A stretch of DNA of 32,924 bases from Spirochaetia bacterium. Lineage in GTDB: Bacteria; Spirochaetota; Spirochaetia; CADAEX01. The DNA is taken from contig JAFXTY010000054.1 in the NCBI GenBank assembly GCA_017535435.1, positions 1 to 32,924 on the forward strand. The letters are read 5' to 3'. The notes below the pieces were generated by a model, which had not been told where the DNA came from, did no database searches, and worked only from the letters and a program-made list of their open reading frames with translations. Position 1 is the first letter of the stretch, and every line of letters begins with the position of its first letter. This document shows, piece after piece, positions 1-32,924 of this stretch. A program made the translations under genes and the position numbers.

Positions 1-351
1 AAGAGTTCTGACATGCTTGTTACTTGGATTCTTGTGAACGGTGTGCTGGCTGCCTTAGGTGCCCTTCTGGCTCTGGCTCATCCCCTTACTATACTGGTCT
101 CCTTTGTGGGAGCCCCCATCACATCCCTGAATCCCACCATAGGTGTGGGAATGTTGGCCGGTATTGTGGAGGCTGTGCTGCGGAAGCCCCGGGTAAAGGA
201 TTTTGAGGATCTCTTTGACGATATAATGACATTCAAGGGCTTCTTCCGGAACCGGATAACCCATATCCTGATAGTGCTGCTTCTCTCCAGCGTGGGAAGT
301 GCCATCGGCACTATTATTGTGTTCCCGTATCTTCTGGCGCTCTTGAAGTAG
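1..351 (+). CDS. TraB/PrgY (GumN-like) family membrane protein, 5' partial
   Basis: Only the C-terminal ~116 residues are in the window; the frame is open to base 1, so the start lies upstream. The visible part has two hydrophobic segments around a conserved stretch with APITSLNPTIGVGM, a short charged RKPRVKDFEDL segment, and a final membrane segment. This is the typical C-terminal membrane domain of the TraB/PrgY family. The founding member, PrgY of Enterococcus, limits pheromone activity, but the role in most bacteria is not known. The 3' end overlaps the convergent radA by 38 bases. The family call is secure from the C-terminus; the N-terminal domain cannot be seen. Confidence 0.8.
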   Translation, partial: KSSDMLVTWILVNGVLAALGALLALAHPLTILVSFVGAPITSLNPTIGVGMLAGIVEAVLRKPRVKDFEDLFDDIMTFKGFFRNRITHILIVLLLSSVGSAIGTIIVFPYLLALLK

Positions 352-1666
352 CGTTCCCGAACACAGCTTTTATTCCTTCGGTTATAGTCTTGACTCTGCC
401 GGGCCCGACAAAGGTCTTGAAACCGAACTCGCTGGCGCTTTTCTCCCGTCCTGCTAAATTTTTCACCTTGAGAACTTCTCCTGTTAGGGATAGCTCCCCG
501 GATGCAATGATGTCTGATGGAACAGGAATTCCTGTCCGGGCAGAGTAGAGGGTCAGAGCTATGGCCAGCTCGGTTCCCACATCACGGATTCTTATGCCCC
601 CTGCCACATTCACATATATGTCGTGGTCTGAGAACTTGAGCCTGCAGTGCTTTTCCAGGATTGCAGCAACCCGTGAGATGACAGAGACATCTATCTTGTC
701 TGAATAGATGCGGGATATACCAGATTTTGCCGGGACTGTGAGTGCCTGGATCTCCACCAAGAAGACCCGTGTTCCCTCAAATACCGGGACTATGGAGACT
801 CCCGGTGGCACATCTTTATCTGGACGCTTGTTCAGGAACACGCTCTCCGGGTTCTTTATCTGCACCAGTCCTTCCTGCTTCATCTGGAAGATGCCGAACT
901 CATCAATGGAGCCGAAACGGTTCTTGGCTGCCCGTACTATCCTCAGGTCAGTGCCTGAGCTCTCGAAATAGAGGACTGTGTCCACCATATGCTCCACTGT
1001 CTTAGGGCCTGCGATAAGGCCGTCCTTGGTGACATGGGCTATCATCATCACAATCTTGCCGCAGCGCTTTGCCCAGTCGGTGAGCATGCCGCAGCAGTAT
1101 TTAAGCTGATTTGGGGTGCCCGGGGTGTTGCCCACCTCCGCCGATGTCATGGTCTGGATTGAGTCCAGCACCACAAAGTCGTATTTCCCTTTCTCAAGTA
1201 CTGAAAGAACGTTGTCCAGGTTGGTCTCGCACAGCACCTCCAGCAACCTGCTCTTTATTCCGAGTCTCTCGGAGCGCTGCTTTATCTGGGCCGCTGACTC
1301 CTCTCCTGAAATGTAGAGGGCTTTATAGTTTTCTGCAATTAAAGCTGCTGTCTGAAGCATCAGGGTGGATTTTCCTATTCCAGGCTCGCCCCCGATCATT
1401 ATGGAAGAGCCCCTCATTATGCCGCCGCCAAGTACCCGGTCTATCTCCTCGATGCCTGAGTAGATGCGGTCGTTCTCGCCCACTGTGCATTCTGTCAGCT
1501 TCACGGGGGCTATCTTGACCTCCTGCGCCTTGGAGAGCTTTACCGGCTTCTTGCTCACCTTGCTCTCGGAGAAGCTGTTCCAGGTGCCGCATTCAGGGCA
1601 GCGTCCTGTCCATTTGGGCTCTTTGTGTCCGCAGTTGTCACATATATAGACAGTCTTTTCTTCCAT
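314..1666 (-). CDS. radA: DNA repair protein RadA
   Basis: A 450-residue RadA (Sms), the usual length. It is a RecA-like branch-migration ATPase/helicase acting in homologous recombination and repair in the cytoplasm. A four-cysteine zinc finger lies at Cys9, Cys12, Cys23 and Cys26. The Walker A motif GEPGIGKS ends at Ser100, Walker B VVLDSIQ is near 165-171, and the RadA-specific KNRFG motif is at 248-252. The C-terminal third is the Lon-protease-like domain without proteolytic function. There is no Shine-Dalgarno sequence before the ATG. Instead an extended -10 (TGGTATAAT) ends six bases upstream, suggesting a leaderless transcript. It is divergent from the HAD gene and convergent with the TraB gene. 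Confidence 0.96.
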   Translation of the reverse strand: MEEKTVYICDNCGHKEPKWTGRCPECGTWNSFSESKVSKKPVKLSKAQEVKIAPVKLTECTVGENDRIYSGIEEIDRVLGGGIMRGSSIMIGGEPGIGKSTLMLQTAALIAENYKALYISGEESAAQIKQRSERLGIKSRLLEVLCETNLDNVLSVLEKGKYDFVVLDSIQTMTSAEVGNTPGTPNQLKYCCGMLTDWAKRCGKIVMMIAHVTKDGLIAGPKTVEHMVDTVLYFESSGTDLRIVRAAKNRFGSIDEFGIFQMKQEGLVQIKNPESVFLNKRPDKDVPPGVSIVPVFEGTRVFLVEIQALTVPAKSGISRIYSDKIDVSVISRVAAILEKHCRLKFSDHDIYVNVAGGIRIRDVGTELAIALTLYSARTGIPVPSDIIASGELSLTGEVLKVKNLAGREKSASEFGFKTFVGPGRVKTITEGIKAVFGNATSRAPEDTGTQ

Positions 1667-1672
1667 ACTCTG

Positions 1673-1703
1673 ATTATACCAGCATAGTTGCGGATTTTGT
1701 CAA
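1673..1703 (-). promoter_or_regulatory. radA promoter, probably leaderless
   Basis: On the minus strand TTGACA (1703-1698) is followed 19 bases later by TATAAT (1678-1673), preceded by TGG as an extended -10. Six bases then separate the hexamer from the radA ATG, so transcription should start at or next to the A of ATG. The long 19-base spacer is a weakness that the extended -10 may offset. Confidence 0.65.
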
Positions 1704-1716
1704 TCAGCGGTATAGT
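1688..1716 (+). promoter_or_regulatory. HAD phosphatase promoter, probably leaderless
   Basis: TTGCGG (1688-1693), a 17-base spacer, then TATAGT (1711-1716); the ATG follows after six bases at 1723. It is interleaved with the radA promoter on the other strand: the radA -35 lies inside this spacer. No Shine-Dalgarno sequence is present. Confidence 0.55.
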
Positions 1717-1722
1717 AAGAAT

Positions 1723-2379
1723 ATGGAATACAGGGGAATTCTTTTTGACCTGGACGGCACACTCCTCGATACGCTGGAAGACATCGGCTTTCATCTGAAC
1801 CGGATACTAGCGCGCTACGGGTATCCGCTCTTTCCCCAGGAAAAGATGAACACAATCATCGGCTGGGGGCTCAAGGTGGCCCTGTACAAGGTGCTTCCGC
1901 CCGAGGACCGGGAGAATGATCCATACCTTTCCAAGATGACAAGGGAGCTGATTGCTGACTACAACGCCGACCCTGTGATAAAGACTGCGCCGTACCCCGG
2001 AATCATCAAACTTTTGGATGAACTTGCCCGCCGCAACGTTGTGCTGGGCATTTTCTCAAACAAGGCGCATCAGGTGACGCTGCAGGTGGTGGAGAAGACT
2101 ATGGGGCTTTCCCGCTTCAAGGGAGTGCTGGGCTCCGATGCCGGCTTCCCGCGGAAGCCTGAGCCTGAGGGGGCTAACGAGGTGATACGCCAGATGGGGC
2201 TTCCTAAATCCGAGATTTTATATATTGGAGACACTATACTGGACCACGAGACTGCGCAGAATGCGGGTCTTGATGATATAACTGTGACCTGGGGCTTCCG
2301 GTCGCGGAAACAGCTGGAGGAGCAGGGAATAACCCGGTTTGTGGAGACCTCTGAGAAAATATTGCGATACTTTGAATAG
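1723..2379 (+). CDS. HAD-family phosphatase, phosphoglycolate phosphatase-like
   Basis: A 218-residue HAD superfamily hydrolase with a helical cap, like Gph/PGP phosphatases. Motif I is DLDGT with nucleophile Asp9 and acid/base Asp11. Motif II is Ser112 in FSNK, motif III is Lys145 in RKPEP, and motif IV is GDT at 169-171 with Asp174 for Mg2+. These support phosphomonoester hydrolysis. Phosphoglycolate is the likeliest substrate by family resemblance, but sequence alone does not fix it. The start at 1723 gives a normal N-terminus (MEYRGILFDLDGT). It precedes the phospho-sugar mutase by 27 bases and may be cotranscribed with it. Confidence 0.85.
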   Translation: MEYRGILFDLDGTLLDTLEDIGFHLNRILARYGYPLFPQEKMNTIIGWGLKVALYKVLPPEDRENDPYLSKMTRELIADYNADPVIKTAPYPGIIKLLDELARRNVVLGIFSNKAHQVTLQVVEKTMGLSRFKGVLGSDAGFPRKPEPEGANEVIRQMGLPKSEILYIGDTILDHETAQNAGLDDITVTWGFRSRKQLEEQGITRFVETSEKILRYFE

Positions 2380-2406
2380 TATACTTCGAAAAATTGGAGT
2401 TTTTGT

Positions 2407-4128
2407 ATGGAAAAGATGGAGATTGTGAAACTTGCCAATGAATATATGGAGAAGGAGCTGGATGAGGGGTTCAAGAACCAGGTGAAGAAGCTTCTGGCAG
2501 AAGAGAACTTTACCGAGCTGGAGGACTGCTTCTACAAGAACCTGGACTTCGGAACCGGCGGCATCCGCGGCGTTATCGGCGGCGGCTACAACCGGATGAA
2601 TCCGTATATTATCCGGAAGGTGACCCAGGGTCTGGCAACTTATATCTGCAAGGCAGCCGGGGGCAAGGCAGTCTCTGTGGTGCTGGCCCACGACTCACGG
2701 CGCTGTTCCCGTCTCTTCGCAGAGACTGCCGCAGCTGTGTTCTGTGGCAACGGTATAAAGACATATCTCTTCACTTCCCTGCGGCCCACCCCGGAGCTTT
2801 CCTTTGCGGTGCGGCATCTGGGCTGCATCTCCGGGGTGGTGGTTACAGCAAGCCACAACCCGGCCGAGTACAATGGCTACAAGGTGTACTGGGACGACGG
2901 CGGCCAGGTGGTGCCGCCCCAGGACCACGGCATTATCACCGAGGTGAACAGCGTCACTGACATCAAATACATGAGCCTTGAGGAGGCTACCAAGAAAAGG
3001 CTGTTCCAGCTTATAGACAAGGAAGTTGACGATGCTTTCCTGGATATGGTGAGGGGCTGTTCACTCCGGCCCGGCCTGATCAAGAAGGAGGGCAAAAACC
3101 TTAAGGTTGTCTACACACCGCTCCATGGCGCAGGCCGGGTGTGGGTGGAGAAGGCTCTTTCCAGCCTTGGCATTGAGGTAATCACTGTGCCGGAGCAGGC
3201 AGAGCCGGACGGCGAGTTCCCCACCGTCAAGTTCCCGAACCCTGAGGAGGGCTCTGCCCTGGCAATGGCCCTGGAGCTGGGCAAGAAGGTGGGTGCCAGC
3301 CTGGTGGTGGGGACCGACCCCGATTCCGACCGCCTTGGCACTGCAGTTCCCGAAGGGGCTGGTTTCCGCCTTATTACTGGAAACCAGCTGGGCTGCATGT
3401 TCATCTACTATGTTCTCTCCACACTCAAGGAGCAGGGAAAGCTTACCCCTGACACCGCCATCATAAAGACAGTGGTGACCACCGAGCTTCAGCGTCTTAT
3501 CGGTGAGAGCTTCGGAGTCCGTGTCTATGACGTGCTCACCGGCTTCAAGAATATAGCTTCTCTTATGAAGATCTTCGACACCACCGGCGAGAAGTTTGTA
3601 TACGGCGGCGAGGAGAGCTACGGCTATCTCTTCAGCACCCAGGTGCGGGACAAGGATGGTGTTGCCGCAGCAGTCATGGCCTGCGAGATGGCGCTGTACA
3701 ACGCATCAAGGGGCATGAGCCTGCTGGATTACATGAACGAGATCTACGAAAAATACGGATACTTCCAGGAGTCTCCTTTCTCCTTTACCTTCAAAGGAGC
3801 CAGCGGCGGCGAGAAGATAAAGAAGATAATGGAGGACCTGCGGGCCCATCAGCCTAAGAGCATAGGGGGCATTGCTGTGGCATCATCCACCGATTTCAAG
3901 GATGGAGTGGTGAAGAAGGGAATCCAGCTGCCACCATCCAATGTGCTCCAGTTTGTGCTTGCAGACGGCAGCTATGTCACTGCAAGGCCATCAGGCACCG
4001 AGCCTAAGATCAAATTCTATATCTCTTGCTGCGAGAAAGCTGGTGTGCCGCTGAATGAGGCAAAGAAAACAGTAGCTGCCAAGTGTCAGGCTATCAAGGA
4101 AGATCTTGAGAGAATATTGGGTGTCTGA
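2407..4128 (+). CDS. Phospho-sugar mutase (phosphoglucomutase/phosphomannomutase family)
   Basis: A 573-residue alpha-D-phosphohexomutase, which interconverts sugar 1- and 6-phosphates through a phosphoserine. The catalytic serine is Ser149 in TASHNP. The Mg2+ loop is GTDPDSDR with Asp304, Asp306 and Asp308. The sugar-binding loop is GGEESYG near 400-406, and the phosphate-binding loop is RPSGTEPK near 527-534. The length matches the long PgcA/PGM-PMM2-like branch, so glucose 1-phosphate or mannose 1-phosphate are the likely substrates; ribose phosphate is less likely. A Shine-Dalgarno TTGGAG (2394-2399) precedes the ATG by seven bases. The 3' end overlaps the convergent lipoprotein gene by 35 bases. 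Confidence 0.92.
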   Translation: MEKMEIVKLANEYMEKELDEGFKNQVKKLLAEENFTELEDCFYKNLDFGTGGIRGVIGGGYNRMNPYIIRKVTQGLATYICKAAGGKAVSVVLAHDSRRCSRLFAETAAAVFCGNGIKTYLFTSLRPTPELSFAVRHLGCISGVVVTASHNPAEYNGYKVYWDDGGQVVPPQDHGIITEVNSVTDIKYMSLEEATKKRLFQLIDKEVDDAFLDMVRGCSLRPGLIKKEGKNLKVVYTPLHGAGRVWVEKALSSLGIEVITVPEQAEPDGEFPTVKFPNPEEGSALAMALELGKKVGASLVVGTDPDSDRLGTAVPEGAGFRLITGNQLGCMFIYYVLSTLKEQGKLTPDTAIIKTVVTTELQRLIGESFGVRVYDVLTGFKNIASLMKIFDTTGEKFVYGGEESYGYLFSTQVRDKDGVAAAVMACEMALYNASRGMSLLDYMNEIYEKYGYFQESPFSFTFKGASGGEKIKKIMEDLRAHQPKSIGGIAVASSTDFKDGVVKKGIQLPPSNVLQFVLADGSYVTARPSGTEPKIKFYISCCEKAGVPLNEAKKTVAAKCQAIKEDLERILGV

Positions 4129-6376
4129 CTTCTGCTGCAGTAAGGGTGAGCTTGCCATCCTTGATGACCAGCTTGCCTGATCTGTTATCCATCTCTTTCC
4201 ACCCGTTTGAGTGATAGACTACATCACAGGTGAATTTACTCTTGTCACCGGCAGTATAGGCCCCAATCTTTTTTATAGGATTCTTCATCTCCACCAGAAG
4301 TGGTTTCCCATCTTCTGCATGAATCAGGAAGCCTGGGAAATAAGGGATATCCTTGCAGGTCTGGAGGGGGATGCCGGCCTGGTCCAGATAGTCCTGCAGC
4401 GTTTCTTTGAGTGGTGTCTCGCCAGATTCCAGAGTTCTGATCCGCTCCTCCAGAAGCTGGATAAGATGGGTGTAGATAATCTTGTGATTCTTCTCCAGCT
4501 GGGTATACAGCCCCTTGTTGGCATTCACAATCTGATTGCCGAAGGAGGTTACAGTCTTTATCTTGGGGTAGTTCACATGGTTCAGCAGAGTCACTGCCGC
4601 GAAAAGGTCGAAGGACTGGTAATAGAGGCTGGCAGAGATGGCTGACCGGTGGAATGATGTGCTTAGCCTTCTTCCTTTCTTGACCAGCTTGAGATACTCT
4701 TTGTTGCGATCAAGATTCTGCTTCATCCCTTCATCTCTGTAGTAGTCCAGTATCTCGTTGTCGTAGAGATAGGTGAACTTGAAGGTGTCGGGATTTACAG
4801 GTTCTCCGGTGGCAGAGAGGAGCAGCCTGACATCGCCATAAGGGGTGTCCGGCAGTGTGATGCAGATTAAATCCTTTGTAGCTTCGGCACGGCAGGCGAA
4901 AAGCTTAAGATTCTTCTCCTTGAACAATGTCCCGATGATATTTTTGAACTCCGGCGACAGATTCTGTTTATCCAAGTCCTCCAGGGAGAAAGTGACGAAG
5001 AAAAGCTTGGGAGTTCCGTCCATGCCTGGATCCAGCCGGTACATATAGGACCATATCTCCACAGGATACATCTTTATATCTGCTGTCTCGCCCCCCAGGG
5101 TGAACTTGAGGGTGCAGTCTCCGTCGCTCATCATGAAGTCGGGAATGGAGAGGGCCATTTCATTGCCTTCTGGCAGCTTTATGCTTCCATTGTATGATAT
5201 TTCCTGCTTGGGCCGGCGCAGGGTTGCAGGATCAATTGTGGTGTCCAGGAAGCTCTCCTCTGCGAATTTCATAGGCATTTCCTTGAACTGCCATTCTGTA
5301 TCTTTCAGATTTTTATAGTAGAAGCCTGTTTTTCCCTCCGGGGAGAGGCCTCCCACCCGCAGCTCCCGGGCATCGTTTCCCCGGCCTGTCTGGAATATGG
5401 TTATGTGCCTGGTTATTCGGGCCTGTCCGGAAAGGGGTATGCCAGGCTGCTTTGCCCACTCCTCATTGGGCAGCCCCCATTCGGTGAAGTTGGTGATATA
5501 TTGAGTGCCGTCATAGGGCTGTTTCTCATTCTTATAAGTGTATAGGAAGAACATAGGGTCGCCACCCATGGTGTCGAAGTCGATGAGCCTGGTATACATC
5601 TCTCCTGCATCGTTGATGACAAAGAGGGTGGAGCCGCTGGCGCTGATGTTCTTGGCTATGAAGGCACCCCGCTCCGGCAGAGGCATGCTGCGGCTCAAGT
5701 CGGCCGGAAGTCCCGAGTCGGTGAACCGGATTGTGTCTCCGGCCTCGTTCATCATGTAGTAGGTCTCTATACCCATTGAGCCGTAGTGATGCTGGTTCCC
5801 GAATATATCCTCGTACCACAGCACTTCGGAGCGTCGGGTGCCTGCTGTCCAGGCCCGGGAGATGCCGGTGGTGCGGTTCAAGGCCAGCTGCCCTTTGGTG
5901 GGGAAACCCATCACATGGTACCAGGTTATGTGCCGCCGGATGGTGGTCCGCTCAAAGTAATATTCGTAGACTTTGCCATCCTGGTCCATGGCCAGAAGGC
6001 TGTCCACATCTCCTGCCAGGGCTATGACACGCTTAGGTGTCTTGAACTTGCCTATCTTGCTGTAGGGGAGTCCTGTCTCCAGGGGTTCCCATTCGGCCGG
6101 CCCTTTGGCTCCTGTGCGGTTCTTGTAGAAGATTCTCCCCTCTGCCAGGCAGAACTGGTAATCCTTGTTGAAGGTCTGTGTTGCAGTTTTTATGTATACT
6201 TTGTCGGGCAGCTGGCCGTTGACGTTGTTTATGCTCTCTGTGTCGGCCATATGTATTTCTTCTGCCCCTGCCATGGCTCTGGCATGCTCCTCGTAGTCGT
6301 TCACCCGGGAAAGGGCCACGCAGGAGGAGAGTAGTAATGCAGAAAGGGTCAGGCAAAGCAGGCCGAACTTTTTCAT
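4094..6376 (-). CDS. Large exported lipoprotein of unknown function
   Basis: A 760-residue protein I do not recognise. It starts with Lys-Lys, a hydrophobic stretch and a lipobox LSSC with Cys19, so it should be exported and lipid-anchored. The N-terminal half contains beta-strand-like units with an Asn/Asp-x-x-Gly turn followed by aromatic residues: SLLAMDQDGKVYEYY (126-140), YYMMNEAGDTIRF (206-218), LFVINDAGEMYTRL (251-264). It also has two similar FYKN...EW units, near 83-96 and in mid-protein. A beta-propeller-like fold is therefore possible. The C-terminal third is more helical and charged. No catalytic motif is visible. It is divergent from the exonuclease gene with overlapping promoters. 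Confidence 0.85.
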   Translation of the reverse strand: MKKFGLLCLTLSALLLSSCVALSRVNDYEEHARAMAGAEEIHMADTESINNVNGQLPDKVYIKTATQTFNKDYQFCLAEGRIFYKNRTGAKGPAEWEPLETGLPYSKIGKFKTPKRVIALAGDVDSLLAMDQDGKVYEYYFERTTIRRHITWYHVMGFPTKGQLALNRTTGISRAWTAGTRRSEVLWYEDIFGNQHHYGSMGIETYYMMNEAGDTIRFTDSGLPADLSRSMPLPERGAFIAKNISASGSTLFVINDAGEMYTRLIDFDTMGGDPMFFLYTYKNEKQPYDGTQYITNFTEWGLPNEEWAKQPGIPLSGQARITRHITIFQTGRGNDARELRVGGLSPEGKTGFYYKNLKDTEWQFKEMPMKFAEESFLDTTIDPATLRRPKQEISYNGSIKLPEGNEMALSIPDFMMSDGDCTLKFTLGGETADIKMYPVEIWSYMYRLDPGMDGTPKLFFVTFSLEDLDKQNLSPEFKNIIGTLFKEKNLKLFACRAEATKDLICITLPDTPYGDVRLLLSATGEPVNPDTFKFTYLYDNEILDYYRDEGMKQNLDRNKEYLKLVKKGRRLSTSFHRSAISASLYYQSFDLFAAVTLLNHVNYPKIKTVTSFGNQIVNANKGLYTQLEKNHKIIYTHLIQLLEERIRTLESGETPLKETLQDYLDQAGIPLQTCKDIPYFPGFLIHAEDGKPLLVEMKNPIKKIGAYTAGDKSKFTCDVVYHSNGWKEMDNRSGKLVIKDGKLTLTAAEVRHPIFSQDLP

Positions 6377-6382
6377 AGTTTC

Positions 6383-6411
6383 AATATAGTCAAAATAAAT
6401 AATTAAGTCTA
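6383..6411 (-). promoter_or_regulatory. Lipoprotein gene promoter, probably leaderless
   Basis: Minus-strand TATATT (6388-6383) ends six bases before the ATG at 6376. A weak -35, TAGACT (6411-6406), sits 17 bases upstream. No ribosome binding site is present. The -10 overlaps the -35 region of the divergent exonuclease promoter. Confidence 0.5.
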
Positions 6412-6415
6412 TGAT
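6387..6415 (+). promoter_or_regulatory. Exonuclease gene promoter, probably leaderless
   Basis: TAGTCA (6387-6392), a 17-base spacer, then TATGAT (6410-6415). The ATG at 6422 follows six bases later, so transcription should begin at or beside the start codon. AGGGA (6416-6420) lies only one base before the ATG, too close to act as a Shine-Dalgarno sequence. The -35 overlaps the -10 of the opposing lipoprotein promoter. Confidence 0.5.
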
Positions 6416-6421
6416 AGGGAT

Positions 6422-6979
6422 ATGCCCTATGTCGCACTAGATTTCGAGACAGCCAACTGCTCCAAAGCCAGCCCCTGTGCACTGGGGATGGTGCGCTTTG
6501 AGGGGAACGAGATCCTGGATGAGTTCTATACTCTGATTGCTCCCCCTGAGATGCGCTTTGATCCTTTCAATATCTCGATTCACGGAATCCACCCTGAGGA
6601 TGTGGCCGACTCTCCCACTTTTGCCGATATCTGGCCCGATGTCCTTGCTTTTATCGGTGATGACATTGTGATGGCCCACAACGCAGGCTTTGATCTTGGC
6701 GTGCTCAAGGGAACTCTGTTCAAGTATGGCATAGAGCTGCCCAAGCTGCGTTACTACTGCACCTGGAAGCTTTCCAAACAGCTGTATCCCGAGCTGCCTC
6801 ACCGTTCTCTGGATGCCCTGGCAGAGCGGATTCACTTCCCATTCAAGCATCACAATGCCCTGGAGGATGCCAAGGCCTGTGCTGCCATCTTCCACCAGAT
6901 GGAGGAGGAACTGTATCCTGCCACCATCGACACTGTTATGAAGCCCTGCCATTTCCCGCCTCCGCTGTTTCCTTTATAA
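6422..6979 (+). CDS. DEDDh 3'-5' exonuclease, DnaQ/epsilon-like
   Basis: A 185-residue single-domain exonuclease of the DnaQ superfamily. The four acidic residues and the histidine are visible: Asp7 and Glu9 in DFET, Asp91 in HNAGFD, and His144 with Asp149 in HNALEDA. It should remove nucleotides from 3' ends in a two-metal reaction. It has no polymerase, BRCT or GIY-YIG domain, so it could be a free proofreading subunit or a repair/RNA-trimming exonuclease. Sequence alone does not decide, so I give no gene symbol. About 110 bases separate it from uraA, which has its own promoter. Confidence 0.88.
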   Translation: MPYVALDFETANCSKASPCALGMVRFEGNEILDEFYTLIAPPEMRFDPFNISIHGIHPEDVADSPTFADIWPDVLAFIGDDIVMAHNAGFDLGVLKGTLFKYGIELPKLRYYCTWKLSKQLYPELPHRSLDALAERIHFPFKHHNALEDAKACAAIFHQMEEELYPATIDTVMKPCHFPPPLFPL

Positions 6980-7035
6980 GTAATTTATCTTGCCATATTA
7001 ATAACTATATGTAATTTTATTTTCATTCTTTTCTA

Positions 7036-7065
7036 TTGAAAAAATGGCCCCGACTGTTATACAAT
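7036..7065 (+). promoter_or_regulatory. uraA-upp promoter and ribosome binding site that decides the start
   Basis: TTGAAA (7036-7041), an 18-base spacer, then TACAAT (7060-7065); the overlapping TATACA would give a spacer of 16. Transcription should start near 7072. An in-frame ATG at 7044 lies inside the spacer and so cannot be in the message. A strong GGAGG (7079-7083) stands eight bases before the ATG at 7092, which I take as the true start. Confidence 0.65.
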
Positions 7066-7091
7066 TAAAGAAAATCACGGAGGGGAAATTA

Positions 7092-8480
7092 ATGAAAGAT
7101 TTCAAGGGCGAACCTATCAGGGACGCTAAGCTCCTGGGCACTGGAAGTATGTTGCTCATGGGTCTTCAGCACATGGTTGCTATGTTTGGTGCCACAGTTC
7201 TGGTGCCTATTCTTGTGGGCGGTTTTTTCAAGGATGCTACCGGTGAGCCTATCAGCCAGGGTATGACTGTTGCAGTCACTCTGTTCTGTGCCGGTTTCGG
7301 AACTCTCGTATTCCATGTGTGCTCAAAGTTCAAGGTGCCCGCTTTCCTCGGCTCCTCCTTCGCTTTCCTGGGCGGCTTCTACACAGTTGCAAACCTTAAT
7401 GCCGGCATCTACGCTGGAATGGGTGCCAACGAGAAGGCTGCATATGCCTGTGGCGGTGTAGTTGTTGCCGGTCTTGCATACTTTATCCTTGCTCTCATCA
7501 TCAAGCTGGTGGGAATGAAGAAGGTTATGCGGTTCCTGCCTCCTGTAGTTACAGGCCCGATCATCATCTGCATCGGACTCTCACTGGCAGGCTCTGCCAT
7601 CGGCAACGCTTCCACCAACTGGTTCCTGGCTATCATAGCTCTGGCAACAATCGTTGTATTCAACGTATGGGGCAAGGGGCTTTTCCGGATCATCCCTATC
7701 CTTATGGGTATCGCAGTTTCCTATGTCATTGCCCTGATTATGCACATGGCTGGCATGACAAACCCGGACGGCTCAGCAATCTTCAGCTTTGCTGCCATCA
7801 GCGACTCTGCATGGGTGGGAATTCCTGCATTCAAGTTCTGTAAGTTCGACATAACAGCAGTGCTGGTAATGGCTCCTATCGCCATCGCTTCAATGATGGA
7901 GCATATCGGCGATATGTCTGCTATCTCTGCTACAACAAGCACCAACTTCCTGGCCGATCCTGGCCTGCACCGCACTCTTATGGGCGACGGTCTTGCAACA
8001 GCACTGGCTGGTCTGGTGGGTGGTCCTTCCAACACTACATACGGCGAGAACACCGGAGTTCTGGAGCTTTCCAGAGTATTTGACCCTAAGGTTGTACGGC
8101 TGGCTGCAGTTTATGCAATCATCCTCTCATTCATCCCTAAGTTCTCTGCCATCATCTCCACTATGCCTACAGCTATCATCGGCGGTATCTCCTTCATGCT
8201 CTATGGTATGATCTCTGCCATCGGTGTGCGGAACATTGTTGAGAACAGGGTAGACCTGACCAAGTCCAGAAACCTGATCATCGCAGGTGTTATCTTTGTA
8301 TGCGGCCTTGGATTCTCCAGCGGCCTTACATTCAAGGTGGGAAGCACCTCCATCACACTGACTGCACTGGCTATCGCTGCTATTGCAGGTATCGTGCTTA
8401 ATGCGATTCTTCCTGGAAACGACTACGAGTTCGGAAAGAATGCTGCAGGCGACAAGAGCCGCGGTATCTTCCTTTCTTGA
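7092..8480 (+). CDS. uraA: Uracil permease (NCS2 family)
   Basis: A 462-residue inner-membrane nucleobase:cation symporter with many hydrophobic segments, the NCS2 length. The N-terminal signature [16 protein letters not shown] is characteristic of UraA-type uracil transporters. [10 protein letters not shown] and the later [15 protein letters not shown] stretch match the conserved substrate-site helices of the family. The gene directly downstream is uracil phosphoribosyltransferase, so uracil is the most likely substrate: uptake is followed at once by conversion to UMP. The start at 7092 is chosen because it has a strong Shine-Dalgarno sequence and the upstream ATG lies inside the promoter. 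Confidence 0.93.
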
Positions 8481-8491
8481 TGGAGAGCAAC

Positions 8492-9136
8492 ATGAACTAC
8501 AACAACGAGAAGAACATCACTGTATTCACACATCCTCTTATACAGCACAAGATTTCTCTGCTCCGGGATAAACGGACCGGAACAAATGAGTTCCGCAAGC
8601 TGGTTGAGGAGATTGCCATGCTTGAGGGCTACGAGGCTCTGTCTGACCTTCCGCTGGAAGATGTGGAGATTGAGACTCCTATAGAGAAGTGCAAGAGCCC
8701 ATTTATTGCCGGCCGCAAGCTGGCTGTAGTGCCTGTGCTCCGTGCAGGTCTGGGCATGGTGCCAGGAATTCTGGCGCTTACTCCTACAGCAAAGGTAGGG
8801 CATATCGGTCTGTACCGGGATGAGGTTACCCACAAGCCGGTGGAGTACTACTGCAAGCTGCCTAAACCGATTTCTGAGCGCACCATATTTGTACTTGACC
8901 CTATGCTGGCCACCGGCGGTTCTGCTGCCGATGCCATTTCCCAGATCAAGGCCCATGGCGGTGTGAAGATCAAGTTCATGTGTATTATTGCGGCGCCGGA
9001 AGGTATTAAGGTGCTCCACGAGGCACATCCTGATGTGCAGATTTACATCGGACATGTGGACCGGGAGCTGAATTCTGCTGCTTACATCTGCCCAGGACTG
9101 GGTGATGCAGGCGACCGTATCTTTGGTACTAAGTGA
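8492..9136 (+). CDS. upp: Uracil phosphoribosyltransferase
   Basis: A 214-residue UPRT, the usual length. It makes UMP and pyrophosphate from uracil and PRPP in the cytoplasm. The family hallmarks are present: [18 protein letters not shown] at the N-terminus, VLRAGLGM in the middle, the PRPP loop [11 protein letters not shown], and the uracil-binding C-terminus [17 protein letters not shown] choose ATG 8492, which has GGAG (8483-8486) at good distance. An ATG at 8480 overlapping the uraA stop codon would add four residues. It forms an operon with uraA. Its stop codon lies one base from the end of the convergent typA. Confidence 0.95.
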
Positions 9137-9137
9137 T

Positions 9138-10964
9138 TTAAGCCTCTTCGAGGCGTTCGGTTTTTTTTCTTTCTAGACGGTTGAGAATCTTCTTCCTCAG
9201 TCTTATGGACTGGGGAGTGATCTCAACCAGTTCATCATCCCTGATTGTATTTATAGCTCTCTCGATTGTCATAGGCAGCACCGGTGTAAGTATTACGTTT
9301 GTGTCCTTGCCCGAGGCCCGCATGTTGGAAAGCTGTTTGGTCTTGGTGGGGTTGAGGTAGAGGTCAAAGTCCCGGTTGTGCTCTCCCACCACCATGCCTT
9401 CGTAAACCGGGTCCCCTGGCACAATGTACATCTTGCCCCTGGGTTCCAGGTTGAAGATGCCGTATGCCACAGCCTCGCCGCTCCGGTCGGCCACCAGGGA
9501 TCCGGTGAGTCGGGTGGGGATCTCCCCCTTGTATTCGCCGTAGCCGGTGAAGTATGCGTTCATTATGCCTGTTCCCTTGGTGTCGGTGAGGAACTTGTCC
9601 CTGTAGCCGATGAGGGCCCGGGATGGTATGTCAAACTCCATTATTATGTGGTCGCCTGTTGAGTTGGCGTAGTTGGACAGGATACCTTTCCGCATCATAA
9701 GGGTCTCGGAGATGACCCCTGCGTAGTCCTTGTGGACGCTGATCACCACATGCTCCATAGGCTCGGTCCTGTTTCCGTCCGCATCGGTCTTGAAGATTAC
9801 CTTGGCCCGGCCAACGCAGAACTCATAGCCTTCCCGGCGCAGCATCTCGATAAGGATAGCCATCTGGAACTCGCCCCGGCCCTTGACTATGTAGCCTCCC
9901 TCGCCGTCGGTGGCCTCCACCACCTGCAGTGCCACATTGCGCAGTGTCTCCTTCTTGAGGCGCTCGAATATCTTGCTGCCCTGGACATATTTGCCTTCAC
10001 GGCCGGAAAGAGGGGAGGTGTTGGCCAGGAACCGCATGGAGACGGTGGGCTCGTCCACCTCGATGCGGGGCAAGGCCTCCGGCTCAAGGGCAGAGCAGAT
10101 TGTATCGCCTATGAATACATTGCTTACGCCGGAAAGAATTGCAATATCCCCGGCTGGCACCGATTCCACTGTCTCCAGAGATGTGCCGTTGTATACCTGT
10201 ATCTGAGACACCTTGAAGGGCCTTGGCACTCCGTCTTTGCCGATTATTGCCAGCCGGTCGTTGATGGAGGCCTTGCCGCTCTTTATTTTTCCTATGGCCA
10301 TGCGGCCCAGGTAGTCGGAGTAGTCCAGGTCGGCCACCAGCATCTGGAAAGGCTTGTCTAAGTCGCATTCAGGGGCCGGGATGTGCTTGATTATGGTATC
10401 CATCAGCGGAGCTATGTTTTTTGAATCATCATCCAGGTTGTACTTGGCAATTCCTTTTCGTCCATTGGACCAGAGCACCGGAGCATCCAGATATCGGTCA
10501 TCAGCCCCTAAGTCCAGGAGCAGTTCCAGAACTTCGTTATACACTTCCTCCGGACGGGCATCCTCCCGGTCTATCTTGTTGATAAGAATAATAAGCTCAA
10601 GGTTTTGGACCAGAGCCTTCTGAAGCACAAACCGTGTCTGGGGCAGGGGCCCTTCGGCCGCATCCACCAGGAGCACAACTCCATCCACCATGGAGAGGGC
10701 ACGCTCCACCTCGCCGCCGAAATCGGCATGTCCCGGGGTGTCCAGGATGTTTATCTTGATGCCATCCCACTGCACCTCGCAGTTCTTTGCAGAGATTGTT
10801 ATTCCCCGCTCCCGCTCAATATCCCCCGAGTCCATGACCCGGTCTCCCATCTTGTCGGCATTCTTGAATGTGCCGCTCTGTCTGAACATTGCATCCACCA
10901 GTGTGGTCTTGCCGTGGTCGACATGGGCAATTATAGCTATATTTCTGATGTTATCCACTGACAT
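9138..10964 (-). CDS. typA: Translational GTPase TypA/BipA
   Basis: A 608-residue ribosome-binding GTPase of the EF-G-like class, standard length for TypA/BipA, which assists 50S subunit assembly and stress adaptation. G1 is AHVDHGKTT (13-21), G3 is DTPGHADFGGEVERAL, and G4 is NKIDR. The TypA-specific C-terminal region is present, including GRGEFQMAILIEMLRREGYE, EPRGKMYIVPGDPVYEGMVVGEHNR and a Lys/Arg-rich tail. A possible -10 TATGAT (10996-10991) implies a leader of about 20 nt. The 3' end abuts upp and contains a hairpin that may terminate the uraA-upp message. Confidence 0.96.
   Translation of the reverse strand: MSVDNIRNIAIIAHVDHGKTTLVDAMFRQSGTFKNADKMGDRVMDSGDIERERGITISAKNCEVQWDGIKINILDTPGHADFGGEVERALSMVDGVVLLVDAAEGPLPQTRFVLQKALVQNLELIILINKIDREDARPEEVYNEVLELLLDLGADDRYLDAPVLWSNGRKGIAKYNLDDDSKNIAPLMDTIIKHIPAPECDLDKPFQMLVADLDYSDYLGRMAIGKIKSGKASINDRLAIIGKDGVPRPFKVSQIQVYNGTSLETVESVPAGDIAILSGVSNVFIGDTICSALEPEALPRIEVDEPTVSMRFLANTSPLSGREGKYVQGSKIFERLKKETLRNVALQVVEATDGEGGYIVKGRGEFQMAILIEMLRREGYEFCVGRAKVIFKTDADGNRTEPMEHVVISVHKDYAGVISETLMMRKGILSNYANSTGDHIIMEFDIPSRALIGYRDKFLTDTKGTGIMNAYFTGYGEYKGEIPTRLTGSLVADRSGEAVAYGIFNLEPRGKMYIVPGDPVYEGMVVGEHNRDFDLYLNPTKTKQLSNMRASGKDTNVILTPVLPMTIERAINTIRDDELVEITPQSIRLRKKILNRLERKKTERLEEA
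9141..9167 (+). terminator. Possible uraA-upp terminator inside the typA 3' coding end
   Basis: GCCTC (9141-9145), loop TTC, GAGGC (9149-9153), then six bases and a run of eight T (9160-9167). This is just after the upp stop codon. The same bases encode the last residues of typA on the other strand. The short stem and the six-base gap before the T run make it a weak candidate. Confidence 0.4.
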
Positions 10965-11058
10965 GATTGTTTCCCGATAGAAAAAGATATATCATACTGG
11001 TGATTAAAACAAGAAGATTTCCACATATTTTATTTACTAAATAGCTATATTGTGAAAT

Positions 11059-11064
11059 AATAAT
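11059..11064 (+). promoter_or_regulatory. -10 element before the PcnB-like gene, probably leaderless
   Basis: AATAAT (five of six matches to TATAAT) ends six bases before ATG 11071. No convincing -35 was found at 16-18 bases and no Shine-Dalgarno sequence is present. The geometry matches five other genes in the window, which is the main reason to list it. Confidence 0.35.
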
Positions 11065-11070
11065 TTGCGG

Positions 11071-12240
11071 ATGATAGTCAGGTATTATAAGAACACCAGA
11101 GGCAAAGCTGTTAAGCTGGCTGAGTTCTACGAGAAGCACGAACATCATATACGCAAAGAGGATATTGACCATAACGCCCTCTATATCTGCGACATTTTAA
11201 GGAACGCAGGATATGAGGCATATATTGTGGGCGGTGCTGTCCGGGACCTTATGACAGGACGCAAGCCCAAGGATTTCGATATTGTCACCGATGCATTCCC
11301 CCGGCAGATAAAAAAGCTTTTCCGAAACGCCAGGATAATAGGCAAGAGGTTCCTTCTGGTCCATGTGCTCATGGGCGGCACCATATACGAGATATCCACA
11401 TTCCGTGCACCAAACACAGTCACCGGGGACAACAACTGTTTCGGCACCATGAAGGAGGATGTGTGGAGACGGGACTTTTCCATCAATGCACTTTACTATT
11501 CTCCAAAGACTGAGCAGGTCATAGATTTTGTGGGTGGCTTCAGGGATCTCAAACGGCGCATTGTACGGCCTATAATTCCACTCAACATCATATTCCAGGA
11601 GGACCCGGTGCGTCTTATAAGGGCCGCCAAGTTCTCTGTCATGATAAACGGAGATATTCCGCTGCTCCTGAAACTCTTCATAATATTCAATGCATACCGG
11701 ATAGTGACAGTCTCCAGCTCCCGTCTTACCGAGGAGATCTTCAAGATAATGAAGATGGAGAACACCACCGGTGTGTTCCGCAAGATGGCAAGGCTCAACA
11801 TACTGCGCTATATCCTGCCTGGTGTGTATGAGATACAGAAGAAGAGCCTTTTCTACGAGACTTTGGAGAATTTTGACAGGGCGAAGAAGGATGATAAGCT
11901 TGACCTTTCCAAGTCCAGCACTCTCCTTGAACCCCTTATAACTGATTATCTTGAGGCTGTGGTTTTCTATGATGATGTGGCGAACCAGACCATAAGCGAG
12001 GTGATGGAGAGCCTTAAGACTTTCCTGAGGCCTATTGTCCCGCCCAATGTAGCACTGGTTGAGGCTATAAGGAGTGTGATGTCAAAGAATGGTTTCAAGC
12101 TCCGCTATCGGCGTAACACTGTGGATAAACAGACCCAGGAGGGGGACGACAAGCCTAAGCGGAAGCGGCGGAGGAGACCTAAGAAAAAAGCTGATTCCAG
12201 TCAGCCTGTCAATCCTTCAGATTCTCAATCTCAAGGTTGA
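11071..12240 (+). CDS. pcnB: Class II poly(A) polymerase / tRNA nucleotidyltransferase family, PcnB-like
   Basis: A 389-residue nucleotidyltransferase. The catalytic head has VGGAVRD (Gly54-Gly55) and the metal-binding pair Asp68 and Asp70 in KDFDIVTD, then the RRDFSINALYY motif near 133. IIGKRFLLVHV (89-99) fits the published signature that separates bacterial poly(A) polymerases from CCA-adding enzymes. A basic tail near the C-terminus (KRKRRRRPKKK) resembles the RNA-binding tail of PcnB. I favour 3' polyadenylation of RNA, which marks RNA for decay, over tRNA CCA repair. An in-frame TTG at 11065 is the only earlier start. The 3' end overlaps the convergent P-loop gene by 32 bases. Confidence 0.82.
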   Translation: MIVRYYKNTRGKAVKLAEFYEKHEHHIRKEDIDHNALYICDILRNAGYEAYIVGGAVRDLMTGRKPKDFDIVTDAFPRQIKKLFRNARIIGKRFLLVHVLMGGTIYEISTFRAPNTVTGDNNCFGTMKEDVWRRDFSINALYYSPKTEQVIDFVGGFRDLKRRIVRPIIPLNIIFQEDPVRLIRAAKFSVMINGDIPLLLKLFIIFNAYRIVTVSSSRLTEEIFKIMKMENTTGVFRKMARLNILRYILPGVYEIQKKSLFYETLENFDRAKKDDKLDLSKSSTLLEPLITDYLEAVVFYDDVANQTISEVMESLKTFLRPIVPPNVALVEAIRSVMSKNGFKLRYRRNTVDKQTQEGDDKPKRKRRRRPKKKADSSQPVNPSDSQSQG

Positions 12241-13072
12241 CTTCTTTTATCTGAATACCTGTAAAACGTGTAAGATGCTGTGATATGTACTGCTGCAGCT
12301 CGTGGAATTTTCCGGAAAGCTGTGTCTTGTATGATGCCAGAAGGAACAGCTTGATTCTGTAAGAGCCCGAGGAATCGGAGTGGATCTTTATCTTCTTGAT
12401 TTTGATGCTTGAGTCGAACTCGTCCACACAATGGATGACCAGCTGAATAAGGGCGGCCTTGGATATGGAGACGTGTCCGGGATGCTCCCCTGGAGCAAAG
12501 GTTGGGTGCACCACAGTGTTCTCTATCTTTTTCTTCCGCTTGAAAAGACCTTTTCCTTTCTCGATAGTGCTGCTTATATATCCTGAAATAATGTCGGCAT
12601 AGTCCTTTTCTACTTCCACTTCGGGGATAGGGATGACATGTTTTCCGGTGGCCCGCTCTTTAAGAGCCTGGTTGATCTCCTCCTCGGTGACAATATCTTC
12701 TATCTTGATCACTTTGCTTGGTTTAGGCAGATGAAGCCTGTTGGCAATCTTCTGCACCATAGCCTCTGATGTGCCGATAAGAAGAATCTTGGTGAACTGC
12801 TCCTCTTTCAGCTTGTTCCGCACTTCAGTCCTGTGCTCCACAGTGTCGAACAGGGCTGTCTTTATGGCTGTCAGATACACTTTCTCGCTTTTTGCAGACT
12901 TGCCTGCTATGATATTGTCTCCTTTGATCAGAAGGCCGTCGTCTATGATCAGGTTTATGCCGTGCTTTTCCGCAATAAGCCGGGCCCGGTAGCTTTTTCC
13001 GGTACCGCTGCGTCCCACCAGGGCATAGACTTTGATTCCGAACAGTTTTCTGATGCAATAAGGTATCTGCAT
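12209..13072 (-). CDS. P-loop NTPase with an Asp23-like C-terminal domain, function unknown
   Basis: A 287-residue protein. The N-terminus has a Walker A motif GRSGTGKS (20-27) close to the start, followed by a kinase-like alpha/beta region to about residue 140. A basic stretch (KGKGLFKRKKK) near 180 links to a C-terminal ~90-residue domain. Its pattern, ending in a helix then TGIQIKEVNLEIENL, resembles the Asp23/Gls24 family, whose Gram-positive members associate with the membrane and stress responses. I know no characterised protein with this arrangement, so no function is proposed. ATG 13072 is chosen: TATAAT stands six bases upstream, and earlier in-frame ATGs fall inside the pseudouridine synthase gene. 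Confidence 0.7.
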   Translation of the reverse strand: MQIPYCIRKLFGIKVYALVGRSGTGKSYRARLIAEKHGINLIIDDGLLIKGDNIIAGKSAKSEKVYLTAIKTALFDTVEHRTEVRNKLKEEQFTKILLIGTSEAMVQKIANRLHLPKPSKVIKIEDIVTEEEINQALKERATGKHVIPIPEVEVEKDYADIISGYISSTIEKGKGLFKRKKKIENTVVHPTFAPGEHPGHVSISKAALIQLVIHCVDEFDSSIKIKKIKIHSDSSGSYRIKLFLLASYKTQLSGKFHELQQYISQHLTRFTGIQIKEVNLEIENLKD

Positions 13073-13078
13073 ATTTCT

Positions 13079-13084
13079 ATTATA
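13079..13084 (-). promoter_or_regulatory. Internal -10 before the P-loop gene, probably leaderless
   Basis: Minus-strand TATAAT (13084-13079), a perfect hexamer, contains the TAA stop codon of the upstream pseudouridine synthase gene and ends six bases before ATG 13072. A GGAGG is present about 20 bases before the ATG, too far to act as a ribosome binding site. The -35 is poor (TTCCTT at 17 bases). Confidence 0.5.
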
Positions 13085-14060
13085 ATGATTTTTCCTCCAC
13101 AAAGGAAGAGATAATCTGAACAATCGCCGATTTGACATCTTCTTCCGGGCATCCCATGAGGGCCGCCACTGCAGATGTGAACTCCTCTCCAGGCGATCCG
13201 GTTATGATCCTTTCTCCAGCTGTTATGCAGCAGGAGTGGAGGTAATAGCCTGCCTCGTTATGGCTTCCGTGGTACTTGGCATCTCCTGTAAGAGGATGAT
13301 GGTGATAGCTGGCCTGGCACCGGATCTGATGGGTGCGCCCTGTCTTTATCTCCATCTGTGCCAGAGTCTTGCCATCTGAAATAAGGAATGGAGTGGCTAT
13401 TGTTATGGCCAGGTCTCCATTTTTTGCCACATGAGTTGTGTTTGTCTTCTCATCCCTGGTCAGATAATCTTCCCATTGTTCCTGTTTTGTAAGCTTTCCA
13501 TCCATGAGGGCTATGTAGCACTTGCGGGTTTCCCGGTTCTGCAGGGCAGAGGAGAACTCCCGGGCCCCTTCTGCGCTCTTGCCGAAGGCGATTATGCCTG
13601 ATGTGTTCCGGTCCAGCCTGTGGAGAGGGCCTGGGGAGAAGGAGATGGAACCTGGTGTCTTCCCCTCAAGATATTCCCGCACCAGCTGATCAAGGGGAGT
13701 GAACCTTTTCGAAGAACCGTCGGAATGGACTAGTTCTCCCTTCTTCTTGTTTATGACCAGGATTCCGTCGTCCTCGAATACAATCCGCTTTTTAAAGGTT
13801 TCCCGATTTATGGTATGGACAGGTTTTTTCGGCTCTGCAGGCTGGACAAACTCCATAAGTACCTGAGCCACATCCACTGTGTCACCCGCTGATACTTTGG
13901 CATCTTCCTTTGTCCGTTTTCCGTTTATGCGCAGGAAACCGCTTCGGATCTCCTTGTAAATTCGGCTTAAGGGCATTTTCCCCAGCACAAGGCGGAAAAT
14001 CTTGTCGGCCCGTTTGCCATTGTCATCCTTCTGTACAGTTGCAGCAGTGATAAAGTTCAT
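13080..14060 (-). CDS. RluC/RluD-type 23S rRNA pseudouridine synthase
   Basis: A 326-residue RluA-family enzyme that isomerises uridine to pseudouridine in RNA. An N-terminal S4 RNA-binding domain (about 15-65) is followed by the catalytic domain with GPLHRLDRNTSG, where Asp150 is the catalytic residue. KTGRTHQIRCQ and HPLTGDAKY motifs appear later. Length and S4 domain fit RluC/RluD, which act on 23S rRNA, but the exact target cannot be read from sequence. A Shine-Dalgarno AGAGGTG lies just before ATG 14060. The gene sits seven bases after the AEC transporter stop codon. Confidence 0.9.
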   Translation of the reverse strand: MNFITAATVQKDDNGKRADKIFRLVLGKMPLSRIYKEIRSGFLRINGKRTKEDAKVSAGDTVDVAQVLMEFVQPAEPKKPVHTINRETFKKRIVFEDDGILVINKKKGELVHSDGSSKRFTPLDQLVREYLEGKTPGSISFSPGPLHRLDRNTSGIIAFGKSAEGAREFSSALQNRETRKCYIALMDGKLTKQEQWEDYLTRDEKTNTTHVAKNGDLAITIATPFLISDGKTLAQMEIKTGRTHQIRCQASYHHHPLTGDAKYHGSHNEAGYYLHSCCITAGERIITGSPGEEFTSAVAALMGCPEEDVKSAIVQIISSFVEEKSL

Positions 14061-14067
14061 AGCACCT

Positions 14068-14991
14068 CTAGACAGACATTGCCAGTGAAATCACCAGCGG
14101 CATGGTGAAAAGCGACAGCAGGGTTGATAACGAAACCAGAGTCACAGCTAATTTTGCATCCCTGTTGAAAAGGACAGAGAACATAACTGTGTTGGCTGCA
14201 GATGGAGCAGAGGCCGAAATAATGACTGATGTCAGAAGCAGGCCGCGGACTCCTGCAGAATAGAGCATCAGCAGGGCTATAAGCGGAGAGGCTAGAAGCT
14301 TGACAACAGTGGTGATGACCAGATTCTTATCTTCAAGCACCTTAAGAGTAGTGATCTGGGAAAGATAATAGCCTATAACCACCATTGGAAGCGGCGTGTT
14401 CAAAGCTGCAAAGCTTTTTATAGGAACCAGAAGTACATGTGGGATCCGGAATGATGTGATGAAGATTATAAAACCCACTGTGACACCAAGTATTCCTGGG
14501 TTGAGCAGAAGCTTCTTTATCTCCACCTTCTTTCCATGGCTTCCCATAAGGATAAAGCCGTAGGTCCAGGTGAACACATTGAATATGGCGATGAAGACAG
14601 CACCGTAGAATACCCCGTCGCTGCCTAAAATTGCCTGCTGCAGGGGAAGTCCCATGAATCCGCAGTTGCTGAATATAGTGGCAAACTGGTACACCACTCT
14701 CCGGTTCTGTTCTTTATCCCGGATCAGGGCTCTTGATAAAATTATATTCAGGACATGGGCGCCTACAGCTGCGGCGCAGACTATTCCCATCTTCTGCAGC
14801 ATGGAGCTGTCAAAGGGGCGGTGGAAGGATTCCACTACAATGCATGGGGTGACGACATAGATGATGAACCGGGACAGCTCTTTTATTGTCAAAGGGGAGA
14901 GGATACCGCGTCTGGAGCAGAAATATCCCACTGCTATCATGATGAAAAGTATGACTATCTGCTGGAATACGGTGGTAAAGGACTGGATCAT
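14068..14991 (-). CDS. AEC-family transporter
   Basis: A 307-residue, about ten-helix membrane protein of the auxin efflux carrier (AEC/malonate-type) family. The N-terminal pattern with IAVGYFCSRRGILSP followed by ELSRFIIYVVTPCIVVESF is typical. A NCGFMGLPL motif occurs in the first half, and SAPSAANTVMFSVLFNRD near the end matches the conserved second crossover region. Bacterial members move organic acids or other small metabolites; the substrate here is unknown. It starts one base after the CPBP gene ends, so the two are surely cotranscribed. Confidence 0.88.
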   Translation of the reverse strand: MIQSFTTVFQQIVILFIMIAVGYFCSRRGILSPLTIKELSRFIIYVVTPCIVVESFHRPFDSSMLQKMGIVCAAAVGAHVLNIILSRALIRDKEQNRRVVYQFATIFSNCGFMGLPLQQAILGSDGVFYGAVFIAIFNVFTWTYGFILMGSHGKKVEIKKLLLNPGILGVTVGFIIFITSFRIPHVLLVPIKSFAALNTPLPMVVIGYYLSQITTLKVLEDKNLVITTVVKLLASPLIALLMLYSAGVRGLLLTSVIISASAPSAANTVMFSVLFNRDAKLAVTLVSLSTLLSLFTMPLVISLAMSV

Positions 14992-14992
14992 C

Positions 14993-15649
14993 TCAACACC
15001 CCTTCAGAAGCACAGATATGACATCGAACATCGCATGGGTCACAGCATTCACATGGATGCTCTTATACCGGCAGTAAATCCACTGGAAGCCCAGCGCTAT
15101 GAAGAAGATTATGATCACAGCCAAGTATCCCTGATACATATGTCCCAGCGCGAAGAATACCGCACTTATGATTATGGCAGCTTTCTTCCCAAGCACAGTT
15201 TTCAGTGTGTCGACAAGGTAGACTCTGAAGAAGAATTCCTCGCAGTAACCCACCCCAAGCATCATCAGGGCCAGCATCCACAGCGGGGCCTTCAGCTCCA
15301 GAGTTATTATGGCAGGATCCTCCGCAGAGCCGGTTGTAAGAAGCAGCATAAGTATTCCGGCGAAGTAGATGCCCCATATTATCAGCATGCTTGGAATAAG
15401 TTTGAGCATTGTCTTATAAGAGAAGGAGAAAAGCCCTGTGTCTGCCAGGGGCAGCCTGTTCACCTTTGCCATCATGAAAATGAATAACGCCAGCTGGCTC
15501 AGGGCTATGCCCAGCGATAAAAAGGCAGAGCTCATGGTTATTTTTATGTGCTGGTCCTGCTCGCTGAAAAAAGGATTGAATAGAATCAGATATAGTAGGA
15601 GGGGCAGGACTAAGCTTTTAAGGACTCTGACTGCTTTTTCAGATATCAT
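14993..15649 (-). CDS. CPBP-family intramembrane metalloprotease
   Basis: A 218-residue membrane protein of the CPBP (CAAX protease, Rce1-like) family. Conserved motif 1 is EEFFFR (Glu137, Glu138, Arg142), motif 2 is FALGH, and motif 3 is HAMFD near the C-terminus. These glutamate and histidine residues form the metal-dependent active site within the membrane. Substrates of most bacterial members are unknown. The start overlaps the end of the pyruvate-kinase-like gene by 11 bases, suggesting translational coupling. Confidence 0.85.
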   Translation of the reverse strand: MISEKAVRVLKSLVLPLLLYLILFNPFFSEQDQHIKITMSSAFLSLGIALSQLALFIFMMAKVNRLPLADTGLFSFSYKTMLKLIPSMLIIWGIYFAGILMLLLTTGSAEDPAIITLELKAPLWMLALMMLGVGYCEEFFFRVYLVDTLKTVLGKKAAIIISAVFFALGHMYQGYLAVIIIFFIALGFQWIYCRYKSIHVNAVTHAMFDVISVLLKGC

Positions 15650-17165
15650 ATTTCCGATGAGAAAGCATAAGTTTCTCGGCTCCGTCCAGTTTAGGCAGCA
15701 CGTTTTCGCTCTTGGTGCGGAACTTCTCCATGCGGCGCACTATCTTATCCAGCATGCGGATAGCCATGACAATATACTTGCCCTTGTTCAGCATGACGCA
15801 GGAAGAGCGCTCTGACAGCGCCGCATCGGTGATCTCGGCCCGGGTGGGCACTCCATCCTTGGCCAGGGTCTCCAGCACCTGGGTTGCCCAGACAAGGGGC
15901 AGATGGGCTGCTGCAGTGATCCGTATAATCTCTTCCTGGATTGTGGCGAAGTTCTTCCACCCTGTCTCTATAGCCAGGTCGCCCCGGGCCAGCATAATGC
16001 CGGCAGGGTAGATCTTCATGGCCGAAAGTATGATGCCCGGCAGGTGCTCGAAGGCCTGCTCTGTCTCTATTTTTATGATTATTCCGGTCTTGAGCCCCAG
16101 CTTCTTTATATCGTTTATCATCATATCCAGCTCTGCCGGATTGTTTACGAATGAGAGGTTAAGGGCCTGGATCTTCCATTTCTTCTGGTTCTTTGCAATT
16201 ATGGCCAGATGCTCCTTGTCCTTAGGTGTAAAGCCCTGGCAGTTGAGCTTTGTGTCGGGGAAGTTGAGACCCTTGTCTCCCTTTATCTTGCTGCCCGATG
16301 ACTTGGCACTGGTTATGCGCACCTCAATCTCGTCGGGACTCACTTTCTCTATGTTGCCCTCCACCTTGCCGTCGTCGTAGTAAATCCGGTTTCCAGGTTT
16401 GGCACACTGGAACACATTCCCCAGGGTGCAGCCGATATGGGCAAATCTATCCTCTTTTCTCCCTTCGCCGGGAATCATCTTCCGGGTCAGCACCAGGGTG
16501 TCTCCCTCTTTTACCGTAATAGGGTCGCCGGCAAGGCTTCCTGTGCGGATCTTGGGGCCGGCAATGTCCATGACTATGGAGCATTCCTTTTCCATGGACT
16601 TTGAGGCAGTATGGATATTCTCAATCATTGCCTCCCAGATTTCAGGAGTGTCATGGGCGCAGTTTATCCGGGCACAGTCCATTCCTGCATCCAGCATGGA
16701 TTCTATAAGCTTGATGTCATCGGCTGCCTGGGCAGGCATAGTCACCATGACCCTGGTTCCCCTCTTCTCGGGCTTTGTGCCAAAGAGGGCATCGCAGTTG
16801 GATTCCAGAAGCTTATGGCTCTTCCTTGCTGTTATATACTCCTCATCCTCGTATTTAGGACTTTTTCCCAGCACCATGTCTGCAATTCCTTTGACTGAGA
16901 TCAATGTCTGCCGCACATGGGAGCTTATATCGGAAAGGTCGGAGAAACCCAGCTTCTGCATTTTCTTCTGTAGCTTGTCTATGTCAAAGCTGCGGAATGC
17001 CAGGTAGTCCATAAGGTTTATTGCGCTGGCCCTGTACTCGGGCTCTATGTCCTTAAGCCGTGCCTTGTATTTTTTCTCTGTCTTGAAGGCGCTCTTAAGC
17101 ACCTCATCCAGCTTGGTATCTATGAATGCGACTTTGTCTAAGAATGAAGTGTTCTCTTTTTCCAT
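15639..17165 (-). CDS. Atypical pyruvate kinase, lacking the C-terminal regulatory domain
   Basis: A 508-residue protein. Residues 1-135 are an extension absent from ordinary pyruvate kinase. The barrel follows from RGTRVMVTMP. The key catalytic residues are kept: Arg in ARINCAH, Lys and Glu in IIIKIET, Asp in ARGDLAIE, Thr in WATQVLE. Potassium-site residues differ: the usual NFSH serine is Ala, and DTKGPEIR reads DIAGPKIR, with Lys where K+-dependent enzymes have Glu117. The C-terminal allosteric domain is missing; the chain ends shortly after CVMLNKGKY. It resembles a known group of long-N-terminus pyruvate-kinase-like proteins. Activity toward PEP is likely but unproven. No Shine-Dalgarno sequence precedes it. 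Confidence 0.83.
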   Translation of the reverse strand: MEKENTSFLDKVAFIDTKLDEVLKSAFKTEKKYKARLKDIEPEYRASAINLMDYLAFRSFDIDKLQKKMQKLGFSDLSDISSHVRQTLISVKGIADMVLGKSPKYEDEEYITARKSHKLLESNCDALFGTKPEKRGTRVMVTMPAQAADDIKLIESMLDAGMDCARINCAHDTPEIWEAMIENIHTASKSMEKECSIVMDIAGPKIRTGSLAGDPITVKEGDTLVLTRKMIPGEGRKEDRFAHIGCTLGNVFQCAKPGNRIYYDDGKVEGNIEKVSPDEIEVRITSAKSSGSKIKGDKGLNFPDTKLNCQGFTPKDKEHLAIIAKNQKKWKIQALNLSFVNNPAELDMMINDIKKLGLKTGIIIKIETEQAFEHLPGIILSAMKIYPAGIMLARGDLAIETGWKNFATIQEEIIRITAAAHLPLVWATQVLETLAKDGVPTRAEITDAALSERSSCVMLNKGKYIVMAIRMLDKIVRRMEKFRTKSENVLPKLDGAEKLMLSHRKYDI

Positions 17166-17167
17166 AA

Positions 17168-18397
17168 TTATGTGAACTTGACTATGCTTATTTCCTTACG
17201 CAGGTCGGTCTGCTGGGCAATGACTGTGCTTATGAAGCCCATGACTGTTATATCCACCAGAACGCTGAAGCTTATAAGAAGCCCGGCCACCGGCTGTACC
17301 ACAAGATAGCCGTTCTCTATGCCATGTCCATACCCGTTGCAGAGCATGGTTATAGATATTGCTGTGCCCATTCCAGGGACAGCCCCTAAGATGAACGAGA
17401 GGAGGAATGTATGGAGCATGATGAGGAAGAAGTCCTGCCAGGTTATCTCGATTCCAGTATAGGATTTGATGATTATTATGATTGATGCGGCCGAAACCAT
17501 TGCAGTGCCGCCTCTGCTGAATATAGTGAGGAATGCGATTACGGGAGCCCCCACTTTGCGCTTGGCACCGATGTTCTCAAAGGAGCTCTTGATAAGGGTG
17601 GTGGCGCCGAAATATACATCCCCCGAGAAGAATGCGGCCATGGCAGGGGCAAGAAGCCCGTACAGCGACTGGAAAGGCTTTCCCTTCCTGCAGCAGAGTA
17701 TCATCACGGCCGGAATAAGGATGAATATAACAAACAGTGTTGCGCATCCCACTGTTATAAGCAGATATTTGTACAGTGCAAGCTGCTGGTTCGCAATCAG
17801 AGAAGCGGTCATGGTGGCAGAAAGGAACACGATTCCCAGAGCCATGAATTCTATTATCAGACTGTTTATATCAAAGAAGATTCTGGCCACAGAGTCGAAA
17901 ATCAGAATCACAGGGCGGGTGTGGAGATTGGAAGGATTCATGTTTATTCCCACCAGGATAGCCAGCACCAGCATCGGCATAAGATAGTTGCCTGTGGCAG
18001 TGAATATGGCAAAGAAGTTATCCGGGAAAATCATGGCAATATGCTGAGCCAGGGTGGGGAGGCTTAAGTTCACAGCCCCTTCGGAGATAATAGGGATACG
18101 TCCCTGGAACACTAAAAGGGCAGCTCCGCCGCCGACTAAAGTCAGGACTAAGGAAGATCCTGCCGTGAACAGCACAACCTTGAAAAATACCTTGAACAGA
18201 AGATGCTCGGTCATCAGCTTTGAGACAGAGAATGCCACGGCAAACAGAATCAGTGGGAAGAATGTATACTTTCCAATGCTAAGGATGATTCTGGTGCCAG
18301 TCTCGCTCACCGCAGGATCTGCGAAGAAACTGGTGAAGATATTGCCCAGGACAACTCCAGCTATGGCCCCGATGAGGTATTTAATCCAAATCTTCAT
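17168..18397 (-). CDS. Dicarboxylate/amino acid:cation symporter (SDF family), divergent
   Basis: A 409-residue membrane protein of the sodium:dicarboxylate symporter family, with about eight membrane segments and two hairpin-like regions. The segment AFFSGDVYFGATTLIKSSFENIG takes the place of the serine-rich hairpin 1, and FSRGGTAM occupies the place of the NMDGT cation/substrate motif. The last helix also lacks the usual Asp/Arg-Thr substrate residues. The fold assignment is good but the substrate may differ from glutamate or C4-dicarboxylates. It is the first gene of the minus-strand run, two bases ahead of the pyruvate-kinase-like gene. Confidence 0.8.
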   Translation of the reverse strand: MKIWIKYLIGAIAGVVLGNIFTSFFADPAVSETGTRIILSIGKYTFFPLILFAVAFSVSKLMTEHLLFKVFFKVVLFTAGSSLVLTLVGGGAALLVFQGRIPIISEGAVNLSLPTLAQHIAMIFPDNFFAIFTATGNYLMPMLVLAILVGINMNPSNLHTRPVILIFDSVARIFFDINSLIIEFMALGIVFLSATMTASLIANQQLALYKYLLITVGCATLFVIFILIPAVMILCCRKGKPFQSLYGLLAPAMAAFFSGDVYFGATTLIKSSFENIGAKRKVGAPVIAFLTIFSRGGTAMVSAASIIIIIKSYTGIEITWQDFFLIMLHTFLLSFILGAVPGMGTAISITMLCNGYGHGIENGYLVVQPVAGLLISFSVLVDITVMGFISTVIAQQTDLRKEISIVKFT

Positions 18398-18405
18398 GGT
18401 ATATA

Positions 18406-18434
18406 AAGATATATTATAATATTTAGGTAGTCAA
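18406..18434 (-). promoter_or_regulatory. Possible promoter of the symporter operon
   Basis: Minus-strand TTGACT (18434-18429), a 17-base spacer, then TATCTT (18411-18406), eight bases before the ATG. A perfect TATAAT (18418-18413) lies in the spacer but has no -35 at the right distance, so which -10 is used is unclear. Confidence 0.4.
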
Positions 18435-18448
18435 GGTATAGAAAAGTC

Positions 18449-18477
18449 TTGAAACTTTGTTTTTAATTGTGTTTAAT
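18449..18477 (+). promoter_or_regulatory. Aspartate kinase promoter
   Basis: TTGAAA (18449-18454), a 17-base spacer, then TTTAAT (18472-18477). Transcription should start near 18484, giving a leader of about 25 bases that contains AAGGAGA before the ATG at 18509. This is a conventional promoter and ribosome binding site, unlike the leaderless set. Confidence 0.65.
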
Positions 18478-18508
18478 GTTTTTCAGAATTCCTTAAAAGG
18501 AGAAAAAG

Positions 18509-19804
18509 ATGATTGTTTGCAAATTCGGTGGAAGCTCTGTGGCCGATGCGGTGCAGATCTCCAAGACTCAGGCTATTGTTAAGGCCAATCCAGACAGACG
18601 GATTGTAGTTGTCTCTGCCCCTGGAAAAAGGGATAAAGAGGATGACAAGATAACAGACCTCCTCTATAAATGCCATAATCTTGCAAGCAACGATAAAGAT
18701 ATAACTGCAGTATGGGACAAGATCAGGAACCGGTATCTCCAGATTGCCGCTGTCCTTGATATAACCTCTGACCTTAAGGAGGAGCTGATTACCATCAAGT
18801 CCCGCCTGATGGACAAGTGCAGCCCGGACTATGCCGCAAGCCGCGGTGAATATCTGAATGCCAAGCTTATCTCTCTTTACTTCGGCTTTGAGTTCTTAGA
18901 CAGCGCCAAGGTCATCCGCATAGGGGAGCACGGTGAGATTCTGCCCGAGACCTACGAACTTATAAAGGCCAATGTGGATACTTCTAAGAAATATGTGGTT
19001 CCAGGCTTCTATGGACTTGGTCCTGACGGCAATATAAAGACTTTCTCCCGGGGAGGTTCCGATATCACAGGCTCTATCTATGCCAAGGCCCTGAACGCCG
19101 ATATCTACGAGAACTGGACCGATGTATCCGGCACTTACACCTGCGATCCCCGCATAACTTCCAATGCACGGCCGGTACCTGAAATCACCTACAAAGAGAT
19201 GCGGGAAATGGCATATATGGGTGCCAATGTGTTCCACGAGGAGGCTATTGCCCCGGCACGGCAGGCCAATATCACCATAAACATAAAGAATACAAACGCT
19301 CCTGAAGAATCGGGAACATTCATAAATTCCCAGCGGGATTCCTCCAAGGATCCAGTGGTGGGCATCGCCGGAAAGCGGCGGTTCCGCCGGATAACAATAG
19401 AGAAGTACAAGCTGGAGGATATGCACGACCTGCATCTGCAGCTTAAGAAGGAGCTGGGTGCTCTGGGTCTTATCATATCCTTCGAGCTCAAGGGAATCGA
19501 TACCCTCAACTTCTATGTGAAGGACGAGAATATGATAGACTGGGATGACCTTACAGCAAGGCTCAAGGCTAACCTGGGCATCGAAAAGGTGAGCTATGCA
19601 TCGGGCATTGCCATTGTGGGCGTAATAGGGGAAGGGCTTGCCAGCTCCTTCAAGCCTCTGTTCAAGATTCTGGCTGCTCTGTCCGAAGCCGGCATAGATA
19701 TCGACAACCTGAACTATGGCGGTTCCCCGATTTCTGCAGTAATGGCGATTGCTGATTCCTCGTACGAGAAAGCAATGGATATAATTGCCTCTGTAATCGC
19801 ATGA
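18509..19804 (+). CDS. Aspartate kinase
   Basis: A 431-residue monofunctional aspartokinase, catalysing the first step from aspartate to lysine, threonine, methionine and diaminopimelate. The N-terminal KFGGSSV motif binds ATP and aspartate; FSRGGSDITGSIYA and the later EMAYMGANVFHEEA belong to the catalytic domain. The last ~140 residues form the two ACT regulatory domains, so end-product feedback is likely. There is no homoserine dehydrogenase fusion. A strong AAGGAGA precedes the start. Its stop overlaps the start of the D,D-carboxypeptidase gene by four bases (ATGA), which ties a cell-wall precursor pathway to a cell-wall enzyme. Confidence 0.94.
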   Translation: MIVCKFGGSSVADAVQISKTQAIVKANPDRRIVVVSAPGKRDKEDDKITDLLYKCHNLASNDKDITAVWDKIRNRYLQIAAVLDITSDLKEELITIKSRLMDKCSPDYAASRGEYLNAKLISLYFGFEFLDSAKVIRIGEHGEILPETYELIKANVDTSKKYVVPGFYGLGPDGNIKTFSRGGSDITGSIYAKALNADIYENWTDVSGTYTCDPRITSNARPVPEITYKEMREMAYMGANVFHEEAIAPARQANITINIKNTNAPEESGTFINSQRDSSKDPVVGIAGKRRFRRITIEKYKLEDMHDLHLQLKKELGALGLIISFELKGIDTLNFYVKDENMIDWDDLTARLKANLGIEKVSYASGIAIVGVIGEGLASSFKPLFKILAALSEAGIDIDNLNYGGSPISAVMAIADSSYEKAMDIIASVIA

Positions 19805-21078
19805 CAAAGCGCACTGTAAGAAGAATAATCAAGATCCTCATCCTGGCAGCCATACTTTTCGGGATTGTTGCCGGCATAAGGGCTTGTGTCGCACCGTCCA
19901 AAGAGAATACGCCGGAAATAACCTATTCAGATATCTATGACGGCTTCACCACCGTGCCGGAGCCTGTACTGCTGTGCAAGGCCGCTGTCCTGATGGATTA
20001 CGACACAGGTGCAGTCCTCTATACCAAGAACCCTGATGAGATAATTCCGCCGGCCTCCATGACCAAGCTTATGACCACATATCTGCTTATGGAGAAGATC
20101 AGATCCGGGGAGCTGGATATGGACCAGGAGGTTGTGGTTCCCCCCGAGGCCGACTTCGAGAGGGCCCCTTACCGCTCTTCCCTTATGTACATCAGGGCAG
20201 GACAGCGGATAAAAGTGCGGGACCTGCTGACCGGCCTTATGGTCACATCAGGCAACGATGCTGCTATGGCAGTGGCTATACTGGTGGGCGGCAGCCGGGA
20301 TGCATGTGTGGAGATGATGAACCAGAAGGCAAGGCAGCTGGGCTTTGAATCCTTTGTATTCACCGACCCGGCAGGGTACGAGGCCTCTAACCAGGTGAAT
20401 GCCCTGGAATTCTGTCAGTTCTGCCGTATCTATATTCAGAATTTCATCGATTACTTGGACGTTCTTACAGGAGCTGTGGACTTCAGGATGGGGAGCCGGG
20501 TAATCAACAACAGCAACGATCTTCTGGGACGTTACCCAGGAGTGGACGGCCTTAAGACCGGCTATATAGATGAATCGGGCTACAATATATCCCTGACAGC
20601 CGAGAGGGACGGGATGCGTCTGGTGGCCGTGATCATGGGAATAAAGGCGAAGGATATAATGAATGCCAAGCTGTTCCGCATGGAGGAGGGGGCAAGCCTC
20701 CTTTCCTACGGCTTTCACACCTTCAAAAGCTTCCTGCCTGTGCTGCCGGCACCTGTGAGTGCTCCGGTCTTCGGATGCACAGCCGATACTGTGCCTGTCG
20801 CCATCCAGGGCTCCGAGCATCTCTGCCTTCCTTACAGCCAGCTTTATAAGCTTAGCTGGGATATCACCTTCACCAAGGGGCTTAAAGGGGCAATAGCGGC
20901 CGGAACTCCAGTAGGAAGCTGCACAGTATCGCTGGACGGCAGCCCTCTGGCTATTTATCCGCTGGTTGCCGAGGAAGGGACTGTCCGGGGAAGTCTGTGG
21001 CGCCGTTTTACCGGCTCAATCAAGGCTATGGGGCAGAAACCCGAGTCCCTTAAATTTTCCCTTGCCTTTCCACGGTAA
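19801..21078 (+). CDS. D-alanyl-D-alanine carboxypeptidase (DacA-like, PBP5 family)
   Basis: A 425-residue serine-type peptidase of family S11 that trims the terminal D-Ala from peptidoglycan stem peptides. The active-site motifs are SMTK (Ser86, Lys89), SGN (150-152) and KTG (252-254). An N-terminal hydrophobic segment after MTKRTVRRIIK should anchor or export it; ACVAP follows, but an Arg in the lipobox position argues against lipidation. The C-terminal ~110 residues are the beta-rich DacA-type domain. It is translationally coupled to aspartate kinase by the ATGA overlap. Confidence 0.92.
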   Translation: MTKRTVRRIIKILILAAILFGIVAGIRACVAPSKENTPEITYSDIYDGFTTVPEPVLLCKAAVLMDYDTGAVLYTKNPDEIIPPASMTKLMTTYLLMEKIRSGELDMDQEVVVPPEADFERAPYRSSLMYIRAGQRIKVRDLLTGLMVTSGNDAAMAVAILVGGSRDACVEMMNQKARQLGFESFVFTDPAGYEASNQVNALEFCQFCRIYIQNFIDYLDVLTGAVDFRMGSRVINNSNDLLGRYPGVDGLKTGYIDESGYNISLTAERDGMRLVAVIMGIKAKDIMNAKLFRMEEGASLLSYGFHTFKSFLPVLPAPVSAPVFGCTADTVPVAIQGSEHLCLPYSQLYKLSWDITFTKGLKGAIAAGTPVGSCTVSLDGSPLAIYPLVAEEGTVRGSLWRRFTGSIKAMGQKPESLKFSLAFPR

Positions 21079-21091
21079 AAATCACTATAAT
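21062..21091 (+). promoter_or_regulatory. Promoter of the 86-residue gene, near-leaderless
   Basis: TTGCCT (21062-21067), an 18-base spacer, then a perfect TATAAT (21086-21091). The ATG at 21101 follows nine bases later, giving a leader of only two or three bases. The -35 lies inside the end of the upstream carboxypeptidase gene. Confidence 0.5.
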
Positions 21092-21100
21092 AGAAAAGAT

Positions 21101-21361
21101 ATGACACGGGAAGAATTTATTTTTACCATAGGCTATGACGGCGACAACGCTGTGGTGGACAAAAAGTCGGCCCAGGCGTATGGAAAGCTTGGCACAGCCG
21201 AACTGTTTGACAAGGGACTGGTCAAAGCTGCAGTCTGTTCTGCAATCTTTTCCAAGGATAAGGGGGAGGAGCAGCTGGTTCTGGACAGATATAATGCCCT
21301 GTCCGGCCAACCGGTGGAAAGCTTTGACGAACTTAAAAAGATTTTCGGCGTGACTGCTTAG
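21101..21361 (+). CDS. Small protein of unknown function, 86 residues
   Basis: I do not recognise this protein. It is soluble and mildly acidic, and starts MTREEFIFTIGYDGDNAVVD. No metal site, membrane segment or signal peptide is visible. The pattern GYDGDNAVVDKKS, then a helix-rich region ending in YNALSGQPVESFDELKKIFG, suggests a compact folded domain. The open frame extends upstream, but ATG 21101 is chosen because a TATAAT lies directly before it and the earlier part overlaps the carboxypeptidase gene. It stands between the carboxypeptidase and yajC; the sec genes have a separate likely promoter. Confidence 0.7.
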   Translation: MTREEFIFTIGYDGDNAVVDKKSAQAYGKLGTAELFDKGLVKAAVCSAIFSKDKGEEQLVLDRYNALSGQPVESFDELKKIFGVTA

Positions 21362-21365
21362 TTTA

Positions 21366-21398
21366 TTGACTATCAGCCTTATAAGTGATAATTATAAT
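21366..21398 (+). promoter_or_regulatory. Probable yajC-secD-secF promoter
   Basis: TTGACT (21366-21371) followed by an AT-rich block. TAATTA (21389-21394) is 17 bases away; the better hexamer TATAAT (21393-21398) is 21 bases away. The exact -10 is uncertain. AAAGGAAA precedes the yajC ATG at 21431, giving a conventional leader. Confidence 0.45.
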
Positions 21399-21430
21399 AA
21401 GATAATTGATTTTTTATTAAAGGAAACAAA

Positions 21431-21793
21431 ATGAGTAGTATTCTTATGGGAATGCCTGTTCTTCAGGCCGCTGGTTCTGCAATGACAACATTCATCACCT
21501 TTGCCGGTGTTATCGCAATTTTCTACTTTTTCATCATCCGTCCGCAGAACAAGAAGCAGAAAGAGACACAGAAAATGCTCTCTAACCTCAAGAAGTTTGA
21601 CAAGGTTCAGACTATCGGAGGAGTCAGGGGTGTTATCCTGGCTGTGAAAGAGCAGACTGTAGTTATCAAGGTTGATGACAACACAAAGATTGAGTTTGTC
21701 AAACCAGCTGTTGCCGCTGTGATTGAGAGCCACGAGGCCAAGGTTTCAGCAGAGACAGAAGCAAAAATTGAAGACAAAAAAGAAGATAAATAA
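21431..21793 (+). CDS. yajC: Preprotein translocase subunit YajC
   Basis: A 120-residue YajC, the small partner of SecDF. It has a single membrane segment near residues 18-38 ending in IIRPQNKKQKE, the YajC hallmark, then a small beta domain with VGGVRGVI-like and VIKVDDNTKIEFVK stretches, and a highly charged Lys/Glu tail. It binds SecD-SecF and the SecYEG channel at the inner membrane. It leads the yajC-secD-secF operon, with secD starting 17 bases downstream after a GGGGAGA ribosome binding site. Confidence 0.92.
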   Translation: MSSILMGMPVLQAAGSAMTTFITFAGVIAIFYFFIIRPQNKKQKETQKMLSNLKKFDKVQTIGGVRGVILAVKEQTVVIKVDDNTKIEFVKPAVAAVIESHEAKVSAETEAKIEDKKEDK

Positions 21794-21810
21794 ACAACTG
21801 GGGAGAATTT

Positions 21811-23538
21811 ATGAGTAAGAGAACTAGATTTATTCTAGTGCTTCTGGTTGTGGCTATTGCTACAGTCTTCCTCTATCCTACCGGAAAATGGTATTTCGGT
21901 GTGAGCAAGGATGCCAAGGCAATTGCTACTGGTTCCAGAGAGCAGATCAGGAACTTCTCTCAGACCAAGGCGGCCGAAGACTTGGAAAAGCTTGAGGCTA
22001 TGGTCAAGGAGAACCCGGATCAGGCAATTCCGGCTGAGTACAGCTTCCTTAAGGACAAGGCAGCTGCCAACTATAAGCTGATGAAAAAGGATGCTCCTAA
22101 GACTTGGAGCGTTCAGCAGGTTTTAAGCAGCTTCAAGAGCAAGAAGCAGCTTTTCAATGCTATAGAGGCTTATTATCGCGACGATATCATGAGCCTCAAG
22201 GAGAAGAGCAAGAGTATTCTCCAGCTTGGTCTTGACCTTTCCGGCGGTATGACAGTACTGCTTGAGGCAGATATGGACAGCCTTGGAGAGAAGCTGGGCA
22301 GAACTCCTACTGCAGAGGATAAGAAGGGTGCTATTGACCGTGCCATCGAGATTCTGAACAACAGAATCGACCGGTTCGGAATCACAGAGCCCCAGATCAG
22401 AAGACAGGGAGATACTGGAATCACCATTGAAATCCCTGGTGCTGCAGACCCGGAGCGTGTAAACGCATTCCTCATGGGAAAAGGAAAGCTCAATTTCCAC
22501 ATTGTTGATGATGATGCTACTAAGGCTTTAAGAGATTATATTGACCAGAATCCTGGCCGTGCCCTGGATGAGAACGAGCAGCCGGTTGACAAGTCAATCC
22601 TTCCTGCCGGTGTTGTATGCAGACGCTTTGTCCAGAAAGACAACTACGGAATCGACTATACAGTGAACCATGTTGCTATCCGCGAGGAGATCGGACTTGA
22701 CGGTTCCCACATTGTGGATGCACAGGTGGGCAACGACCCGGTTACAGGACGTCCTGTAATCAACTTTGCACTGGATAAGGAAGGAGCAGATATCTTCTTC
22801 AAGCTTACCTCTGCAAATGTAAAGAAGACCCTTTCCATCGTACTTGATGACAATGTGAAGGCTGGTGCTACAATCCAGGAGGCTATCTCTGGCGGTCAGG
22901 TCCGGATGTCCGGTCTCGACAAGCAGGAAGCACAGGATATCGCACTGGTTCTCAGGACTGCAGCTCTTCCAGTTTCCCTGGAAGTAAGCAACCAGCAGGC
23001 AGTCGGTGCATCCCTTGGTGAAGACTCCATCCGTCAGGGTGTCCGGGCTATGGGCCTTGGCCTTCTCCTTGTAATCATCTTCATGATCATCTACTACAAG
23101 GGGGCTGGTCTTATCGCAGACCTTATGCTGCTGCTTAACCTCTACCTCATGGTAGGTATCCTGTCAGCATTCAACCTGACCCTTACACTGACCAGTATCG
23201 CAGGTCTTATCCTGAACATCGGTATGTCAGTGGATGCCAATGTCGTTATATTCGAGAGAATCAAAGAGGAGTACCGGATCGGTAAATCTGCGGCCGCTGC
23301 TGTAAAGGCAGGCTTCGAGAAATCCTTCTGGGCTATCATGGACTCCAACATAACCACATTCATCGTAGCTGTGTTCATGTCTCAGCTGGGAACAGGTCCT
23401 ATCCAGGGCTTCGCTTATACACTGGCAGTTGGTATTGTAACCTCTATGTTCACCGCAATTTTCGTATCCAGACTTATCTTCGACTTCTGTCTGGATGTGG
23501 GCCACATGAAGAAATTAAGCATAAGCTGGGAGAAGTAA
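21811..23538 (+). CDS. secD: Protein translocase subunit SecD
   Basis: A 575-residue SecD. With SecF it uses the proton gradient to pull exported proteins through the membrane and to aid SecA cycling. An N-terminal membrane segment is followed by an extended helical insert (about 35-125), then LGLDLSGGMTVLLEAD, the SecD signature opening the first periplasmic domain. ILNNRIDRFGITEP and the QEAQDIALVLRTAALPVSLEV stretch follow. The C-terminal five membrane segments include LNIGMSVDANVVIFERIKEE. The N-terminal insert is longer than in compact SecD proteins. Confidence 0.96.
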   Translation: MSKRTRFILVLLVVAIATVFLYPTGKWYFGVSKDAKAIATGSREQIRNFSQTKAAEDLEKLEAMVKENPDQAIPAEYSFLKDKAAANYKLMKKDAPKTWSVQQVLSSFKSKKQLFNAIEAYYRDDIMSLKEKSKSILQLGLDLSGGMTVLLEADMDSLGEKLGRTPTAEDKKGAIDRAIEILNNRIDRFGITEPQIRRQGDTGITIEIPGAADPERVNAFLMGKGKLNFHIVDDDATKALRDYIDQNPGRALDENEQPVDKSILPAGVVCRRFVQKDNYGIDYTVNHVAIREEIGLDGSHIVDAQVGNDPVTGRPVINFALDKEGADIFFKLTSANVKKTLSIVLDDNVKAGATIQEAISGGQVRMSGLDKQEAQDIALVLRTAALPVSLEVSNQQAVGASLGEDSIRQGVRAMGLGLLLVIIFMIIYYKGAGLIADLMLLLNLYLMVGILSAFNLTLTLTSIAGLILNIGMSVDANVVIFERIKEEYRIGKSAAAAVKAGFEKSFWAIMDSNITTFIVAVFMSQLGTGPIQGFAYTLAVGIVTSMFTAIFVSRLIFDFCLDVGHMKKLSISWEK

Positions 23539-23541
23539 GAG

Positions 23542-24474
23542 ATGAAAAAAGTTTACGAATTTACAAAGCTTAGATATATCGCTCCTATCGCATCCCTGAT
23601 TGTCATTATTCTTCTGTTCATCATCACAGGTGCACGGGGTGGATTCAACCTTGGAATCGACTTCCTCTCCGGTCTTAACATGCGGGTTCAGATCAATTCT
23701 TCTGTAAAGGCCGATATCTCTGACATGAGAACTGTCCTTGCACCTGCAGGGGCAACACAGATCCAGGTCGTAGGTGATGCTGCAGACCAGATCTTCAGCA
23801 TCAGAGTAAGAGAGACCGGCGAGCAGACCGGCGTGGCTGTTTCAGATAAGGTGAAGAGCCTTCTTGAGGGCAAGTTCACTGCGGCAAATGTGACTATCCT
23901 GTCATCCGAATTCTCAGGTCCACGGTTCTCCCAGGCCTTGAGTTTGCAGTCTGCATGGCTGATCATCCTCTCGCTGGCCCTCATGCTTGTCTACATCTGG
24001 TTCCGGTTCCGGCTGGCATATGGTCTTTCCTCCATCATGGCACTGACTCATGACGCACTGGTCATGGTAGGTGTTATCGGAGCACTCCAGCTTGAGGTGG
24101 ATGTGACCACAATCGCTGCTGTACTTACAATCATCGGTTACTCTCTGAACGCTACAATCGTTATCTTCGACAGAGTCAAGGAGAACATCATCCTGCTCAA
24201 GGGAAATCCTCTCAAGCAGATCCTGAACACCAGTATCTCCCAGTCACTCTCCAGAGGTATCATCACATCCTTGACAACACTCATCGCAGTAGTTGCCATC
24301 TATGTGTTCGGTCTGGGTGCCATCAAGAACTTCGCATTCAACCTGATAATCGGTATCTGTGTAGGTACATATTCATCCTTCTTCATCGCACCGTCCCTGC
24401 TCTACATCTGGATGGCTAAGATCCAGAAAGTCAAGTTCGAGGGAGATGTGGCAGCTGCCGAAGCTAAGAAGTGA
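23542..24474 (+). CDS. secF: Protein translocase subunit SecF
   Basis: A 310-residue SecF, typical length, with six membrane segments. It follows secD by three bases. The periplasmic domain begins with GIDFLSGLNMRV, a variant of the usual GIDFTGG motif. The transmembrane block contains RFSQALSLQSAW, WFRFRLAYGLSSIMALTHDALV, IGYSLNATIVIFDRVKEN and GICVGTYSSFFIAPSLL, all standard SecF landmarks. It forms the SecDF-YajC complex. A terminator follows about 20 bases after the stop. Confidence 0.96.
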   Translation: MKKVYEFTKLRYIAPIASLIVIILLFIITGARGGFNLGIDFLSGLNMRVQINSSVKADISDMRTVLAPAGATQIQVVGDAADQIFSIRVRETGEQTGVAVSDKVKSLLEGKFTAANVTILSSEFSGPRFSQALSLQSAWLIILSLALMLVYIWFRFRLAYGLSSIMALTHDALVMVGVIGALQLEVDVTTIAAVLTIIGYSLNATIVIFDRVKENIILLKGNPLKQILNTSISQSLSRGIITSLTTLIAVVAIYVFGLGAIKNFAFNLIIGICVGTYSSFFIAPSLLYIWMAKIQKVKFEGDVAAAEAKK

Positions 24475-24496
24475 TAATTCCTTTTTAGGAATAAGT

Positions 24497-24527
24497 GGGG
24501 CTCTTGACAACAGGAGCCCCTTTTTTT
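24497..24527 (+). terminator. Rho-independent terminator of yajC-secD-secF
   Basis: GGGGCTC (24497-24503), a ten-base loop, GAGCCCC (24514-24520), then seven T. The seven-pair GC-rich stem and T run are convincing. The loop contains TTGACA, which fits as the -35 of the following tRNA promoter. A smaller hairpin (ATTCCT/AGGAAT, 24477-24492) precedes it. Confidence 0.88.
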
Positions 24528-24532
24528 ATATT
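24504..24532 (+). promoter_or_regulatory. tRNA-Ile2 promoter embedded in the secF terminator
   Basis: TTGACA (24504-24509), a perfect -35 in the terminator loop, a 17-base spacer, then TATATT (24527-24532) overlapping the T run. Transcription should begin near 24539, five bases before the mature tRNA 5' end. The same hexamers and spacing recur in front of gap. Confidence 0.7.
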
Positions 24533-24543
24533 TTTTATATAAC

Positions 24544-24617
24544 GGGCCTATAGCTCAGTTGGTTAGAGCCCTCGACTCATAATCGAGTGGTCCCTGGTTC
24601 AAGTCCATGTGGGCCCA
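24544..24617 (+). tRNA. tRNA with CAU anticodon, probably tRNA-Ile2
   Basis: All arms fold: acceptor GGGCCTA with TGGGCCC (one G-U pair), D stem GCTC/GAGC, anticodon stem CTCGA/TCGAG around loop CTCATAA, and a T arm with loop TTCAAGT. The anticodon is CAU. The anticodon-arm and T-loop sequence resembles bacterial tRNA-Ile2, which reads AUA after lysidine modification by TilS, more than elongator tRNA-Met; the distinction is inference. The T stem has one C-U mismatch (second pair). CCA is not encoded, so it must be added after transcription. Confidence 0.88.
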
Positions 24618-24646
24618 AATCTCCTGCCTGTGCAGGAGATTTTTTT
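24617..24646 (+). terminator. tRNA terminator
   Basis: A ten-pair stem, AAATCTCCTG (24617-24626) with CAGGAGATTT (24633-24642), six-base loop, then more T. The stem begins at the tRNA discriminator base. It should end the tRNA transcript before the DUF2400 gene, whose start is only 13 bases further on. Confidence 0.85.
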
Positions 24647-24658
24647 ATTTTTGGTTCT

Positions 24659-25435
24659 ATGACAGTCAAGGAAATATTAGACACAGTCTATGCCGCATAT
24701 CACAAGCCGGAATACATATATCCGGACCCCCTGGCTCCTGTGCGCATTTACCCGGATGTACGGAACCGGGAGGTCGCAGGTCTTATAGCATCTTCCCTGG
24801 CGGTAGGGAGGGTGGATCTGATACTTAAGGCTGTAGACCAGGTGCTTTCCCCCCTGGGACCCGATCCGTCTGAGTCCCTTAAATCATTATCCCTTAAAGA
24901 TCTCCAAAACCAGTACAAGGGCTTTGTATACCGTTTCTTCAAATGCCGGGAGATAGCTTCCTTCCTATATGCCATAGGGGAGGCCCTGCGGCAGTATGGC
25001 AGTCTGGAGGGGCTGTTCATGGAGCACTACAGGAAGGGGCATATGCTGCCGGCCATAAGCAGCTTCCTCTCCTTTATCCAGGAGCATTCCAAGGGGTGCT
25101 GCGGCATACTTATAACCCCGCCGGAAAAGGGGAGCGCCTGCAAGCGTTTCAACCTGTTCCTCCGCTGGATGGTGCGGCAGGACTGTGTGGATCCAGGAGG
25201 CTGGAACAGGGTCTCCAGGCGGGATCTGCTGGTGCCTGTGGATACCCATATGCACGATATAGCCACCCGTCTTGGCTTCACCTGCCGCAGGGCCGGTGAT
25301 ATCAAGACCGCCCAGGAGATAACCGCCGCTTTTGCCCAGTATGACCCGTCTGACCCGGTGCGCTATGACTTCTCCCTTACCCGGCTGGGAATCCACCCCG
25401 ACCTTGATAAAACCATACTCGATAAATTGACATAA
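24659..25435 (+). CDS. DUF2400 / TIGR02757 family protein
   Basis: A 258-residue member of the DUF2400 (TIGR02757) family, found mainly in Bacteroidetes, spirochaetes and epsilonproteobacteria. Recognisable blocks are YPDPLAPVRIYPD, REVAGLIASSLAVGRV, GSACKRFNLFLRWMVR, VDPGGW, VPVDTHMHDIATRLGF and DPVRYDFSLTRLGIHP. The family is distantly related in fold to helix-hairpin-helix DNA glycosylases, but the biochemical function is unknown. ATG 24659 is chosen because earlier in-frame codons run through the tRNA and its terminator. The stop codon lies next to the gap promoter -35. Confidence 0.88.
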   Translation: MTVKEILDTVYAAYHKPEYIYPDPLAPVRIYPDVRNREVAGLIASSLAVGRVDLILKAVDQVLSPLGPDPSESLKSLSLKDLQNQYKGFVYRFFKCREIASFLYAIGEALRQYGSLEGLFMEHYRKGHMLPAISSFLSFIQEHSKGCCGILITPPEKGSACKRFNLFLRWMVRQDCVDPGGWNRVSRRDLLVPVDTHMHDIATRLGFTCRRAGDIKTAQEITAAFAQYDPSDPVRYDFSLTRLGIHPDLDKTILDKLT

Positions 25436-25455
25436 CTACTCGATTATCTTATATT
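25427..25455 (+). promoter_or_regulatory. gap operon promoter
   Basis: TTGACA (25427-25432), a 17-base spacer, then TATATT (25450-25455). Start expected near 25462, with AAGGGAG (25476-25482) before the ATG at 25490. The -35 lies in the last codons of the DUF2400 gene, directly before its TAA. Confidence 0.75.
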
Positions 25456-25477
25456 TAATATAATAATATAAAGTTAA

Positions 25478-26509
<1,032 letters not shown>

Positions 26510-26510
26510 T

Positions 26511-27692
26511 ATGGTTTTAAATACAATCCGCGATGCAGACCTGACAGGAAAGAGAGTTCTTATCAGGGTTGATTTCAATGTTCCGTTGAAAGAGGGTGTG
26601 GTGAAGGATGACACAAGAATCCGTGCCGCACTGCCTACAATTGAGTATATCCTTTCCCAGAAGGGTGCATCCCTGGTTGTGATGAGCCACTTCGGACGGC
26701 CCAAGGGAAAGAAGAATCCTGAGTTCTCCATGGCTCCTATAGGAAAACGGTTTGCCGAGCTTCTGGGAAAGCCTGTGAAGGTTGCTCCGGATGTTATCGG
26801 TCCCGAGGTGGAGGCTGAGGTCAAGGCTCTCAAGGCTGGCGAAGTGCTGCTTTTGGAGAATGTCCGGTTCTATCCCGACGAAGAGGCCAACAGCCCGGAA
26901 TATGCAAAGGCTCTTGCCTCCTATGGTGATGTATATGTGAACGATGCCTTCGGCACAGCTCACAGGGCACATGCCTCCACCGAGGGGGTGGCGCATTTCC
27001 TGCCATCCTACGCAGGCTTCCTTATCGAAAAGGAGGTAAAGTTCATGGCTCCGCTTCTGGAGAACCCTGAGCATCCGTTTGTTGCCATAATCGGCGGAGC
27101 AAAGGTTTCCTCCAAGATCGGCGTGCTCCAGAGCCTGCTCAGGACATGCGACACCATGGTTATCGGCGGCGGAATGGCATACACATTCCTTACTGTCCAG
27201 GGACATAAGGTTGGAAAATCCTTGGTTGAGTCCGACTATCTGGACACTGCACGGGATTTCCTCAAGGCAGCTGCAGAGAAAAAAGTCAATGTAATACTCC
27301 CTGTAGATCATATTGCTGCAGAAGCCTTTGATGAGAACGCTGCCCCAGTTGCAGTGGACGGAATTGATATCCCTGACAACCTTATGGGAATGGATGTGGG
27401 ACCTAAGACTATCGCTCTTATAAAGGATGCGGTGAGCAAGGCAAAATCTGTTGTATGGAACGGACCGCTGGGCGTGTTCGAGTTCGACAGCTTTGCCAAG
27501 GGAACCCTTGAGATAGCAAAGGCAGTTGCCGGCTGCAAGGGCACTACTGTAGTGGGCGGTGGCGATTCTGTTGCTGCTGTAAACAAGTTCGGCCTTGCCG
27601 ACAAGCTTAGCCATGTATCAACCGGCGGCGGTGCTTCTCTGGAATTCCTCCAGGGGCTGCCCCTCCCAGGTATTGTGGCTCTGCAGAAATAG
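26511..27692 (+). CDS. pgk: Phosphoglycerate kinase
   Basis: A 393-residue PGK transferring phosphate from 1,3-bisphosphoglycerate to ADP. Hallmarks: [11 protein letters not shown] near the start, SHFGRPKG for substrate binding, the [14 protein letters not shown] block, [22 protein letters not shown], and the C-terminal nucleotide site with [13 protein letters not shown] and [13 protein letters not shown]. Length is standard. It lies between gap and tpiA, the usual arrangement in many bacteria. Confidence 0.97.
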
Positions 27693-27700
27693 AGGTGGAT

Positions 27701-28456
27701 ATGGCAAGAATCAAATATATTGCTGGAAACTGGAAGATGAACAAGACTACAGCCGAGGCTGTGGCTCTTGCAAAAGAGATAGTGGAGAAGGCAAAAGGGC
27801 TTAAGTGCAAGATTGCCATCTGCCCGGTCTTCACTGTACTTTCAGAGGTGAATAAAGTTGTCCAGGGGACAAATGTCCTTTTGGGAGCCCAGAATATGTC
27901 CGATAAAGTATCTGGAGCATTCACCGGCGAGATTTCTCCCGATATGCTCAAGGATGTGGGTGTCTCTGTGGTCATCCTGGGACATTCTGAGCGGCGCAGC
28001 TACTATGGCGAGACCGACAGCTTCATCAACGGCAAGGTCAAGCTGGCTCTTGAGAAAGGGCTGGATGTGATCCTCTGCGTAGGGGAGACTTTGGCTGAGC
28101 GGGAGGCTGGAAAAGCTGAGGCAGTTGTAACCTCTCAGGTTGTAAATGGTTTAAAAGATATCAGCGAGGGAATGCTCTCTCACATTGTCATAGCGTATGA
28201 GCCTGTATGGGCTATCGGGACTGGAAAGACAGCCACCGCTGCCGATGCAGATGCTATCCACAAGGTGATAAGGGAAAAGCTGGCTGAGATTTATTCTGCA
28301 GATGCTGCAGAGAAGATGATAATTCAGTATGGCGGCTCCATGAAACCGGAGAACGCAGCAGGCCTTCTGGCTATGCCTAACATTGACGGCGGACTTATCG
28401 GCGGTGCAGCCTTGAAATCCGACAGCTTTGTTGCTATACTGAAATGCGCTGAATAA
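27701..28456 (+). CDS. tpiA: Triosephosphate isomerase
   Basis: A 251-residue TIM barrel interconverting dihydroxyacetone phosphate and glyceraldehyde 3-phosphate. Catalytic residues are Lys12 in GNWKMNK, His95 in GHSERR, and Glu167 in AYEPVWAIGTGKTA; the phosphate-binding GGSMKPENA and GGLIGGAAL motifs follow. I choose ATG 27701; an in-frame GTG at 27695 is part of the AGAGGTGG ribosome binding site and is unlikely to be the start. Confidence 0.96.
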   Translation: MARIKYIAGNWKMNKTTAEAVALAKEIVEKAKGLKCKIAICPVFTVLSEVNKVVQGTNVLLGAQNMSDKVSGAFTGEISPDMLKDVGVSVVILGHSERRSYYGETDSFINGKVKLALEKGLDVILCVGETLAEREAGKAEAVVTSQVVNGLKDISEGMLSHIVIAYEPVWAIGTGKTATAADADAIHKVIREKLAEIYSADAAEKMIIQYGGSMKPENAAGLLAMPNIDGGLIGGAALKSDSFVAILKCAE

Positions 28457-28469
28457 AGGGGTTTTTTGA

Positions 28470-28793
28470 ATGGGAATTTTAAGTATTATCTTGCTTGTTT
28501 TATTTGTCATCGCTTCGCTTCTTCTTATTCTTCTTGTGCTTGTACAGGATGAGCAGGGCGAAGGACTGGGCGGAATCTTCGGCGGAGCCAGCAACACACC
28601 GTTCGGCTCACGGTCGGGAAACGTGCTTACACGGTTTACCTCAATCCTTGCCGCATTCTTCCTTATCCTTTCCTTAGGATTGGCTTGGGTCAACAGATCC
28701 ACTGAAAAGGATGACCTGCTGGGATCGGTAAAGAACAACACAGAAGCTGAATCTGCAGAGTGGTGGAATCAGCCAAGCCAGGATAAAGAGTGA
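28470..28793 (+). CDS. secG: Preprotein translocase subunit SecG
   Basis: A 107-residue SecG, an accessory subunit of the SecYEG channel. Two hydrophobic segments (about 3-27 and 55-75) flank a glycine-rich loop QGEGLGGIFGGASNTPFGSRSGNVLTR, which is typical. The C-terminus is a short charged tail. AAAGGGG precedes the start. Its position after tpiA is common in Gram-positive and other lineages. Its TGA stop overlaps the next ATG by one base. Confidence 0.9.
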   Translation: MGILSIILLVLFVIASLLLILLVLVQDEQGEGLGGIFGGASNTPFGSRSGNVLTRFTSILAAFFLILSLGLAWVNRSTEKDDLLGSVKNNTEAESAEWWNQPSQDKE

Positions 28794-29803
28794 TGAAAAG
28801 AATACTTCTGTCTATTTTCTTGATTTTAGTGCTTTCTTCAGCAGTTTATTCTCAGGAAAGTATGGATCAGAGAGTTGCAATAGTTAACCTGTCTAAATCA
28901 GAGATTATCTCCAGGAAGCAGCTGGACCAGACCATCAAGGTGCTTCAGCACGCCGGTGTCAACAAGAGCGAGCAGGAAGTGCTTGAGGTGATGGTGGAGG
29001 ATGTTCTTCTGCGGCAGGCTGCTGAGAAAGAGGGCATCCAGGTGTCCGAAGCCGAGATTCTTTCTGCAATAAGGAAAGAGGTGGGTGCCGGTGCCAATGT
29101 TTCTGATGAGCAGCTCAAGGACTTTGTTGAGCAGCGGATGAATGTCAGCTGGACTGTATATTCAGACCGGAGCAAGACCACATTGGCTGTCCAGAGGTAT
29201 ATCAGAAAGGTGAAGGGAAGCAAGCTGGCAAATATTCCGGCTCCTTCCGATGACGAGGTCAAGCGGTTCTACGACGAGAACACAAAGCAGTTCTTCATGC
29301 CTAAACGTGTCACACTGGACCATATCTATGTGGATACCCGGGGACTTAACTCTGTTGAGCAGCAGAAGGCCCAGGAACGCATAAACAGCTACAGCAAGCA
29401 GATAGGCAAGAGCTCTGCTGAGTTCGATAAGGTGGTTGAGCTTTCCGACGACTCTGCCTCCAAGTATAACCACGGCCGGTTCGGTACTCTGCGGATTGAT
29501 GATTCCAACAGAAGGAAGTTTTTGGGTGATGATTTCTTTGATACAGTTTTCAATCTGAGCAAGGGATCTATCAGCTCTGTCATCAAATCCAATGTAGGAT
29601 ACCATATTGTGCGGGTTGTAAATGTGGAAGAGCCACGGCTTCTGACATTGAACGAGAAAGTGTCAGACGAGCAGAATATCACTGTCAAGGATACAATTGT
29701 CCAGTATCTGACCGCCAGAAAGCAGGATACAGTATTCAAGGAATGTGTCCGCGAAGTGACAGATGACCTGAAGAAAAAAGCGACTATAAAATATTTCTTA
29801 TAA
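28793..29803 (+). CDS. SurA-like periplasmic peptidyl-prolyl isomerase (parvulin)
   Basis: A 336-residue exported foldase. A signal peptide covers the first ~22 residues and ends near AVYSQE. A SurA N-terminal-like helical chaperone region follows (about 45-140). A PpiC-type rotamase domain (about 165-280) contains VTLDHIYV, HGRFGTLRIDDSNRR and GYHIVRV. There is no visible second rotamase domain. It should help outer-membrane or secreted proteins fold, consistent with cotranscription with secG. Confidence 0.87.
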   Translation: MKRILLSIFLILVLSSAVYSQESMDQRVAIVNLSKSEIISRKQLDQTIKVLQHAGVNKSEQEVLEVMVEDVLLRQAAEKEGIQVSEAEILSAIRKEVGAGANVSDEQLKDFVEQRMNVSWTVYSDRSKTTLAVQRYIRKVKGSKLANIPAPSDDEVKRFYDENTKQFFMPKRVTLDHIYVDTRGLNSVEQQKAQERINSYSKQIGKSSAEFDKVVELSDDSASKYNHGRFGTLRIDDSNRRKFLGDDFFDTVFNLSKGSISSVIKSNVGYHIVRVVNVEEPRLLTLNEKVSDEQNITVKDTIVQYLTARKQDTVFKECVREVTDDLKKKATIKYFL

Positions 29804-29804
29804 T

Positions 29805-30224
29805 ATGGGTACAATGCACCGGGCAAGGGTTCTTGCGTTTCAGATAATCTACAGCTGGGATTTTTCAAAAAAATCTGATCCAGAACTCTTGTTCAGTTCT
29901 GCCAAAGAGTTGTCCCCTGATGAGTTTGACGCTTCCTCCGAGGCTTATGTCAAACTTACTGTCTGCGGCACTCTGGAGAATATCCAGACCGTGGATCAGA
30001 CTATCAAAGATCATATCAAGAATTGGAATTTTGACCGTATCTCCCGCATCGATCTGGCAATTCTGCGCCTCAGTGTCTACGGGCTTCTGTTTCAGAAGGG
30101 CACTGACGGCAAAATAATCATCAACGAGGCTGTGAAGCTGGCTCAGGAGTTCGGAGGCGACGACTCCTATAAGTTTGTGAACGGCGTCCTTGATGCAGTC
30201 TATAAAGAAAATGATAAGAATTAA
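29805..30224 (+). CDS. nusB: Transcription antitermination protein NusB
   Basis: A 139-residue all-helical NusB, which binds boxA RNA with NusE/S10 in rRNA antitermination. RARVLAFQIIYSWDF at the N-terminus and RISRIDLAILRLSVYGLLF, then IINEAVKLAQEFGGDDSYKFVNGVLDAV, are the family blocks. The start could be ATG 29805 or 29814. A perfect TATAAT (29799-29804) stands directly before the first ATG and nine bases before the second, so an internal near-leaderless promoter is possible. The end overlaps map by 14 bases. Confidence 0.93.
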   Translation: MGTMHRARVLAFQIIYSWDFSKKSDPELLFSSAKELSPDEFDASSEAYVKLTVCGTLENIQTVDQTIKDHIKNWNFDRISRIDLAILRLSVYGLLFQKGTDGKIIINEAVKLAQEFGGDDSYKFVNGVLDAVYKENDKN

Positions 30225-30963
30225 ATCAAAGCAGGACATTGCCGGCATCCGGGATTCCGGGGCAATTCTTGCCGCTACTTTCGAAGAGATAAAGAAACAT
30301 ATCGCAGCAGATATGACTACCAAGGATATAGATGACATAGCCCGGGAGTTTGTCCTGGCCCGGGGTGCAAAGCCTGCAGAGCTTGGATATATGGGCTATC
30401 CTGCCAGCATATGTGTGTCTGTGAACGAGGAAGTCATCCACGGAATCCCCGGAAAGAGAGTTCTTAAGGATGGGGATATCGTGAGCATGGATTTCTGTGT
30501 GGATCTTAAAGGCTACATTTCTGACAGCACCATAACTGTGGGCATAGGCAAGATATCGCCGGAGGCCCGGCAGCTTATGAAGGTGACCGAGGAGTGCCTT
30601 TATAAGGGAATAGACAAGGCTGTTGCCGGAAACCGTGTGATTGATATATCCCGGGCAGTTTTCGTACATGCCAAGAAATATAACTACGGCGTGGTCCGGG
30701 AATACTGCGGTCATGGTGTGGGTTTCAGCATGCACGAGGAGCCTGCTGTTCCAAACTTTATATCCCGGGGAATAAGCCCCCGGCTGAGAGAGGGGATGGT
30801 TATTGCCATTGAGCCTATGATAATGATAGGTAGCGATGAGATTGATGTGCTGGATGATGACTGGACTGTTGTCACAGCCGACAATTCCCTGGCCTGCCAT
30901 TTTGAGCATACAGTGGCTGTCCACGACGGATATGCCGAGATACTTACCAAGCTTCCCGATTGA
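30211..30963 (+). CDS. map: Methionine aminopeptidase, type I
   Basis: A 250-residue MetAP removing the initiator methionine from new proteins. The five metal ligands are visible: Asp94 and Asp105 in MDFCVDLKGYISDS, His168 in CGHGVGFSMHEEP, Glu201 in AIEPMI and Glu232 in FEHTVAV. The substrate-site His77 is in HGIP. No N-terminal zinc finger is present, so it is type Ia-like. I choose ATG 30211 (MIRIKSKQDI), overlapping nusB by 14 bases; an ATG at 30193 would add six atypical residues. Confidence 0.95.
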   Translation: MIRIKSKQDIAGIRDSGAILAATFEEIKKHIAADMTTKDIDDIAREFVLARGAKPAELGYMGYPASICVSVNEEVIHGIPGKRVLKDGDIVSMDFCVDLKGYISDSTITVGIGKISPEARQLMKVTEECLYKGIDKAVAGNRVIDISRAVFVHAKKYNYGVVREYCGHGVGFSMHEEPAVPNFISRGISPRLREGMVIAIEPMIMIGSDEIDVLDDDWTVVTADNSLACHFEHTVAVHDGYAEILTKLPD

Positions 30964-30975
30964 AAGGAGAATCAC

Positions 30976-31587
30976 ATGAAGGAATTTCTGCCCTACGATG
31001 TTGTAAGAAACAATGCCCTCAAGCTGGCATATAAGATGTACAAGGAAGACGGGTTTGTTCCAGATGTGATCTATGTTCCTCTCCGGGGCGGTGCCTACAT
31101 GGGCAACGTAATAAGCGAATTCTACAAGATGGTTCTTAAAGGAACCGGCCACAAGCCTGTGTTCTATGCCGCAGTGGTTGCCCGCTCCTACACCGATGTG
31201 AAGAGCAGGGGAAATGTGGCAGTGGACGGCTGGACCTATTCTCCAGAGAACCTCCGGCCAGGGGACAAGGTTCTGTTCGTGGATGATATCTACGACTCAG
31301 GCTACACCATCAACTTCCTGGTCAATTACATCATTTCCAAAGGGCTGAAAAGAGAAGATATAAAAGTTGCTGTACACGACTACAAGGTGCAGGAATATGT
31401 GGACAAGGATCTGAATATTATTCCTGACTACTGGTGCCGCAAGCATGTCATCAAGAACCAGTGCGACGAAATCTGGATTCACTACTTAAGCCATGAGCTT
31501 GTAGGTCTTACAGATGAGGAGCTTGAGCAGTACTATTACAGCGAGGATCCAGAGCTCCGGAAAGTCTTCTCGGTGCTCAAGCGCTGA
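30976..31587 (+). CDS. Phosphoribosyltransferase family protein, probably purine-type
   Basis: A 203-residue type I PRTase. The PRPP-binding loop is VLFVDDIYDSGYT (99-111) with the two acidic residues Asp103-Asp104. VPLRGGAYMGNVI near 34-46 forms the pyrophosphate loop. The overall layout resembles hypoxanthine/xanthine-guanine enzymes, but the base-binding hood is not clear enough to name the substrate. AAGGAGA precedes the start. It ends the gap operon and overlaps the convergent MATE gene by 52 bases. Confidence 0.8.
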   Translation: MKEFLPYDVVRNNALKLAYKMYKEDGFVPDVIYVPLRGGAYMGNVISEFYKMVLKGTGHKPVFYAAVVARSYTDVKSRGNVAVDGWTYSPENLRPGDKVLFVDDIYDSGYTINFLVNYIISKGLKREDIKVAVHDYKVQEYVDKDLNIIPDYWCRKHVIKNQCDEIWIHYLSHELVGLTDEELEQYYYSEDPELRKVFSVLKR

Positions 31588-32924
31588 TTGTTCCGTTGGA
31601 GTACAATCCTTCTGAAAGCCCAGGCAAAACAGATTCCTAAAACCACAAAGGTTAAAACCCAAGATATAGGGTAGGAAATATATATTGTCTGCACAATATG
31701 GTATTTGGGTATCTGGAACAGGGTGGCTATCCATACCAGCCTGAATATGCAGGCACCGCCCAGGGATACAATCATAGGAGTAACCACATATCCAAGCCCT
31801 CTGAGGGAGCCTGTAAACACATCCATAATGCCGCACAGAAGGTATGGCATGGAGACATAGCCCATCCGCAGGGCGCCGGCTGCAATCACATCCTGGTTAG
31901 TAGAGTAGATGCCCAGAAGAGGTGAGGCGAAGAGCCAGGCCGATACACCAAGCACAAGCCCGGTGACAATGACACAGCACTGGGTAAGAAAAAGAACCCG
32001 GAGTATACGCTTGAAGTTTCCGGCTCCCAGGTTCTGGGATGTGAAGGAGATGGCAGTCTGGGAGAAGGCGTACATGGCAAAATATACATAGCCTTCTATA
32101 TTCATGGCTGCAGCATTTCCAGCCATGATCACATTGCCGAAGGAGTTCACCGAAGACTGGATAACCACATTGGATATGGAGAAGAGCATCCCATGGAGCC
32201 CGGCAGGAACTCCCAGGCGGAATATCAGAGCTATCTGTATGGGGTGGATCTTGAGTCTTGATATTTCCATGTGGACAGCCCCTTTATCCCTCATCATGCA
32301 GACTACGATAAGGGCGCTGGCAACCGCCTGGGAGATGACTGTGGCGGCGGCCACTCCAGCCACATCCCATTGGAACTTGATTACAAATATAAGGTTCAGG
32401 ATGACATTTATTACCCCTGCTACAGTGAGGTAGTAGAGTGGCCGCCGGGTATCTCCCACCGCCCGGAGTATGGCACTGCCGAAGTTGTAGACCAGAGTGA
32501 ATATGATTCCAAGAAAGTATATCTGCAGGTACTTTGTGGCCAGGTCCAGAACCTGGGGCGGTGTCTTCATCCAGAGCAGGATCTGCCGGGCTCCCAGGAC
32601 GCCCACCACAGTTATTGCCAGGCCGCCGTACAGGGAGAGGAGCATGGTGGTATGGACTGTTTTGGACAGATCCTCCTTGTTCTGGGCGCCGTAGTACCTG
32701 GCCACCAGTATATTTGCCCCTATGGAAAGCCCCAGGAAAAGGTTGAGCATCAGCTTGATGATGGCTCCGTTGGAGCCTACGGCGGCCAGTGAGTTGTCGC
32801 CTGCAAACCGGCCGACTACTATGATATCAGCTGTGTTGAACAGGAGCTGCAGAGTGGTGGAGCATATGAGGGGTATGGCAAACAGGCATATCTTCTTAAG
32901 AAGAGGACCATGGCACATATCTAT
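31536..32924 (-). CDS. MATE-family multidrug/sodium antiporter, possibly 5' partial
   Basis: At least 460 residues with about 12 membrane segments in two related halves, typical of MATE efflux proteins (NorM/DinF group), which export cationic compounds using Na+ or H+. FNTADIIVVGRFAGDNSLAAVGSNG and LGLSIGANILVARYYGAQN in the first half, and the second-half IEGYVYFAMYAFSQTAISFTSQNLGAG, are diagnostic. The first ATG is at 32918, but the frame stays open to the window edge and family members often have a few residues before the HGPLLKK segment, so the true start may lie outside. Confidence 0.88.
   Translation of the reverse strand: MDMCHGPLLKKICLFAIPLICSTTLQLLFNTADIIVVGRFAGDNSLAAVGSNGAIIKLMLNLFLGLSIGANILVARYYGAQNKEDLSKTVHTTMLLSLYGGLAITVVGVLGARQILLWMKTPPQVLDLATKYLQIYFLGIIFTLVYNFGSAILRAVGDTRRPLYYLTVAGVINVILNLIFVIKFQWDVAGVAAATVISQAVASALIVVCMMRDKGAVHMEISRLKIHPIQIALIFRLGVPAGLHGMLFSISNVVIQSSVNSFGNVIMAGNAAAMNIEGYVYFAMYAFSQTAISFTSQNLGAGNFKRILRVLFLTQCCVIVTGLVLGVSAWLFASPLLGIYSTNQDVIAAGALRMGYVSMPYLLCGIMDVFTGSLRGLGYVVTPMIVSLGGACIFRLVWIATLFQIPKYHIVQTIYISYPISWVLTFVVLGICFAWAFRRIVLQRNNQRLSTEKTFRSSGSSL

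Follow-up and report, generated by a model that had tools for sequence, protein, structure and literature searches.

A predicted secF terminator hairpin carrying a putative tRNA promoter in a genus of gut spirochaetes

Background

The tufB-secE region contains an inter-operon terminator-promoter overlap, described under the name of 'operon concatenation' (Brandis, Cao and Hughes 2019, via PMC7055797); in Salmonella it affects expression and fitness, according to PMC7055797. In E. coli, frd and ampC overlap in such a way that the frd terminator is also the ampC attenuator (Grundstrom and Jaurin 1982, via PMC11838884). Polymerase that has completed termination can reinitiate at nearby promoters in vitro (PMC6978380).

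We analysed a stretch of 32,924 nucleotides (the window; contig JAFXTY010000054.1 of assembly GCA_017535435.1) from a Spirochaetia bacterium, in which the intrinsic terminator of secDF and a sigma70-type promoter of a tRNA with the CAU anticodon very probably form one fused element, sharing about 24 bases (Table 1). Judging from the sequence and its relatives, the composite is most likely functional in both roles.

Table 1. Features of the secF-tRNA(CAU) locus, in window coordinates
Feature	Position	Strand	Basis and remarks
secF, last gene of yajC-secD-secF	23542..24474	+	NCBIfam TIGR00966, 258.7 bits (cut-off 160)
secF terminator hairpin	24497..24520	+	scan and fold; 10-bp stem, loop ACAA (24507-24510)
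-35 hexamer TTGACA	24504..24509	+	exact; TTG in upper stem, ACA in 4-base loop
Promoter spacer, 17 bases	24510..24526	+	last loop base, 3' stem arm and six T
secF terminator T tract	24521..24527	+	7 T; the first six close the spacer, the seventh opens the -10
-10 hexamer TATATT	24527..24532	+	promoter scan
tRNA, anticodon CAU	24544..24617	+	ARAGORN
Terminator of tRNA(CAU)	24617..24642	+	internal control; loop varies between G000, G002, G003, G006 and G001

The hairpin and the promoter within it

The secF and tRNA genes lie on one strand, 69 bases apart, and the hairpin begins 22 bases after the secF stop. Its arms, GGGGCTCTTGACAACAGGAGCCCC and TTTTTTTATA at 24497-24520, form the top-listed terminator in the scan of a 15-kb region; written out, the hairpin is GGGGCTCTTG-ACAA-CAGGAGCCCC, and seven T follow. 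The region folds better than 200 of 200 shuffled sequences. With a GC-rich stem, a short loop, an immediately adjoining T run and a location 3' of a gene, the element at 24497-24527 has the sequence hallmarks of an intrinsic (Rho-independent) terminator, and is predicted to be a strong terminator of secF.

The promoter, TTGACA-17-TATATT at 24504-24532, is among the two best in the scanned 15-kb region, and physically overlaps the hairpin with its T tract (24497-24527). It has the hexamers, the spacing (within 15-19) and the distance to the gene that are usual for sigma70-type promoters of this genome; it scores 11 on a simple 12-point sigma70 match, and its -10 ends 11 bases before the tRNA. 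The window contains two sequences of the form TTGACA-N17-TATAWT with at most one mismatch, where shuffles predict 0.22. TTGACA-17-TATATT is the sole good candidate promoter for tRNA(CAU) at the locus; the runner-up shares its -35 and has a weaker -10.

An earlier note on this DNA had placed TTGACA at positions 1-6 of the terminator loop. That count works only with an assumed 7-bp stem and 10-base loop; in the minimum-energy fold, T504-G513, T505-A512 and G506-C511 (last three digits of the positions) are paired with probability 0.98 or more, so that TTG belongs to the 10-bp stem and ACA alone to the loop. The rest of the proposed geometry agrees with our results: 17 bases through the second stem arm and the T run do lead to TATATT, the span from the first base of the stem to the last base of the -10 is 36 bases, as had been estimated, and, with the tRNA placed at 24544, the start is expected about five bases upstream of it, as predicted.

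Three tRNAs with the CAU anticodon are found in the genome, which also encodes TilS. By elimination against the initiator-like and elongator-like sequences, and given TilS, the tRNA at 24544 is probably the AUA-decoding tRNA-Ile2. Further 3' lies a TIGR02757-family gene (24659-25432); a gene with a similar start also follows the tRNA in G005, a related genome, though there the pair does not adjoin secF. The presumed gapdh promoter, TTGACA-17-TATATT at 25427-25455, matches in hexamers and spacing the tRNA promoter 923 bases upstream.

Promoters of other tRNA units

Upstream regions of 31 other tRNA units in the genome were scored by the same 12-point match. Promoters of the sigma70 type with a score of at least 8 precede 27 of the 31 units; TTGACA is exact in 18, the spacer is mostly 17, and 8-16 bases usually separate the end of the -10 from the tRNA. 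Reading through all 31 regions, we found none with the -35 in a terminator hairpin. Promoters of tRNA-His and tRNA-Gln, about 50 bases upstream of the respective tRNA (L020 and L050), have a -35 box that makes up one half of an inverted repeat extending into the spacer (TTGACAAAAAG...CTTTTTTTTTGTCA and TTGACAATTATTTGTCAA).

Comparison within the genus

The genus is known from assembled metagenome genomes alone, and its seven genomes were compared (G000 is the genome of the window); the relatives that another collection names are Spirochaetia assemblies from gut samples of buffalo, goat, yak and horse. In all seven, the best -35 of the orthologous tRNA(CAU) is TTGACA, starting 38-40 bases upstream. 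This distance is constant regardless of the setting, whether TTGACA is in the hairpin, follows a separate terminator (G001) or is not behind secF at all (G005).

The same 24 bases form the hairpin in five genomes (G000, G002, G003, G004 and G006), with variation in the bases that precede it and in the T/-10 region that follows. The T run has seven T in the window and five in the other four genomes, and the best -10 shifts with it: the spacer is 17 (TATTTT) or 15 (TATATT) in G002, and 18 (AATAAT) or 15 (TATAAT) in G003, G004 and G006. The spacer thus appears to be constrained, not frozen. The earlier note had argued that the stem arm is the spacer, and that both functions constrain the same bases; the former holds, and the latter holds in a more flexible form.

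Free variation of the loop over a preserved stem, which the same note had named as counter-evidence, is not seen in these five genomes. For a control, we compared 16 other terminators in homologous stretches of G000, G002, G003 and G006. Loops change in 14 of the 16, including that of the terminator of the tRNA itself, located about 100 bases downstream; of the remaining two, one is comparable in a single relative and the other (L172) is fully invariant. The L172 terminator hairpin (7023-7046), with its loop, is identical in all five genomes compared, G001 included. Among the genomes with the identical hairpin, fourfold sites of secF carry 0.09-0.44 substitutions per site, and in 35 shared genes the invariant fraction of fourfold sites across four of these five genomes is 44%. 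At this level four loop bases free of constraint would all stay unchanged with p ~0.04, so that the conservation of the loop, taken alone, is modest. Coming from one genus, the five fused genomes are one evolutionary case.

The most telling comparison is with G001, where the hairpin is AGGGCTCCTGGAAACAGGAGCTCT and a separate promoter, TTGACA-17-TAATTT, is located between the terminator and the tRNA. Three bases of the upper hairpin distinguish G001 from the fused form, and every one of them falls inside the hexamer (CTGGAA versus TTGACA). The predicted energy of the hairpin is -18.1 kcal/mol in the TTGACA form, and -22.2 kcal/mol when the G001 bases are put into the stem of the window; these bases would strengthen the hairpin by about 4 kcal/mol, which suggests that the promoter hexamer has been kept at the expense of the terminator. 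From this comparison we infer selection on the hexamer; its retention despite the cost to the hairpin speaks most strongly for both functions acting on shared bases.

Origin and distribution of the fused element

In G005 and in a sister genus, tRNA(CAU) is under a separate TTGACA promoter, which suggests that the fusion is the newer state, with the placement of G001 differing between trees. The secDF tree and the trees of 35 shared genes disagree on its position; the fused group has a support of 41 on secDF and 84 on proteins, and is absent on nucleotides. In view of this conflict, we do not take the derived status of the fusion as proven.

Within the genus, a pattern scan (TTGACA, then a T run, then TATA) returned other matches, none of which resembles the hairpin-promoter element. 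We also ran a generic covariance model, consisting of a terminator with TTGACA and TATAAT, on 393 sampled Spirochaetota genomes, scoring 17 candidates per genome, so that weaker cases may escape. Within this sample the window reaches 44.4 bits, compared with 36.6 for the best of the unrelated sites, and no unrelated match is just ahead of a tRNA on the same strand. No general excess of such elements was apparent among the candidates scored, with 22 matches to the model against 11 to a control with the hexamer reversed. On this sample, we take the putative hairpin-borne tRNA promoter to be a lineage-specific case. Terminator-like hairpins with an exact TTGACA in the loop and no tRNA behind them are present at four loci of unrelated Spirochaetota (L229, L230, L234 and L243).

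Possible mechanism and alternative explanations

At the RNA level, the hairpin and the U run would release RNA polymerase after secF. At the level of double-stranded DNA, the same bases would offer TTGACA and a 17-base spacer to TATATT, and the holoenzyme would thereby start about five bases before the tRNA. The most economical reading of the sequences is that two independent functions reside on shared bases, with mild mutual interference at most.

The two functions might also be coupled, with the polymerase that terminates after secF either handed over to the tRNA promoter or blocking it, so that transcription of secDF would tune the tRNA. The in vitro restart of polymerase retained after intrinsic termination (PMC6978380) makes this possible, but G001 and G005 manage without the fusion, so that coupling is not essential in the genus, and we consider it unlikely. 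Slightly more doubtful is its specific form, a hand-over device in which polymerase released at the secDF terminator would start directly on the promoter of a probably essential tRNA; if it existed, transcription of secretion genes would be linked to decoding capacity.

The hexamer in the hairpin could be a coincidence, and the tRNA could be made by read-through from secDF and 5' processing by RNase P, as the short distance between the two genes on one strand would allow; however, a strong predicted terminator stands between them, such promoters precede almost every tRNA unit at a similar distance, and G001 and G005 each retain a promoter for tRNA(CAU) outside any hairpin, all of which makes this quite improbable. 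Marginally less probable still, the hairpin may be kept for another reason, such as stability of the RNA or binding of a protein at the 3' end of secF, with the promoter match incidental. Invariance of the entire hairpin in five genomes would fit this, but the hexamer bases weaken the hairpin, and G001, which has a separate promoter, differs exactly at the hexamer. The reading that we prefer is, as before, a fused element with two independent functions.

Comparison with known terminator-promoter overlaps

At this compact natural locus, the folding of the RNA and the recognition of a promoter in the DNA would constrain the same bases. With both fused and separated relatives in existence, the cost of sharing and any effect of termination on the next initiation are directly measurable. 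Exact-phrase literature searches for promoters located within terminators returned nothing past the known overlap work.

Ordinary sigma70 promoters of tRNAs in the genus use these hexamers and this spacing and stand equally far from the tRNA, but their -35 is outside a terminator hairpin in 31 of the 31 other units examined. The frd-ampC overlap is similar in that the upstream operon is served by a single terminator located where the downstream gene starts. There, however, according to PMC11838884, the terminator occupies +17 to +37, downstream of the start of ampC, and affects ampC as well, whereas the secF terminator is upstream of the expected tRNA start and would remain outside the tRNA transcript. 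The tufB-secE region resembles our locus in that one operon ends and the next begins within a shared region of the same strand; yet about 55 bases separate the tufB terminator from the best candidate for the secE -35 in E. coli K-12, while the -35 of the tRNA promoter is inside the hairpin and its -10 begins in the T run. Overlap of terminators and promoters is thus already known, and the secF-tRNA case, as predicted here, is tighter than tufB-secE, with the -35 box being a part of the hairpin.
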